A program made the translations under genes and the position numbers. A DNA stretch of 64,000 nucleotides, taken from contig NZ_JAOWKZ010000002.1 in the NCBI RefSeq assembly GCF_025751495.1, positions 744,001 to 808,000 on the forward strand. The letters are read 5' to 3'. Below are positions 1-64,000 of the stretch, piece after piece. This stretch comes from Albidovulum litorale. GTDB taxonomy: Bacteria > Pseudomonadota > Alphaproteobacteria > Rhodobacterales > Rhodobacteraceae. The notes below the pieces were generated by a model. That model was not told the origin of the DNA. It saw nothing but the letters and a program-made list of their open reading frames with translations, and searched no databases. The first letter of the stretch is position 1. Each line of letters opens with the position of its first letter.

Positions 1-235
1 GACGAGATTTTCAAAGAAACGAAACATGGAGGAAATCCAGCAGCGGGCAATATGGGAAAGGGCGGTGCATCGCGGGACCGCCACTACGGGACTCGGTCCG
101 GCTCAGGCGAGCGGTCGAAACATCCCGTATCTCATAGTGCACCCTCCATCTGGATCGCCTTTCGGATAGCGCAAACGGCATGAATTGTCACGCGCCCGAT
201 TGTACCGGTCGCCGGTCGTCACAGATCGGTACAAT
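1..235. other. Left edge, no confident gene
   Basis: No recognisable gene is seen in these 235 bases. Two plus-strand frames are open from the left edge: frame 1 runs to a TGA at 181-183, and another carries an ATG at 26-28. Neither translation resembles a family I know, and both are rich in Arg, Gly and Ser, as expected of random high-GC frames. The stretch may hold the end of a gene lying further left, or regulatory DNA. Confidence 0.4.
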
Positions 236-236
236 C
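198..236. repeat. Inverted repeat at the 3' end of the LysE gene
   Basis: The arms GATTGTACC (198-206) and GGTACAATC (228-236) are exact reverse complements. They pair for one more base inward and enclose a loop of about 19 bases. The right arm touches the stop codon of the leftward LysE gene. With no T-run on either side and a long loop, it could be a weak terminator or a protein-binding palindrome. Function is not established. Confidence 0.4.
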
Positions 237-832
237 TAGTGGCGCAGGATTTCGATAATCGAAAGAACGATAAGACCAGCCATCACGAAGTTGAAAACCT
301 TCAACCGCTTCGCGGTGGTCAACCAGCGGGCAATGGCCTGCCCGGCATAGGTCCAGGTCGCCGCCGAGCCCAGACCGAGCATAAGGAATATCGCGGCAAC
401 GATGGCTGCCGTGATCACCGGTGCCGAAGGCAGAATGAACTGCGACGTCGCCGCAACCGCCATCGACCAGGCCTTGGGGTTGATCCATTGAAAACCCACA
501 GCTTCGACAAAATACATCGGCCTAGCGTCCGCTCTTTTCGACCCTATTCCACCTGAATTCATGATCTTCCAGGCGATCCACAGAAGCAGAACCGCCCCAC
601 CCCAGCGCAGGGTTTCACGCAAGACAGCACTGGTCTGAAAAAGGCCGCCCAACACCAGGCCTACGATCAAAAGCATCAGTGGAAACCCGGCCGCCACACC
701 CAACAGATGCGGGATAGTGCGACGAAACCCGAAGTTCGCGCCCGATGCGGCCAACATCGCGTTGTTCGGGCCCGGCGTGAAAAGCGTTGCAATGGCAAGT
801 GCTGTGAGCGCCGGAAGCGTTTCCAGAGGCAT
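236..832 (-). CDS. LysE/RhtB family amino-acid exporter
   Basis: Predicted inner-membrane exporter of the LysE/RhtB family, which expels amino acids or related small molecules by ion exchange. The 198-residue product is almost entirely hydrophobic, with about six membrane segments. It carries the family motif TPGPNN near residues 19-24 and a conserved WINPKAW stretch around 116-122. The ATG at 832 places the TPGPN motif at its usual distance from the start. A GTG at 856 with an AGGA ribosome site 5 bases upstream is a possible alternative adding 8 residues. The substrate cannot be told from sequence, and no adjacent LysR-type regulator is visible. It lies downstream of the cca gene on the same strand. 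Confidence 0.85.
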   Translation of the reverse strand: MPLETLPALTALAIATLFTPGPNNAMLAASGANFGFRRTIPHLLGVAAGFPLMLLIVGLVLGGLFQTSAVLRETLRWGGAVLLLWIAWKIMNSGGIGSKRADARPMYFVEAVGFQWINPKAWSMAVAATSQFILPSAPVITAAIVAAIFLMLGLGSAATWTYAGQAIARWLTTAKRLKVFNFVMAGLIVLSIIEILRH

Positions 833-886
833 TTTGCGGTCCAGTGTGAAAGACACCGTAATCCTGCCTTGCCGCCGGGCCGGACT

Positions 887-2029
887 TCAAGCGAGCAATT
901 GTTCCCGGGACAATTTGAATCCCGAAGCGATCCACCGCGCCTCTAACTGCTTCAAGCGCGCACCAAGCTGGGGGCCCGTCAGGCCGGGCATCAGATCGGC
1001 GGCGCGCAACGGAAATTCTGCCCCAGCGCCCAGCGCGGTCGCATTCTCCCATCCGGACGGCAGAGGCGTTTCAAAGATCGCCCCGCGCAGAAAGGTGATG
1101 TCTCGGGCCAGGTCGGCGCCGTAACGATAAGCCAGCTCGGCAGCGCCGGCACAGTTGCCAATCTCGTGGCGTAGAATATCGAACCGCCGCGCCTCATCCC
1201 GCGACAGGCGCAGAGCATCGGCATGACCCTCGCCGCCCAGCGCTGCAAGACGGCGTAGCCAATCGGGCGCATAGGGCGCCTCCAGATGGACCAGTAGCGC
1301 GAGCGGTTTAGCGTCGGCCCCCGGCAGGATGCGCGCCAAAACCCCAGTCGCCTGCATCGCGGCAACGGCAGGTGCCGGGTCCGGCGCGGCCAGGAGGCGA
1401 CGCATCTCATGACCGATCCTTTCGCGCGAAAGCGCGTCTATTCCAGCGGAATTCGCAGCGCAGGCAGCAATCGCAGCGGCATCCATTCCCTCTGCCGGAT
1501 CGCCATACCAGGCGTGGAAGCGAAAAAAGCGCAGGATGCGCAGGTAATCCTCGCGGATACGGGCATCTGCATCGCCGACGAAGCGCACGCGACGCGCCTG
1601 AAGATCGGGCAATCCATTGAGCGGGTCGACGATCCGGCCATCCGCATCGGCATAAAGCGCGTTCATCGTGAAGTCGCGGCGTCCCGCGTCTTCTCTGATA
1701 TCGGTCGCGTAGGCCACCGTCGCACGGCGGCCATCGGTAGCGACATCGCGGCGAAAGGTCGTAACCTCGTGCGGTTCGCTATTGATGACAATGGTGACCG
1801 TGCCGTGGTCGATCCCCGTTGGCACGACCTTCAAACCGAAGGCTTTCGCCAACTCGATCACCCGTTCAGGCACCGCATCGGTGGCGATGTCGATATCGGC
1901 GACGGGCGCGCCGATCAGCGCATTTCTTACACAGCCCCCGACCAGAAGACCCTGATGCCCGGCATCGGTTAGAAGATGCAGCACTGTTTGCACCCCTTCC
2001 ACCCTTATCCAGTCATCGGTGATCTTCAT
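887..2029 (-). CDS. cca: CCA tRNA nucleotidyltransferase / poly(A) polymerase family
   Basis: Adds or repairs the 3' CCA of tRNAs (class II nucleotidyltransferase fold). The N-terminal head domain has GGCVRNAL near residue 30 and the metal-binding DIDIATD near 45. Further on are the RRDFTMNAL block near 115 and the RIREDYLRILRFFRF neck region near 155. At 380 residues it is the short alphaproteobacterial form without an HD domain. The start is the ATG of MKITDDW at 2029, because the longer open frame upstream lies inside the preceding NUDIX gene. That start overlaps the NUDIX stop as ATGA, so the two are translationally coupled in an hslO-NUDIX-cca operon. Confidence 0.92.
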   Translation of the reverse strand: MKITDDWIRVEGVQTVLHLLTDAGHQGLLVGGCVRNALIGAPVADIDIATDAVPERVIELAKAFGLKVVPTGIDHGTVTIVINSEPHEVTTFRRDVATDGRRATVAYATDIREDAGRRDFTMNALYADADGRIVDPLNGLPDLQARRVRFVGDADARIREDYLRILRFFRFHAWYGDPAEGMDAAAIAACAANSAGIDALSRERIGHEMRRLLAAPDPAPAVAAMQATGVLARILPGADAKPLALLVHLEAPYAPDWLRRLAALGGEGHADALRLSRDEARRFDILRHEIGNCAGAAELAYRYGADLARDITFLRGAIFETPLPSGWENATALGAGAEFPLRAADLMPGLTGPQLGARLKQLEARWIASGFKLSREQLLA

Positions 2030-2625
2030 TCCGCCATCCGGTCCGCCAATGCGCGCAGGATACGCGCGGTTGCGCCCCATATGTAATAGGGACCATACGG
2101 CACGACATAATAGCGCCGTCGAACCTCGCGCCAGATCCGCCCTTCGATGCAAAAATGGGCGGGATCGGTGACATGGGAAAGCGGAACCGAGAAGACCTCT
2201 TCCACCTCACCTTCTTCAGGAACTGGTGCAAAACCGTCTCTGATCTGGCCGAAAACCGGTGTCACCATGAAGCCGGTGACGGTTTCATGCGCACCCCAGG
2301 TACCAAGGATTTCGACATCCCGACGCGGCAGGCCGATCTCTTCCTCAGCCTCTCGCAGGGCAGCATCTATCGGTCCGGCATCAGTGTCGTCGATCTTGCC
2401 GCCGGGAAAAGCGATCTGGCCCGGATGGTGTTTCAAGCGAGAGGACCGCTTGGTCAGAATCACCCGCGCGCCGCCCGCGCCGGTGATCAGAGGCACCAGA
2501 ACGGCGGCGGGTTTTAATACACGCCCTTCGGGCAGGACAGTTCCGGGATTGAGGTCATAGTCCGAGGTTTCTCGCCCCGGCCGTGAGATCGCCTGCCGGA
2601 TCGCGGTAAGCGGATCATCCATCAT
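2026..2625 (-). CDS. NUDIX hydrolase, probable CoA pyrophosphatase (YeaB/NudL-like)
   Basis: Predicted to hydrolyse CoA or acyl-CoA to phosphopantetheine and 3',5'-ADP. The protein (199 residues) has the UPF0035 block LTKRS followed by HHPGQIAFPGGK, then the NUDIX box with the REAEEEIGL helix around residues 90-115. Both are hallmarks of the CoA-specific subgroup. Two ATGs stand side by side at 2625 and 2622; a GGAAG ribosome site is so close to the first that 2622 may be the one used. The start overlaps the end of hslO by about 11 bases, and the stop overlaps cca, so it sits in the middle of a three-gene leftward operon. Confidence 0.85.
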   Translation of the reverse strand: MMDDPLTAIRQAISRPGRETSDYDLNPGTVLPEGRVLKPAAVLVPLITGAGGARVILTKRSSRLKHHPGQIAFPGGKIDDTDAGPIDAALREAEEEIGLPRRDVEILGTWGAHETVTGFMVTPVFGQIRDGFAPVPEEGEVEEVFSVPLSHVTDPAHFCIEGRIWREVRRRYYVVPYGPYYIWGATARILRALADRMAE

Positions 2626-3616
2626 CTTCCGGCGCTTTCGTGGCCTCAAAGCCCAGTGTTGCGGGGTCGAATTCATAGTGTGCGCCGCAGAACTGGCAAT
2701 CGGCGGTGACAATGCCCTCATCTGTGGTCATATGGCCGATATCCTTCGCCGAATAGATCGACAGACTGTCGCGCACCTTATCGGGCGAACAGGAGCAGCC
2801 GAACTGTACCGCCTGCGCATCAAAGACCCGTGGAGTTTCCTCATGGAACAACCTGATCAAAAGGTCCGTCGGTGCGACAGTGGGACCAATCAACTCCATC
2901 TCCTCGACAGTGGACAAGAGGTGATTGGCGCGAGACCAGTTTTCACCCTCCTCGCCGTCAAGGATATCCTCGGCGGCCAAAAGTCCACCTTCGCCGCTGC
3001 CACCTTCGGAAGCGGCGGGGATAGAGGCCTTGGGCATCGCCTGAAGCATGACACCGCCCGCGCGCCAACGTTCGGCTGAAACAGGCAGCTTCGAACGACC
3101 GAAAGACAGCGCGAAGCTGGTCGGGAGTTGCTCGGACTGGGCGAAATACGTCTCTGCACAGGCGGAGAGTGATCCACCCGACAGGGGCGTGATTCCCTGA
3201 TAGGGGACGTTGCCCGCCCCTTGATCCAGTAAGATCGCGAAGTAACCCTGACCGATCTGATCAAAGCCCGGCCCATCGTAATCGAGACGTTCAGAATCGT
3301 AGGACGCCCAGGCGCGGATCTGCGCGACTGCCCCTTCCTTGATCGGGGCATAGTAGTCCGTCGCGATGATGCGGACGGGGCCGTCACCACGGATTTGCAG
3401 CGACAGCTTCCAGCGCAGCTTGATAGTCTGACCGATCAGAGCGGTCAACAGGGCCGCCTCGGCCACCAGCGCCTCCACCACAGCCGGGTAATTGTGCTGC
3501 GTCAGGATACGGTCCAGCACCCCGTCCAGCCGCGCCACCCGGCCACGGATGTCGGAGCGATCAAGCTGGAACGGAAGAACCGTATCGTCCCAGGCAATCT
3601 GCGAAAGGCTGGTCAT
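2615..3616 (-). CDS. hslO: Hsp33 redox-regulated holdase chaperone
   Basis: Cytoplasmic chaperone that is inactive while its zinc site is reduced and becomes a holdase under oxidative unfolding stress. The C-terminus carries the zinc-binding cysteines: CSC near residue 275 and CQFC near 307. The N-terminal domain begins close to the start (DDTVLPFQL), as in other Hsp33 proteins. At 333 residues it is slightly longer than the E. coli protein (about 290), mainly through an acidic insert near 215-235. The start is supported by an AAGGA ribosome site 7-8 bases upstream. It is the first gene of the operon with the NUDIX and cca genes. Confidence 0.93.
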   Translation of the reverse strand: MTSLSQIAWDDTVLPFQLDRSDIRGRVARLDGVLDRILTQHNYPAVVEALVAEAALLTALIGQTIKLRWKLSLQIRGDGPVRIIATDYYAPIKEGAVAQIRAWASYDSERLDYDGPGFDQIGQGYFAILLDQGAGNVPYQGITPLSGGSLSACAETYFAQSEQLPTSFALSFGRSKLPVSAERWRAGGVMLQAMPKASIPAASEGGSGEGGLLAAEDILDGEEGENWSRANHLLSTVEEMELIGPTVAPTDLLIRLFHEETPRVFDAQAVQFGCSCSPDKVRDSLSIYSAKDIGHMTTDEGIVTADCQFCGAHYEFDPATLGFEATKAPEDDG

Positions 3617-3676
3617 TCATCATTCCTTCAAGGCTTGCGTCCTGCCATACCGCCTGAATATGGGGACGACAACCAG

Positions 3677-4138
3677 ATGACAAAGGGGACAGGCATGATC
3701 CGGCGATTCGGCGAGGCGCCGCAACACGGCCAGCGATACGGAATCCGGCATGGCGTCTATGCGGTGCTGTTGCGGGGTTCCGACGTACTGGTTACCCGTC
3801 AGGAAGAGCCCGAGCCGGAGTTTCAGTTGCCGGGCGGTGGCATCGACCCCGGCGAATCGCCTCTGCGCGCCCTTTACCGCGAGGTGCGCGAAGAGACCGG
3901 TTGGACGATTACATCGCCCCGGCGGCTTGGTGCGTTCCGGCGGTTCGTCTATATGCCCGAATATGACAAATGGGCGGAAAAGCTCTGCACCGTCTATCTT
4001 GCCCGGCCAGCGAGAAGTCTGGGATCTCCGTCCGAACCGGGACATCAGGCGGTCTGGATGACGGGATCAGAGGCAATTTGGTTGCTCGGCAACGACGGCG
4101 ACCGATATTTTCTGGAGCAGGCGCTGAGTGGTCTTTGA
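3677..4138 (+). CDS. NUDIX hydrolase
   Basis: A 153-residue NUDIX-fold pyrophosphohydrolase of unknown substrate. The NUDIX box is clear: GGGIDPGE followed by REVREETGW around residues 55-77. The residues before it (LVTRQEEPEPEFQLPGGG) are typical of stand-alone housecleaning NUDIX enzymes. Start choice: ATG at 3677 gives the longest plausible protein. An ATG at 3695 (MIRRFGEAP) has a better ribosome site (AAAGGGG, about 8 bases upstream) and may be the true start. It is a monocistronic gene between divergent hslO and the convergent phosphatase gene, whose stop lies two bases past its own. Confidence 0.8.
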   Translation: MTKGTGMIRRFGEAPQHGQRYGIRHGVYAVLLRGSDVLVTRQEEPEPEFQLPGGGIDPGESPLRALYREVREETGWTITSPRRLGAFRRFVYMPEYDKWAEKLCTVYLARPARSLGSPSEPGHQAVWMTGSEAIWLLGNDGDRYFLEQALSGL

Positions 4139-4140
4139 CC

Positions 4141-5421
4141 TCATAACTCCTTGGCACCATGAAACTCGAACAATACGCCTGAAACGTCATCGCCGAATTC
4201 GTCTCCAGCGTAGTCGGTGAGATGCAAGACCAACGATTCAAGAAAGTCAGCGCCGCTGAAGTCACGGCAGGTTGCCATAAGCCGTGAAAGCCCCGCCTCG
4301 CCAAGCTGTACACCCTGCGCATCCTCCGCTTCGGTGATCCCGTCGGACATCAGGAATAGACGGTCTCCGGGTAAAAGCAGGGCTTCGAATGCCTCCCAAT
4401 CAGCGGGCTCAACCAGTCCGATCGGCAGGCCACCCTTGCCGAGAAACTCAACCCGACCGTCAGCACGTTGAATGGCCGGGTGTGGATGTCCGGCCTGCAC
4501 CATCACGACCCTTCCCGAGATCAGGTCGACATCAGCATAAACCATCGTGAAATAGTTTTCCGTCTGCATCTCTTGCATGACAACTCGGTTGAGTTGCTCG
4601 GCGAGTTCTTCGGGCGGGCGGGCGTCGTATATCCCGAATTCGGTCAACACCAACGCAATGTTCTGTTCCGGCGAGTTGCCGGACAGATAGCCTGCAAGCC
4701 GTGCGGTCATAAGTGCGGAGGTGATGCCATGGCCCGACACGTCGATGGAAAAGATCCCGACCCTGCGCGCATTGATCGGGAAGAATCCGACCAAGTCACC
4801 ACCGACATGACCCGAGGGACGCAAGAGCAGGCTGACCTCTGCCTTGCCGAAGTCTCGGTGACGTTCGCGTACAAGGCTCTGCTGAAGTTTTTTTGCCTCC
4901 ATCAGGTCGCGATCGACCGAATCGTAGAGCGCCTGCAATTCTCCCAAAGTCGACGACAACAGTCGGTTCTTATCGGTCAGCTCCCGCTCCATTCCCAGAA
5001 TGCGTTCACCGGCGGCAATCCTGGCGCGCAACTCATCACCGCTGACCGGTTTTGTCAGGAAGTCATCCGCGCCGCCGTCCAGTCCCCGCGCGATCTCCGC
5101 CGATTCCGTCTTGGAAGTCAGCAGGATGAAATAGACGTAGTTTTCCTTCACCTGCGCCCGCAGGGCCTGGCAGAACTCGATCCCCGACATGCCGGGCATC
5201 ATCCAATCCGAGATGACCAGATCGGGCGGATCGATTTCAGCAAGCGCCAGCGCATCTTCGGCGCTGCCCGCTTCGGTCACCGAATATCCGGCACGTGCGA
5301 GCTGAGAGCTGAGAATTTTCCGTTGCATGCGGCTGTCATCGACCACCATGACGCGCCGCATCTGCGGGACGGCCAGCCCCGCCGCCGTGTCGTACTGCGA
5401 AATGGAAACGGCTACCTGCAA
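4141..5421 (-). CDS. Response regulator with PP2C/SpoIIE serine phosphatase output (RbaY-like)
   Basis: A receiver domain controls a PPM-type serine/threonine phosphatase, the arrangement that dephosphorylates anti-anti-sigma factors in partner-switching pathways. Receiver: VMVVDDSRMQ near residue 25, phospho-acceptor in SDWMMPG near 70, Lys in TKPVS near 122. A coiled linker spans about 145-180. The SpoIIE/PP2C domain follows from 190 (GGDLVG, DVSGHG, MSDGITEA, DDVSG metal-binding aspartates). The start appears to be TTG at 5421, with GAGGG about 8 bases upstream; an ATG at 5361 would start right at the receiver but lacks a ribosome site. It resembles Rhodobacter capsulatus RbaY (inference), and it faces an Hpt gene. 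Confidence 0.83.
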   Translation of the reverse strand: MQVAVSISQYDTAAGLAVPQMRRVMVVDDSRMQRKILSSQLARAGYSVTEAGSAEDALALAEIDPPDLVISDWMMPGMSGIEFCQALRAQVKENYVYFILLTSKTESAEIARGLDGGADDFLTKPVSGDELRARIAAGERILGMERELTDKNRLLSSTLGELQALYDSVDRDLMEAKKLQQSLVRERHRDFGKAEVSLLLRPSGHVGGDLVGFFPINARRVGIFSIDVSGHGITSALMTARLAGYLSGNSPEQNIALVLTEFGIYDARPPEELAEQLNRVVMQEMQTENYFTMVYADVDLISGRVVMVQAGHPHPAIQRADGRVEFLGKGGLPIGLVEPADWEAFEALLLPGDRLFLMSDGITEAEDAQGVQLGEAGLSRLMATCRDFSGADFLESLVLHLTDYAGDEFGDDVSGVLFEFHGAKEL

Positions 5422-5580
5422 AAAACACCCTCGCCCGATCTACTCCGGGTTCGCGCATCAGCTAACCGTCTGCGGGTTAAAATGCGCTGAACAGTGTCTG
5501 GGGATATGGCTGTGCTTAACGGCGCCGTAATGTTTCGGTCCTAGGGTCGATGTGAACGGATGCATGGGGCGATAAGGACG

Positions 5581-5919
5581 ATGATCGATTGGGGGCGCAT
5601 CGACGAATTGAAACATGAAATCGGGCCGGATGGTTTCGCTGAGGTCGTCGAGTTGTTTCTGGACGAGGTCGAAGGCGTCGTGATGCGCCTCAAAACAGCC
5701 CCTGACCCTGCAACCTTCGAATCTGACCTGCATTTCCTGAAGGGCGGCGCATGGAACCTCGGATTCAAGGAGTTCGGCGGTCTATGTCAGGATGGCGAGC
5801 GACGAGCGGCGATTGGTAAGGCGGCAGATATTGATATCGGTCGTGTCATCGACAGCTATTTCGTATCGAAGAAGGCGTTCATGGAAGGTCTCGCCGACCG
5901 GGCCAGTTCAGCGGCCTGA
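5581..5919 (+). CDS. Histidine phosphotransfer (Hpt) domain protein
   Basis: A stand-alone 112-residue Hpt protein that would relay phosphate between a histidine kinase and a receiver. The phospho-acceptor histidine lies in HFLKGGAWNLGF near residue 51, matching the H-x-x-KG-x-x-x-x-x-G pattern of four-helix Hpt bundles. Translation most likely begins at the ATG at 5581 (MIDWGRIDEL), with AAGGA just upstream. It is divergently transcribed from the receiver-phosphatase gene with about 160 bases between them. The natural inference is that it phosphorylates that receiver. No kinase gene is nearby. Confidence 0.82.
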   Translation: MIDWGRIDELKHEIGPDGFAEVVELFLDEVEGVVMRLKTAPDPATFESDLHFLKGGAWNLGFKEFGGLCQDGERRAAIGKAADIDIGRVIDSYFVSKKAFMEGLADRASSAA

Positions 5920-5924
5920 GCGGG

Positions 5925-7172
5925 TCAGATCAGAAACTCGGCAAGCGCCTCATCTTCCGTGATATCGCGATAGGAAAAGGCGGCATCGTCCAATTTCTGC
6001 GTAAGGTCGGCAAAATTCTCCGCATTCTTCGTCTCGATGCCGATCAGTACCGAACCAAAGTTTCGGGCGGATTTCTTGAGATATTCAAACCGGGCGATGT
6101 CGTCGTCCGGGCCGAGCATCGCCAGAAACTCGCGCAAGGCACCCGGGCGTTGCGGCATGCGCAGGATGAAATACTTCTTCAGACCTGCGTAGCGCTGCGC
6201 ACGTTCCTTGACCTCGGGAAGGCGTTCGAAATCGAAATTACCGCCTGAGGTCACGCAAACGACGATCTTCCCGCGAATCTCATCGGCAAGCCCAGGCAAG
6301 GCATCGACCGAAAGAGCGCCTGCCGGTTCCAGAACGATACCTTCGACATTCAGCATCTCCAGCATAGTAATGCAGATGCGGTCCTCAGGCGCGGCGAGGA
6401 TATGACCTGCCGTCACAGCTTTCAGTCGGGCGAAGGGTTGCACTCCGATGCGGGCAACGGCGGCGCCATCGACGAAGCTGTTGAGTTTTTTCAGTGTCAC
6501 CGGCTCACCAGCTGCGATTGCCGCCGCAAGGCTGGCCCCGCCCGCCGGCTCCACATAGCGGAACCGGGTATCGGGTGCGGCCTCGGCCAGATAGGTGGTC
6601 ACACCAGAGGCAAGCCCACCGCCACCGACCGGCAGCACAACCAGGTCAGGGGCTCGCTCCAACTGTTCAAGGATTTCGACGCCAACACTTGCCTGACCCT
6701 CGATCACGTCGGAATCATCGAAAGGCGAAAGAAAATGAGCACAAGCCTCGGTGCAAAACGCCTGCGCGGCGGCCAGGGTCTGGTCGAAATAGTCACCGGT
6801 CAGGCGGATTTCCACATTGTCACCACCGAAGACCCGTGTCTTGTCGATCTTTTGCTGCGGCGTCGTCACCGGCATGAACACCGTGCCGCGCACCCCGAAA
6901 TGCCGACAGGCATAGGCAACGCCCTGCGCGTGGTTGCCAGCACTCGCACAGACGAAATGGCTATGCGCCGGATCGGTTGCCAGAACCTTGCGCATCGCGG
7001 TGAAAGCACCGCGCAGCTTGTAGCTGCGCACCGGTGTCAGGTCTTCGCGCTTCAGCCAGATATCCGCGCCGTAGCGCGCAGACAGATGATCATTGCGCTG
7101 CAACGGCGTCGGCGGAAAGAGATCCCGCAAGGCCTGCGTGGTCTCGAGGACCTGTCTGGAAAACCTGCTCAT
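5925..7172 (-). CDS. ilvA: Threonine ammonia-lyase (threonine dehydratase)
   Basis: PLP enzyme converting threonine to 2-oxobutanoate and ammonia, the first step towards isoleucine. The PLP lysine lies in SYKLRGAF near residue 52. The phosphate-binding glycines are VGGGGLASG near 182-190, and the Ser/Gly stretch CASAGNHAQG is near 75. The C-terminal 80 residues (KYFILRMPQRPGALREF and onward) form an ACT-like regulatory domain, so feedback control by isoleucine is likely. At 415 residues it has one ACT-like domain, unlike the longer E. coli IlvA with two. It is convergent with the Hpt gene, with 5 bases between stops. Confidence 0.93.
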   Translation of the reverse strand: MSRFSRQVLETTQALRDLFPPTPLQRNDHLSARYGADIWLKREDLTPVRSYKLRGAFTAMRKVLATDPAHSHFVCASAGNHAQGVAYACRHFGVRGTVFMPVTTPQQKIDKTRVFGGDNVEIRLTGDYFDQTLAAAQAFCTEACAHFLSPFDDSDVIEGQASVGVEILEQLERAPDLVVLPVGGGGLASGVTTYLAEAAPDTRFRYVEPAGGASLAAAIAAGEPVTLKKLNSFVDGAAVARIGVQPFARLKAVTAGHILAAPEDRICITMLEMLNVEGIVLEPAGALSVDALPGLADEIRGKIVVCVTSGGNFDFERLPEVKERAQRYAGLKKYFILRMPQRPGALREFLAMLGPDDDIARFEYLKKSARNFGSVLIGIETKNAENFADLTQKLDDAAFSYRDITEDEALAEFLI

Positions 7173-7193
7173 ACCCGGTCCTTCATGCGTGAC

Positions 7194-7940
7194 TCAATCG
7201 ATTGTGCGGCCTTCGATGCAAATGCCGTAGATCGTCGTCAGGATGGACAGGCCCAACATCGTGCTGATCCACTGAGTAACTGCGCTGATCAAGCCGCCAA
7301 GCACGAATGAGGCATTGTAGAATGGCAGTGCAACCTGACCCAAAAGCACACTGAAAAGCGCGAAAATGAGGGCAACCGCCAGAATCGTCCCGGACAGGGG
7401 CCGCGTCGCCTCCCACGATTGCCGGAAGCTTTTTTGTTCGTTCACCGCGCTTGCAGGCAGTACCAGCGAAATCCGCTGGATGAACCATAGAAGCGTTCCG
7501 AACCACCCAAGCCACAAGAGCGCAGCCAGAGCATGAGATTGGGTAATGGCGCCAACCGCCGAAATGACGATGCCAGCCACGACGGAAACCAGGATCGCAA
7601 CCAGCATGATCAGGATCGACCAGCCAAGATAGCCAAGCATACGATCGCCATGAAAGGCGGGCATCATCGCGCCGGGATATTCTTCGCGCAGACAATATCG
7701 ATGCCAGGCCACAGCCACCCAAAGTGTTGCAATCATATAGGCCAGCAGCGAGATCAAAAACGGACCGGTTACATAGTTTTGGAGTTGTTCGGCCGGTGTG
7801 CCCAGATCAGACATCTGACGCGGTGTTACAAAGATGGCCGCAAGAATACCGACCACGATCATCGGCATGCTGATCCGCAAAGCTGCGCCGAAGTTTCCGA
7901 ACACCATCCGGAATGCATGCACGATAATTCGGAAAGCCAT
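7194..7940 (-). CDS. Uncharacterised multi-pass membrane protein
   Basis: I do not recognise a named function. The 248-residue product has about six hydrophobic segments, near residues 20-38, 60-85, 107-135, 140-160, 185-210 and 215-235. A short charged stretch [12 protein letters not shown] follows the second. The start is taken as the ATG at 7940 ([11 protein letters not shown]), which leaves a 137-base divergent promoter region towards argG. The gene ends 21 bases before ilvA begins on the same strand, so they may be co-transcribed. The protein resembles small integral membrane proteins common in Rhodobacteraceae genomes that have no assigned role. Confidence 0.7.
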
Positions 7941-8077
7941 GTTGTCCTCTGACCGCTTGGTTGCCCCGTCGTTATCCCAACCGCATGGACCGGTCAAAGG
8001 GGAACGCCGCTCACCTTGCCCTGCGCCGAAAAACCCGGTATCGCGCGCGGGCCTGTCCTGACGTGAAGGAATGCCCC

Positions 8078-9304
8078 ATGTCCGCGCCCAAGAAAGTCGT
8101 CCTCGCCTATTCCGGCGGTCTTGATACCTCGATCATCCTGAAGTGGCTGCAAACCGAATATGGCTGCGAGGTCGTGACCTTCACCGCCGATCTTGGCCAG
8201 GGGGAGGAGCTGGACCCGGCGCGCAAGAAGGCGGAATTGCTGGGGATCAAGCCGGAGAACATCTATATCGAGGATGTGCGCGAGGAATTCGTGCGCGACT
8301 TCGTATTCCCGATGTTCCGCGCGAACGCGCTTTACGAAGGGCTTTACCTGCTCGGCACCTCCATCGCCCGGCCGCTGATTTCAAAACGTCTGGTCGAGAT
8401 CGCGGCGGAAACCGGCGCTGATGCCGTCGCCCATGGTGCGACCGGCAAGGGCAACGATCAGGTTCGGTTCGAACTTTCCGCCTATGCGCTCAACCCCCAC
8501 ATCAAGGTGATCGCACCCTGGAGGGAATGGGACCTCACGAGCCGCACGCGCCTTCTGGAATTCGCCGAACAGAACCAGATCCCGATCGCCAAGGACAAGC
8601 GCGGCGAGGCGCCCTTCTCGGTCGATGCGAACCTTCTGCACACCTCTTCCGAGGGCAAGGTTCTGGAAAACCCGGGCGAAGAGGCGCCGGACTATGTCCT
8701 GCAACGCATCACCCGGCCCGAGGATGCGCCCGGTCAGCCGGAATTCGTGGAAATCACCTTTGAAAAGGGCGATGCGGTCGCGATCAATGGCGAGGCGCTC
8801 AGCCCGGCCACGATCCTGACCCGGCTGAACGAACTTGGCGGCAAGCATGGCGTCGGCATTCTCGACCTCGTGGAAAACCGCTTCGTCGGCATGAAATCCC
8901 GCGGCGTCTATGAAACGCCGGGTGGCACGGTCCTCTTGGAAGCCCATCGCGGGATCGAGCAGATCACGCTCGATGCAGGCGCGGGCCACTTGAAGGATTC
9001 GATCATGCCGCGCTATGCCGAGCTGATCTATAACGGTTTCTGGTTCAGCCCCGAGCGCGAGATGCTTCAGGCGCTGATCGACAAGAGCCAAGAACATGTC
9101 TCGGGCACTGTACGCGTGAAGCTTTACAAAGGTTCCGCCCGCACTGTCGCCCGCTGGTCGGACCAGTCGCTGTATTCCGAAAAGCATGTGACGTTTGAGG
9201 AAGACGCAGGCGCCTACAACCAGAAGGACGCCGCAGGCTTCATCCGCCTCAACGCGCTCCGCCTGAAGCTGATCGCCACGCGGAACGCGCGGGTAAAAGG
9301 CTAA
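8078..9304 (+). CDS. argG: Argininosuccinate synthase
   Basis: Condenses citrulline and aspartate with ATP to argininosuccinate, the penultimate step of arginine synthesis. The N-terminal AYSGGLDTS near residues 9-17 is the ATP-pyrophosphatase P-loop. The family blocks [13 protein letters not shown] near 115 and EGKVLENP near 195 are also present. The product is 408 residues, the usual length. The start is ATG 8078 ([14 protein letters not shown]), with GAAGGA upstream; the open frame extends further left but without family similarity. It is single-gene and divergent from the membrane protein gene. Confidence 0.96.
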
Positions 9305-9357
9305 CGTCTTTCGTGACGTAACGCTTTGGTTGCCGAACGCTGTCAGAGACCACTACA

Positions 9358-9384
9358 TCCTCCCGTAACTCACGGGAGGATTTT
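9358..9384 (+). promoter_or_regulatory. Hairpin that hides the ribosome site of the SCP2 gene
   Basis: TCCTCCCGT (9358-9366) pairs with ACGGGAGGA (9372-9380) across an AACTC loop, giving a 9-bp stem followed by TTTT and then the ATG at 9385. The right arm contains GGGAGGA, the evident ribosome-binding site of the next gene, so folding would block translation. The stem plus short T-run could instead act as the argG terminator. A near copy of the palindrome occurs at 9684-9705. Confidence 0.55.
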
Positions 9385-9669
9385 ATGCCGCTGGACGCCA
9401 TCGCCGCCGATATCAGCAAGACTTTGGAGACGCGGAGCTTCATCGGTTCGCTCAAATTCGATTGCGGTGACGCTGGGGTGATCGTTCTGGCCGATGGAAC
9501 CGCGTCCACCGCCGACCGCGATACGGACTGCACGCTGAAGATCAGTGAAGAGAACCTCGTGAAACTCTTGACCGGCAAACTCAATCCGATGACCGGTGTG
9601 ATGATGGGTAAGCTCAAGGTTTCGGGCGATCTATCTGTCGCGATGGGTCTCGCCAAACTTCTCGGCTGA
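9385..9669 (+). CDS. Small SCP2 sterol-binding-fold protein
   Basis: A 94-residue single-domain protein of the SCP2 (sterol carrier protein 2) fold, a hydrophobic-ligand carrier. It has the family pattern: a KFDCGDAGVIVLADG core strand, then DCTLKISEENLVKLLTGKLNP, and a GKLKVSGDLSVAMGLAKLL C-terminal helix. Bacterial members of this size are usually cytoplasmic and of unknown ligand; fatty acyl-CoA or other lipids are possible. The start ATG at 9385 is 4 bases from a strong GGGAGGA ribosome site that is itself inside a hairpin. It lies between argG and msrA with near-identical palindromes on both sides. Confidence 0.85.
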   Translation: MPLDAIAADISKTLETRSFIGSLKFDCGDAGVIVLADGTASTADRDTDCTLKISEENLVKLLTGKLNPMTGVMMGKLKVSGDLSVAMGLAKLLG

Positions 9670-9683
9670 CACATTCACCACGA

Positions 9684-9705
9684 TCCCGTGACCTCACGGG
9701 AAGAT
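9684..9705 (+). repeat. Second copy of the palindrome flanking the SCP2 gene
   Basis: TCCCGTGACCTCACGGGA (9684-9701) is a palindrome with 8-base arms and a CC centre; the practical hairpin has a 7-bp stem and ACCT loop. Together with the following AGAT it matches 9361-9381 at 19 positions, with two substitutions and one inserted base. It lacks a T-run, so an intrinsic terminator is unlikely. A protein operator or duplicated RNA element is more plausible. Confidence 0.55.
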
Positions 9706-9735
9706 GAGTTGCCCAAGGGCACAGTTCCCCGTTTC

Positions 9736-9751
9736 CTCCGCCAAAACGGAG
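9736..9751 (+). promoter_or_regulatory. Small hairpin over the msrA ribosome site
   Basis: CTCCG (9736-9740) can pair with CGGAG (9747-9751) across a CCAAAA loop. The right arm contains GGAG, the likely ribosome-binding site of msrA (ATG at 9759). The stem is only 5 bp, so it is marginal alone, but it repeats the logic seen ahead of the SCP2 gene. Confidence 0.35.
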
Positions 9752-9758
9752 TAAAAGA

Positions 9759-10379
9759 ATGCTGCGACTGATCCTTGCCTTCCTGATGCTGACCGGCCCT
9801 GCACTGGCCGCGACCGAGACCGCTGTCGTTGCGGGCGGCTGTTTCTGGTGCGTTGAATCCGATTTCGAAAGCGTGCCGGGCGTGAAGTCGGTGGTGTCCG
9901 GCTATACTGGCGGCACGGTGAAGAACCCGACCTACAAACAGGTGACGAAAGGCGGCACAGGGCACTACGAGGCGGTGGAAATTCGTTTTGATCCCGCAAA
10001 GATCAGCTATGCGAAGATTATCGACCTCTTCTTCCGTTCGGTCGATCCGACCGATGCGGGTGGGCAATTCTGCGACCGGGGCGACAGCTACCGCACCGCG
10101 ATCTTCGTGAAGAACGCCGCACAGCGCGCGGCGGCGGAAGCCGCGAAGGCCGAGGCGATGGTAGCGCTTGGCCGCAAAATCGTGACACCCATCGAGACTG
10201 CCGGACCGTTCTACAAGGCCGAGGATTATCATCAGGACTATTACAAGGGCTCTAACCTCGTCCTGACCCGGCGTGGTCCCAAGAAGCAGTCAGAAGCCTA
10301 CAAGTTCTATCGCAACGCCTGTGGCCGCGATCAGCGAATCAAACAGCTATGGGGTAGCGCCGCGGCCTTTACCCACTGA
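9759..10379 (+). CDS. msrA: Exported peptide methionine sulfoxide reductase A
   Basis: Reduces the S-epimer of methionine sulfoxide in proteins or free methionine. The active-site signature GGCFWCVES lies near residues 27-35, with the catalytic Cys first in the pair. Further family blocks are [12 protein letters not shown] and [12 protein letters not shown] around 55-85. Residues 1-20 ([17 protein letters not shown]) are a clear signal peptide, so the enzyme acts in the periplasm rather than the cytoplasm. At 206 residues it is a single MsrA domain without MsrB. Convergent with maeB; a strong hairpin terminator separates them. Confidence 0.93.
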
Positions 10380-10391
10380 CGCAGCATTTCA

Positions 10392-10419
10392 GCCCCGGCT
10401 TTCGCCGGGGCATTTTCTT
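10392..10419. terminator. Bidirectional terminator between msrA and maeB
   Basis: GCCCCGGC (10392-10399) and GCCGGGGC (10404-10411) form a perfect 8-bp stem with a TTTC loop. On the plus strand it is followed by ATTTTCTTT, a good T-rich tail for msrA. In the other direction it sits just past the maeB stop at 10420, with AAATGC before it, so it may serve both genes. Confidence 0.8.
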
Positions 10420-12681
10420 TCAGTGACCGAGCCCGCAGGCGGCAATGACGGCCATGTTCAAGATGTCATTCACGGTCGAGCCCATCGAACACATCTGAAT
10501 CGGCTTGTCGACGCCGGTCAGAATCGGGCCGATCACGGTGGCGCCCGCCATTTCCTGCAAGAGCTTCACCGAGATCGAGGCCGAATGCCGCGCAGGCACG
10601 ACCAGTACATTGGCGGGACCTGACAGGCGGCAGAACGGATAATGCGCCATCTGCTCCATGTTCAGCGCCACGTCGACAGTCATTTCGCCTTCATATTCGA
10701 AATCCACGCCGCGCGCGTCCAGCACCTTCGGTGCCTGATGCATCTTGGTCGCGCGTTCGCTAACCGGATAGCCGAAGGTCGAGAACGACAGGAACGCAAC
10801 ACGCGGCTCGATCCCCAAGCCCCTTGCCACCGCCGCGCCGCGTTCGGCGATGTCGGCAAGGTCGTTCTCATCGGGCCATTCATGCACCAGCGTATCGCCG
10901 ATAAAGACGATCCGGCCCCGATGCAGGACGGCGGTGATACCAACCGCCCCATCCTCGGCCCGCACATCGAAGGCATGATTGATCAGTCCGAGAACGTGGG
11001 CCGACTTGCGCGTGGCCCCCGTTACCAAACCATCGCCATGGCCATGGGCCAGCATCAGCGCGGAAAAGACATGCCGGTCGCGCGCGGCAAGCCGGTGAAC
11101 ATCATGCCGGTCGAACCCCTTCCGTTGCAGCCGTTCGTAAAGGAAATCCTTGTACGTGCTGAGATGCGTCGTATTCGCGGCGTTCACCACCTCCAACTCT
11201 GACACCGCATCGGCCAACCCCTCGGCGGTCAGCTTTTCCTTAACATCGGCCTCACGCCCCACGACCAGGGCTTTGCCCAGCCCGGCGCGCTGATAGGCAA
11301 CGGCGGCATGCAGAACACGCGGATCGTCCCCTTCGGCAAAGATCATCCGCGCCTGCGCCTGACGGGCGCGGGCATGAATGCCCTGCAGGATCGACGCAGT
11401 CGGGTCCATCCGCGTCTTGAGGTTCAGCTCATAGGCCTCCATGTCGATGATCGGACGGCGTGCCACGCCGGTATCCATCCCGGCTTTGGCGACAGCGGGC
11501 GGGATCACATGGATCAGACGTGGGTCGAAGGGTGTCGGGATGATATAATCGCGCCCGAAGGTCAGCTTGCGACCATAGGCCATTGCCACTTCTTCCGGCA
11601 CAGGCTGGCGGGCAAGCTTTGCAAGCGCCTCGGCGCAGGCGATCTTCATCTCGTCATTGATGGCGCGAGCGTGGATATCGAGTGCGCCGCGGAAGAGATA
11701 GGGAAAGCCGAGGACGTTGTTGACCTGGTTCGGGTAGTCCGACCGACCGGTAGCGACGATCGCATCCTCGCGCACCGCATGCGCCTCTTCCGGAGTGATC
11801 TCGGGGTCCGGATTGGCCATGGCGAAGATGACCGGATTGGGCGCCATGCTTGCGACCATCTCTGGCGTGACCGCGCCCTTGGCCGAAACGCCAAGGAACA
11901 CGTCCGCCCCTTTCATCGCGTCTTCCAGCGTTCGCGCTTCGGTCCGCGCGGCATGGGCTGACTTCCACTGGTTCATGCCTTCGGTCCGGCCCTGCCAGAT
12001 CACGCCCTTGGTGTCGCACATGATGCAGTTGTCATGCTTCGCGCCCATTGCCTTGATCAGTTCCAAGCAGGCGATCCCCGCCGCCCCGGCGCCGTTCAGC
12101 ACGATCTTGCAATCAGCAAGGTCCTTGCCCGAAATCTCCAGCGCGTTGATCAGGCCCGCCGCGCAGATCACCGCCGTTCCATGCTGGTCGTCATGGAATA
12201 CGGGGATATCCATGATCTCCTTCAACCGGCTTTCGATGATGAAGCATTCCGGCGCCTTGATATCCTCAAGGTTGATACCACCGAAGGTCGGGCCCATCAG
12301 TTTGACGGCCTGAATGATCTCGTCCGGGTCCTCGGTATCCAGTTCGATATCGATCGCGTTCACATCGGCAAAGCGCTTGAAGAGCACCGCCTTGCCCTCC
12401 ATCACCGGCTTCGATGCCAGCGCACCAAGGTTACCGAGGCCAAGAATCGCGGTGCCGTTCGAGACGACCGCAACCATGTTGCCCTTGACCGTGTAGTCAT
12501 AGGCCGTACCGGGATCGGCAGCGATGGCCTCAACCGGGACCGCAACGCCGGGGGAATAGGCCAGCGACAGGTCGCGCTGCGTTGCCATCGGCTTGGACGC
12601 GTTGATCTCGTACTTCCCGGGCGTGGGGTTTAGGTGATAGGCGAGTGCCTCTTCCGGGGTGACGCGGTTCTTGGGGGCCAT
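10420..12681 (-). CDS. maeB: NADP-dependent malic enzyme with C-terminal phosphotransacetylase-like domain
   Basis: Oxidatively decarboxylates malate to pyruvate with NADP. The N-terminal part (about 1-430) is the malic enzyme: the [11 protein letters not shown] block near 40, FHDDQHGTA near 165, and a [10 protein letters not shown] dinucleotide loop near 198. The C-terminal part (about 440-753) has the fold of phosphate acetyltransferase, which in hybrid malic enzymes is regulatory rather than catalytic, binding acetyl-CoA. The start at ATG 12681 ([13 protein letters not shown]) has a GGAA upstream; 753 residues is the standard MaeB length. It is divergent from mutS. Confidence 0.93.
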
Positions 12682-12809
12682 TTGCGACGGTTCCTTGTTC
12701 GTTTCCGCCCTCTTAACGTCCCCTTCGTTCGGCCACAATGCAAAGGATTTGCCGCTTTTACACCAGGGCGCGGTTTTGTAGGGTCGCGCCGAAGCGCGAG
12801 GGGGATCAC

Positions 12810-15455
12810 GTGAACGCTCAGGACAGCAATGTCACGCCGATGATGGCGCAGTATCTGGAGATCAAGGGGCGCTATGCGGACGCGCTGCTCTTCTACCGGA
12901 TGGGCGATTTCTATGAGATGTTCTTTGACGATGCCGAAGCGGCGGCGGCGGCACTCGATATCGCGCTGACAAAACGCGGCCAGCATCTCGGGCAGGATAT
13001 CCCGATGTGCGGCGTGCCGGTCCATTCAGCCGAGGGCTATCTGCTGACGTTAATCCGCAAGGGGTTCCGCGTCGCCATCGCCGAGCAGATGGAGGACCCG
13101 GCCGAAGCGAAAAAGCGCGGGTCGAAATCGGTTGTGGCCCGCGATGTCGTGCGACTGGTGACGCCGGGGACGCTGACCGAGGAATCACTTTTGGAGGCGA
13201 GGCGGCACAATTTCCTCGCAGCCTGGTCCGAGGTGCGGGATGAGGCGGCATTGACCTGGGTCGACATCTCGACCGGTGAATTCCGGGTGGTCCCATGCCC
13301 GCTTTCACGGCTTGCGCCGGAACTGGCCCGCCTCGCCCCCCGTGAAGTGGTTGTGAGCGAGGCAAAAGAGGCCGATCTGGCTGGAATAGTGTATGATTCG
13401 GGGGCGGCGATGACGCCTCTGTCACGCGGGTCCTTCGACAGCACAGGTGCGGAAAAGCGGCTTTGCGACCTCTATGACGTCGCCACTCTGGATGCGTTCG
13501 GCGCCTTCGACCGGGCCGAGACCTCGGCCATGGGGGCCATCGTCGAATATCTCGACCTGACCCAGCGCGGCAAGCTGCCACTCCTGCGACCACCGGTAAA
13601 GGAGGCGCCGGGCGGATCGGTGCAGATCGACGCCGCGACCCGGCGCAATCTGGAGATCACGCAGGCGCTGTCGGGCGGGCGCGACGGGTCACTCATCGCT
13701 GCCATCGACCGAACGGTAACGGCGGGCGGCGCGCGTCTGCTGGAACGGCGGCTGTCGGCGCCCTCGCGCAACCTTGAGGAAATTCACGCGCGCCTCGAAG
13801 CGGTGCGGTATTTCGTCAGCGAGGCCCGGTTGGCTGAATGCCTGCGCGCCGATCTGCGCAAGACACCCGATATGGACCGGGCGCTGTCGCGTCTTGCGCT
13901 CGACCGTGGCGGGCCGCGCGACCTGACCGCAATCCGCGCCGGACTTGCAGAGGCCGGGCGCATGGCCGGACGGTTGTCCGACGAATGTCCCGACCGGATC
14001 GCCCGGGCAGCGGCGGACCTTCTGGGCTTTGACGACCTTGTCGCGTTTCTGAATGACGCCCTGGTGGCGGAGCCGCCCTTGCTGGTGCGCGACGGCGGCT
14101 TCATCGCCGCCGGTCACAATGCCGAACTGGACGAAGCCCGCCAATTGCGCGACGAAGGCCGCGGCGTCATCGCAAAGATGCAGGCGGACTATGCGGCGCA
14201 GACCGGCATCCAGAGCCTGAAGATTAAGCACAACAACGTGCTAGGTTATTTCATCGAGACAACGGTGACTCACGCCGAAAAGATGCTGTCGGCGCCCTTG
14301 AATGAAACCTTCATCCACCGTCAAACCACAGCCAATCAGGTGCGCTTCACCACGGTGCCGCTCTCGGAGATGGAGACAAAGATCCTCAATGCCGGCAATC
14401 TGGCGCTGGAGATCGAAAAAAGGCTCTATGACGGCCTAAAAGCCATGATTCTGGATGCGTCCGCCCTGATCTCACTGGCGGCGCGCGCCTTGGCCGAGAT
14501 TGACCTGACGGCCGCCCTCGCCGATCTGGCCCGTGGCGAGGATTGGTGCGAACCTCAGGTGGATGAAAGCCGCGCCTTCGAGATTGAGGGCGGTCGCCAT
14601 CCGGTCGTGGAGCGCGCCCTGAAACGCTCAGGCGAACCGTTCATCGCCAATGATTGCGCGCTGACCGAAGGCGACACCCCGGCGATCTGGCTGCTGACCG
14701 GCCCGAACATGGCCGGTAAATCAACCTTCCTGCGCCAGAACGCGCTGATCGCACTTCTCGCACAGGCAGGCAGCTTCGTGCCGGCGCGGCGCGCGCATAT
14801 CGGGCTGGTGAGCCAGCTCTTCAGCCGGGTCGGTGCGGCCGACGATCTTGCGCGCGGGCGGTCTACCTTCATGGTCGAGATGGTGGAAACCGCCGCAATC
14901 CTCAACCAAGCCGACGACCGGGCGCTGGTGATCCTCGATGAAATCGGGCGCGGCACGGCGACCTATGATGGGTTGTCCATCGCCTGGGCCACGCTGGAAC
15001 ATCTGCATGATGTCAACCGCGCCCGTGCGCTCTTCGCCACCCATTATCATGAGATGACTGCGCTTTCGCAAAAGCTCGACGGGGTGGACAACGCCACGGT
15101 CGCGGTCAAGGAATGGGAAGGCGAGGTGATCTTCCTGCACGAGGTCCGCAAGGGCGCCGCCGACCGCAGCTACGGCGTGCAGGTTGCTCGCCTCGCCGGT
15201 TTGCCAACGGCGGTCGTCGAACGGGCAAAAGTCGTACTGGACGCGTTGGAAAAGGGCGAACGCGAAGGTGGCACGCGCAAACACACGCTGATCGACGACT
15301 TGCCTTTGTTCAGCGCCGCACCTGTCACCCCACCCCGCCCCGCCAAGGGTCCATCGGAAGTCGAAGAACGCCTGACATCGCTACATCCTGACGAGATGAC
15401 GCCGCTGGAAGCGCTTGCCGCTCTTTACGATCTCAAATCCATGATCGGAGACTGA
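12810..15455 (+). CDS. mutS: DNA mismatch repair protein MutS
   Basis: Recognises mismatches and small loops and recruits MutL. The mismatch-reading motif is in [11 protein letters not shown] near residue 33, with the Phe-x-Glu wedge. The ATPase domain has Walker [10 protein letters not shown] near 632, the [12 protein letters not shown] signature near 710 and the THYHEM block near 745. The likely start is GTG at 12810 ([19 protein letters not shown]), preceded by GAGGGGG; the open frame extends upstream without family similarity. The product has 881 residues. A strong terminator follows. It is divergent from maeB with about 130 bases between them. Confidence 0.95.
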
Positions 15456-15505
15456 CGCGACTCAGGCGTTGCGGCTTCTTCATTGTGGAAGTATCCGATG
15501 GGGGT

Positions 15506-15526
15506 GCGGGGGTTTAAAACCCCCGC
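15506..15526. terminator. Hairpin terminator between mutS and grpE
   Basis: GCGGGGG (15506-15512) pairs with CCCCCGC (15520-15526) around TTTAAAA. The stem is very stable and can extend into the A/T centre. It lies between the ends of two convergent genes (mutS stop 15455, grpE stop 15542) and could serve both directions. Confidence 0.7.
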
Positions 15527-15541
15527 CCTGGCGGTGAAATC

Positions 15542-16090
15542 CTACGATTTCGGCGTCGAGGAAACGCCCACCTGCGCCGGGCGCAGCAGCCGTTCGTGCA
15601 GCATGAAGCCCTCGGTCATGACCTGAATGATGTCGCCCGCCTTGGTGCCGGGTACCGGGGCTTCGAACATGGCCTGATGGATCTGCGGGTCGAAGGCGTC
15701 GCCAACCTCGGGCACGACCGGCTGAACGCCATGCTTGCCAAGGATCGTGATCAGTTCCTTCATAGTCAACTCGATCCCCTCGACAAGCCCCTTGGCCTGT
15801 TCGCGGGTCTCCTCGCCCGCTGCGTCCAGCGCACGTTTGAGATTGTCGTAGACCGGCAGCATGTCGCGCGCGAGTTTTGAGCCGCCATATTGTTCCGCCT
15901 CGCGCCGGTCGCGTTCGCCACGCTTGCGGATGTTCTCTGCGTCGGCTAGCGCCCGCATGAATCGGTCGCGCATCTCATCCCGCTCGGCGCGCAGCGCCTC
16001 AAGCTCATCGACGATCACTTCAGCCTCAAGCCCTTCGTCGCCCATCAGCGCCTGATCCTCGGCAATCTCGTCTTTCTTCATCTCACTCAT
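15542..16090 (-). CDS. grpE: GrpE nucleotide-exchange factor for DnaK
   Basis: Dimeric cochaperone that releases ADP from DnaK. The 182-residue protein has an acidic N-terminus, a long coiled region (ELEALRAERDEMRDRFMRALADAENIRKR, about 30-65) and the conserved C-terminal beta domain with FDPQIHQAMFE near 130. The end GDIIQVMTEGFMLHERLLRPAQVGVS is the GrpE signature. It follows hrcA by 3 bases on the same strand, forming the classical hrcA-grpE heat-shock operon. DnaK and DnaJ genes are not in this window. Confidence 0.95.
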   Translation of the reverse strand: MSEMKKDEIAEDQALMGDEGLEAEVIVDELEALRAERDEMRDRFMRALADAENIRKRGERDRREAEQYGGSKLARDMLPVYDNLKRALDAAGEETREQAKGLVEGIELTMKELITILGKHGVQPVVPEVGDAFDPQIHQAMFEAPVPGTKAGDIIQVMTEGFMLHERLLRPAQVGVSSTPKS

Positions 16091-16093
16091 GGT

Positions 16094-17161
16094 CTATCCC
16101 TTTCGCTCGCCGGACAGGAGCCGCCCGACAAGCTGCGCCGTGTAGTCGACGATCGGCACGATGCGCCCGTAATTGAGCCGCGTCGGACCAATCACGCCCA
16201 CGGCGCCGATGATCTTACGGTCAGCGTTCATATAGGGAGAGACCACCAGAGAGGAACCCGAAAGTGAGAATAACTTGTTCTCGGAGCCGATAAAAATGCG
16301 TACACCCTCGCCCGCCTCGGCCAGTTCGAGGAATTCCGCGATGTCGCGCTTGCGCTCGAGGTCGTCAAAGAGGGTGCGGATGCGCTCAAAATCGGCCTCG
16401 TCGGCCTGATCGATAAGATTCGCGCGGCCCCGAACGATCAGCCGTTCATGGGATTCGCCGGGGTTTTCCCAGACGGCGAGCCCACTTTCGACAAGCGCGC
16501 GGGCTGCGGTGTCGAGCTCCTGTCTGCGCCGATTGATTTCGCGCGTCATATGGGCGCGTAACTCAGACATTGTTCGGCCTTCGGCCAACGCGTTCAGGAA
16601 ATTGGCCGCCTCGCGCATAGACGAAGGTGTCTGGCCCGGCGGTGGTGAGAATACACGGTTTTCGACATGGCCATCGGCGAAGACCAGAACAACAAGTGCG
16701 CGGTCATGGCCGAGACTGACGAACTCTATATGACGGATAGCGGCTTCGTGTTTCGGGGTCAGGACGAGGCTTGCGCCATGTGTGATCCCTGACAGCGCCT
16801 GCCCTACCCGGTCCAGAAGAGAGACAACGCCGGGTTCGTTGCCGCCGGTTGTTGCATCGATCGCCTCACGGTCCTGAAGCGACAGGGTTGAAACCTCCAT
16901 CAGCCCGTCGACAAACATGCGTAGACCCAACTGAGTCGGAATACGGCCGGCCGAGGTGTGCGGGCTATCGAGCAGGCCGAGGAATTCCAGATCCTGCATT
17001 ACATTGCGGATCGTCGCGGCCGAGACCTTTTCGCTCATCGTGCGGGTCAGGGTGCGTGACCCGACCGGATCGCCTGAATCGAGATAGCCCTCAACCACCC
17101 GGCGAAACACTTCACGCGAGCGGTCATTCATTTCAGACAGGATTTTCGCTTTGTCGGTCAT
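16094..17161 (-). CDS. hrcA: HrcA heat-inducible transcription repressor
   Basis: Repressor of class I heat-shock genes; it binds CIRCE operators and needs GroEL to fold. The N-terminal winged helix covers about 15-80 ([16 protein letters not shown], then [18 protein letters not shown] with the recognition helix). The rest is the GAF-like and dimerisation region ending in [18 protein letters not shown]. The start at ATG 17161 ([19 protein letters not shown]) gives 355 residues, the family norm; the open frame extends a further 39 codons without similarity. No CIRCE inverted repeat is seen upstream, so this operon is probably not autoregulated here. It is divergent from rph. Confidence 0.94.
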
Positions 17162-17276
17162 CGTCACATATATAGGGCAGTCCGCAGTAAATGGCCCAGC
17201 GCCGCCGCCGTCAATCGGGGTTGCATCGCCGGGGCCGCCGCTAGTAACTGGCGACAACAGTGAGAAAGGACTTTTC

Positions 17277-17987
17277 ATGCGACCCTCAGGCCGGAAGCTC
17301 GATCAAATGCGCGTCGTCTCTATCGAGACGGGGGTGACGAAACACGCCGAGGGGTCTTGCCTGATTAAATGTGGGGACACGCATGTTTTGTGCACCGCAA
17401 CGGTCGAAGACAAGGCGCCGTCGTTCCTGAAAGGGACCGGGCTGGGCTGGGTCACGGCGGAATACGGAATGTTGCCGCGCGCCACGAACACCCGCAATCG
17501 GCGTGAGGCGGCCGCAGGCAAGCAATCCGGAAGAACACAGGAAATTCAACGCCTTATTGGGCGCGCATTGCGGGCAGGCGTGGACCGCGTTGCCCTTGGC
17601 GAACGTCAGATCGTTGTCGATTGCGATGTGATCCAGGCAGATGGCGGCACGCGCTGCGCCTCGATCACCGGGGGCTGGGTCGCATTGCGACTGGCCGTTA
17701 ACAAGATGATCAAGGCGGGCGCGGTCACCAGCGACCCGATTGTCGATCACGTTGCAGCGGTTTCCTGTGGGATCTATGCCGGTCAGCCGGTGCTGGACCT
17801 TGACTATGCAGAGGACAGCGAGGCCGGCACGGATGGCAATTTCATCCTGACCGGACGCGGCCGCCTGATTGAGGTGCAAATGTCGGCCGAAGGCGCGACT
17901 TTTTCGCGTGACGAGATGTCGAAGCTTCTGGATCATGCCGAGGCAGGCATTGCGGCATTGGTCGAGGCACAAAAGGCCGCGATCTGA
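17277..17987 (+). CDS. rph: Ribonuclease PH
   Basis: Phosphorolytic 3' exoribonuclease that trims tRNA 3' ends and also degrades structured RNA. The N-terminus [12 protein letters not shown], the block [22 protein letters not shown] near 60-80, and QVDCDV-like core residues ([23 protein letters not shown] near 112-135) are diagnostic. It is 236 residues, full length. The start at ATG 17277 follows GAAAGGA; the upstream open frame is not conserved. First gene of an operon with rdgB, a RidA-family gene, hemW and a DUF454 gene; it overlaps rdgB by one base (TGATG). Confidence 0.95.
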
Positions 17988-18604
17988 TGCGCAGGTTTTC
18001 GGGCGACAGGCTGCTGGTTGCGACCCATAACAAGGGCAAACTGGAAGAGATTGCCGCCCTGCTCGCCCCTTATGGCATCGCATGTGTCAGTGCGGGTGAC
18101 ATGGGTCTTCCCGAACCCGCCGAAACCGAGACAACATTCGTTGGCAATGCCCGGATCAAAGCGCATACCGCCGCGACGGCAACCGGCCTGCCTGCTTTGG
18201 CCGATGACAGCGGCATCGAGGTTGACGGATTGGGCGGCGCACCGGGGGTTTACACCGCTGACTGGGCTGAAACCCCGCAGGGCCGTGATTTTGTGAAGGC
18301 CATGACGCGGACATGGGATGAGCTGGAAGCCGCTAACGCCCCTTACCCGCGCAGCGCACGGTTTCGTGCGACGATGGTTCTGGCCTGGCCCGACGGGCAT
18401 GATGAGGTATTTGAAGGCAAGGTTGAGGGTCAGGTGATCTGGCCGATGCGTGGCGCACAGGGTCATGGCTATGACCCGATGTTTCAGCCGGACGGGTATG
18501 ACATTACCTTTGCCGAGATGGACCCGGCAGAGAAAAACCGGATCAGCCACCGCGCAGATGCGTTCGGTAAGTTGGTCGCCTGCTTTGAAAGGATCGGCGC
18601 ATGA
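17987..18604 (+). CDS. rdgB: XTP/dITP pyrophosphatase (RdgB/HAM1)
   Basis: Removes non-canonical purine nucleotides (dITP, XTP) from the pool before they enter DNA or RNA. The N-terminal LLVATHNKGKLEEI near residues 8-21 is the family signature. Later come PALADDSGIEVDGLGGAPGVY near 65-85 and GHGYDPMF near 160. At 205 residues the length is normal. The ATG shares its A with the rph stop, giving tight coupling, and its own TGA overlaps the ATG of the next gene. Confidence 0.94.
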   Translation: MRRFSGDRLLVATHNKGKLEEIAALLAPYGIACVSAGDMGLPEPAETETTFVGNARIKAHTAATATGLPALADDSGIEVDGLGGAPGVYTADWAETPQGRDFVKAMTRTWDELEAANAPYPRSARFRATMVLAWPDGHDEVFEGKVEGQVIWPMRGAQGHGYDPMFQPDGYDITFAEMDPAEKNRISHRADAFGKLVACFERIGA

Positions 18605-18975
18605 AGCGGATATCCACGGGGTCACCGTTTGAAAAAACAATGGGATACAGCCGTGCGGTGGTGAAAGGCGGCTGGTGCTTCGTCTCGGGTGTCACGGGCT
18701 ATGATTATGCAACGATGACCATGCCCGATGGTATCGCAGATCAGGCCCGCAACTGCTTTGCCACGATCCGTGGTGTTCTGGTCGAGGCTGGTTTCACGAT
18801 GGAGGATATCGTACGGGTCCAGTACACGGTCACAGATGCCGGTCTGGTCGATGATCTGGTTCCCGCGCTAGGCGAAGCCTTTGGCGAGATCCGCCCCGCT
18901 GCCACGATGGTCATCGCGGGACTGATCAAGCCGGAAATGCTGGTCGAGATCGAAGTAACGGCCTTCAAGGGCTGA
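18601..18975 (+). CDS. RidA/YjgF/YER057c family protein
   Basis: A 124-residue member of the Rid family. RidA itself hydrolyses reactive 2-aminoacrylate-type enamines made by PLP dehydratases such as IlvA. Conserved parts are FVSGVTGYDY near 29-38, QARNCFATIRGVLVEAGFTMEDIV near 48-70, and RPAATMV near 101, whose Arg corresponds to the RidA substrate-binding Arg. The N-terminus and the family glycines are divergent enough that it may be another Rid subgroup. ATGA overlap with rdgB; hemW starts 5 bases after its stop. Confidence 0.85.
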   Translation: MKRISTGSPFEKTMGYSRAVVKGGWCFVSGVTGYDYATMTMPDGIADQARNCFATIRGVLVEAGFTMEDIVRVQYTVTDAGLVDDLVPALGEAFGEIRPAATMVIAGLIKPEMLVEIEVTAFKG

Positions 18976-18979
18976 GCCC

Positions 18980-20134
18980 ATGGAAGACTGGCGGAATGGC
19001 GGGTTTGGGCTTTATATGCACTGGCCTTTCTGCGCCTCAAAATGTCCCTATTGCGATTTCAACTCTCATGTCGCGGCCGAGATCGATCAAGATCGTTGGG
19101 CGCGGGCTTACTTGAGCGAGATTGACCGCATCAGCGCGGAAACCCCTGACAGAGTGCTGAACACGGTTTTCTTCGGTGGGGGGACGCCATCGCTGATGAA
19201 GCCTGAGCTTGTCGCGGCCATTCTCGACAAAGTTCGGGCCAGCTGGTCCTTTGCTAATGATATTGAAATCACGCTGGAGGCCAACCCCGGATCGGTTGAG
19301 GCTGGCCGGTTCAGGGCCTATGCGGATGCAGGGGTCAACCGCGTGTCGATGGGTATTCAGGCGTTGAACGATGCCGATCTGAAGAGATTGGGTCGGCTAC
19401 ATTCGGTCGTCGAAGCCCGCGCAGCCTTCGATGTGGCGCGGAATGCCTTTGCCAGGGTGAGTTTTGATCTGATTTATGCGCGGCAGGATCAGAATCTGGC
19501 GGATTGGAAAGCAGAATTGCGGGAAGCGGCAGCGATGGCGGTCGACCACGTTTCGCTTTATCAGCTGACCATCGAGGATGGCACAGCATTTGGTGCGCGG
19601 CATGCTGCGGGCGGGTTGCGAGGTTTGCCGGATGACGACCTAGCAGCCGATATGTATTTAGAAACACAGAATATTCTGAATGAACTCGGCATGGCGGCCT
19701 ATGAGGTGTCGAACCATGCGCGGGAAGGCTGTGAAAGCCGCCATAACCTGATCTACTGGCGTTATGGCGACTATGCCGGAATTGGTCCGGGCGCGCACGG
19801 GCGGTTGACGCTGGGCGGTTATAAATGGGCAACAGAAACACCGCTTTCCCCGACCCTGTGGCTGGAACAGGTCGAGAAGACCGGGCGCGGCGAAATGCCA
19901 AGGCAGGCCGTTGCGCTCGCTGATCAGGCCGGTGAATACCTGATGATGTCGCTTCGTTTGATCGAGGGAACTGATACCGGACGCTTTCATGCGCTGTCGG
20001 GGCGAGAACTTGATGCCGCTGCCGTTGAGAAACTGTCCGGACTTGGGATGCTTGAGCAAACTGGTAGCCGTATCAGGGCCACATCATCCGGGCGGGCGGT
20101 TCTGAACGCTTTGATCCGCGAGTTGATGCCATGA
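18980..20134 (+). CDS. hemW: HemW-like radical SAM haem chaperone
   Basis: Related to coproporphyrinogen dehydrogenase HemN but most likely HemW, which carries haem to membrane cytochromes. The radical-SAM cluster cysteines are in CASKCPYCDF at about residues 18-27. It lacks the extended N-terminus and additional Cys of true HemN. Further motifs: VFFGGGTPSLM near 63, TLEANPGSVE near 97, GVNRVSMGIQALND near 116. At 384 residues the length fits HemW. The rph-rdgB-hemW order is widely shared in alphaproteobacteria. The stop overlaps the next gene's ATG (ATGA). Confidence 0.88.
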   Translation: MEDWRNGGFGLYMHWPFCASKCPYCDFNSHVAAEIDQDRWARAYLSEIDRISAETPDRVLNTVFFGGGTPSLMKPELVAAILDKVRASWSFANDIEITLEANPGSVEAGRFRAYADAGVNRVSMGIQALNDADLKRLGRLHSVVEARAAFDVARNAFARVSFDLIYARQDQNLADWKAELREAAAMAVDHVSLYQLTIEDGTAFGARHAAGGLRGLPDDDLAADMYLETQNILNELGMAAYEVSNHAREGCESRHNLIYWRYGDYAGIGPGAHGRLTLGGYKWATETPLSPTLWLEQVEKTGRGEMPRQAVALADQAGEYLMMSLRLIEGTDTGRFHALSGRELDAAAVEKLSGLGMLEQTGSRIRATSSGRAVLNALIRELMP

Positions 20135-20487
20135 TCCGGTCGTTCTGGCTGGCTGCTGGCGGCTTGGCGCTGGCATTCGGGACGATTGGCATTTTTCTTC
20201 CGCTTGTGCCGACGGTGCCGTTCCTGCTGCTCGCGGCCTTCTGTTTCGCCCGTGGGTCGGAGCGGCTTCACGACTGGTTATTGTCACACCCGGTCTTCGG
20301 TCCACCGATTGAAAACTGGCGTGACCGTGGGGCTATAGGTCGACGAGCGAAATGGGCCGCAACACTATCCATCCTGGCCGCGTTCCTATTGGCAATCCTG
20401 TTTGGTGCGCCGATGAGGGCCCTGATCATTCAGGTGATCGTATTGACGAGCGTCGCTGTCTTTATCTGGACGCGACCCGAGGGGTGA
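20131..20487 (+). CDS. DUF454 (YbaN-like) inner-membrane protein
   Basis: A 118-residue protein of the YbaN/DUF454 family, function unknown. Three hydrophobic segments are seen near residues 5-38, 75-92 and 94-112. The family signature is the stretch GTIGIFLPLVPTVPFLLLAA at the start, followed by FARGSERLHDWLLSHPVFGPPIENWRD. Last gene of the rph operon; its stop faces that of parB 5 bases away. Confidence 0.85.
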   Translation: MIRSFWLAAGGLALAFGTIGIFLPLVPTVPFLLLAAFCFARGSERLHDWLLSHPVFGPPIENWRDRGAIGRRAKWAATLSILAAFLLAILFGAPMRALIIQVIVLTSVAVFIWTRPEG

Positions 20488-20492
20488 TCCGA

Positions 20493-21383
20493 CTAACGGG
20501 TCGTGCTGAGCACCTGGCACAGTTCGTCCAGCTGATCGAGCGTTTTATAGGTTATCACGAGTTGGCCACCGTCAAGCCCCTTGTGATCGATCACGACCCT
20601 CATCTTCAGATGCGCCGAAAGATCCTGTTCCAGCACTCGGGTATCGGCATCCTTTTCTGGCCGGGCCGCACGGGCGGCGGGCTTCTTTACGGGCGCCTTT
20701 GCCAACCGCTCGGTTTCACGCACTGAGAGCCCCTTGGCGATCACCTGACGCGCAAGGGCGGTCGGGTCTTCGGTCGTAACAAGCGCGCGGGCATGTCCGG
20801 CGGTCAGTTTGCCTTCGCGAAGCCAGGTCTGAACCTCGCCAGGCAAGGTGAGAAGACGCAGAAGGTTTGCGATATGGCTTCTGCTTTTTGACAGGCCCTC
20901 AGCCAGCTTCTCCTGCGTGTGCCCGAACCGGTCCATGAGCTGGCGATAGGCCATCGCCTCCTCCACCGCGTTCAGATCGGCGCGCTGGATGTTCTCGATG
21001 ATCGCGACTTCCAGAACCTCGGTATCAGAAAAATCGCGGATCAGGACCGGAACGTCATGAAGCTGGGCGATCTGCGCAGCTCGCCAGCGGCGTTCACCGG
21101 CGACAATCTCGTAACTATTTGATTTTCTTGGATTAATTCTGACAATGAGCGGTTGAATCACCCCTTTGGCGCGGATTGAGGCTGCAAGCTCCTCCAGCGC
21201 CTCGGTGGAAAAATCACGGCGAGGCTGGTCGGGATTTGGCTCCAACTTCTCGACCGGCAGGCGGGTATCAGCCCGGCGCGGGCGGTCGGGGTCGCGGCTG
21301 GTAGGTTCATCCAGATTGACGTCGGCCATAAGCGCCGACAGGCCACGCCCGAGACCACGCCGTTCCGATTTTCTGTCGGTCAT
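20493..21383 (-). CDS. parB: Chromosome-partitioning protein ParB
   Basis: CTP-dependent clamp that loads on parS and spreads around the origin. The N-terminal ParB/Srx nucleotide domain covers about 40-125, with GERRWRAAQIA near 97 and the arginine-rich pocket. The helix-turn-helix is near 140-185 (MDRFGHTQEKLAEGLSKSRSHIANLLRLL). The C-terminal dimerisation domain ends at 296. Two exact parS sites lie 1.4 and 3.3 kb upstream in this same gene cluster. It is 10 bases downstream of parA, in one operon. Confidence 0.96.
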   Translation of the reverse strand: MTDRKSERRGLGRGLSALMADVNLDEPTSRDPDRPRRADTRLPVEKLEPNPDQPRRDFSTEALEELAASIRAKGVIQPLIVRINPRKSNSYEIVAGERRWRAAQIAQLHDVPVLIRDFSDTEVLEVAIIENIQRADLNAVEEAMAYRQLMDRFGHTQEKLAEGLSKSRSHIANLLRLLTLPGEVQTWLREGKLTAGHARALVTTEDPTALARQVIAKGLSVRETERLAKAPVKKPAARAARPEKDADTRVLEQDLSAHLKMRVVIDHKGLDGGQLVITYKTLDQLDELCQVLSTTR

Positions 21384-21393
21384 CTTTGCCCCC

Positions 21394-22200
21394 TTACGCC
21401 CGCAGTTTGTGTTGGGCCAGCATCTCCTGTGCCAGCGCGCGATAGGCCATGCTGCCTTTTGACATCGTATCGTAGGTCAGAACCGGCACCGCGTATGATG
21501 GCGCCTCAGAAAGGCGGACATTTCGGGGAACGACGGTCTGATAGACGAGTTCACCCAGGTTAGCGCGGGCATCGGCCTCCACCTGGGTCGAAAGGTTGTT
21601 GCGGCCATCATACATGGTCAGAACGACGCCCTCGATCCGAAGATCACGATTGGCCGATTGCCGCACCTGCCGGATGGTGAGCATAAGCTGCGACAAACCC
21701 TCAAGCGCGTAGAACTCTGCCTGAAGCGGCACCAGCACGGAATGTGCCGCAACCATGGCGTTGACGGTCAGCAGGCTGAGCGAAGGCGGGCAATCAATCA
21801 GGATGTAATCGAAGTCGAAGAAATCAACGGCCGGCTGCCGCAGCGCATCGTGAAGAAGGAAGCTGCGCTTTTCATTGGCGACAAGCTCGATATCCGCCGA
21901 TGAAAGATCCGTCGTGGCCGGGCAGATCCAAAGCCCCTCCACCTTTGTGGCGCGAATCACGTCCATAAGTTCCGCTTCCTCAAGCAGAAGATCATAGGTG
22001 GTGAGTTCGCGACTGGCCGGTTCAACCCCAAGACCGGTGGACGCATTGCCCTGTGGATCGAGGTCAACCAGCAGGACATTCATGTTTTCTTCGGTCAGCG
22101 CCGCAGCAAGGTTGATCGCGGTCGTGGTCTTGCCGACCCCGCCCTTCTGATTGGCGATGGCGATGATTTTCGGCCCCGGCGGACGGGTCGGATCAGACAC
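21394..22200 (-). CDS. parA: Chromosome-partitioning ATPase ParA
   Basis: Walker-type ATPase that moves ParB-parS complexes to the daughter cell side. The deviant Walker A is KGGVGKTTTAINLA near residues 18-31; the switch I/II region includes LVDLDPQGNASTGLG near 45-59 and ILIDCPPSLS near 133. At 268 residues it lacks an N-terminal DNA-binding extension, as expected for a chromosomal ParA. Its start overlaps the end of rsmG by 8 bases. Confidence 0.96.
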   Translation of the reverse strand: MSDPTRPPGPKIIAIANQKGGVGKTTTAINLAAALTEENMNVLLVDLDPQGNASTGLGVEPASRELTTYDLLLEEAELMDVIRATKVEGLWICPATTDLSSADIELVANEKRSFLLHDALRQPAVDFFDFDYILIDCPPSLSLLTVNAMVAAHSVLVPLQAEFYALEGLSQLMLTIRQVRQSANRDLRIEGVVLTMYDGRNNLSTQVEADARANLGELVYQTVVPRNVRLSEAPSYAVPVLTYDTMSKGSMAYRALAQEMLAQHKLRA

Positions 22201-22816
22201 GCGAAATTCCTCCGATTGTCAGAACGGTGGCGGCTGGATCGGTGACGCTTGCCTTGTTCTCATAGCTGAAGCGCCAGGATTCAAGGGCAACTTGCACTTC
22301 TTCACGCCATGCAGCGCCCTTCGGGAACAGCGCCACACCTCCAGAAGCCAGATGGCGGTGGGCATATTCGAGAAGTTGCGTAAGAGGCGCCAGCGCTCTT
22401 GCTGACAGGATATCGACCCCGAGAGGCTCAACATCCTCAATTCTTTTGGAAATTACCGTCGCACTGACGCCCGTTTCACGTGCGACAGTTGCCAGAAATG
22501 CCGCTTTGCGCTGATCGCTTTCAACCAGGGTTACGTGCTGGTGGGGTCTTTCCTCAGCCGCGAGAATTGCAGCGACCATTCCCGGAAAACCTCCACCGGA
22601 CCCAAGATCCGCCCAACTCGTCGCAGATTCCGGTGCGAGATCGAACACTTGAATCGAATCGCGGAAGTGGCGCTCCCATATTGACTTGATGGTAGAGCGG
22701 GCAACCAAATTGATTGCCGGGTTCCACTTGCGCAAAAGTTCTTCATACCGGACAAGTCGCGCCATTGTTTCACGTGAAACATCACGCCCCGATATGACAT
22801 GATCCTCGGTCGTCAT
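22193..22816 (-). CDS. rsmG: 16S rRNA (guanine527-N7)-methyltransferase RsmG (GidB)
   Basis: SAM-dependent methyltransferase for G527 in the 530 loop of 16S rRNA; loss gives low-level streptomycin resistance in other bacteria. The SAM-binding motif [14 protein letters not shown] is near residues 71-84, followed by [12 protein letters not shown] near 97. The RsmG C-terminal block [16 protein letters not shown] is near 133-148. It is 207 residues, full length. Near the N-terminus the residues VSRET are encoded by an exact parS site at 22766-22781. It overlaps mnmG's stop by 4 bases and parA by 8. Confidence 0.95.
22472..22487. other. Degenerate parS-like sequence in rsmG
   Basis: CGTTTCACGTGCGACA keeps 13 of 16 positions of the parS consensus, with changes at positions 1, 12 and 13. 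It lies within the rsmG coding region, where it encodes part of VARETG. It could be a weak secondary ParB site, or simply coding sequence resembling it. Confidence 0.3.
22766..22781. promoter_or_regulatory. parS: parS centromere site, exact consensus
   Basis: TGTTTCACGTGAAACA is a perfect 16-bp palindrome identical to the conserved bacterial parS. It lies inside the first codons of rsmG, encoding VSRET. It should be a ParB nucleation site about 5.5 kb from the proposed origin. Confidence 0.95.
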
Positions 22817-24687
22817 CCTGCACTACGCACCCGTTCGGCACGCCGCAGCATCGCAAGGATCAGCGTCAGGGCAGCGGGCGTCATACCGTCGACCCTGCCC
22901 GCCTGGGCCAGCGTCGCTGGACGAATCCGCGCAAGCTTCTCCCTGAGTTCATTCGACAGGCCCGGAAGCGCAAAATAGTCGAAATCCTGTGGAATTTCGT
23001 GACCTTCATCGCGCCGGACCGCTTCTACATCCGCTTGCTGGCGCTCGATGTAAGTTGCATAAGTCGCGTCGCGCTTAAGCTGCTCCTTGATATCATCCGA
23101 CAGTTCCGACAGGCCCGGATCGGCTTGTTCCAAAGATGAAAAAGACACGCCGGGAAAACTCAAAAGGGTGAAGCCCGAACGGCGGCGGCCGTCCTGACCA
23201 ACGTCAATTCCGTATGTCGCCGCTTCGCGGGGGGTTAAAGTCAACACCTCCAGCGATGCCCTGCCAGAAGTCAAAGCATTGAGCTTCTCGCCAAACTGCC
23301 GTCTGCGGTTTTCGCCCACACAGCCAATTTCGATCCCGAGCGGGGTCAGTCGCTGATCAGCGTTATCTGCCCGGAGAGACAGACGAAACTCCGCGCGGGA
23401 GGTAAACATTCGATAAGGTTCTGTCACGCCACGCGTCACAAGATCGTCGACCATCACGCCGATATAGCTCTGCGATCGCGCGAAAATCAGTGCCTCTTTG
23501 CCCTTCGCTGCGCGGGCAGCATTCAAGCCGGCAACCAGACCCTGTGCCGCAGCCTCCTCATATCCGGTGGTCCCATTGATCTGGCCCGCAAGATATAGCC
23601 CGGGCGCCGCCTTAACGGCGAGCGTGGACGTAAGCGCGCGTGGATCGACATAGTCGTATTCGATCGCGTATCCCGGCTGAAGGATTGCCACGTTCTCAAG
23701 ACCGCCAATTGAACGGACATAGGCCTCCTGAACATCTTCCGGAAGCGAGGTAGAAATCCCATTCGGATAGACCGTCGGGTCATCAAGACCTTCCGGCTCC
23801 AGAAATACCTGATGCGATGTTTTGTCGGCGAAACGAACGACCTTGTCCTCGATGGACGGGCAATACCGAGGACCGACTCCTTCAATATGGCCGCCATACA
23901 TGGCCGACCGGCCGAGATTCTCGCGAATGATATCGTGCGTACGCTCATTCGTATAGGTGATCCCGCAATCGACCTGCCGGGCGAACGGCGTTCGGTGCAG
24001 AAAGGAAAACAGCGTCGGCTCATCATCCCCGGGCTGGCGTTCAAGCCGATCCCACGCAATTGTCCGGCCGTCGAGTCGGGGCGGCGTGCCGGTTTTAAGG
24101 CGACCGAGCGGCAGGCCCAGCGCCTCGATCCGTTCAGCCAATGGCACCGACGGGCGATCACCCATGCGACCACCCGGGCGGCTTATATCTCCGATATGAA
24201 TTACTCCGCGCAGAAATGTGCCCGACGTCAGAACTACGGATTTTGCAGCTATTTCAGCACCATCGGCCAAAACAACACCGGCAACACGATCTCCTTCCGT
24301 CCGGAAGTCGACCACCTCACCTTCAACGATTGCCAGGTTAGGCTGTGCCTCGGTGATGGAAAGCATCGCCTCTCGGTACAACCGCCGGTCCGCTTGCGCG
24401 CGCGGCCCCTGGACGGCAGGCCCCTTTCTCCGATTCAGCAGGCGGAATTGGATCCCTGCCATATCCGCGACACGGCCCATAACGCCGTCCATCGCATCTA
24501 TTTCCCGCACCAGATGGCCCTTGCCGAGACCCCCAATTGCCGGGTTGCAGGACATGACGCCGATCGCGTCCCGCCGCAGCGTGACGAGCGCTGTTGCGGC
24601 GCCAAGGCGCGCAGAAGCATGTGCTGCTTCGGTTCCAGCATGCCCTCCGCCAACGACCACGACGTCAAAATGTTTCACGTGAAACAC
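22813..24687 (-). CDS. mnmG: tRNA uridine-5-carboxymethylaminomethyl modification enzyme MnmG (GidA)
   Basis: FAD enzyme that with MnmE builds the cmnm5 group on U34 of tRNAs reading purine-ending codons. N-terminal Rossmann motif [20 protein letters not shown] near residues 9-28. Family signatures are [22 protein letters not shown] near 48-69 and [17 protein letters not shown] near 371-387. The C-terminal helical MnmE-binding domain ends at 624. The start codon is GTG at 24687; its codons 2-6 (FHVKH) are encoded by an exact parS. It is followed by rsmG with an ATGA-type overlap and preceded by mnmE. Confidence 0.96.
24671..24686. promoter_or_regulatory. parS: parS centromere site at the mnmG start
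   Basis: TGTTTCACGTGAAACA, exact consensus, begins one base inside the GTG start codon of mnmG and encodes FHVKH. It lies about 3.4 kb from the proposed origin. ParB bound here would sit on the mnmG ribosome start and the 3-base gap to mnmE. Confidence 0.95.
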
Positions 24688-24690
24688 TCC

Positions 24691-25983
24691 CTATTTGCCG
24701 ATGCAAAAGCTGGCGAAGATTTCATCCAGCAGATGCTCCACATCGACCCGTCCGACAAGAGAGTCGAGCGCCCGTATCGCCTGCCGCAGATTTTCGGCTG
24801 CCAGCTCGATCCGTTCGGGGCCCTGCACTACCTCATTTCGCGCCGATTCCATAGCCCTGATCGCATTCTGAATCGCAGTCTTGTGGCGGCCTCGGGTAAT
24901 CACGCATGCGCCAGCAACCCTCGCGCCAAGACGTTCGGCGATCAGTGAGATGAGTTCGGGCAATCCCTGGCCGGTTTTACCGGATATCGCCAAACCATCT
25001 TGCGCTTTTTCTGAAACGAGGTCGGCCTTACCGACCGCGACGATATCTTCCGGCAAGGGGTCCAACAGGTCGATTGCACCACCATCCGTCAGAAACACCC
25101 GCAGGTCCGCCTTGCGCGCGCGCTGCAAGGCGCGCTCAACACCGATCCCCTCCACCTCGTCCGCGGTATCTCGCAATCCCGCCGTGTCGAGCAGCGTCAC
25201 CGCCAGACCGGCGATGTCCATCCGAACCTCAATTACATCGCGTGTGGTTCCCGCTACTGCCGACGTAATCGCGGCATCCCGACCCGCCAACGCGTTCAGG
25301 AGCGTGGACTTACCGGCATTCGGCCGACCGACAATCGCCACTTCAAACCCATCACGAATGCGTTCCGAAGCGCCGAAACCGGCAAGCTCCCTTACCAGAT
25401 CTTGTGAAACCTTATCGATCAGCCCCAATACTTCGGGCGTTACGTCAACAGGCACATCCTCATCGGCGAAATCAATAGTGGCTTCGATCAGCGCCGCAGC
25501 CCGGATCAAATCGCGCCGCCAGATCTCGGTCCGATCCCCCACCGCACCCGACAGAACCCGCAAGGCCTGCTTCCGCTGGGCCTCGGTTTCCGCCTCAATC
25601 AGATCCGCGAGACCTTCAACCTGGGCGAGGTCCAGACGGCCATTCTCAAGCGCCCGACGCGTAAACTCTCCAGCCTCTGCCATGCGAAGTCCAGGTCGCT
25701 GACCAAGCGCCCCGAGAACTGCCGCCACGGTCGCGGTTGCGCCGTGAAGGTGCAGTTCTGCCGACTGTTCACCGGTAAAACTGGCGCCTTCTGCGAATGT
25801 CAATACCAGCGCTTCATCCAATACATCGCCATCGACCATCAGTCGACGTAGCCCGGCATGCCGTGGTTCAGGGACGCTACCCGCGAGAGCCTCAACAGTA
25901 GTCCAGGCAGAAGTGCCGGAAATCCGGATCACAGCAACGCCGGCCTTACCCCGCGCCGACGCTAGGGCATAGATCGTGTCCAT
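24691..25983 (-). CDS. mnmE: tRNA modification GTPase MnmE (TrmE)
   Basis: GTPase partner of MnmG in U34 modification. The N-terminal folate-binding domain begins [23 protein letters not shown]. The GTPase domain is inserted in the helical domain: [18 protein letters not shown] near 219 (G1), TTRDVIE near 248 (G2), and LDTAGLRD near 266 (G3). The protein ends in CIGK, which carries the invariant C-terminal Cys. It has 430 residues, somewhat short against the usual 450. It sits between rho and mnmG on the same strand. Confidence 0.96.
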
Positions 25984-26013
25984 AGAAACAACCTATTGTT
26001 TTATAACAACAAG

Positions 26014-27285
26014 TCAGGCGTTCATCGAATCGAAGAACTCGGAATTCGTCTTGGTCTGCTTGAGTTTCGACAGCAGGAACTCGATCGCATCCGTTGTCCC
26101 CATCGGATTCAGGATACGGCGCAGGACGTAGGTCTTCTGCAGGTCGTTCTTATCGACCAAAAGATCCTCCTTCCGCGTGCCGGATTTGAGGATATCCATT
26201 GCCGGATAGACGCGCTTGTCCGCAACCTTGCGGTCGAGCACGATCTCCGAGTTACCGGTGCCTTTGAATTCTTCAAAGATCACCTCGTCCATACGGCTGC
26301 CGGTATCTATCAGAGCGGTAGCGATGATGGTCAGTGAACCGCCCTCTTCGATGTTTCGCGCTGCACCGAAGAAGCGCTTCGGCCGCTGCAACGCATTGGC
26401 ATCGACACCACCGGTCAGAACCTTACCCGATGACGGCACCACAGTGTTAAAGGCGCGGCCCAGACGAGTGATGGAATCGAGCAGGATCACAACATCCCGC
26501 TTGTGTTCGACCAGACGCTTTGCCTTTTCGATCACCATATCGCTGACCGCCACGTGCCGTGTTGCCGGTTCGTCGAAGGTGGACGAGATGACCTCGCCCT
26601 TCACGCTCCGCTGCATGTCGGTCACTTCCTCTGGCCGTTCGTCGATCAGCAGAACGATTAGGTAGCATTCCGGATGATTCTTCTCGATCGAATGTGCGAT
26701 ATTCTGCAACAGCACCGTCTTACCGGTCCTGGGCGGCGCAACAATGAGCGACCGCTGACCTTTCCCGATCGGTGCGACAAGATCGATAATCCGCGCGGAT
26801 CGGTCCTTGATCGTGGGGTCCTCGATTTCCATCTTCAGCCGCTCATCCGGATAAAGCGGAGTGAGGTTGTCAAAAGCCACCTTATGGCGCGCCTTTTCCG
26901 GTTCCTCGAAATTGATCTGACGCACCTTAGTCAGAGCGAAATAACGCTCATTCTCACCCGGTGCCCGGATCACGCCCTCAACCGTATCACCGGTACGCAG
27001 TGAATACTGTCGGATCATGTCGGGGCTGACATAGATGTCGTCCGGACCTGGCAGATAGTTCGCTTCGGGCGATCGCAGGAAACCAAACCCGTCCTGAAGA
27101 ACCTCCAGCACACCATCGCCGCCGATCTCCCAGCCTTCCTCGGCATGCTCTTTCAGGATCGAGAACATCATCTCGCCTTTGCGCATGGTCGAGGCGTTTT
27201 CGATTTCCAGCTCTTCCGCCATGGACAGCAGGTCAGCAGGGCTTTTTGCTTTCAGGTCAGCAAGATTCAGACGTTCTTGGGTCAT
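26014..27285 (-). CDS. rho: Transcription termination factor Rho
   Basis: Hexameric RNA helicase that ends transcription at rut sites. The RNA-binding cold-shock-like domain spans about 50-120 ([31 protein letters not shown]). Walker A is in [10 protein letters not shown] near 175, followed by the [14 protein letters not shown] block near 205. The Q- and R-loop region is near 280. The start is ATG 27285 ([12 protein letters not shown]); a few codons further upstream are open. At 423 residues the length is normal. Gap of about 126 bases to hemJ. Confidence 0.96.
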
Positions 27286-27411
27286 TCGGAAACCGATCAT
27301 TAAGGCACGGCCCTTTGGGCGGCGCGTTGGATCATCAAGGGAAAATCCCCAATCCGGACGGCGGGGGTTCGATTGCAGATAGCCTCGAAGGTCTATAGAG
27401 TCAATCTTTGC

Positions 27412-27861
27412 TCAGAATTTCAGGATGACCGAAAAAACGATGATCACCATCAGTACTGTGGGAACTTCATTCATCAGCCGATAGGTGCGCCCTGTCCGAT
27501 TGTTGGTTCCGGCGAGGAACTCCTTTCGCCGGTACCCCAGCCAGTGGTGGAACCATGTCATGCCCAACACCGCTACCGCCTTCGTCCAGGGCCAGACTTC
27601 GCTCCAGACCACGATCCCAGGGGTGAACACCAGCACCAGACCGAAAACCCAGACCCCGATCATCGCCGGATTCATGATCAGCCTCAGAAGTTTTCTCTCC
27701 ATTTCCTGAAACAGGCGATCCGTTTCACTGCCCTTCTCGACCTTTTCGACATGATACACAAAAAGACGGGGCAGATAGAAAATACCTGCCATCCAGGCGA
27801 TGACCGAGATGATGTGTAACGCCTTGGTCCAGAGATAGATTTCAGCCAGAAAGTCTGTCAT
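27412..27861 (-). CDS. hemJ: Protoporphyrinogen IX oxidase HemJ
   Basis: Membrane haem-containing enzyme that oxidises protoporphyrinogen IX to protoporphyrin IX without oxygen, taking the HemG/HemY step in most alphaproteobacteria. The 149-residue protein has four hydrophobic helices (about 10-32, 55-78, 82-100, 128-148). The conserved histidine lies in KALHIISVIAWMAGIFYLPRLFVYH near residues 13-37, and the family Lys/His follow. Full length. It is the first gene to the left of the proposed origin and points away from it. Confidence 0.9.
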   Translation of the reverse strand: MTDFLAEIYLWTKALHIISVIAWMAGIFYLPRLFVYHVEKVEKGSETDRLFQEMERKLLRLIMNPAMIGVWVFGLVLVFTPGIVVWSEVWPWTKAVAVLGMTWFHHWLGYRRKEFLAGTNNRTGRTYRLMNEVPTVLMVIIVFSVILKF

Positions 27862-28029
27862 CGTTTTTCACCTGCTTCCGTTCGTTGCCCTTCTAAAGAA
27901 AGAAAAGATAAAGAAAAGAGATGTGGTTGTTGTAAGCCCTGTGGATACTGGGGATTACAATGGTTCCCGGTGACTTTCCCACAACGGGGCTTTTCTGTGC
28001 AAAACTATGTGAAGAACTTGAGCAGTAAG

Positions 28030-28073
28030 CAAAATCCAAAAAATTATCATTATTTATCAAATATTTACTTTGA
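28030..28073. other. AT-rich unwinding element within oriC
   Basis: This 44-base tract is almost all A and T in a region that is otherwise GC-rich, with runs such as AAAAAATTATCATTATTTA. It fits a DNA unwinding element next to DnaA boxes. No GATC-rich or 13-mer repeats are obvious. Confidence 0.6.
28055..28067 (+). promoter_or_regulatory. IHF binding site in oriC
   Basis: TATCAAATATTTA matches the IHF consensus WATCAANNNNTTR at every defined position. IHF bends DNA to help DnaA open origins in alphaproteobacteria and enterics. It lies within the AT-rich tract, 23 bases from the exact DnaA box. Confidence 0.55.
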
Positions 28074-28089
28074 AACCATCTGAATCCAA

Positions 28090-28098
28090 TGTGAATAA
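28090..28098 (-). promoter_or_regulatory. DnaA box
   Basis: On the minus strand it reads TTATTCACA, an exact match to TTATNCACA, the strong DnaA-box pattern. It is the best box in the region and lies directly beside the AT-rich tract. Confidence 0.65.
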
Positions 28099-28281
28099 CT
28101 CTATCCAACTGAATGTCCGAACGGCGGTGTTCCACATGTCCAGACGACGCACATGCACAATAGGAGAATTCGACCGGGGCCTTGACAGAAGTCCCGGTTT
28201 TCCCCCAGCAACACTGTGTCGCGCACTTTGCACAAAACCAGCCACATCCTTGCTCCCCGGCTTGTCCACAGACGCATCCCC

Positions 28282-28893
28282 ATGATCCCTTCTCCAGACC
28301 GGCGTTTAATCCTTGCATCCGGGTCCGAAATCAGGGCGCAGCTTCTGCGCAATGCAGGCCTTGCACCAGAGATCATGCCCGCGCGGGTCGATGAGGAAGC
28401 GATCCGGGCGGCATTGGAAGCGGAGGATGCGAGCCCCAGCGACCTTGCCGATGCGTTGGCAGAAATGAAGGCGCGCAAGATTTCCGACAAACACCCGGAC
28501 GGGCTGGTTCTCGGCTGCGACCAGATCCTTGACTGCCGCCGTCAGGTTTTTTCGAAACCCACCGATTTGACCGATGCTCGCAACCAAATCCGCACGCTCC
28601 GCGGACAAACCCACAGGCTTTTGTCCGCCGCCGTCATATATGAGGCGGGCAAACCCCTCTGGCGTCATGTCGGAGAGGTTCGCCTGACAATGCGTGATGT
28701 ATCGGATGCCTATATCGACGATTATGTCGCGCGAAACTGGGAGAGCATCCGTCACACTGTCGGGTGCTACAAGCTGGAGGAGGAAGGGGTGCGGCTTTTT
28801 TCCCGCATCGACGGGGATTACTTCAACGTTCTCGGCCTGCCCTTGATCGAACTCTTGACCTGGCTCGGCATTCGGGGCGACATCGCCACATGA
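28282..28893 (+). CDS. maf: Maf-like nucleoside triphosphate pyrophosphatase
   Basis: Septum-formation inhibitor family; acts as a pyrophosphatase on (d)TTP/UTP or on modified nucleotides such as m7GTP. The N-terminal [19 protein letters not shown] is diagnostic, with the loop [11 protein letters not shown] near 70 and [12 protein letters not shown] near 142. At 203 residues the length is normal. Start ATG at 28282 follows the oriC region. The gene's TGA overlaps the aroE ATG, and maf-aroE-coaE-dnaQ is the standard right flank of the alphaproteobacterial origin. Confidence 0.9.
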
Positions 28894-29729
28894 TCGACCA
28901 CCCTCGCATTCCGTTGGCCGGAGTCATCGGCTCTCCCGTCGCGCATTCCAAGTCGCCACGTCTGCATACCCATTGGCTGAAGACCTACGATATTAGGGGC
29001 TATTACATCCCGATGGATGTCGCCCAGTCCGATCTTAAAGAGGTGATCGCCGCCCTGCCCAAGGCAGGTTTCGTCGGCGTCAATGTCACGATCCCGCATA
29101 AGGAAACCGTGCTGGCTTTGGCGGACGTCGTAACCGACCGGGCCGCCCTGATCGGAGCGGCGAATACCCTGATTTTCCGCAAGGATGGCCGGATTCACGC
29201 TGACAATACAGACGGTTACGGATTCATTGCAAATCTGAAGCAAAACGCCCCCGGTTGGACGGCATCAGCGGGGCCCGCCGCCGTTATTGGCGCTGGCGGC
29301 GGCGCGCGGGCCGTGATCGCTTCTCTGATCGAGGTCGGCGTGCCAGAAATCCGCCTTGCCAACCGCACCCGCAACCGGGCTGAGGCGCTGCGTTCGGAAT
29401 TCGGTGCCAAGGTCATCGTGCATGATTGGGTGCAGGCCGGGAACATGTTGGAAGATGCGACCACGGTCGTGAACACCTCGTCCCTCGGGATGGAGGGTAA
29501 GCCTGAATTCCGCATCCCGCTTGATGCGCTGTCGCCCAAAGCGGTCGTGACCGATCTTGTTTACACCCCCTTGCGCACCACGCTTTTGGAACAAGCGGCC
29601 GCGATCGGATGCGTGACCGTGGACGGGCTCGGCATGCTGTTGCATCAAGCAGCACCCGCATTTGAACGCTGGTTTGGAACCCGGCCCGAGGTCGATCAGG
29701 CCACAAGGGACGCGGTCCTTGGCGCATGA
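28890..29729 (+). CDS. aroE: Shikimate dehydrogenase
   Basis: NADPH-dependent reduction of 3-dehydroshikimate to shikimate in aromatic amino-acid synthesis. N-terminal [16 protein letters not shown] near residues 13-28 binds shikimate. NVTIPHKE near 66 contains the catalytic Lys. [10 protein letters not shown] near 134 is the NADP loop, with NRTRNRAE near 157. It has 279 residues. The start at 28890 overlaps the maf stop as ATGA. Confidence 0.95.
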
Positions 29730-30319
29730 GCCGTCCGTACCTCCTCGGCCTAACAGGCTCCATCGGCATGGGCAAATCCACGACGGCCGCGATGTTCGCC
29801 GAGGAGGGCGTGCCTGTTTGGGATGCCGATGCAGCCGTGCACAGACTCTATGCAAAAGGTGGCGCAGCCGTGCCGGGAGTGGCGGCACTCTGTCCGGATG
29901 CCATTGTCGACGGTGCGGTTGACCGAACCCGGCTGAAAGACTGGATCGCGCGAGACCCCTCGGTTTTGTCCCAGATCGAAGCTGTCGTTCATCCATTGGT
30001 GGCGGCTGAACGAGCTGAATTCATCGCCAGGAGCGATGCGCCTCTTGTCGTGCTCGATATGCCGCTTCTATTCGAAACTGGGGCAGAAGCAATGATGGAC
30101 GCAACACTCGTCGTCACCGCCCCGGCCGATGTTCAACGTGCACGCGTCCTCGACCGCCCAGGCATGACGGAAGACCAGCTTGAAACGATCCTTTCCCGAC
30201 AGATGCCGGACGCGGAAAAGCGCGCCCGTGCGACCTATGTCATCGAAACGCTGACCCTTGATGCCACCCGCGCCGCTGTGCGAAACCTGATCGCGAAGAT
30301 CGGAGCGGAACATGCGTGA
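29726..30319 (+). CDS. coaE: Dephospho-CoA kinase
   Basis: Last step of CoA synthesis: phosphorylates the 3'-OH of dephospho-CoA. P-loop [14 protein letters not shown] near residues 6-19, [11 protein letters not shown] near 33, and PLLFETGAE near 113. The product is 197 residues. ATGA overlap with aroE and an 8-base overlap with dnaQ, so the four genes right of the origin form one translationally coupled operon. Confidence 0.95.
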
Positions 30320-31004
30320 AATCGTCCTCGACACCGAAACCACGGGTTTTGAACCTGCCGAGGGGCACCGCGTCGTCGAAATCGGTGCAATCGAGTTGTT
30401 GAACCACATGCCGACCGGCCGCACCTACCACCAATACATCAACCCCGAACGCGCCATGCCGAAAGAGGCGTTCGAGGTGCATGGCCTTGGCGATGACTTT
30501 CTGCGCGATAAGCCGCTTTTCGCGCAGGTGGGTCAGGCCTTTCTGGATTTCATCGGTGAAGATTCCCGGCTGGTGATCCACAATGCCAGCTTCGACATGA
30601 AATTCCTGAACGCCGAACTTGGCTGGGCCAATCTGCCGATCCTGCCGATGGAGCGTGCTTTGGATACCGTCGCCGTGGCGCGGCGCAAGTTCCCCGGTTC
30701 GCCCGCATCGCTGGATGCGCTTTGCCGCCGGTTCAGCATCGACAATTCCGCGCGCGAAAAGCACGGCGCGCTGCTGGACAGTGAGCTTCTGGCCGAGGTC
30801 TATCTGGAACTGATCGGCGGGCGGCAGCCGGATTTCGGCCTGTCTTCCAACATATCGACCCAGCAAAGCACCGACACAGCTGCCTGGCGCCCGACCCCAC
30901 GCCCCACGCCGCTTCCGCCCCGGATCAGTGCGGCTGAGCTGGCGGCACATAGGGCCTTCGTCGATGGCCTTGGCGATGCGGCGATCTGGAAGAGGTTCGG
31001 TTAG
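30312..31004 (+). CDS. dnaQ: DNA polymerase III epsilon subunit (proofreading exonuclease)
   Basis: 3'-5' exonuclease of the replicative polymerase. ExoI motif [11 protein letters not shown] near residues 5-15, ExoII region [14 protein letters not shown] near 88-101, Exo[19 protein letters not shown] near 155-170 with the catalytic His and Asp. The C-terminal tail after about 185 is the linker plus alpha-binding segment. It is 230 residues. Its TAG stop overlaps the TAA of the opposite exoY-like gene (TTAG, 31001-31004). Confidence 0.95.
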
Positions 31005-31672
31005 ATCCCCGTTGCCCGCAACACGACGCCCACGGTTCTGAACAAGATGGATAGATCGGTCAGAAGGCTGATCTGTCCTGAATAATCGTCATCAAACAGC
31101 GCACGCTCACTGAACGAGCCGCGATTGCGGCGACCCACCTGCCACAATCCGGTGATACCGGGACGCATGAGGTAATAGCTCGCCCCGCAACGCCTGCTAT
31201 CATACTGCGCCCGCTGTTCGGGCAGAAACGGTCGGGGGCCAACAAGGCTCATCTCACCCATCAGCACGTTCCAGAATTGCGGCAGCTCATCGAGGCTGGT
31301 TTTCCGCAGAACAGCACCGACCCTCGTGATACGCGGATCGTTGACCAGCTTCTGGTTTTGCCGCCATTCCTGCGCCAGAGTCGGATTATTGCGCAGCAGA
31401 TCCAACAACGCCTTGTCCGCATCGGGAACCATCGTGCGGACCTTCCAGCAACGAAAGGTCTTTCCTTCGCGGCCGATCCGAAGTTGGGAATAAAACGGCT
31501 GACCGCCACAAAGCGCAGTCATCGCGAGCATTACACCAAGGACCGGCAGCACGACCGGCGCCATCAACAGGACAAGCAAGATATCCAGCAGACGTTTCCC
31601 GTGCGTTCCATAGAAGCCCGGTTGTGTGCTGATGACGACATCGTCACGAAATTCGAACAGTGGGGCGGCCAT
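31001..31672 (-). CDS. ExoY-like undecaprenyl-phosphate sugar phosphotransferase
   Basis: Transfers a sugar phosphate to undecaprenyl phosphate to start an exopolysaccharide or capsule unit. At 223 residues it is the short ExoY type with a single membrane segment (about 28-52) and no long N-terminal membrane domain. Catalytic blocks are [14 protein letters not shown] near 93-106 and [27 protein letters not shown] near 137-163. A GGGAG ribosome site lies about 10 bases upstream of the start. No other polysaccharide genes are beside it, which is unusual. Convergent with dnaQ. Confidence 0.88.
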
Positions 31673-31861
31673 CAGGCAAACTCCCTTCCCAGGTTGCGCC
31701 GGGCCACCCCAAGCCCGATCTTGCCGCCAAGGTAGAGAGCGAATGGTTACGGATCTATTAAGCTTAATTTTGACGTCCGCAGCCGCAAAAGCGTAGAATA
31801 ATGTATAATTATTTCAATGGCTTATAATTCCATAAAGGTTAATTCAGCACAGCCCCCGATG
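31673..31861. promoter_or_regulatory. Intergenic region with the presumed promoter of the ExoY-like gene
   Basis: This 189-base gap contains an AT-rich stretch at about 31750-31840 (for example TATAATTATTT around 31804), unlike the GC-rich surroundings. It should hold the leftward promoter of the sugar-transferase gene. It also lies beyond the xylA stop. No clear hairpin terminator was found. Confidence 0.4.
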
Positions 31862-33163
31862 TTAGACAAACCGGTTCCATAGATTCTCAAGCCGTTCCTG
31901 GTGCCCTGATCGGGGCTGTGGATTGATTCCTTTCGACAGGACCTGCTCGGCTATTTCCGCCAATCCACTGCCCAGCATCGCCTTGCTGTCAGTCTTGTTC
32001 CAGCCGGAATATCGCGCATCGCGGGCGCGCTCCAGCGCGCCGTCTTCCAGAAGCGCGGCCGATGCCTTCAATGCCCGCGCGCAGACATCCATAGCGCCAA
32101 CATGGGCAAGGATCAGATCCTCGGGATTGAGGCTCTGGCGCCGTAGCTTGGCGTCGAAATTGGTTCCGCCGGTGGTAAAACCGCCCGCCCGCAGGATCTC
32201 GTAATAAGCCCGCGCGATCTCGGGCACGCTGTCGGGGAACTGGTCGGTGTCCCAGCCCGATTGATAGTCGTTCCGGTTCATGTCGATCGACCCGAAAAGA
32301 CCGAGCGATGCGGCGAGCGCGATTTCATGTTCGAACGAATGCCCCGCAAGGATTGCATGGCCCTGCTCGATATTCACCTTCACCTCATTTTCCAGCCCGA
32401 ACCGCTTGAGGAACCCATACACCGTCGCGACGTCGTAATCGTATTGGTGTTTCGACGGCTCCTGTGGTTTCGGTTCGATCAGGATCGTGCCCTCGAAACC
32501 GATCTTGTGCTTGTAATCGACAACCATCTGTAAGAACCGGCCGGCCTGTTCGGCCTCGCGTTTTAGATCAGTGTTCAGAAGCGTTTCATAGCCTTCGCGC
32601 CCGCCCCAAAGAACGTAGTTCTGGCCGCCAAGTTTATGCGTCGCATCCATGCAGGATTTCACCGTCGCGGCGGCATAGGCAAAGACCTCCGGATCGGGAT
32701 TGGTGGCGGCCCCGGCCATGAAGCGGCGATGGGAAAAGAGGTTCGCGGTCCCCCAGAGCAGACGGGTGCGATGGGTTTCCATCTTCAAGGCGAAATAATC
32801 GACGATCTCTTCCAGATTGCGCAGGCTTTCCGCGAATGTCGCGCCTTCGGGGCGCACATCGGCATCGTGGAAGCAAAAAAACGGCACGCTCAGGATATCG
32901 AACATCTCGAACGCCACATCCGCCTTCAGGCGCGCAAGGTCCATACCGTCGCCGAACCAAGGCCGCTCGAATGTCTGGCCGCCGAACGGATCGCCGCCCT
33001 GCCACGCAAAGCTGTGCCAATAGGCGACGGCAAAACGCAGATGATCCTCCATCCTTTTTCCCACGACCATCTCGTCAGGGTTGTAGTGGCGGAAGGCGAA
33101 TTCGTTGCGGCTGTCGGGGCCTTCATAGCGGATTTCCGGAATGCCCTTGAAAAAGTCGGTCAT
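31862..33163 (-). CDS. xylA: Xylose isomerase
   Basis: Converts D-xylose to D-xylulose, metal dependent, cytoplasmic. Conserved blocks: [12 protein letters not shown] near 98-109 (catalytic His, Asp), [17 protein letters not shown] near 183-199, and [16 protein letters not shown] near 229-244 (metal-binding Glu, Lys, His). C-terminal [18 protein letters not shown] near 328-345 is diagnostic. At 433 residues it is a class II isomerase. Its start overlaps the xylB stop (ATGA), making it the last gene of the xylF-H-G-B-A operon. Confidence 0.96.
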
Positions 33164-34596
33164 GTCAGCCCCTTGATGGCGGTTGCGGCGGCGCGGAAGC
33201 GGGCATGGCCTTCGTCGAAAGCCCCTGTCAGCGCGGCCACCGGGTCGATGGTTTTTGCAATGCTCGGCGGTGTGGCAATCTCGGCGCCCGCTCCGGTCGT
33301 GGCCATGATGGCAAGCCGGGCCGCCCCGAAGGCACCGCCATAGTCGCCCGCGACCGGAACCGAAATCGGCGTGCCAAGCGCGGTGGCGATGGCCGACAGC
33401 CAGTAATCAGATTTCGACCCTCCGCCGACGGCCAGCAAGCGGTCGATCTTCGTTCCGGTCGCGGCCAGCGCATCACGGCAATCGCGGATCGCGAAGGTCA
33501 CACCCTCCAGTACAGCCCGGGTTGCAGCATTCCGGTCAGTATCATGTTCCAAGCCAATGAATGCGCCACGAATCGAAGCATCGTTTAGCGGCGTCCGTTC
33601 ACCACCAAGATAGGGCAGGAACCGGGCCTTTCCCGGTGGCTTAAGGCCCCCCAAGCCTTCAGTTAAGTCTGCGGAAGCCGACCCCGCGATCCGGGCAAAC
33701 CAATTCAGTGCATCTGTCGCGGCAAGTATCACGCCCATCTGATGCCACTTGCCCGGCAGGGCGTGGCAAAAGGTGTGTACTGCCGTCGCCGGGGCGGGCC
33801 GATAGCCTTCATTTGCGGCAAACAACACGCCGGACGTCCCGAGCGAGACGAAGGCCTGTCCGGCTTTTACAACGCCAACTCCAATACCCGCAGCGGCGTT
33901 GTCGCCTGCCCCGCCAGCGACTACGACACCTTTCGGTAGACCGAAACGATCCGCGAGTTCGGGGCGTAATATTCCGGATCGATCAGAGCCTTCGACCAGC
34001 CGGGGCATAGCACCACGGTCCAGCCCGGTCGCAGCAAGCAGTTCGTCTGACCAGTCACGCTTGCCGGTATCGAGCCAGCTTGTGCCAGCCGCATCCGACA
34101 TCTCCGCCACATGTTCTCCGGTCAGCCAAAGACGCAGATAGTCCTTCGGCAAGAGCACCCGCGCCACCCTGTTGAACTGTGCGGGCTCATGGCTTTTCAC
34201 CCATAGAAGCTTCGGCGCGGTGAAGCCGGGAAACACGATATTGCCGGTAAGCCGCCTGAAAACCGGGTTCGCATCCAGCGCTGCCGCCTCTTCATGCGCG
34301 CGGGTGTCGTTCCACAGGATACAGGGACGCAGCACATCATCGGCACGGTCCAACAACACCGCGCCATGCATCTGGCCGGAGAGCCCGATGCCCCTGATCG
34401 CAGCTCGGATCCTCGCGGGAATTGCGTTCAATACCGTTTCTGCTGCGACGATCCAGTCGGCGGGCGACTGTTCCGACCAACCCTCATGCGGCCGCGAGAC
34501 TGTCAGCGGCGCGGTTGCCTCGGCCACGATCTTCTGGGCGTCGTCGATGACGACGCCCTTCAAACCCGATGTGCCGAGGTCAAGGCCGAGATACAT
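33160..34596 (-). CDS. xylB: Xylulokinase
   Basis: FGGY-family kinase that phosphorylates D-xylulose to xylulose 5-phosphate. N-terminal [15 protein letters not shown] near residues 2-16 is the phosphate-1 loop, [13 protein letters not shown] near 75-87 the xylulokinase-specific block, and [12 protein letters not shown] near 390 the FGGY adenosine region. The start is the ATG at 34596, giving 478 residues. Longer open frames upstream run into xylG. ATGA overlaps both with xylG upstream and xylA downstream. Confidence 0.95.
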
Positions 34597-35354
34597 CAGG
34601 CGGTCTTTTCCGGCTGTTTGCCGAGGATGATCATGCCAAGGATATCCTCGTCCGTGACTTCGTTCACATTGACCGTGCCGACCAATTGACCGTTTTTCAT
34701 CACGCTGGCCCGGTCGCAAAGCTTCATCACATTGTGAATGTCATGTTCGATCAGGAAGATGCCAAGGCCCTGCGCCTTCAGCTCCTCGATCAGTTCGGCG
34801 ACCATCTGGGTTTCGTGCGGACCCAGGGCGGCGGTCGGTTCGTCCATGATCAGGATACGAGCGTTGAAATAGACCGCGCGGGCGATGGCAACCGACTGGC
34901 GCTGACCGCCGGAAAGTGCGGAAACCGGCACGTTGAATTTGCGGAAGTTTGGGTTGAGACGGCCCATGATCTTGCGCGTCTCCGCCTCCATCCGCACGTC
35001 ATCCACCAGCCCCCGGGAGGAAACCAGTTCGCGCCCGAGGAAAAGGTTGGAGGCCGCGTCGAGATTATCGGCCAAAGCTAGCGTCTGATAGATCGTCTCG
35101 ATATTATACCGGCGCGCATCGCGCGGATTCTCGATCACCGCCTTTTCGCCGTTGATGAAGATCTCGCCGCTATCGGCCTGATAGGCGCCCGACAGGCATT
35201 TAATCAGCGTCGACTTGCCCGCGCCATTGTGGCCGAGAAGGCCGACAACCTCACCGGGATAAAGATCGACGGTGACGTGATCGACAGCTTTGATGCCGCC
35301 AAAGGCGATGGAGATGTCGCGAAGTTCGACAAGGGGTGTTCCACGATCGGTCAT
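34596..35354 (-). CDS. xylG: Sugar ABC transporter ATP-binding protein (single-domain XylG-like)
   Basis: Energises the sugar importer with the adjacent XylH and XylF. Walker [13 protein letters not shown] near residues 39-50, signature [16 protein letters not shown] near 142-157, Walker [13 protein letters not shown] near 163-174. At 252 residues it has a single ATPase domain, whereas E. coli XylG is a tandem of about 510 residues, so a homodimer would be needed. The fructose ABC ATPase FrcA of rhizobia has the same form. Start ATG 35354 follows AGGGG. It overlaps xylB by an ATGA. Confidence 0.87.
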
Positions 35355-35365
35355 GTCTGTTCCCC

Positions 35366-36694
35366 TCACTTCGATTTGCTGCGGTAAAGTTTGTCGAGAT
35401 AGACGGCGAAGACGAGGACCGAGCCGACGACGACCTGCTGAATTGCAGCGTCAAACCCGATCAGCACCATGCCGGTCTGAAGGCTCTGCATCACCAGCGC
35501 GCCGATGATCGCGCCGTAGATCGTGCCGATCCCGCCGCCCAGAGATGTGCCGCCGATAACCGCCGAGGCGATGACGTAAAGCTCATCCAAAGTGCCCAGC
35601 GCGTTTGTTGCCGAATTGAGGCGCGCTGACGCGACGACTGAGGACAAACCGGCCAGAAATCCCATCAGCGCGAAGATCTTCACGGTCATCCAGCGGGTGT
35701 TGATCCCGGCCAGTTCTGCCGCTTCGGGGTTGCCGCCGATGGCAAAGACGTAACGGCCAAAGCGGGTGCGGGTCATCAGGAAGGTCATCACGATGCCGAC
35801 CGCGATCAGGATCAGAACCGGGATGGCGAAACCATGGCTGATGAACAGCCCGCCCTCGGGCATCTCTATCGCGTTGCGTTCGGCATATTGCTTCACGATG
35901 CCTTTCGGCCAGGGATAGGCATTGACCAGAAGCACTGCACCCAGAACGATGCCGCAGCCGATCAGACCAAGGAAGGTTTCCGCCCAGACCGGCCGCAACG
36001 GAAATTCGAACTTACGGCGCTGGGAGCGGCCATGCAGGATCAGATAGACGATACCGGCACAGGCCAGCAGGCCGACAATCCAGCTTCCGACCGCGCCCAC
36101 AGCGCCATAGGGTCCCCCGCCCAGCAGAGCAAAGGTGGAATCGACCGGCGAAATCGTCTCACCCCGGGCGACAAGGAAGGCCGCGCCGCGCCAGACCAGA
36201 AGACCGCCAAGCGTCACGATAAAGGCCGGGATGCCGCGATAGGCGATCAGCCAGCCATGAAACGCACCGACCGCCGTGCCCAGCGCCAGGCCGCAGAGGA
36301 TTGCGATGATCCAGATCAGCGGATGGCCGAGGCCGAGGAATTGCGGCAGGATCTGAACCTGCATCACACCCATGACGATAGCGCAGAAGCCAAGAACCGA
36401 GCCGACCGACAGGTCAATATGCCGGGTCACGATCACCAGAACCATCCCCGTCGCCATGATCCCGATCGAGGCGGTCTGAACCGACAGGTTCCACAGGTTC
36501 CTCGGCGTCAGAAACGCGCCGAAGCCGCTTTTCATGTAGCCGTAAAAATGAAAGCCGATCCAGATCAGCAGCAATGCACCGACCATGCCGAGCAGGCGGG
36601 TATCAAGTTCGGTCGCACGAAGGAAACGGGCAATCGGCCCTTCCTGGACGGCCTGCGTTCCGGTGTTCGGGGAAGTGGAGGTTGTTTGGGTCAT
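35366..36694 (-). CDS. xylH: Sugar ABC transporter permease (XylH-like)
   Basis: Membrane subunit of the xylose-type ABC importer (BPD_transp_2 family). The 442-residue product has about ten to eleven hydrophobic segments, with the typical [31 protein letters not shown] stretch near 67-97 and the family block [20 protein letters not shown] near 385-404. A longer hydrophilic part before residue 30 is cytosolic. It lies 146 bases downstream of xylF, the only wide gap in the operon, with a hairpin between them. Confidence 0.9.
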
Positions 36695-36800
36695 GTCCTC
36701 ATCCGGCTATGCGAAAGGATGCGGGAAAACACCCGCCATGAAACTGGCGTTCATACGCTGGGCGGAATGCACGAATTCTTCGCGGCGTGGTGCGCGCGGG

Positions 36801-36830
36801 TGAAACCCGGCACTCTGGTGCCGGGTTTCA
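36801..36830 (-). other. Stable hairpin between xylF and xylH
   Basis: TGAAACCCGGCAC (36801-36813) and GTGCCGGGTTTCA (36818-36830) are perfect 13-base complements around a 4-base TCTG loop. On the minus strand it lies 10 bases after the xylF stop. There is no clear T-run, so it likely acts as a partial terminator or as a 3' block to exonucleases that raises xylF message over the membrane genes, as is common for binding-protein genes. Confidence 0.8.
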
Positions 36831-36839
36831 GTGTCAGGA

Positions 36840-37856
36840 TCAACAGCCGGCGACGCCGTCCATCGCGCCTTCGCAGGCTTGCTCTTTCGAGATGTGGCCA
36901 GCGTCGATAGCGACGTTCAGGTTGTCCTTCGTGATCGGTGTCGGGGCGAGGAAGATTGCGTTCATTTCCACGCCCTTCTCGCCGCCGGACCACTTCACAG
37001 CACCGTCGATCGCGTCCATCGCGGTCCCGCCCGCCAGGGCCACGGCGATATCGGCCGCCGCTTTGCCCAACTGGCGTGAGTCTTTCCAGACCGAGACGGT
37101 CTGGGTGCCGCGCGCCACGCGGTTCAGCGCGGCAAGGTCACCGTCCTGCCCGCCGACCGGAATGTTCAGGCCCTGCGCCGAAAGCGCGGCAATCACGCCA
37201 CCGGCCATGCCGTCGTTTTCGGACAGAACCGCATCAACCTCGTTATTGGCCGCCGTCAGGATCTGCTCCATGTTCTTCTGGGCATTGTCCGGCTTCCAGC
37301 CATCGGTGAAGCTTTCGCCGACGATCTTGATCGTCCCGGCCTCAACATCGGCGCCGATCACTTCCATCATGCCTTCCAGCAGGAAGAGCGCATTCGGGTC
37401 GCCCTTGTCACCCTTGATGATGGCGTAGTTGCCTTCGGGCTGCGCGGCTTTCACGGTCTCGGCGATGATCCGGCCAACGCCCTTGTTGTCGAAGGTCAGG
37501 TAGAAGGCGCGGTCATCTTCGATGAGGCGGTCATAACCCAATACTGGGATGCCTTCGGCAGCGGCCTTGTCGATGGCGGGGCCGATCGCGTCCTTGTCGA
37601 CCGCCAGGATTACCAGCGTCTCGGCACCCTGGGCGATCAGCGCCTCGATATCGGTCAGCTGCTTGGCGGCGGAGTTCTGTGCGTCGGATGAGATATAGGT
37701 GGCACCGGCAGCTTCCAAAGCGGCCTTCATCGCCGCTTCGTCGGTCTTCCAGCGCTCTTCCTGAAAGTTGGACCAGCTCACGCCCACGGTCTGGGCCCAG
37801 GCGGATGTGGCGAAACCGGCCGTCAGGGCGACGGCCGCGAGAATGGCTTTATGCAT
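36840..37856 (-). CDS. xylF: D-xylose-binding periplasmic protein
   Basis: Sugar-binding receptor of the importer, exported by a signal peptide (MHKAILAAVALTAGFATSAWAQ, cleaved after about 22). Family features are the start of the mature protein TVGVSWSNFQEERWKTDEAA and the ligand-pocket region IPVLGYDRLI near 108-117, plus VLSENDGMAGGVIAAL near 218-233. It is 338 residues, usual for XylF. The start at ATG 37856 follows GGAGGAAC. First gene of the operon; divergent from the ROK regulator. Confidence 0.92.
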   Translation of the reverse strand: MHKAILAAVALTAGFATSAWAQTVGVSWSNFQEERWKTDEAAMKAALEAAGATYISSDAQNSAAKQLTDIEALIAQGAETLVILAVDKDAIGPAIDKAAAEGIPVLGYDRLIEDDRAFYLTFDNKGVGRIIAETVKAAQPEGNYAIIKGDKGDPNALFLLEGMMEVIGADVEAGTIKIVGESFTDGWKPDNAQKNMEQILTAANNEVDAVLSENDGMAGGVIAALSAQGLNIPVGGQDGDLAALNRVARGTQTVSVWKDSRQLGKAAADIAVALAGGTAMDAIDGAVKWSGGEKGVEMNAIFLAPTPITKDNLNVAIDAGHISKEQACEGAMDGVAGC

Positions 37857-38064
37857 ATGTTCCTCCCGTTGACGGGCCAAGACGCCCGGATCGGCGGATT
37901 CGCCGAACTTTCTCTAGGCTGCCGATAATAAATTCACTTGTCAAATTAAAAACGCTAGATCAAACTGCGGTACGGAGGAAAATTTGCTCAACACGTGCCC
38001 GTAGCGGCGTCAGACGGCCAAATATGGCGAGTATTGAGTAGATTTTAGTTAAGCGAGCTAATTA
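37857..38064. promoter_or_regulatory. Divergent promoter region for xylF operon and ROK regulator
   Basis: The 208-base gap is AT-richer than its surroundings. On the minus strand TTGACA (37939-37944 complement) is a plausible -35 element for xylF; no good -10 is visible. Close to the regulator start, TTAG and CTAA (about 38045-38061) form short inverted arms around nine bases and could be the repressor operator. Both assignments are tentative. Confidence 0.4.
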
Positions 38065-39348
38065 ATGGCGGAACAAGACACGCGAAATGGTCAGCGCATG
38101 GGCCCGGACACGCATGGCTGCGGTCCGCTGATTCCGGCCCTGTCTGAAACTGCCCGTCCGCTTCGCCAGCAGATCTTTGAGCGGGTCCGGGCGGCTGGCT
38201 TCATTCCGCGCGTTCAGGTCGCCAAGGAACTGGCAATCAGCCCGGCGACAGTGACCACGCTGACCTCGGAACTGATCGAGATGGGACTGGTCGAGGAAAT
38301 AGCCACACCCCGCGACGGGGAATCCGGCCGGGGCCGTCCGGCCGTGGCGCTGGGCGTGCGGCCTGACGCGCATCTGGTTGCCGGTATCAAGCTGTCGGAC
38401 CGCGAAAACACCGCCGTAATCGTCGATTTTGCAGGAAATCTCGTTGCCGATCTCGCGATGCCGCATCAGCCGGGCGCGATGGAGTTGACGGATCTCGTAT
38501 CCCTGACCGCAGATCTTGTTGATCAGGTCTGCGACAAGGCCGGCATCAACAAGATTACGCTCAGCGCCATCGGTCTTGGCGTTCCCGGCTTCGTCGATGC
38601 GGCGGCAGGCATCGTGCATTGGTCGCCGATCCTCGCCGGACGGCATGTCCCGCTCGCGCAGGCCCTTTCCGCCCGCCTCGGCCTGCCGGTCCATATCGAC
38701 AACGATGCCAATCTGGTGACTCTGGCCGAACTGTGGTTCGGCGCCGGACGACGCCTTTCAGATTTCGCCGTCGTCACCATCGAACACGGCGTCGGCATGG
38801 GATTTGTCCTGAACCACCGTATCTACCGCGGCGCGCAGGGATTGGGGATGGAACTGGGCCACACCAAGGTGCAACTCGATGGCGCGCTCTGCCGTTGCGG
38901 CCAGCGTGGATGTCTTGAGGCCTATGTCGCCGATTACGCATTGGCCCGCGAAGCGACGACCGCGCTCAACTGGACGAACCGCGAAAACCGGTCGCTCAAT
39001 ATCCTGCTTGAAAGCCTTTACGACCATGCGAAGGCGGGCAATCAGGCGGCGCGATCAATCTTTCACCGCGCCGGGCGATTCTTGGCGCTGGGCCTTGCAA
39101 ATGTCGTGAACCTGTTCGATCCGGAGCTCATCATCCTGTCGGGTGAGCGGATGCGATACGATTATCTTTACGCAAACGAGACGCTCGCCGAAATCAAGGC
39201 GCTGGCCCTGAATACCGGTCGTCCGGCGCCGAAGATCGAGATCCACGCCTGGGGTGACTTGCTCTGGGCACATGGCGCGGCGGCACTCGCTTTGTCCGCT
39301 GTGACCGAAGGATTGCTGGCCCCGGCACGTGAGATTGCCGCTCAATGA
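38065..39348 (+). CDS. ROK-family transcriptional regulator of xylose genes (XylR-like)
   Basis: DNA-binding repressor that probably senses xylose. A winged helix-turn-helix near residues 35-80 (VRAAGFIPRVQVAKELAISPATVTTLTSELIEMGLVEE) precedes a ROK sugar-kinase-like domain. The latter has the zinc motif CRCGQRGCLEAY near 277 and GVPGFVDAAAG near 173. At 427 residues the length matches ROK-type XylR. Divergent position to xylF is the main clue to its target. Its TGA overlaps the ATG of the CRTAC1 gene. Confidence 0.87.
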   Translation: MAEQDTRNGQRMGPDTHGCGPLIPALSETARPLRQQIFERVRAAGFIPRVQVAKELAISPATVTTLTSELIEMGLVEEIATPRDGESGRGRPAVALGVRPDAHLVAGIKLSDRENTAVIVDFAGNLVADLAMPHQPGAMELTDLVSLTADLVDQVCDKAGINKITLSAIGLGVPGFVDAAAGIVHWSPILAGRHVPLAQALSARLGLPVHIDNDANLVTLAELWFGAGRRLSDFAVVTIEHGVGMGFVLNHRIYRGAQGLGMELGHTKVQLDGALCRCGQRGCLEAYVADYALAREATTALNWTNRENRSLNILLESLYDHAKAGNQAARSIFHRAGRFLALGLANVVNLFDPELIILSGERMRYDYLYANETLAEIKALALNTGRPAPKIEIHAWGDLLWAHGAAALALSAVTEGLLAPAREIAAQ

Positions 39349-40865
39349 GAATATTCATTCCAGCGCTGTTTTCTGCAATTCCTGCCTGTGCAGAGCCTGT
39401 TTTCATTGATCGCGCGGCGGGCTTACCGGTGCAGCACATCTACGATGGCGGCTGGGAACATTTCGTCGGTGGCGGCGTTGCCGTTCTGGATTGCAACGGG
39501 GATGCGCGGCCTGATCTGTTTGCTGCTGGAGGCGAAAATCAGGCGCGGCTATTCGTCAACACAACCACAGCCCCCCACGCGCCAATCAGCTTTGTAGAAG
39601 GGAACATACCCAAAATTCTTGGTGCAACCGGTGCTTACCCACTCGATATCGACGGCGACGGTATGCTTGATCTGGCCGTGCTGAGGGTCGGCTCCGACAT
39701 GCTGCTCCGCGGCGGTCCAGACTGCAGCTTCAAAGATCATTCTGCCGACTGGGGTTTTTATCCACGCGATGCATGGACGACGGCCTTTACAGCGACGTGG
39801 GAGAAAGATCAAAACCTGCCCACGCTTGCCTTTGGCCACTATGTCGACCGCGCCAATCCGGATGGGCCGTTCGAGGCTTGCGATACATCAGATCTGTATC
39901 GCCCGGATGATGACGGCTACGGCGTGCCCGAAGTGATCGCTCCCGGTTATTGTGCGCTTTCAATGCTGATCTCTGACTGGCAACGCAACGGCGAGCCGGA
40001 ACTCCGTATCTCTAACGACCGCCATTATTACGTTCGCGGCGGCTATGAGCAGATGTTCCGGCTGAATCCTCTGGACGAACGGACCGCAGATTGGCCGCAT
40101 ATTTCCTTGTGGGGCATGGGAATCGCCAGTCAGGACATCACCGGAGACGGTTTGCCCGAGGTCATGATGACCTCGATGGGAGATCAACTCCTGCAAATCA
40201 ACACGGGCACCGGGTTTGAAAACGCACCCTATGAGATCGGTACCTACGCCCATGTTCCCTTCCTCGGTGACGATGGCCGTCCCTCTACCGGCTGGCACGC
40301 GGAGTTTGGCGATATCAACAACGATGCACGGATGGACCTTTTCATTGCCAAGGGTAATGTCGACCAGATGCCGTCAAACGCAATCCACGATCCCAACAAC
40401 CTGCTGATACAGGGGCCAGACGGAAAGTTCATCGAGAAAGCAGAAACGGCCGGAATTGCCACGACCGAACGATCACGCGGCGCGGCGCTTAGTGACCTCG
40501 ATGGCGACGGGCGCCTTGATGTCGTCGTCATTAACCGCAGGGCACCCATGGAGATTTGGCAGAATGAAACGCCAAATATCGGCCATTGGGCCGGAATAGA
40601 GCCTACGGCAGACGTAAACACACGAGCCGTGGGCGCGTGGGTTGAGCTGCATTCCGGCGACAGGACGCAAACGCGTGAAATCACGGTTGGCGGCGGACAT
40701 GCTGGCGGGCAGGCGGGGCCGGTTCATTTCGGATTGGGTGCCGAATCAAAGGTAGAAGTACGCGTGATCTGGCCCGACGGTACCGTTTCGGGTTGGACGC
40801 CCGTGCCGATTGACCGGGTAACCCGCGTGTCACCGGACGGGACCGCATTGAAGCTGGGCCTCTAG
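39345..40865 (+). CDS. CRTAC1-family FG-GAP repeat protein with ASPIC/UnbV domain
   Basis: Exported beta-propeller protein of unknown function. Residues 1-16 form a short signal peptide (MRIFIPALFSAIPACA). Five FG-GAP/VCBS-type calcium-loop repeats are visible: DCNGDARPDLF near 46, DIDGDGMLDLA near 102, DITGDGLPEVMMT near 264, DINNDARMDLF near 323, DLDGDGRLDVV near 384. The ASPIC/UnbV region with GGHAGGQAGPVHFGLG is near 449-464. 506 residues, probably periplasmic or cell-surface. Starts by ATGA overlap with the ROK gene; ends sharing CTAG with the opposite MauG-like gene. Confidence 0.85.
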   Translation: MRIFIPALFSAIPACAEPVFIDRAAGLPVQHIYDGGWEHFVGGGVAVLDCNGDARPDLFAAGGENQARLFVNTTTAPHAPISFVEGNIPKILGATGAYPLDIDGDGMLDLAVLRVGSDMLLRGGPDCSFKDHSADWGFYPRDAWTTAFTATWEKDQNLPTLAFGHYVDRANPDGPFEACDTSDLYRPDDDGYGVPEVIAPGYCALSMLISDWQRNGEPELRISNDRHYYVRGGYEQMFRLNPLDERTADWPHISLWGMGIASQDITGDGLPEVMMTSMGDQLLQINTGTGFENAPYEIGTYAHVPFLGDDGRPSTGWHAEFGDINNDARMDLFIAKGNVDQMPSNAIHDPNNLLIQGPDGKFIEKAETAGIATTERSRGAALSDLDGDGRLDVVVINRRAPMEIWQNETPNIGHWAGIEPTADVNTRAVGAWVELHSGDRTQTREITVGGGHAGGQAGPVHFGLGAESKVEVRVIWPDGTVSGWTPVPIDRVTRVSPDGTALKLGL

Positions 40866-42172
40866 CGATCGACCGGCAAACCGCTCGGCACCGTGTCCGG
40901 CACGCCAAGCCGCCCCGCAATCGCGCCATTATCAGTAAGTGCGTCAAGGAAGGCGACAAGGGCGTCTATATCCGCGTCCGATAGCCTTTGACCTTGCCGG
41001 GCAGCAGCCTCAATCGCCGCAGCCTCATTGGCGTTATCAAGTATGACCCAATCCGGCTTAGTTCTGTCAAGAACCGGCAAGACCGCCTGATCACGGGTAT
41101 AGTTGCTCAACCCGGCGGCTGGATCGGAATGGTGGGCAAGGAACGCGCGGATATCGGACCAGGCCCCGGCATGACCCCATGGCCCGGTGCGCATCACATT
41201 CCTCAGCGACGGGGTACGGAACGCATAGGCATCTTCTTTGCGGTTCGTCACCCTCATCCGGCCAATATCCCTGGAATGGTTTTCGAACCGTTCGGCCTTG
41301 CCGGGGCCAATCTGCGGCTCTCCCATCGCATGAAAACCTTGATCCGTTTGGAACGGGCCCGAATGACAGAGCGCACAGCCGGCATCGCCATAAAACAGCA
41401 TCATGCCTTCGACGGACTCAGGCGAAAGCGCCTCCCCGCCCCTAAGCATCTGATCGAAGGCTGAATTGTCTGCCCGCCATTCAAATTCGATAAACGCCGC
41501 AATGGCGTTCGAGATATCCGTGAAGGCGATGCGCCTACCTGCCGCAATCTCCGGGTAGGTGTCACTGAACATCTCCCTGTAGACCGGGATAGCCTCGACC
41601 CGCTTTGTAATGATGTCCCAGGCTCCACCCGATCCCGTGATACGCCCGCTGCGCACCGCCTTGGCGACGTCATTTTCCTGATAATGCCCAGCCATTTCAT
41701 CGGGAGACAGAACCGGGAACATAGTCTGGGCCGAGAGGACAGAGACAAAACCCATCACCATCTCATCCTCGAGCGGCGTCCTAAGGCCCGACGGGTGCGT
41801 CGGGTCGGTTTCGATTCGACCGTCATGGAACAGCACCGTGAACTCCCGCGCACCCAGATTGAACAGGGCGGGCGCATTGCGGGGAATACGCTGTTCAGGC
41901 ATATTTTCCGGATCGGCCCGCCGGTCGGGTCCCAACCCGACCCCACCCTCGCCAAGGCCCAGCGACAGCCCGTCCGAGGTCGCAAAGCGCGGATGGTGAC
42001 AGGTCGCGCAGGAAATATTGCGATTCCCCGACAGGACCGGATCATAGAAAAGTAGATGACCCAGTCGCGCTTCGGCCTCGTTTACCGGCAGGTAGTCGGC
42101 ATCGGTGACTGGTGCGGGCACGTCTGCCAGAACCGGGCTGACAATGACGGCTAGGATCAGGGCAACGCGCAT
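40862..42172 (-). CDS. Dihaem cytochrome c peroxidase / MauG-like protein
   Basis: Exported two-haem protein that reduces peroxide or oxidises a protein partner. The signal peptide is MRVALILAVIVSPVLA. Haem 1 is in CATCHH near residues 55-60; haem 2 is in CALCHSGPF near 267. Long regions of MauG/CcpA-type sequence follow, for example RIPRNAPALFNLG near 95 and FRTPSLRNVMRTGPWGHAG near 317-335. 436 residues. Convergent with the CRTAC1 gene with a 4-base stop overlap, which suggests a functional pair; the partner or substrate is unknown. Confidence 0.86.
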   Translation of the reverse strand: MRVALILAVIVSPVLADVPAPVTDADYLPVNEAEARLGHLLFYDPVLSGNRNISCATCHHPRFATSDGLSLGLGEGGVGLGPDRRADPENMPEQRIPRNAPALFNLGAREFTVLFHDGRIETDPTHPSGLRTPLEDEMVMGFVSVLSAQTMFPVLSPDEMAGHYQENDVAKAVRSGRITGSGGAWDIITKRVEAIPVYREMFSDTYPEIAAGRRIAFTDISNAIAAFIEFEWRADNSAFDQMLRGGEALSPESVEGMMLFYGDAGCALCHSGPFQTDQGFHAMGEPQIGPGKAERFENHSRDIGRMRVTNRKEDAYAFRTPSLRNVMRTGPWGHAGAWSDIRAFLAHHSDPAAGLSNYTRDQAVLPVLDRTKPDWVILDNANEAAAIEAAARQGQRLSDADIDALVAFLDALTDNGAIAGRLGVPDTVPSGLPVDR

Positions 42173-42297
42173 TTTACTCCTCCGGATGACAAAGCTTTAT
42201 CGTGGCAACCCGCACCTGCCCAGCCAGCATCGAAAGGATCAACCATTGCGGCCCGCCAGGCAACGCGCGAACATGTGATTCAGAAAGTGGAGACGTC

Positions 42298-43137
42298 ATG
42301 CGGCGGATGTTCGACCCGAAATTCCTGGTCAGCCTTGCGCGATCTGTCTGGCACGCAACCGATGACAGGCACCTGAGCCTGATCTCCGCCGGTGTTGCCT
42401 TCTATGCCATGCTCGCGATCTTTCCGGCTATGGCGGCCACAATCGCGATCTGGGGGCTATTCTCCGATCCAACCGTCATGCGGGAATATCTGTTTTCAAT
42501 ACATGAAGTCATTCCGGATGCGGCTTACGAAATCATCGAAACGCAACTGAATGCTTTGCTCGACGCAAATACCGGAACTCTGGGCTGGGCTTCGGCGGTG
42601 TCTTTGATGATTGCGCTTTATTCGGTTCATTCTGGTGTCACAGCTATGATCATGGGTCTAAACGCGATACATGCCAGCCGCCGCCGTGTCGGCCTAGCTA
42701 GACATCTTGGCTCTATTGCGCTGACACTTGTACTGATTGCGCTCTTTCTCTTTGCGCTTGTCGTAGTCGTGATCGTGCCCATCGCGCTGAATTTTGTACC
42801 CTTTGATTTCTTCACCCACTCTGCCCTTCGGATCATGCCATGGGCAGTCATGTTTCTTGTCGTTATGGTGGTGCTTGGTCTGTTTTATCGCTGGGGCCCA
42901 AACATGCCGGCGCGCCATCAATGGATTACACCAGGCGCAGTTCTGGCGGCGTTGCTGTGGGCCGCTGCATCAATGGCGTTCTCTGCTTATCTCGAGAATT
43001 TCGGAACATATAACCGCCTTTATGGCTCCATCGGCGCCGTTGTGGCGCTTATGATGTGGCTCTATTTGTCGGCCTATATAGTTTTGTTAGGTGCTGCGGT
43101 GAATGCCGAACGCGCAAGATTGCTACGCGATCAGTAG
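42298..43137 (+). CDS. YihY/virulence factor BrkB family membrane protein
   Basis: Inner-membrane protein of the YihY/BrkB family, once wrongly called RNase BN. The 279-residue product has six hydrophobic segments, beginning near residue 30 (LISAGVAFYAMLAIFPAMAA is the family signature). Late segments include YLSAYIVLLGAAVNAE near the C-terminus. The ATG at 42298 places the signature where other members have it. Function is unsettled, with proposed transport or cell-envelope roles. Its stop overlaps that of the opposite tamB by 7 bases. Confidence 0.87.
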   Translation: MRRMFDPKFLVSLARSVWHATDDRHLSLISAGVAFYAMLAIFPAMAATIAIWGLFSDPTVMREYLFSIHEVIPDAAYEIIETQLNALLDANTGTLGWASAVSLMIALYSVHSGVTAMIMGLNAIHASRRRVGLARHLGSIALTLVLIALFLFALVVVVIVPIALNFVPFDFFTHSALRIMPWAVMFLVVMVVLGLFYRWGPNMPARHQWITPGAVLAALLWAAASMAFSAYLENFGTYNRLYGSIGAVVALMMWLYLSAYIVLLGAAVNAERARLLRDQ

Positions 43138-46100
43138 TCCTTTTCGTAGAAAAGCCCGATCCCGGTTCCTCCATCGGATTCAAGCGTGCCGCGCAGGGTC
43201 ACGCCTGGTCGCACATCGAGATTGAGGTTTAGTTCAGTCTTGCCCTCGCCGCCGACAGTGACGTCCGTATAGACCTTTTCCGAAACATACTTGCCCGCCC
43301 GCAAGGCCGCCGTCCCATCGGCATCTGTCGTCACATCCAGATCGTCGAGACCAAACGAGCCTCTGAGCTTTGACACGACGCCTTCCCCACCCTTGCCGGC
43401 AAGCGTCGCGATTGCCGACGCAAGTTGAGCGGCCTGAAACGGCGACAGGTTGGTCAAGCTGCGACCGAAAAGGAGATGCGCGACGACTTCTTCTTCGGGC
43501 AGCTCCGGTGCGGAGACGAAATGAATTTCCGGTTGCGAGGCCTCACCTTCGATCACGATCGTCGCCGTTATGCCCTCACTCTTGGTTGAGGCGGCGAAGC
43601 GGATATAGGGGGTCAGTTCACCCTGAAGCTGGACGAGACCCTCATCTATGGTGAAACGCTTTCCGAGGATATCGAGCCGTCCGCGCACGAGGTTGAACTG
43701 ACCCGCCGGAATGATGTCCGCCGTGGTTCCGCCAAGGCTGAGATTGCCGTCCATTTCGGCATCAAGGCCCCGCCCGCGTACGAAAATCCGACCCGGGGCA
43801 GAGATCGTCAGGTTGATCCCATATACCGGACCCCGATCGCGTTTCGTTTTACCGTCTCCGTCGATCCCGGCGCGCTGGCGAGTGACCCGCACGGCAGAGG
43901 GTTCATTGACATGGGCGATGCCTTGGATCGCCGTGGTTGTTCCAAGGCCGGTAGAAGGCACCCTGATTTCCGTCCGACCGAGAGTTACCGCGCCGACAAT
44001 ATCCGCGCCACTCCGGAACGGCCCTCGGATGGCGACATTGCCATCAACCGTGGTCTCATAGAGGTCGGGGTCCCGCAGGCTGACACCGGAAAGGCGGATC
44101 GCCAGATCGCCGTTGAAGGGCGTGGTCAATGCGACGGGTCCTGACAACTCCACCCGACCGCCGCCGCGTACCGTTGCGGCACCGGCGAGGCTTGCACTTG
44201 AATTGGCAAGATCGGCGTTCAGGTCGAGGTTTTCGAACTCGATACCAAAGGTCGGTGCGACAAGGCGTCCGCCCGAGATACCCACCCGGCCGGACAGCGA
44301 CGACAGCCGGGGTGGACCATCAAGACGCAGGTCGAAAGCAATCGGCCCGGTGATATTGCGCGGTGCGAGGAAGGGGTTGAGTATCGCCGATTGTGCGCCG
44401 CCGCTGATCGCCAGGTCACCTGATGCAAAATCGCCAGCTATCGTTCCGTTGATCTGGGCCGAGGTCGCACCCGGTCCGGTCGCGTCGATGTCAATATCAT
44501 AACCCGAGGTGGTTTCAGTAACCCGCCCACCTGTGGTCAACGGGCCGGGAAAGCCCGCTGCGATCAGAGCCATATCATTGAGCCGCGCCGACACATCGAC
44601 ATGACGTTCTTCGTCCTCGATCAGCCCCTCGGCATCCAGTGAAAGCTGAGGATTGGAAAGGCGGAAGATATCAAGCCGAACCTTCCCGCGTTCTTCGTCG
44701 GCGACGAGGCTCAGTTCAGATTTACCGCGAAGCAGCTTGTCGACTATCTCCTGCCCGATACCAAGTTCTGCGCCAGTACCCTCCAGCGTGATATGCCTAA
44801 GATCGCCGGTCTGGTTTAGCGTAGCCGTGGCCGCCAACGCACCGCGGTAGTTGGGACCAAGGACGCTCAGATCGGTGAAATCCAGCGTTGCCTTCAGATC
44901 GCTTCCGCCCGTGCGGAGCCAGCCTGAAGCTTCGGCCGTGAGCGTCGTGGCCCTGATATCGAGACGCCGGATTTCGGTGCCCTCTGTATCGCGCCGGACA
45001 GAGGCTGTGACCCGCGCCAGCCCAGCCAGAAGCCGGTCAAGTTCCGCCTGCCCGGCGCTGAGATCGCGGCCCTCGATACTGCCTTCGAGATCAAGCAGAC
45101 CAGAAAGTATCCCGGCAGAGCCGCTGACATTCAAAGCGGCCGATCCGCCAAGCGGGCGATTTGCGAGGTCGGAAAACCGCCCCATATCCGCGACATCGGC
45201 GGCGAGATCACCGCTGACGGTCATGCCGTCATCCGGGCCGGTGACCGACAATCCGCCCCCGGCACCGTAACCATCCCCCGTGACGTCGAGCACGGGGATA
45301 CGCAGCGGCGTGCCCTTCAGCCAGTGAAAGACCGCCCGGCCGGAAAGGCGGGACCCAAGCGCTTTTGCGATGGCCTGATCAGCCGGACGGACCCCTTCCG
45401 CATCGAAACTGACCGTCCCGCCTGCGCGCGCCGCCACGACCCCGGCCTGCCCGCCGCGCGCGATGCGACCCGATCCATCGAGCTTCAAGGTGTCGATTGC
45501 CAGGTCGTCACGTTTCAGGCCCGAAACGACCCCGGCGAGTTTCCATCCATCGCCCCGCGCCGAGGCATAGCGGAAGGTTAGATCGGCCGTTCTGACCAGG
45601 GTCTTTTCCCCCGGTAGCGGCAACAGAACATGCGACCCGTCCACCAGACCGATCCGCGCCGTCATCGCGGCCCGGATCGGCAGATTGTCGGGCGCGAGGC
45701 TGAGGCTGCCGGTCAGGTCGACACCACGCGAATCCAGCACCAGCCGGGTGAGGTCAAGCTGACCGGAGGGAAGCCGCTGACCCTCCGCATCAAGCGAAAT
45801 GTCGGTACCGAAGAACTCCTGATATTCCGGCAGGAAAAGCGGTGCGATGTCGCCCGAAATGTTGGCGGCAAACCGGTGCTCCATGCGATCGTTTTCGGTT
45901 TCTTCGGACAGAAAGGTAATCCGGCCATTCAGACGTGGAGTGCCGTCAGTGGTCAGGGCGATATCGGTTCTGAAATCGTCGAGGACGCCGGAGCCGTGGA
46001 TCGCCAATTCAATCGACGGCACACCGGGCAGGTTGATCAGATTGGCCGCGATCCCGTCAGCGCCCTCGGCCACCAGAAGGTCGAGCGTCGCCTTGCGCGT

Positions 46101-46670
46101 CGTATTGGAATAGCTGCCGGTCAGTGACACAGTGCCCCTGCGCCCGTCGATCCGCGCCACGGTCAGTTCGGTCGAACCTTCACCGCTTTCCAGCGCGGCC
46201 GTTCCTTTCAGGGAAACCTCGGCCGCCGCGCCGAAGAGCGGTTCACCCATAACCACCCGGTTCACGCGCAACGTGCCGATTGACACCGAGACCGGCAGAT
46301 CGGGCAGGCTGAAGCCCTTGGCCTCGGCCGCCGGGCCCTCCGCCACCGGGCGGCGCGGCAGGTCAATCTCTTCCGCCGTCAGTTCGGCAATCTCGATCCG
46401 GCCGCCCAGGAGCGCGCGCCGGTTCCAGCTAAGCGCACCATCGCGGATAGTCAGCCAGACGCCGTCCTTGTCGGCAATTGTCATCTCGTCGAAGGTGGCC
46501 CGCGACGACAGCGCCCCGGTAAATCCGGTGATCCGCACCGACCGACCGACGCCTGAGAGATTGTCCTCCAAAAGCCCGGTCAGGAAGTCACGATCCTCGT
46601 CCGAGCTGTCCTGAGCAACGGCAAAAATCGGCATCAGGCAAAGAATGACAAGGAGGAGAAGCCGCCGCAT
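43131..46670 (-). CDS. tamB: Translocation and assembly module subunit TamB
   Basis: Large inner-membrane-anchored periplasmic protein that works with TamA in outer-membrane biogenesis and lipid traffic. The signal anchor spans residues 1-19 (MRRLLLLVILCLMPIFAVA). The long AsmA-like beta-taco body runs from about 30 to 850. The C-terminal DUF490 domain follows, with FLAPRN near 765 and ending in GKTELNLNLDVRPGVTLRGTLES. It has 1179 residues, close to the family norm of about 1260. Starts by one-base overlap (TGATG) with tamA. Confidence 0.92.
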   Translation of the reverse strand: MRRLLLLVILCLMPIFAVAQDSSDEDRDFLTGLLEDNLSGVGRSVRITGFTGALSSRATFDEMTIADKDGVWLTIRDGALSWNRRALLGGRIEIAELTAEEIDLPRRPVAEGPAAEAKGFSLPDLPVSVSIGTLRVNRVVMGEPLFGAAAEVSLKGTAALESGEGSTELTVARIDGRRGTVSLTGSYSNTTRKATLDLLVAEGADGIAANLINLPGVPSIELAIHGSGVLDDFRTDIALTTDGTPRLNGRITFLSEETENDRMEHRFAANISGDIAPLFLPEYQEFFGTDISLDAEGQRLPSGQLDLTRLVLDSRGVDLTGSLSLAPDNLPIRAAMTARIGLVDGSHVLLPLPGEKTLVRTADLTFRYASARGDGWKLAGVVSGLKRDDLAIDTLKLDGSGRIARGGQAGVVAARAGGTVSFDAEGVRPADQAIAKALGSRLSGRAVFHWLKGTPLRIPVLDVTGDGYGAGGGLSVTGPDDGMTVSGDLAADVADMGRFSDLANRPLGGSAALNVSGSAGILSGLLDLEGSIEGRDLSAGQAELDRLLAGLARVTASVRRDTEGTEIRRLDIRATTLTAEASGWLRTGGSDLKATLDFTDLSVLGPNYRGALAATATLNQTGDLRHITLEGTGAELGIGQEIVDKLLRGKSELSLVADEERGKVRLDIFRLSNPQLSLDAEGLIEDEERHVDVSARLNDMALIAAGFPGPLTTGGRVTETTSGYDIDIDATGPGATSAQINGTIAGDFASGDLAISGGAQSAILNPFLAPRNITGPIAFDLRLDGPPRLSSLSGRVGISGGRLVAPTFGIEFENLDLNADLANSSASLAGAATVRGGGRVELSGPVALTTPFNGDLAIRLSGVSLRDPDLYETTVDGNVAIRGPFRSGADIVGAVTLGRTEIRVPSTGLGTTTAIQGIAHVNEPSAVRVTRQRAGIDGDGKTKRDRGPVYGINLTISAPGRIFVRGRGLDAEMDGNLSLGGTTADIIPAGQFNLVRGRLDILGKRFTIDEGLVQLQGELTPYIRFAASTKSEGITATIVIEGEASQPEIHFVSAPELPEEEVVAHLLFGRSLTNLSPFQAAQLASAIATLAGKGGEGVVSKLRGSFGLDDLDVTTDADGTAALRAGKYVSEKVYTDVTVGGEGKTELNLNLDVRPGVTLRGTLESDGGTGIGLFYEKDY

Positions 46671-48496
46671 CAGAAAGCCTGCCCGATGCCGACATAGAGC
46701 TGTACGCCATCGCCGGTATCGCCGGAAACCGGCAAACCGACATCAAAGCGAATGGGCCCGATCCCGGTATCGTAGCGCAGGCCAAGGCCCGCACCGGAAT
46801 GCCAGCTACCATTACCGCCCCAAAGGCCCTCATCGCTGACAAAGCCGGCATCGTAGAACGCCACTGCACCGATTTTTTCCGTGATGTCGGCCCGCAATTC
46901 GCCGGAAAGCCCGATGAAGCTCAGACCACCGGACTGTACGGTGATGGTGGCCGATTTCGTGACCGGCACACCCAGCGACTGATAGGGCTGACCGCGAACC
47001 GAACCACCACCGCCCGAGAAGAATAGAAACTCAGGCGGGGTGTCGGCCAGATCGGGCCCGGCCAGCGTGCCAAGCTGAAACCGCCCGGCCAGAACGAAAC
47101 GATCCTCGGCTCCAAAGCCACGATAAGCTCGGGCGTCAGTTTTGAACTGGCCGCCCGACCCGGTTCCGTTGAACCCAAGAAACGGCGTGATGTCGGCACG
47201 AAGATAATAACCTTTGCGGGCATCGGTCGGGTTGTCGCGACTGTCCCATGTCAGCGCGGTCGGGAAAGCGAGGACATCGAAGTTTTTTGATCCCGCCGCG
47301 TCTTTTGCCGTCGCATGAATGTAAGACAACCCGGCTTCGGCAAAGAGGCGGTCGTTCAGGTAGCGGGTCAGGCCGAAACTCAGCGAAAAGCTGTCGACGG
47401 ACAGATCGACAATCTCGGTCCGCTCCGCCCGCGCCGCAACGAAGGCATCGGCGTCGGTTACCGGCGTCGCCGGGCGGTCGATCCGAACGCCGAGGCTGTA
47501 GCCCAGATCAGTATCGGTTGCGCCGATCCGCTCCACCGCGCCATCAACGCGCAACCGTTCCGCCCCGCCCAGTAGATTGCGATGAAGCCAGTAGCCCGAA
47601 AGATTCACGCCGTCTGAGGTCGAGGCCTCGATCCCGAATCCGAAGCGGCGCAGCGCTTCTTCGGCAAGGGTGAGATCCACATCGAGCGTGTCGCCGGGGC
47701 CAAGCACCTCGGCCTCTGTCAGTGCCACCGAGCGGAAAACGCCCGTTCGGCGCAGTCGCTTGGCAACGGTTTCAAGCTCTTTCGGATCAAAGACCTCGCC
47801 TGTCGGGAAGCCTGCAATCTTTTCGATCCGGTCAAGCCGCATGCGCTTTTGCCCGGAGACCTGCATCTGCCCAAAGCGCACGCGCGGGCCGGGAGCGAGA
47901 AGAATCTCGGTATCCAGTGTGGCCGTGCGGTGATCGGCGATGATTTTCTGCCCTGAAACCTGCGCCTTTGCGTGACCGATATTCCGCCAGCCTTCGACGC
48001 CAGCCCTCGCTGCGTCGACGATGGCGGTGGAATAGGCAGGTTTGGTGTCGCCATAGGCGGGTGGCAGCTTCGTGCCTTTCGCATAGGGTTTCATCCGCGC
48101 TTTGGCGAAGGTGAAGCGGGTCCCCGGCTGAACCGTCACACGGATCGTGTTGATTGATCTTGGCGCGTCAAGCGGAGCGATGGTTGCAGCTTCTCGCCCA
48201 TCGATCTCGATCCGGATTACGCCGGAATAGTACCCTTCGGCATATAGCGCGCCCAGAAGTCGGCCGTAATCTGCCCGCGCGGCGGCAAAGAGAGATTGCG
48301 CATCGGTAAGCTTGTCACGTTCAGCAAGCTTCAGCAGTGAGGCGTTCTCAAGCGATGACGCGAGCTCTTCAGAACCGCTTGGGACAATAATGGTCAGGGA
48401 ATCGAGGGCGTCGACCGACGCCGGCGTTGCAAGAAACGCCGTACAGCAAAGGGCCAATCCGGCCGCCTTCATCAATCCTGTCGATTCACTCTTCAC
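46670..48496 (-). CDS. tamA: TamA outer-membrane beta-barrel subunit
   Basis: Omp85-family barrel that inserts autotransporters and other proteins with TamB. A signal peptide (MKAAGLALCCTAFLATPASVDA) precedes POTRA domains (about residues 30-240) and the 16-strand barrel from about 260. The C-terminus ends YVGIGQAF, with the terminal Phe of outer-membrane proteins. The start may be GTG 48496 (GGGGGG nearby) or ATG 48472 at the signal peptide; the upstream open frame is not supported. Operon with tamB. Confidence 0.88.
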   Translation of the reverse strand: MKSESTGLMKAAGLALCCTAFLATPASVDALDSLTIIVPSGSEELASSLENASLLKLAERDKLTDAQSLFAAARADYGRLLGALYAEGYYSGVIRIEIDGREAATIAPLDAPRSINTIRVTVQPGTRFTFAKARMKPYAKGTKLPPAYGDTKPAYSTAIVDAARAGVEGWRNIGHAKAQVSGQKIIADHRTATLDTEILLAPGPRVRFGQMQVSGQKRMRLDRIEKIAGFPTGEVFDPKELETVAKRLRRTGVFRSVALTEAEVLGPGDTLDVDLTLAEEALRRFGFGIEASTSDGVNLSGYWLHRNLLGGAERLRVDGAVERIGATDTDLGYSLGVRIDRPATPVTDADAFVAARAERTEIVDLSVDSFSLSFGLTRYLNDRLFAEAGLSYIHATAKDAAGSKNFDVLAFPTALTWDSRDNPTDARKGYYLRADITPFLGFNGTGSGGQFKTDARAYRGFGAEDRFVLAGRFQLGTLAGPDLADTPPEFLFFSGGGGSVRGQPYQSLGVPVTKSATITVQSGGLSFIGLSGELRADITEKIGAVAFYDAGFVSDEGLWGGNGSWHSGAGLGLRYDTGIGPIRFDVGLPVSGDTGDGVQLYVGIGQAF

Positions 48497-48614
48497 ACGT
48501 GCCCCCCGGCCGACCCGTCTACTCGGTCCCATTCCTCGCAGCATTCTTCGGCGAATTCCAGCGCTCCGCAGGTCGTCGGGCGTGTTTTGGCGCATGATCT
48601 GCGAAAACGTGAAC

Positions 48615-49649
48615 TCAGTCGCGGTTCAGGGCGGAGGACCACTCTTCCAGAAACCCCCGCCGCTTGATGGCGTCGAGGAAAACCAGAAGTCCGGGATCGA
48701 GCCGCATGGGCCTCAGATGCGGCCCACTGGCAAGCGCGGTTTCGTCGATGGGCGGCAATCCGGCTTCGTCGCGCAGCAGCCCGCGCCCCTCGGCCCCAAG
48801 CAGAAAGTCCAGAAAAGCACCGCCCAGAACCGGATCGCGCGCATTCGACGGGACGAGTCCGGTCCTGAGCAATGTCAAAGTGTGATCTTCAAGCTCGATC
48901 ACCGTTGCATCCTTGTCCCCTGCTAAACGCGGCCCGGCATAAGAGCCCAGAACATTGTAGGCTAGGACGAGCCGTCCCTGTTTCAGATCGGTGATCATCT
49001 CGTTCGACGAGGTGTAAAGCCGGGGGTTAAGACCGCCCATCACCTCGGCGAGCCGCCAGAAACTGTCCGATTGCCGGGCGTCCTGTGTTGCGAACAGATA
49101 TCCTGCACCGGACAGTTCCGGGTTATAGGTGCCAATCCGCCCCTCGAACCATTCGGGGTGGTCGCGCAGTATCTCGATCAGGTCGCGGCGGGTCTGGGGC
49201 GGCGGCAGGCCTTCCAGCCCGCGCCGTGAGGCGATCAGGACGACGTTTTCCTGCGCGAAGGCGAAAAGCCGGTCCTGCCAGTGGGCCCAACCGGGTAGAG
49301 CGGCAGTGGGGCCGGAACGATATGCACTGGCGAAACCGTCGTTGGCCAGTTTCATCTGCAGGTCCATCGCCGATGAGATCACCAGATCGAAAGCCAGGCC
49401 CTCATCATTGATGGCGGCAAAGACTTCCTGCGAATTTGCGACGGTGTAATGAATCGCGACATCCGGATTGCGGTTCTGGAATGCCTCGATCAGCGGCCGC
49501 ATGACGGCGGTGTCCGTAGTAGAAAGTATGACTAGTTCCCGTGAATTGCTTCCGGTAGCTGGAAAAGCGACCTCCTCCTCAACCGTGAACCCCACCGCAA
49601 GCCGGGCAAAGCCAAGGATCAGGCCAAGGGCAAGTAGAGCCGCGCGCAT
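48615..49649 (-). CDS. Periplasmic substrate-binding protein lacking its own transporter
   Basis: Resembles the iron/thiamine-type solute-binding family (SBP_bac). Signal peptide MRAALLALGLILGFARLAVG, followed by LVILSTTDTAVMRPLIEAFQNRNPDVAIHY near 42-71, the usual start of this fold. No permease or ATPase gene lies near it. Its first 31 bases overlap the histidine kinase gene upstream, so the two are translationally coupled. The most economical reading is a periplasmic sensor that presents a ligand to the kinase, rather than an ABC importer. 344 residues; ligand unknown. Confidence 0.75.
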   Translation of the reverse strand: MRAALLALGLILGFARLAVGFTVEEEVAFPATGSNSRELVILSTTDTAVMRPLIEAFQNRNPDVAIHYTVANSQEVFAAINDEGLAFDLVISSAMDLQMKLANDGFASAYRSGPTAALPGWAHWQDRLFAFAQENVVLIASRRGLEGLPPPQTRRDLIEILRDHPEWFEGRIGTYNPELSGAGYLFATQDARQSDSFWRLAEVMGGLNPRLYTSSNEMITDLKQGRLVLAYNVLGSYAGPRLAGDKDATVIELEDHTLTLLRTGLVPSNARDPVLGGAFLDFLLGAEGRGLLRDEAGLPPIDETALASGPHLRPMRLDPGLLVFLDAIKRRGFLEEWSSALNRD

Positions 49650-50986
49650 GTGCCGCCTCCTTCCCGTTCGGTTAGTTCGAACCGCCCGCCATGAGCGGCG
49701 GCAACTTCGGCGACGATAGTCAAGCCGAGACCGGAACCGATCACGTCGCCGGCATTCTCGCCGCGTGCGAATCGCTTCGTCAGTCGACCCTGTTGTTGCC
49801 CCGACAGGCCCCGACCACGATCCGCAACCTCAATCCGGGCAGCGTTGTCGTTTGTCAGCACCAGATCAATCGTGGTTTCCGGCAGCGAATACTTGATCGC
49901 GTTGTCTAAAAGGTTTCGCAAGGCTGCCTCGATCAACGCGCGGTCGCCCTGCACGGTAACGGGTTCCGTTTTAACCGAGATGGTCAGGTCCTTCAGTTCC
50001 GCCGTCGGACCAAATGCTTCTGCTTGCGCAGCGACCAGCTTTGTCAGATCGACCGGTTCGTCCGCCAGCCGGTCTGATCTGGCAACGACGGTCGCGTGGT
50101 CCAAAAGCTGCCCGGCGGAGCGGCTGCTTTCCTCAACCGCCCGGATGACAGCGCGCAATGTCTCGCGCATCTCTTCGGATTTGCTTTGCCGCATGGCAAT
50201 TTCCGCTCGCGCCCGCACCGTCGCCAGAGGTGTACGAATGTGATGCGCGGCCTCGGCGATAAAGGTCTCGGTCCGCGAAATCGCCCCGCGCAGCCTTGCG
50301 ATAAAGCCGTTCAGCGCGGTGATCAGCGGCCTCAGTTCGACCGGAGTCGGATGATCGACCGCGCGCAAATCATGCGGCCCGCGCCGCCCGACGGCATCGG
50401 CCAGCCGGTTGATCGGGCCGAGCACATTGCCCGCAGTCAACAGCGACAAAGCCGCCGCCAGAACGAAAGACCCAAGCCCGATGGCGGCGGCGCGTTGGGC
50501 GACGCGTTGGGCGATGGCCTCCTGCCCCTGTCGCGTCTGGGCGACCATGACCAGAACCGGCACCGGTTTTCGCGCGACCAGCACCATGCGCGCGACCGCG
50601 GCGATCCGCACCTCGGTATCGCGATAGGCAGAGGTGTAAAAGACGGGCGTGACAGCAGCCCCGGCTTCGGGTGGCGGTGGCAGGTCGGAATAACCTGTGA
50701 GCGTCTCGCCACCTGCGTCGATACGGTAGAACACCCGATCGGCGCTGATCGAGCCGAGGATCGAAAACGCCTCATAAGGCAGATCGACGCTGACCCCCTC
50801 ATCTCCACCCTGCAGGCTTTCTGCAATAGCGAGCGTCGCGGCCCCAAGCACCCCATCCTGCGTGGCCTCGGCTGCCTGATCGGCAACGGTGCGTACGGTG
50901 AAATAAAGCACGATGGCCAGAACCGCCGCGATGCCGAGAAGCATCAGAACCAGCCGGAGCCGGAGCGATATCGGCCTGCGGATCAT
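49619..50986 (-). CDS. Sensor histidine kinase, TctE-like
   Basis: Membrane histidine kinase. Transmembrane segment 1 is residues 11-30, a periplasmic sensor (2CSK_N-like) runs to about 160, and segment 2 (GLGSFVLAAALSLLTAG) is near 177-193. HisKA has the phosphorylated His in AEAAHHIRTPLAT near 248. The HATPase has NLLDNAIKYS near 353 and GSGLGLTIVAEVAAAHGG near 421. 455 residues. Coupled by ATGA to the response regulator upstream and by overlap to the periplasmic protein downstream. It faces tctCBA, consistent with the tctDE paradigm for tricarboxylate sensing. Confidence 0.86.
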   Translation of the reverse strand: MIRRPISLRLRLVLMLLGIAAVLAIVLYFTVRTVADQAAEATQDGVLGAATLAIAESLQGGDEGVSVDLPYEAFSILGSISADRVFYRIDAGGETLTGYSDLPPPPEAGAAVTPVFYTSAYRDTEVRIAAVARMVLVARKPVPVLVMVAQTRQGQEAIAQRVAQRAAAIGLGSFVLAAALSLLTAGNVLGPINRLADAVGRRGPHDLRAVDHPTPVELRPLITALNGFIARLRGAISRTETFIAEAAHHIRTPLATVRARAEIAMRQSKSEEMRETLRAVIRAVEESSRSAGQLLDHATVVARSDRLADEPVDLTKLVAAQAEAFGPTAELKDLTISVKTEPVTVQGDRALIEAALRNLLDNAIKYSLPETTIDLVLTNDNAARIEVADRGRGLSGQQQGRLTKRFARGENAGDVIGSGLGLTIVAEVAAAHGGRFELTEREGGGTCARLYLPLA

Positions 50987-51648
50987 TCCGCCGTCAGCCT
51001 GTAACCAAGGCCGCGTACAGTTTCGATCTTCGCGCCCGAGCCCTCCAGTTTCTTGCGCAATCGCGCCACATAGACCTCGATCGCATTGTCGGTGACGCTT
51101 TCGGCATATGAAAATAGCCGGTCACATATCTGCGTCTTAGAAAATATGCGTTCAGGCGCCGCGAGCAGAATCTCCAAAAGGCGCAACTCGCGATTCCGCA
51201 ACTCGCGCATCTCGCCGCCGACAGAGACACTGGCATTCAGCGGGTTGAAGGTCATGCCCGCGAAATGCTGAACCGTCTGCAGGGCACTCCCGCGCCGCCG
51301 CAAGACCGCACGGCAGCGGGCCTCCAACTCAGCGAAGTCAAAGGGCTTTGTCACGTAGTCATCGGCACCAAGGTCCAACACGTCGACGCGGTCCGAAACC
51401 GCGGCGCGTGCGGTCATCACGATGATCGGGGTATCGCGACCACTGCGGCGTTCCTGTCGGAGGAAGTCGCGCCCATCGCCATCGGGAAGTGAGATATCCA
51501 GGAGGATCAAGTCATATTGTGCGGCCGCAAGGCAGTCCTCTGCCTCGGCTAGTGACGCGGCCGGGTCGACGGCATGACCATCCAACCGCAGTCGTTCGGC
51601 CACGGATTGCGCAAGGTCTGGGTTGTCCTCCACCAATAGAAATCGCAC
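50983..51648 (-). CDS. OmpR-family response regulator, TctD-like
   Basis: Activates or represses the divergent tct operon on signal from the kinase. Receiver: VEDNPDLAQS near residues 5-14, phospho-Asp in LILLDISLPDGDG near 46-58, Thr in MTARAA near 77, and Lys in YVTKPFDF near 100. The winged-helix output domain is near 140-221 (RNRELRLLEILLAAPERIFSKTQICDRLFS). The start is best read as GTG 51648 (RFLLVEDN), with GAGGAAAG just before it; an ATG at 51666 lacks a site. 221 residues. Confidence 0.87.
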   Translation of the reverse strand: MRFLLVEDNPDLAQSVAERLRLDGHAVDPAASLAEAEDCLAAAQYDLILLDISLPDGDGRDFLRQERRSGRDTPIIVMTARAAVSDRVDVLDLGADDYVTKPFDFAELEARCRAVLRRRGSALQTVQHFAGMTFNPLNASVSVGGEMRELRNRELRLLEILLAAPERIFSKTQICDRLFSYAESVTDNAIEVYVARLRKKLEGSGAKIETVRGLGYRLTAE

Positions 51649-51665
51649 TTTCTTTCCTCGATACA

Positions 51666-51681
51666 TGACAGGTTCTTGTCA
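51666..51681. promoter_or_regulatory. Inverted repeat in the tctD-tctC divergent region
   Basis: TGACA (51666-51670) and TGTCA (51677-51681) are exact inverted arms separated by six bases. It lies between the start of the TctD-like gene and that of tctC, where the regulator would be expected to bind. Short repeats like this arise by chance, so assignment is weak. Confidence 0.35.
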
Positions 51682-51772
51682 GCTTCCCGGCGAATCGTGG
51701 GTTTTGCAAGGGGATGGGTGCAGCGGCTTTCGCGTGCCTGCCCGGCAAGAAAAGAACGTCTGGGAGGACAGA

Positions 51773-52741
51773 ATGAAATTCACGACCCTGAAGGCGCTGG
51801 GCACCAGCGCCGCGATCAGCCTTATGGCGGCTTCTTCGGTCTGGGCAGCGGAATGCATCGCACCGGCCAACCCCGGCGGCGGCTGGGACTTCACCTGCCG
51901 CCAGATCGGCAAGATCCTTTACGATATCGGTCAGGTCGATGCGCCCGTACAGGTTACAAACATGGCTGGTGCCGGTGGTGGCCTTGCCTATTCCACAGTT
52001 GTGGCTGAGCGGAACACCGACCCCGAACTGATCGTCGCAGCCTCGTCTGCCACCACGACGCGCCTCGCGCAGAAGGCTTACGGAGACGCGACCGCCGATC
52101 AGGTTCGTTTCGTCGGCGCAATCGGCGCTGATCCCGGTGTCATCGTCGTGGCTGCTGACAGCCCGTTTCAGTCGCTCTCGGACATGGTCGAGGCGATCAA
52201 GGCTGATCCGTCCTCAGTCGCTTTTGCCGGCGGTTCCGCGGCAGGCGGCTTTGATCATATGAAGCCGCTGCAGGTGCTGAAAGCCGCTGGCTTCGATGAC
52301 ATCACCTCGGTCAAATACATCGGTGTTGATGGTGGTGCGGATGCGATCACCCAGACCGTGGGTGGCTTTACCCAGGCGATGACCGGCGACATGTCGGAAA
52401 TCGTGGGCTTCATCAAGTCGGGCGAAGTGCGCGCGCTGGCCGTTCTGACCGAAGAGCGTGTGCCGGGGTTCGAGGATATCCCGACCGCCAAGGAACAGGG
52501 TTTTGACGTTGTCGCCGTGAACTGGCGGGGGCTTTATGTGCCGGGCGGCATTTCCGACGAAGATTTCCAGAAATGGGCCGACCGGCTGCAGGCCGTGGCC
52601 GACAGCGCCGAATGGAAGCAGGCCATGGCCGATAACGGTCTCGCCCCCTTCACCAAGGTCGGTGGTGACTTCCAGTCCTGGATCGACGGCGTTGTCGCCC
52701 AGACCGAGGAACTCAGCCGCGAAATCGGTGTGATCCAGTGA
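51773..52741 (+). CDS. tctC: Tripartite tricarboxylate transporter receptor TctC
   Basis: Periplasmic receptor of a TTT-family importer (Bug fold). Signal peptide MKFTTLKALGTSAAISLMAASSVWAA, then CIAPANPGGGWDFTCRQIGKIL, the typical start, where the loop after the Gly run closes over a carboxylate. Further features: GAGGGLAYSTVV near 64 and AGGSAAGGFDHM near 145. The ATG at 51773 follows GGGAGGAC. 322 residues. The open frame extends upstream into the regulator region without meaning. First gene of tctCBA. Confidence 0.92.
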   Translation: MKFTTLKALGTSAAISLMAASSVWAAECIAPANPGGGWDFTCRQIGKILYDIGQVDAPVQVTNMAGAGGGLAYSTVVAERNTDPELIVAASSATTTRLAQKAYGDATADQVRFVGAIGADPGVIVVAADSPFQSLSDMVEAIKADPSSVAFAGGSAAGGFDHMKPLQVLKAAGFDDITSVKYIGVDGGADAITQTVGGFTQAMTGDMSEIVGFIKSGEVRALAVLTEERVPGFEDIPTAKEQGFDVVAVNWRGLYVPGGISDEDFQKWADRLQAVADSAEWKQAMADNGLAPFTKVGGDFQSWIDGVVAQTEELSREIGVIQ

Positions 52742-53181
52742 TCCGTACCGACCGCGTCTTCGGGCTGGTCGTGATCCTTGTGGCGCTCACGTATATCGTG
52801 AGCGCCTACAACCTGCCGCCCGGCAACCTCTTCGACAAGCTGGGGCCCAAGGCATTCCCGACCATCATCGGTATTGGCATGATCGTCTGCGCTGGCTTTC
52901 TCGTGCTGCGACCGGATGAGGAGCCTGAATGGCCGCCCCGCCCGACACTTCTGGCGCTGGGTTTCGCGACGCTCGTGCTTGTCGCCTATGCCTATGCATT
53001 GAAACCGATGGGCTTTCTGGTGCCCACGGCCATCGCAGCCGGTGTGCTCAGCTATCAGATCACGCCACACCGTAGGGCCGCTGTTCTCGTGGGTATCGGC
53101 CTCTCGATCGGCCTTTTCGTGATCTTCAAATACGCGCTCGGCCTTTCGCTCTTCGCCTTTCCCCGGTCTCTTACGGGCTGA
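52738..53181 (+). CDS. tctB: Tripartite tricarboxylate transporter small membrane subunit TctB
   Basis: Small membrane subunit with four hydrophobic segments (about 8-25, 40-55, 75-95, 105-140). Begins with GTG overlapping the tctC stop (GTGA). 147 residues is normal for TctB, which is poorly conserved; the assignment rests on its place between tctC and tctA and its hydrophobic pattern. It probably stabilises TctA. Confidence 0.85.
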   Translation: MIRTDRVFGLVVILVALTYIVSAYNLPPGNLFDKLGPKAFPTIIGIGMIVCAGFLVLRPDEEPEWPPRPTLLALGFATLVLVAYAYALKPMGFLVPTAIAAGVLSYQITPHRRAAVLVGIGLSIGLFVIFKYALGLSLFAFPRSLTG

Positions 53182-53193
53182 CAGGAGCCTTTC

Positions 53194-54714
53194 ATGGATA
53201 TCTTCGCCAATCTCGCGCTCGGGTTTTCCGTCGCGCTGTCGCCCTGGACGCTGACGCTTGCCGTGATCGGCTGCTTTCTGGGCACGATCATCGGTGCGCT
53301 GCCGGGGCTCGGGCCCTCGAACGGGGTCGCGATCCTCATTCCGATCACGTTTACTCTGGGGTTGGACGCAACGGCAGCCTTGGTCCTGCTGACCTCGGTC
53401 TATTACGGCGCGATGTATGGTGGGCGGATATCCTCGATCCTTCTGAACATCCCCGGCGACGAACCGGCGATGATGACCACGCTCGACGGTTATCCCATGG
53501 CCAAACAAGGCCGGGCGGGCGAAGCGCTGGTGATCTCGGGGGTCGCCTCCTTCGTTGGCGCTCTTCTTGCCACCATCGCGCTGGCTCTGGTCGCGCCCTA
53601 TCTTGCGCGCATCGCCTACAAGTTCGGCCCGGCGGAGTACTTCGCGCTTTATGTTCTGGCCTTCGCCACGCTCGGCGGCATGGCCTCCCGAAATCAGGCC
53701 AAAGCCGGGTTGGCTGCGCTGATCGGCCTTGCCATCGCGACCATCGGACTTGACAACAATGCAGGCTTCGACCGCTTCACCGGTGGCAACCTGCACCTGA
53801 GCGACGGAGTTGACTTCCTCGTCGCCATCGTCGGCCTGTTTGCCGTGGCAGAAGTGTTTTTCTTCATCGAAACCCACGGCCGTGACAGTGCGGTCGGCGT
53901 GAAGCTGGAGCGTGTCGTCGTGCCCTGGGCCGAGATGTGGTCGACCCGCTGGACCATGCTGCGCTCTTCCGCCGTGGGGTTCATTGCGGGCGTGCTGCCG
54001 GGCGCGGGCGCCTCGCTTGGTTCATTCCTGACCTATATGATGGAAAAGGGCATCGCGGGTGAAAAAGGCGGGTTTGGAACCGGCGTCGCCAAGGGCGTTG
54101 CCGCTCCCGAGGCCGGGAACAACGCTGCAGCCGGTGGCGCGCTGGTGCCGATGCTGACGCTGGGCGTTCCAGGTTCGGGCACCACGGCTGTACTGCTCGC
54201 GGTCCTCATGACGCTCAACATCACACCTGGTCCGACACTTTTCGCCGACCGGCCAGAAGTTGTGTGGGGCCTGATCGCTTCGCTTCTGATCGCCAACTTC
54301 GTTCTCCTGCTGATGAACGTGCCGCTGGTCAGGGTCTTTGTGAAGGTGCTGATGGTGCCGCCCGCCCTGCTTCTGCCAGGCGTCACGATGATCTCCTTCG
54401 TCGGCATCTACTCGCTTTCGGGCAGCTATTTCGACCTTGTCCTGATGATCCTCTTCGGTGTCATGGGCTATGCGTTCCGCAAGATGGATATTCCCACGGT
54501 GCCGGTGATCCTCGGCATCCTTCTGGGCTACCAGATGGAAAACAACCTGCGCCATGCGATGACGCTTTCGGGCGGTGAATGGACCTATCTTTTCTCCTCG
54601 CCCATCGCCATCGGCCTCTGGCTCTTCGCGGTCGCCGGATTCGTCGCGCCGATCTTCCTGCGGGGCATGTTGCGCCGTCCGCAGGTGGCCGAGGCTGATA
54701 AGGTCATCGACTGA
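53194..54714 (+). CDS. tctA: Tripartite tricarboxylate transporter large membrane subunit TctA
   Basis: Ion-coupled carboxylate permease that receives substrate from TctC. The 506-residue protein has about twelve membrane segments. Conserved GALPGLGPSNGVAILIPITFTLG near residues 33-55 is the first half of the TctA signature, with the mirrored GVLPGAGASLGSFLTYMMEK near 266-285 and GVAAPEAGNNAAAGGALVPMLTLGVPGSGTTAVLL near 303-337. Its stop shares a base with the ATG of the AtuA-family gene. Confidence 0.93.
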   Translation: MDIFANLALGFSVALSPWTLTLAVIGCFLGTIIGALPGLGPSNGVAILIPITFTLGLDATAALVLLTSVYYGAMYGGRISSILLNIPGDEPAMMTTLDGYPMAKQGRAGEALVISGVASFVGALLATIALALVAPYLARIAYKFGPAEYFALYVLAFATLGGMASRNQAKAGLAALIGLAIATIGLDNNAGFDRFTGGNLHLSDGVDFLVAIVGLFAVAEVFFFIETHGRDSAVGVKLERVVVPWAEMWSTRWTMLRSSAVGFIAGVLPGAGASLGSFLTYMMEKGIAGEKGGFGTGVAKGVAAPEAGNNAAAGGALVPMLTLGVPGSGTTAVLLAVLMTLNITPGPTLFADRPEVVWGLIASLLIANFVLLLMNVPLVRVFVKVLMVPPALLLPGVTMISFVGIYSLSGSYFDLVLMILFGVMGYAFRKMDIPTVPVILGILLGYQMENNLRHAMTLSGGEWTYLFSSPIAIGLWLFAVAGFVAPIFLRGMLRRPQVAEADKVID

Positions 54715-56078
54715 TGGGACGGACACGGGTCCTGATCCCGACCGGGGCGCTGGGCGTCGCCTACGACCGTGACGCACTCGCGCGCGGGGTAGCCGCCCGG
54801 CCCGACGTCATCGCCGTCGATGGCGGATCGACAGACAGCGGCCCCGCCTATCTCGGGCGGGGCGTTTCCAAATACTCACGCTCTACGACCAAGGCCGAGT
54901 GGCGCGATCTGATGCTGGCCCGGGATAAGGCAGGCGTCCCGCTGGTGATCGGCACGGCGGGCACCTGCGGCACGGATGCGACGGTCGACTGGCTTTACGA
55001 GATTACCTGTGAACTTGCGGCGGAACTGGGGCAGATACTCACCGTAACCAGAGTCTATTCTGGCCAAAAACCCTCCGATATTGCCGCCGCGCTCGCAGCG
55101 GGCGGCATCACCGCCCTGCCCGCCGCGCCAGAAGTCGATGTGGACCTCATCCAATCCTGCACCAACATCGTCGCCCTTGCCGGGGCTGAGCAGGTCGCGG
55201 CGGCCCTGAACACCGGCGCCGACATCGTGATCGCCGGTCGCACCACCGACACCGCGATCATCGCTGCGCTGCCGATCCAACACGGTTGTCATCCCGGCGC
55301 TGCCTGGCACGGGGCAAAGATCGGCGAATGCGGCGCGCTGGCGACGACGAACCCGGCATCCGGCGTGATCCAGATCGATTTCGATGCGGCGGGGTTCACG
55401 ATGGAGCCTCTGGCGCCGTCCGCCCGCGCCACTCCCTACACCGTCTCTGCCCATATGCTCTATGAAAATACCGACCCGTTCCTGCTGTACGAACCGGGCG
55501 GTATCCTGGACGTGACCGGCGCGACCTATACCGCGCTCGATGACCGCCGGGTCCGGGTCGAGGGGTCGGTCTGGCGCCCCGGACCCTACACGGTGAAACT
55601 CGAAGGCGCGCGGATCGCCGGCTACCAGACTGTGAGCCTCACCCTGCTTCGCGACCGTCACTATGTCGCGAATGCCCGTGGCTGGGCCGGCGAAGTCGCC
55701 GCGAAGGCGCGCAGCGATGTCTCCGCCCGGATGGACCTGAGCGATGGCCAGTTCGACATCGAGTTACGCCTTATCGGGGTCGACGCCACGCTCGGTCCGC
55801 TTGAAAAAGGCGCGCCGCCGCCTGCGGAGGTCGGCGTCCTCGCCATAGCCACCGCGCCGACCGAAGCGCAGGCAGCCGAGATCGGCAAGATCCTGAACCC
55901 CTACCTCCTTCACCATGCGCTAACTGAAGACGAACCGATGCCGACCTTCGCCTTCCCGTTCTCTCCCGCCGAAATGCCGCGAGGTGCACTTTACGAATTC
56001 TGCCTGCATCACGTTCTGTCCCTCGACGACCCGATGTCGGCCTTCCGCCTTGTCACGAATGAGGTCGGCCATGGCTGA
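54714..56078 (+). CDS. AtuA-family (DUF1446) protein
   Basis: Named after AtuA of acyclic terpene breakdown in Pseudomonas, but the family is broader and its chemistry is not established. Residues near 35-50 (AVDGGSTDSGPAYLG) and 75-95 (VIGTAGTCGTDATVDWLYEI) are the conserved glycine-rich blocks; SCTNIVALAGAEQ near 150 follows. 454 residues, no signal peptide, cytoplasmic. It is directly fused in operon to tctA and to a DUF4387 gene. The natural inference is that the two proteins act on the carboxylate brought in by TctCBA. Confidence 0.8.
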   Translation: MGRTRVLIPTGALGVAYDRDALARGVAARPDVIAVDGGSTDSGPAYLGRGVSKYSRSTTKAEWRDLMLARDKAGVPLVIGTAGTCGTDATVDWLYEITCELAAELGQILTVTRVYSGQKPSDIAAALAAGGITALPAAPEVDVDLIQSCTNIVALAGAEQVAAALNTGADIVIAGRTTDTAIIAALPIQHGCHPGAAWHGAKIGECGALATTNPASGVIQIDFDAAGFTMEPLAPSARATPYTVSAHMLYENTDPFLLYEPGGILDVTGATYTALDDRRVRVEGSVWRPGPYTVKLEGARIAGYQTVSLTLLRDRHYVANARGWAGEVAAKARSDVSARMDLSDGQFDIELRLIGVDATLGPLEKGAPPPAEVGVLAIATAPTEAQAAEIGKILNPYLLHHALTEDEPMPTFAFPFSPAEMPRGALYEFCLHHVLSLDDPMSAFRLVTNEVGHG

Positions 56079-56373
56079 ACTCGGTCAGATCGCCCAAAAA
56101 GTCCGGTCGAAAAACGCTGGCCCCTTCTGGCTGACAATCGACGTTTTCTGCCGGAACAGAGCCGATTTTCAACGCATTGCATCAGGTGTGGACACAGACA
56201 GAGTCGCGGCTCTTTTCCGAACCGACCCGGATCAGATAAAGCGCTTCGATATCGCCGATCTAAACGTCGTGAAATTCTCACTGCCCCGTCCAGCCATACA
56301 AGGAACGCGCGCCGACCGTGACATGCACGGTGCGGCCTGGGCCGTCCTGCTGGAGGAAATGGAGATCGCCTGA
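56071..56373 (+). CDS. DUF4387 domain protein
   Basis: A 100-residue cytoplasmic protein matching DUF4387, which is often found beside DUF1446 genes. Conserved features are VRSKNAGPFWLTIDVFC near residues 10-26 and the C-terminal RDMHGAAWAVLLEEME. Start ATG 56071 overlaps the AtuA-like gene by 8 bases; the longer frame upstream is antisense-like noise. It most likely forms a small subunit or partner for the AtuA-family protein. No function is known to me. Confidence 0.82.
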   Translation: MAELGQIAQKVRSKNAGPFWLTIDVFCRNRADFQRIASGVDTDRVAALFRTDPDQIKRFDIADLNVVKFSLPRPAIQGTRADRDMHGAAWAVLLEEMEIA

Positions 56374-56408
56374 CCCCACTTTCTGTCTGAAAATACTCCG
56401 CAGGGGGT

Positions 56409-56431
56409 CCGGGGGACGCGAAGTCCCCCGG
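56409..56431. terminator. Terminator after the tct-atuA operon
   Basis: CCGGGGGAC (56409-56417) pairs with GTCCCCCGG (56423-56431) around GCGAA, a 9-bp GC-rich stem. It lies between the DUF4387 stop (56373) and that of the convergent idi gene (56446). No T-run follows, but strong stems of this type commonly end alphaproteobacterial operons. Confidence 0.65.
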
Positions 56432-56445
56432 CATCTGCCCTGAAA

Positions 56446-56973
56446 TCAGGCGCCAAAAATCCGGGCGCGATGCTCGGCCAGATAGATGCGCAGCCAGGGG
56501 GTAAACCGCGCAGGCTCTGCTGCAATCTCGGAAATCAGATCCGACAGCGTCACCCAACGCACGTCCATCACCTCATCGGGGTTCGGCGCCACATTCAACC
56601 CTGCGGGAGCAATGGCGGTGAAGATGTCCACCACCTCGTGTTCGACCATGCCGCCACCGACATCGGCGCGGTATTCGACCTGATCGGCAAAAACAGGGTC
56701 CACGCCTTTGATACCCAGCTCCTCCGCCAGCCGCCGCCGGGCGCAATCCTCGGCCGTCTCGTCCCAATGCGGATGCGTACAGCAGGTATTCGCCCAAAGG
56801 CCCGGCGTATGGTATTTGACCATGGCCCGGCGCTGGATCAGCACCCGTTCCCCATCCATCAGGAAAACCGACACCGCCTTGTGGCGCAGGCCTTCAAGAT
56901 GCGCACCGATCTTGTCGAAGGGCGCAAGACGCCCCTCGACCCAGGCGGGTATCAGGTCGGCCGACGCTGTCAC
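56446..56973 (-). CDS. idi: Isopentenyl-diphosphate delta-isomerase, type I
   Basis: Interconverts isopentenyl and dimethylallyl diphosphate. The catalytic Cys is in WANTCCTHPHWDE near residues 66-78; ALRGDRV-like NUDIX region contains RRRLAEELGI near 87. Residues YHTPGLWANTC are the type I signature. 175 residues. The start is GTG, overlapping the secB stop (GTGA). This suggests secB-idi co-transcription. Confidence 0.92.
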   Translation of the reverse strand: MTASADLIPAWVEGRLAPFDKIGAHLEGLRHKAVSVFLMDGERVLIQRRAMVKYHTPGLWANTCCTHPHWDETAEDCARRRLAEELGIKGVDPVFADQVEYRADVGGGMVEHEVVDIFTAIAPAGLNVAPNPDEVMDVRWVTLSDLISEIAAEPARFTPWLRIYLAEHRARIFGA

Positions 56974-57485
56974 GAAACCTGTTCGGCCGGCTTCTGCTCG
57001 GCTGCCCGACGGGCAAGCTCCTGCCGGTAAAGCGCCAGGAAATCGACCGTGTCGATGTTGAGCGGTGCGAAACCGCCGTCACGGGTCACATCCGAGATGA
57101 TGCGCCGCACGAAGGGGAACACCATGCGCGGGCATTCGATGAGCAGGAACGGATGCAGTTGCTCTTCCGGCACGCCTTCGACATGGAAGATCGCGCCATA
57201 GTCCAGCTCCAGAAGGAAAAGCGGCGACTTGTCGGCCTTGTTCGCCGACGTCACTTTGAATTTGGACACGACTTCGTACTGGTGCTCGACGCCGCGCTTG
57301 CGGGCATCGAGGCTGACCTGAACCTGAATGTCGGGCTGAATATCGGCGCTGGAGACGCCTTTCTGCGCCACGATATTTTCAAAGGACATATCGCGGATGA
57401 ACTGCCCCAGCACGTTCATCTTCACCTGCGGTGCCTGTCCTGCCTGCGGCTGCTCCGGTGCAGCCCCGTTGCCGTTCTCGGCCAT
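56970..57485 (-). CDS. secB: Protein-export chaperone SecB
   Basis: Tetrameric chaperone that keeps preproteins unfolded for SecA. Conserved parts: NVLGQFIRDMSFEN near residues 23-36, LFLLELDYGAIFHVEGVPEEQLHPFLLIECPRMVFPFVRRIISDVTRDGGFAPLNIDTVDFLALY as separate blocks from about 85 to 160. It carries an acidic/Gln-rich N-terminus and a hydrophilic tail. Start ATG 57485 gives 171 residues. In related genomes secB often follows dnaQ directly; here 25 kb intervenes. Confidence 0.95.
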   Translation of the reverse strand: MAENGNGAAPEQPQAGQAPQVKMNVLGQFIRDMSFENIVAQKGVSSADIQPDIQVQVSLDARKRGVEHQYEVVSKFKVTSANKADKSPLFLLELDYGAIFHVEGVPEEQLHPFLLIECPRMVFPFVRRIISDVTRDGGFAPLNIDTVDFLALYRQELARRAAEQKPAEQVS

Positions 57486-57542
57486 CTGGTCTCTCCCAAG
57501 GAAATCAAGTCGGCGCGGGTGTAGCACCTTGCAGGGACAGGC

Positions 57543-58019
57543 TCAATGCCGGGTCCAGCCCGATGGCGGGCGCGGATCGTTGTCGGGGTCGATTTCCACG
57601 AAATCACCATCAATGACATCGGGTCGATGTGGCTCGTGCGGCCTTGGCCGCTCGCCGACAGTAAAGCGCTCCACCCGGATACGACTGGCCAGATACCGCA
57701 GGACGGATGACCGCACCGCCGGAACCAGCAGCAGAAGGCCGACCGTATCGGTGAAAAAGCCCGGCGTCAGCAACAGCGCCCCGGCGAAGAGGATCAGCGC
57801 ACCATGGGCGATCGGTTCGGTCGGGTCCCGCAACTCCTGCAGTGACCCGCGCAACTGCGCCAGCGCAAGCGCACCCTGCATCCGGACCAGCAGACTGCCT
57901 GCTACCGCCGTGGCCAGGACGATGGCAAGCGTCCACCACAGACCGATAAAGCCGCCGACCTGAATGAAGAGCGCAATTTCGATCATTGGTACCGCGATGA
58001 ACGCGATCAGAAGCCACAT
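57543..58019 (-). CDS. FxsA family membrane protein
   Basis: Cytoplasmic-membrane protein of the FxsA family (suppressor of F exclusion of phage T7 in E. coli). Two close hydrophobic pairs are seen near residues 1-18 and 25-45, with VPMIEIALFIQVGG as signature, and a further one near 75-100. 158 residues. Start ATG 58019; the upstream part of the frame is not conserved. It shares its promoter region with the divergent timA gene. Confidence 0.83.
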   Translation of the reverse strand: MWLLIAFIAVPMIEIALFIQVGGFIGLWWTLAIVLATAVAGSLLVRMQGALALAQLRGSLQELRDPTEPIAHGALILFAGALLLTPGFFTDTVGLLLLVPAVRSSVLRYLASRIRVERFTVGERPRPHEPHRPDVIDGDFVEIDPDNDPRPPSGWTRH

Positions 58020-58141
58020 GGCGTGTCCTTTTCCTTTTCTGGCGCAGAGTGGACTTGACCCAACCCGTGACTTACATAAGTGGAGAACAACAAAGTTACC
58101 AACCCTGCCGTGAAAACGCCTCGGCAAGAAAGGTCCGGCTG

Positions 58142-58798
58142 ATGAATAACAATGTGATTTCTCTCCTCGTTCTGGCCGGGATCGCGATCTTCCTCATTCT
58201 TCGGCTGAAAAGCGTTCTTGGCACCCGCGAGGGTTTCGAAAAGCCACCGCTGCCGTCACCGCAAGCGGGCACCCGCAAGGGCAAGTTCGAAGTCATCGAG
58301 GGCGGCGTCGACCGCGATATTGCGGACCATGTGCCGGAAGACAGCGATGCAGCCCGCGCACTTGCCGCGATGAAGCAGGCAGAGCCCAGTTTTTCGGTTT
58401 CGGAATTCCTGTCCGGCGCGCGCGGCGCTTACGAGATGATCCTGATGGCCTTCGAAAAAGGCGATCTGGGCAGCGTGAAACCATTCATGTCGCCCGATGT
58501 TTACGAGACTCTCGACGAAGTGGTCGAAGCCCGCAAGGCGCGCGGCTTGACCGTGACGGCAGAGTTCATGGGCATCCGCGAAGTAAGCCTTCAGGATGCC
58601 GAGTTCGACCGGTCTTCGTCCGAAGGCGAGGTCACCGTGCGTTTCGCGAGCGAACTGATCTCTGCCGCGCGCGATGCTGCTGGCGAGGTCGTCGAGGGCA
58701 ATCCGAACGAAGTGCGCCGACAGCGCGACGTCTGGACGTTTGCCCGCAAGATGGGGTCTGACGATCCCAACTGGCAGCTTGTCGCCACCGGCGAGTAA
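58142..58798 (+). CDS. timA: Tim44-like protein TimA
   Basis: Alphaproteobacterial homologue of mitochondrial Tim44. An N-terminal membrane helix (about residues 4-22: VISLLVLAGIAIFLIL) is followed by a low-complexity linker and the Tim44 domain from about 75 (FLSGARGAYEMILMAFEKGDLGSVKPFMSPDVYETL, then EFMGIREVSLQDAEF). 218 residues. In bacteria its role is not well defined, but it associates with the inner membrane. The mltA ATG shares the last A of its stop (TAATG). Confidence 0.87.
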   Translation: MNNNVISLLVLAGIAIFLILRLKSVLGTREGFEKPPLPSPQAGTRKGKFEVIEGGVDRDIADHVPEDSDAARALAAMKQAEPSFSVSEFLSGARGAYEMILMAFEKGDLGSVKPFMSPDVYETLDEVVEARKARGLTVTAEFMGIREVSLQDAEFDRSSSEGEVTVRFASELISAARDAAGEVVEGNPNEVRRQRDVWTFARKMGSDDPNWQLVATGE

Positions 58799-59718
58799 TG
58801 CCGGCGGCGCGTGTTCTTGATTTCGGCGATCTTGCCGGTTGGGCCGCGGACGATCACGTCGCGGCCCTTTCTGCATACCACGCGACTGTCCATCTGCTTG
58901 GTCCGGACTGGCCGCGCCCCGATGGCGCAGAGGCACGCAGTTTCTTAGAAACGCATTTCGTGCCGGTCGAAACTGGTGCGCCACCGGGTCTGATTACCGG
59001 TTACTACGAACCTGAGGTCGAAGGCAGCGCGACTTGTACGCCGGGTTTTGCCCATCCCCTCTATGCGCCCCCTGAAGATTTGCCTGATGATGGCCCATGG
59101 TTGAGTCGTTCAGAAATCGAGGATGGCAATCTTCTTTCGGGGAACGAGCTTGTCTGGCTTTCCGACCCGGTTGAGGTCTTCTTTGCGCAAGTTCAGGGTT
59201 CGGTCCGTGTGCGCTTGGGCGATGGCAGCATCCGGCGATACGGATATGCCGCCAAAAACGGTCACGAATACCGTTCCGTTGGCAAGGAACTGACCCGGCG
59301 GGGCATTGGTGAAGCGGCCGGGATCACAGCTGACGGAATCCGCGATTGGTGCCGGGCCAATCCCGCGGCGGTGCAGGATCTTCTGCGCCACAATCCCTCC
59401 TTCGTCTTCTTCCAACACCTCGACCTTGCTGCAGAAACCGGCCCGATCGGCACAGCGGGCTGCCCGGTCACGCCCATGCGCAGCATTGCGGTCGATCCCG
59501 ATGTGACCCCACTTGGCGCGCCGGTCTGGGTCGAGGGCGGGCCGCTCGCAACCCTGATGATCGCGCAGGATACGGGCAGTGCGATCAAAGGCGCGCAGCG
59601 TGGAGATGTCTTTTGCGGGACAGGGGCGGATGCCGGGCGCCGGGCGGGCGGTATGCGGATTTCAGGCAGATTAGTGACGTTATTTCCGCGTGAACTTGCC
59701 GAACGGATCGCGCCATGA
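58798..59718 (+). CDS. mltA: Murein lytic transglycosylase A
   Basis: Cleaves peptidoglycan glycan chains with 1,6-anhydro formation. MltA domain: TGYYEPEVEGS near residues 63-73, VWLSDPVEVFFAQVQGSVRVRL near 117-138. The 3D domain contains the catalytic Asp in MIAQDTGSAIKGAQRGDVFCG near 254-274. 306 residues. The first residues (MPAARVLDFGDLAGWA) show no signal peptide or lipobox, unlike E. coli MltA, so export is unexplained or the start is mis-set. Confidence 0.88.
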   Translation: MPAARVLDFGDLAGWAADDHVAALSAYHATVHLLGPDWPRPDGAEARSFLETHFVPVETGAPPGLITGYYEPEVEGSATCTPGFAHPLYAPPEDLPDDGPWLSRSEIEDGNLLSGNELVWLSDPVEVFFAQVQGSVRVRLGDGSIRRYGYAAKNGHEYRSVGKELTRRGIGEAAGITADGIRDWCRANPAAVQDLLRHNPSFVFFQHLDLAAETGPIGTAGCPVTPMRSIAVDPDVTPLGAPVWVEGGPLATLMIAQDTGSAIKGAQRGDVFCGTGADAGRRAGGMRISGRLVTLFPRELAERIAP

Positions 59719-60296
59719 CGCATCGCCGCCGCCCGCTCAGCCCGGAGGAACGGGAGCTTTGGAGTCGTGTTGCCGCTTCAGCTAGGCCGATTCGTGCGAT
59801 CCCGGCCAAGACGGCCGAGGCTGCACCTAAAACCCCACCGAAAAAGCCGCGCCCGACCCCCGCGGACTTTCATATCGGTCAGACCGCAAGACCACTGACA
59901 GCAGCACATGACCTTGTTCCCGCACTGGAGGAACGGCTTGCCGCCCAGCCCGTGCGCATGGACCGGCGTACCCATCAGCTGATGCTGCGCGGGAAGGTGA
60001 AGCCGGAGGCGCGGATTGATCTGCATGGCATGACAGTGGCCGAGGCGCATCCTGAGCTGATCCGGTTCATCCTGAACGCTCAAGGCGCGGGAAAGCGCAT
60101 GGTTCTGGTCATCACTGGCAAGGGCAAGGTGAAGGACGATCACGGGCCGATTCCACAGCGGATGGGGGTGTTGCGACACCAATTGCCCAACTGGCTCAGC
60201 CAACCGCCCCTTGGCGCTGCGGTCCTGCAGGTGGCACCGGCCCATCTGAAACACGGCGGCGGTGGAGCGTTTTATGTCTATCTGAGGCGCGGCTAG
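59715..60296 (+). CDS. Smr-domain protein
   Basis: Small MutS-related domain protein; Smr domains nick or cleave nucleic acids. The LDLHGMTVAEAHPEL stretch near residues 103-117 is the DLHG motif. HGxG-like VLVITGKGKVKDDHGPIPQRMGVLR near 130-155 follows. Residues 1-70 are a basic, proline-rich tail without predicted fold. 193 residues. Overlaps the mltA stop (ATGA) and shares CTAG with the convergent hydrolase gene. Confidence 0.85.
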   Translation: MTHRRRPLSPEERELWSRVAASARPIRAIPAKTAEAAPKTPPKKPRPTPADFHIGQTARPLTAAHDLVPALEERLAAQPVRMDRRTHQLMLRGKVKPEARIDLHGMTVAEAHPELIRFILNAQGAGKRMVLVITGKGKVKDDHGPIPQRMGVLRHQLPNWLSQPPLGAAVLQVAPAHLKHGGGGAFYVYLRRG

Positions 60297-61414
60297 GGCT
60301 GTGCGCCCGTGATAGCGGTGACCGGCAGCAAAACGATCTGAGTCGCGTTTTGCACCGTCAGCACCGCACCCGGCAGAAGTCCCGTCCGGCCGGTCCGATC
60401 CGCTGCCAATGCCGTATCGACATCTGCGATCTGGCTGAGAATTGCCAGAAGCGCCGGAGAATTGCCCGGATTGAAATGACCGCCGCCTTTGGAAAACGCG
60501 GTCGTGTCCAGAAGCGTGACATCAAGATCGGCCACTTCACTGACATCGGTGACATTGCCCAGCCGGTCGCGCTGCCCTGTAAGTCGCGCAGAAAGCGCCA
60601 GGGCCCGGTCTTTCTTCGAAGTGAAGATCAGGAAGGGTTGGGGCAGCCCTCCCATCCGGGTGGCCTGTGCGCGAAACACCTCGACGTCGATATCGGGCGA
60701 GACAAGAACCACGCCTTCGATCCGTTGACGCACCTTGTCATTGCCGCCAATGGCAACCTGACGCAGCGTCTCCATCGTCAGGGCGGAGCCCATTGAATGG
60801 GCGACGATCAGCACGCGTTCGGCCCCCGCTGCCACAACCTCGTTCAACAGATCCTCCAGCCCGTCCCGCGCGAAAAGCGCGCTGTCGCGGTCGTAGGCAT
60901 AGCCGAGCGGATGGGCGCGGGAAGGCCAGGAATAGTTGACGAGTACCCCGCCAAGGTCGAGATCGTGTCCAAGCTGGGCCAGCCGATAGGCGCCTTCGGC
61001 GAAATTGTTGTTGAAACCATGCACGAAGAGCGTGACCTCCCGCTGGCCGCGCCGCTCCTGCTTCAGGGCGCGGGCAAGATCGGTGCGAAAATCCATAGTG
61101 CCTGCATAGGTCTGGAAATCGGTCGCAAGGAAATCGGTCTTCGGGTCGGGTGCGGCCCGCTCGGGTGTCCAGTGGATCTGGCCGGCCGCCCGGTCCGGTG
61201 GAATCGCAACGTCGAGCCGGACAAACCGCGTGGTGCCACTGCGCCCGCGTCCAAATTCGTCGCCCGTATCGGGGTCCGGCCCGCGCGTTGTGCCGACAAA
61301 AACAGTCTCTGTTTCACCGGTTTTTGCAGCATCTGGCACCAGAATGACACGCCCGCGCGTTTCGCAGGCGGCCAGCGTCAGGACGATCAGAAATCCGGTG
61401 AGTATCCGCGACAT
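60293..61414 (-). CDS. Alpha/beta hydrolase lipoprotein (DUF900)
   Basis: Predicted outer-membrane- or periplasm-anchored esterase. The lipobox LTLAAC at residues 11-16 follows a short hydrophobic stretch, so it is likely a lipoprotein. Nucleophile serine in VLIVAHSMGSALTME near 185-199 (AHSMG), catalytic region ending in a His near 290-300 (GGGHFN). DUF900-type FVHGFNNNFAEGAYR near 125-139. Start ATG 61414 selects the lipoprotein signal; longer frames upstream are antisense to hslU's end. 373 residues; substrate unknown. Confidence 0.82.
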   Translation of the reverse strand: MSRILTGFLIVLTLAACETRGRVILVPDAAKTGETETVFVGTTRGPDPDTGDEFGRGRSGTTRFVRLDVAIPPDRAAGQIHWTPERAAPDPKTDFLATDFQTYAGTMDFRTDLARALKQERRGQREVTLFVHGFNNNFAEGAYRLAQLGHDLDLGGVLVNYSWPSRAHPLGYAYDRDSALFARDGLEDLLNEVVAAGAERVLIVAHSMGSALTMETLRQVAIGGNDKVRQRIEGVVLVSPDIDVEVFRAQATRMGGLPQPFLIFTSKKDRALALSARLTGQRDRLGNVTDVSEVADLDVTLLDTTAFSKGGGHFNPGNSPALLAILSQIADVDTALAADRTGRTGLLPGAVLTVQNATQIVLLPVTAITGAQP

Positions 61415-61472
61415 GCCAAACCCCTGCCTACAGCAGTCGCAATACAGCACGGGGGTCTGCCGTACCAGAGGA

Positions 61473-62774
61473 TCAGAGGACGTACCGGCTGAGGTCGGTC
61501 GATCTGGACAGATCGCCGAGGTTCTTTTCGACAAAGGCGCCATCGACAACCACCGCCTCGCCTGCCCGGTCAGGGGCGGTGAAGCTAAGCTCCTCGAACA
61601 CCCTCTCCATCACGGTATAAAGCCGACGCGCACCGATATTCTCGACGCTGCGATTGACCTCGGCTGCGATATGGGCAAGCGCCGCGATGCCGTCCTCGGT
61701 GAAACTGACATTCACCTCTTCCGTGCCCATCAGCGCGGTGTATTGCCGGGTCAGCGCATTGTCCGTCTCGGTCAGGATGCGGACGAAATCCTCCTCTGTC
61801 AGCGCGCGCAGTTCGACGCGGATCGGCAGGCGGCCCTGCAATTCGGGCAGCAAGTCCGACGGTTTGGCAATGTGGAAGGCGCCCGACGCGATGAACAGGA
61901 TATGGTCGGTCTTCACCGGCCCGTATTTCGTGCTGACCGTCGTCCCCTCGATCAGCGGCAGCAAATCGCGCTGCACGCCCTCGCGGCTGACATCGGCGCC
62001 GCGCGTCTCGGCCCGGGCGCAAACCTTGTCGATCTCATCGAGAAAGACGATGCCGTTTTCCTGCACCGCCTCCAGCGCGGCCTGTTTGACCGCCTCGTCA
62101 TCCAGCAGCTTGTCGGCCTCTTCCGAAATCAGCACTTCATAGCTTTCGGCGACCGTCATCTTCTTGCGCACCCGCCGCCCGCCAAAGGCCTTGCCGAAGA
62201 TATCGCCGAGATTCATCATCCCCATGCCCTGCTGGCCGGGCAGGTCCATCATCGGCATCTGCGGCGCGGCTTCGGCCACTTCCAGCTCGATCACGGTAGT
62301 ATCGAGTTCGCCCTTCTTCAGCCGCGTGCGGAACATCTCGCGCGTCTGCTCGCGGGCGTCAGGCCCGGCGATAGCCTCGATCACCCGTTCCTCAGCCGCC
62401 TGATGGGCGCGGGCCTTGACCTCTTCCCGCATCCGTTCGCGGGTCTCGATCATCGCGGTGTCCACCAGGTCGCGGATGATCTGTTCGACATCGCGGCCGA
62501 CATAGCCGACCTCGGTGAACTTCGTTGCCTCTACCTTCAGAAATGGCGCCTTCGCGAGCTTCGCGAGCCGCCGCGATATTTCGGTCTTACCGACGCCCGT
62601 GGGGCCGATCATCAGGATGTTCTTGGGGTAAACCTCCTCGCGCAAATCATCGGGCAGTTGCTTGCGCCGCCAGCGGTTGCGCAAGGCGACAGCCACGGCG
62701 CGCTTGGCGTCCTTCTGGCCGATGATGAAACGGTCGAGTTCCGAGACGATTTCGCGGGGGGTCAGGTTGGTCAT
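61473..62774 (-). CDS. hslU: HslU ATPase subunit of the HslUV protease
   Basis: AAA+ unfoldase that feeds proteins into HslV. N-terminal [28 protein letters not shown] near residues 7-34, Walker [11 protein letters not shown] near 58-67, Walker [12 protein letters not shown] near 246-256, and ends in the HslU C-terminal tail LSRYVL that docks into HslV. 433 residues. The ATG at 62774 overlaps the stop of the preceding membrane gene (ATGA). Confidence 0.96.
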
Positions 62775-63862
62775 TTGCTCTCCGAATAGGGCGGAAGCCG
62801 GTCCTTGCCGGGAAAGTCGGGCAATGCGCGCATCAGGCCCGCGCGCATCTGCACCCACCAGGTGCCAAGGACAGTGAAGAAGGTGCCGAGGATGATCAGG
62901 ATCTTGGCCCAGTCCATCGCGCCGGCATAGCCGTCGCCCGCGACGGCCCAGTAGATCACCGCGCCGATATAGGCGATGCCGGCGGTCAGCATTGACCGGC
63001 GGTCGATGACCAAAGCGATCAGGGCGAAGATCAGAAGGGCCACGGTCGTCGGCAGGATCGCCGCAGACCCGCCCCCGCCATAAAGGTTGCCCGCGATGGA
63101 ATTCACAAGCGCGGCCCCGGCCAGTAGATGCAGCCAGAAGGCTGTCGCCGAATGCCGCCCGATCCGGCGCGGGTCCTGCATGTCGAACCACATCGCACCC
63201 GCGAAGGCGCCGATGCCGAAAACGAGGGATGCCAGCGTCAGATTGGCGCGCGGGGCGAAGCTGCGGGCCCAGCTGTCGATATCGTCGATCGTGCCGCCGG
63301 GATTGTAGCGGGTGAAGAGCGCATAGGTCGCCAGAAGAGCAAAGACGCCGAAGACGAACATCGAAAACGGCAGCCGGAACTGCCTGAACCAGACCAGAAC
63401 CGCCCCCGCCGTCAGCGTCGCCGAGAGGAAGGCGATGCCCTTCAGCCCCATATCCATCTGGCTGAACACCGTGAAGAACGAAACGTAAAGCCCGCTTGCA
63501 TAGGCGCTGACCAGCACCATGGACGGCAGGTTCATCCGCCGCTGCAACGTGAAATAGCCCGCCAGCGCCCAGGCGGTGATGGCGATGATTGCGGGGATCA
63601 GGATCAGGATGAACACCCCGCCAAGGACGCCCAGAAGGATCGCAAGACCCGCCAGCAGGATCGCAAGACCGGTGGCGATGAAAATCTCGGCAAAGCCCCG
63701 GAAGAACTCGAACGGCTCATCCTCGGCCGGAAGTGCTGCACGTCTGCCCGCCCGGTCATGGGCCAGCGCGGTCAGCCCCGCAGCCTGTGCCTCGGTCACG
63801 AGCCCGGCGGCGACGGCCGCGCGCAGATCGGCAGGGCCGAAGGTCTTGGCCTCATCAGCCAC
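62771..63862 (-). CDS. Multi-pass membrane protein inserted between hslV and hslU
   Basis: I do not assign a function. The 363-residue product starts with a 50-residue soluble domain ([30 protein letters not shown]), resembling the N-terminal helical segment of DUF2157-like proteins. About ten hydrophobic segments follow. It begins with GTG, overlaps the hslV end by 8 bases and hslU by an ATGA, so it is firmly within the hsl operon. It may be a membrane partner of HslUV or simply share its promoter. Ends in charged RLPPYSESK. Confidence 0.75.
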
Positions 63863-64000
63863 GGACCGTCTCCACCGTCAGGTTGCCGTTGGTGTAGACG
63901 CAGATATCGGCGGCGATGGCCATGGCCTTGCGGGCGACCTCTTCGGCCGAAAGCTCTGTCTCCATCAGACCCCGCGCGGCGGCAAGCGCGAAGTTCCCGC
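63855..64000 (-). CDS. hslV: HslV protease subunit, C-terminal end only
   Basis: Read from the minus strand, the last 47 residues are present: [15 protein letters not shown] near the window edge, then [20 protein letters not shown] and NLTVETVRG, then TGA at 63855. These match the C-terminus of HslV, the proteasome-like threonine protease. The catalytic N-terminus lies beyond the window's right edge. Gene order is hslV, membrane gene, hslU. Confidence 0.88.

Follow-up and report, generated by a model that had tools for sequence, protein, structure and literature searches.

Here, we propose that the 420-base gap between hemJ and maf (positions 27862–28281) is the chromosomal origin of replication (oriC), a prediction from sequence to which we assign a probability of roughly 0.92. 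The window, that is, the whole stretch of 64,000 nucleotides analysed, corresponds to bases 744001–808000 of contig C7 (1,001,165 bases) in a genome of 4.05 Mb and 13 contigs. Its MnmG is at most 74% identical, over the best segment, to that of named Rhodobacteraceae such as Pseudodonghicola and Roseovarius, and the genome was placed in the Roseobacter group on the basis of these identities. An earlier note on this DNA had called the gap a probable chromosomal origin, and this reading is now supported by the clustering of DnaA boxes, by synteny, by parS sites, by the persistence of the site where hemJ is missing and by the GC skew of two of three complete relatives.

The genes on the minus strand run in the order parB-parA-rsmG-mnmG-mnmE-rho-hemJ, followed by the gap and then by maf-aroE-coaE-dnaQ on the plus strand. 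Genes indeed point away from the gap on both sides, as previously claimed, with hemJ (27412–27861, minus strand; TIGR00701) on the left and a maf-like gene (28282–28893, plus strand; TIGR00172; start taken at the ATG at 28282) on the right. NCBIfam models scored above their curated cut-offs for rho, hemJ, maf, aroE, coaE, dnaQ, mnmE, mnmG, rsmG and a ParB-family protein. The gene at 21394–22200 is ParA-like and stays below the cut-offs of all models among the best 25 of 28 families; together with parB it covers 20493–22200 on the minus strand. An antisense open reading frame of 141 amino acids (27893–28318) spans the gap, but stop codons break it in L055 and L056, the two nearest relatives, and it was therefore not counted as a gene. 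Rfam and tRNA scans of the 64-kb window gave no matches. In 21 aligned same-genus sequences, the orthologous gap measures 411–433 bases.

Windows of 420 bases were scored for DnaA boxes (TTATCCACA, with zero to two mismatches allowed). On the 1.0-Mb contig, the best one reached a score of 9.0 versus 4.5 for the runner-up; it starts at 27937 and extends 75 bases into maf. The gap itself scored 8.5, with a mean of 0.88 for shuffled sequences and none of 1000 dinucleotide shuffles scoring as high, so that it holds a box cluster beyond chance, as in a DnaA-dependent oriC. The orthologous gap again ranked top in the complete same-genus genome G013 (9.0 versus 4.5 over the 440 kb scored). For the wider family, 54 gaps were used, comprising 21 from the same genus, 25 others with hemJ and 8 rho-maf gaps in which hemJ was not found; the 46 hemJ gaps measure 300–460 bases, longer ones having been omitted. 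The box core TCCACA occurs 138 times across these gaps versus 13.0 expected, while GANTC showed no enrichment (71 versus 96.1).

No perfect copy of TTATCCACA is present in the gap, and the two perfect copies of the contig lie elsewhere. The box at 28090–28098 (TTATTCACA, minus strand), formerly described as exact, is exact to TTATNCACA but has one mismatch to TTATCCACA. The near boxes noted at 27940 and 28262 proved to be one-mismatch sites: box 1 (GTATCCACA, 27940–27948, minus strand) and TTGTCCACA (28262–28270, plus strand), which adjoins the maf start and was recovered by box scan, alignment and conservation. Likewise, the weaker boxes were recovered as two-mismatch sites that are also conserved in the genus, namely TTTCCCACA (27975–27983, plus strand), TTTTGCACA (27996–28004, minus strand) and TGTTCCACA (28128–28136, plus strand, with a conserved core). 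The scan added a two-mismatch box at 28008 and box 2 (TAATCCCCA, 27949–27957, minus strand, two mismatches), which abuts box 1.

Two exact copies of TGTTTCACGTGAAACA, which we take to be the parS motif, lie at 22766–22781 and 24671–24686, 3–5 kb left of the gap and both within 5.1 kb of it. They are the contig's only sites with up to two mismatches to this motif, and G013 has two exact parS sites in the same relation to its gap. Closeness to parAB was among the criteria for the Ori-Finder predictions of origins in 101 Rhodobacteraceae (PMC6699656). The main text of that paper contains neither hemJ nor maf, and the portion available to us does not describe the inner structure of the origins.

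The GC-skew check suggested in the earlier note gave a mixed picture: the skew turns near the orthologous site in G013 and G033, but not in G024. In G013 (4.17 Mb, 20 samples), the skew is positive from 0 to 2.0 Mb and then negative save for +0.006 at 3.2 Mb, with sign changes at 2.0–2.2 Mb and near the contig start. A slope break was fitted at 125 kb (105–146 kb), hemJ lies at 93 kb, and the lowest point of the 440 kb examined is found at 4.03 Mb, about 235 kb off the gap. In G033 (4.33 Mb), the turn is bracketed by samples at 1.08 Mb and 1.30 Mb, and hemJ lies at 1.18 Mb. The sampled turn of G024, at 360–540 kb, is about 0.4–0.6 Mb from hemJ (at 3.48 of 3.56 Mb), a mismatch that an inversion could explain. 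On contig C7, a single-break fit of the cumulative skew gave 590 kb (562–618 kb) and the minimum is at 810 kb, with the gap at 772 kb; the skew is too flat between 590 and 1000 kb, and it therefore brackets the gap and does not fix the place by itself. The skew computation also met 5000 N in the contig at C7:845001–850000, outside the window.

It is very improbable that replication starts at dnaA instead, with the gap merely a reservoir for DnaA binding. Origins at dnaA are common in many bacteria, the gene is on the same contig (C7:688624, 83 kb left of the gap), and the contig's own skew cannot separate 689 from 772 kb, but the best box window at dnaA scores only 3.5 with one near box. Although dnaA stands at the very start of the record in four of six relatives searched, this is a common numbering custom, and in G013 the slope break at 105–146 kb contrasts with dnaA at 0.3 kb. 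For G033, with its dnaA at 1.40 Mb, the 1.30-Mb sample is already slightly positive (+0.012), which indicates that the skew turns before dnaA.

The place of the box cluster is conserved among relatives. Out of 80 named MnmG loci, 52 had rho, maf and enough length, and the top box window fell inside the rho-maf interval in 47 of these; the exceptions are L116, L120, L126, L154 and L159. In most close loci, the interval takes up about 0.5–1 kb out of some 22 kb, and in other orders 2–4 kb. All 27 close loci that hold maf (within L084–L111) have their top window in this interval. A few of the named loci (L086, L098 and L090) carry labels other than Rhodobacteraceae, and L090 has a weak box cluster only (3.0).

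That the gap is a divergent hemJ/maf promoter region under the control of DnaA and IHF, and no origin, is scarcely credible in view of these loci. The top window stays between rho and maf in all eight close loci that lack hemJ there, hence its conservation does not reflect control of hemJ, and the same is true of L093, whose gap lies between hemE and COG1806. Promoters facing both ways would fit the divergent genes and the genus-conserved CTTGACAGA (28181–28189, plus strand; from the genus alignment), a possible −35 element towards maf, and DnaA boxes do regulate genes elsewhere; yet the box excess in the 54 gaps would seem to exceed the need of two promoters.

The earlier note had also likened this locus to that of Caulobacter, near whose origin parAB and gidAB lie. 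The resemblance extends to the maf side and to the surroundings of rho and par, but the flanks of the gap are hemJ and maf and not hemE and COG1806. Three Caulobacterales loci (L114, L127 and L149) have the same wider order rho-hemJ-gap-maf-aroE as here. According to the part of the source available, the origin of Caulobacter crescentus and Rickettsia sits between hemE and COG1806, and it resembles the present gap in its length of about 400 bases, an AT-rich region of 40 bases, DnaA boxes and one IHF site (PMC1914354). An IHF site, as in an origin of the Caulobacter type, is predicted here at 28055–28067. Exact CtrA sites (TTAA-N7-TTAA) are absent from the window's gap and occur in 4 of the 54 family gaps versus 0.9 expected.

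Intermediate gene orders were observed as well: L093, labelled Rhodobacteraceae, has hemJ-hemE-gap-COG1806-maf, and L080 has hemJ-gap-COG1806-maf, with COG1806 alone retained. In our genome, hemE is at C7:266 kb, 505 kb from the gap, and no match was found to PF03618, which we take to be COG1806. The simplest story would be a stepwise loss around a fixed origin, first of hemE, next of COG1806 and, in certain lineages, also of hemJ. The hemE/COG1806 rule for alphaproteobacterial origins does not hold in this genome, whereas the site is still marked by rho, maf and parS.

As an origin, the gap is an ordinary and useful anchor; its left element matters more. Opening of the DNA is more likely at the left edge (27893–27957), which combines a purine run, phased triplets, a GC spacer and two adjacent DnaA boxes. 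On the plus strand, it starts with a purine-rich AT tract (27893–27920), probably the left part of the unwinding site, which is conserved in the genus and seen in many other family gaps. The trio-like array of phased triplets ATG TGG TTG TTG TAA, defined by genus counts, follows at 27921–27935, then the 4-base spacer GCCC at 27936–27939, placed by the box spacing after TAG, and boxes 1 and 2. Conservation was scored on the genus alignment of 21 sequences, with L062, a near copy of L058, omitted. The strongest footprints were, in order, 27938–27946 (box 1), 27921–27929 (triplets) and 28156–28164, and only these three are above the 95% limit obtained by permuting columns (1.15). Box 2 (27950–27958, rank four) and the purine run (27911–27919) came next, followed in order by 27995, 28128, 28262, 28199, 27975 and the IHF core at 28053. 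The genus-conserved sequence at 28156–28164 reads CACAATAGG.

The 44-base AT-rich tract reported previously is real, with 38 of 44 A/T at 28031–28074, and only about 1e-5 of the contig's 44-mers are equally AT-rich; by composition alone, it qualifies as the AT-rich unwinding region of a DnaA-dependent oriC. The exact IHF consensus within it is also present as claimed (TATCAAATATTTA, 28055–28067, plus strand; a site predicted by motif scan), and 14 of the 54 family gaps contain an exact IHF site in this orientation, versus 0.5 expected from shuffles. The tract probably looks like an IHF region and not like the unwinding site, for which the conserved element at 27893–27957 is the better candidate. 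We consider it rather unlikely that the origin opens at this tract and that the left element serves as a hemJ/rho promoter or in another role. The tract has the highest A/T content of any 44-mer in the gap (85% versus 73% for the left element), but in the genus only its IHF core stands out, while the box pair and the triplets occupy the first two ranks. On inspection, loose −35/−10 look-alikes can be seen in the left element when it is read leftwards; a promoter, however, would leave the spacing of 4, 13 or 14 bases to the box in 20 of 20 strict cases (see below) unexplained, and the strict element persists without hemJ in L088. We therefore regard an opening at the left edge, as opposed to elsewhere in the gap, as fairly probable.

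On its hem side, the gap of many family members proceeds from a purine/AT run through phased ATG/TTG triplets to TAG (TAA here) and a box. A strict form of this element, with an exact TAG, was found in 20 of the 54 gaps on the expected strand and never on the opposite one, against an expectation of 0.15; none of 27 gaps from other orders contains it. The window's own gap, having TAA, does not match it, and two copies occur in 300 kb of its contig away from the gap. In the 20 strict gaps, the best box within 30 bases after TAG is at offset 4 (12 gaps), 13 (6) or 14 (2). Since 13 equals one 9-base box plus 4, this spacing fits the layout of the basal unwinding system (BUS). A hidden Markov model trained on the genus element was run on 36 testable loci (two more were excluded), in which the gap makes up a mean of 10.5% of the locus. 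Its best match fell within the rho-maf gap in 23 of them and outside in three (L078, L093 and L099), and ten gave no match; most of the 23 scores are weak, with E-values above 0.01 except for L075 and L125.

Automatic anchoring on box pairs outside the genus misplaced many rows and was discarded, so the family claim rests on the strict element, the spacing and the model results. A tandem-box pattern searched over 61 genomes adjoins hemJ in 11 of 22 same-genus genomes but also marks a recurrent unrelated site, and was likewise rejected. In Rhizobiaceae origins (L112, L117 and L133), TTTCTATTTCTTAG-AGTC precedes a weak box in the hemE-COG1806 gap, forming a T/C-rich counterpart of the left element.

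The available parts of the BUS literature describe a layout of tandem boxes, a spacer of about 4 bases and trios (PMC8287927). The left element resembles the BUS of Bacillus subtilis in its adjacent tandem boxes, a spacer of about that length, phased triplets and G as the first captured base (PMC8287927, PMC10721633, PMC6669920). In the window, the box pair lies beside a GC spacer of 4 bases; in the 21 genus sequences, G occupies the first captured (third) base in 86 of 105 instances of trios 1–5; and offsets of 13–14 correspond to one degenerate box plus spacer. In contrast to the BUS, the central base of triplets 2–5 is mostly T (66 of 84; A in 10 of 84). The published NAN pattern, as coded here (at least three central-A triplets at most 16 bases from a box), is absent from both strands of the window. 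Near the hem side, it was found in 11 of the 21 genus gaps (0.7 expected), in seven of them through frame-shifted GAT-type repeats, whereas the pattern with central T was found in 15 (0.6 expected). Outside the genus, central A occurs in 7 of 33 gaps (1.3 expected) and central T in 16 (1.6 expected). A shifted central-A frame (GAT GAT GAT) may apply at sites of ATG repeats; it is ruled out where TTG repeats occur, as in this window. Titles and abstract openings among the matches listed for DnaA-trio literature with alphaproteobacterial names do not describe the array.

In B. subtilis, according to the accessible text, the amino group of the central A of a trio touches DnaA Asn187, T at this position reduces origin activity, and the DnaA residues reading the single strand are not universally conserved (PMC10721633). 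Deviant trios without a middle adenine were suspected in the other report, as far as its available part goes (PMC8287927). In an alignment of this genome's DnaA with B. subtilis chain 8btg, position 187 (Asn in B. subtilis) is Tyr and position 202 is Lys; Glu183, Lys222, Glu223 and Glu228 are retained. Residue 187 was read in 22 alphaproteobacterial sequences, 15 by alignment and 7 by eye from ungapped output. It is aromatic in 17 (Tyr 13, Trp 3, Phe 1), with Ala in two and Ser, Val and Leu in one each; the Val and Leu sequences (L264 and L265) are divergent and perhaps not genuine DnaA. As Asn is absent from all 22, beyond the family, the residue change is not tied to central T alone and the relation is a correlation only. 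A one-to-one link between residue 187 and the central base is unsupported, as the Tyr-187 Pelagibacteraceae also look mixed by inspection. Tentatively, and with the odds somewhat against it, we hypothesize that the opening site of Rhodobacteraceae origins is a deviant DnaA-trio array, 3′-GTW-5′ with central T and not the canonical 3′-GAT-5′, and that alphaproteobacterial DnaA, having lost Asn187, underwent a corresponding shift in single-strand specificity. In many members of the family, the array keeps the box pair, spacer and phase but has another central base, and the matching DnaA residue is changed as well; this offers a direct test of how DnaA chooses its strand. Separately, contig C1 of G033 carries 14 scattered DnaA-domain look-alikes in frames of 269 or 286 amino acids, which we guess are perhaps IstB-type transposition ATPases.

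The oriC of E. coli runs from the unwinding site to a box in the TGTGGATAA orientation, IHF and more boxes. The gap shows the same order, including this orientation, and its distance of 115 bases from box 1 to the IHF site is longer than in E. coli. From box clustering and contig rank, conservation, the spacing rule, parS and synteny, we infer a course of initiation in which DnaA and IHF binding and the opening place are all predicted. DnaA would bind the adjacent boxes at 27940–27957, aided by the scattered boxes to the right, and a bend by IHF at 28055–28067 would assist it there. A DnaA oligomer would then extend leftwards from the box pair across the 4-base GC spacer, take the top strand of the triplets and purine tract (27893–27935) and pull it out, whereby the duplex opens. 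Helicases would load at the opened left element and forks depart both ways, while ParB on the two parS sites 3–5 kb to the left would separate the new origins.

Apart from the origin region, the window contains a xylose utilisation block at 31862–37880, with genes for xylose isomerase, xylulokinase, a sugar ABC transporter and an XylF-like binding protein; a ROK-type regulator is encoded beside it at 38065.
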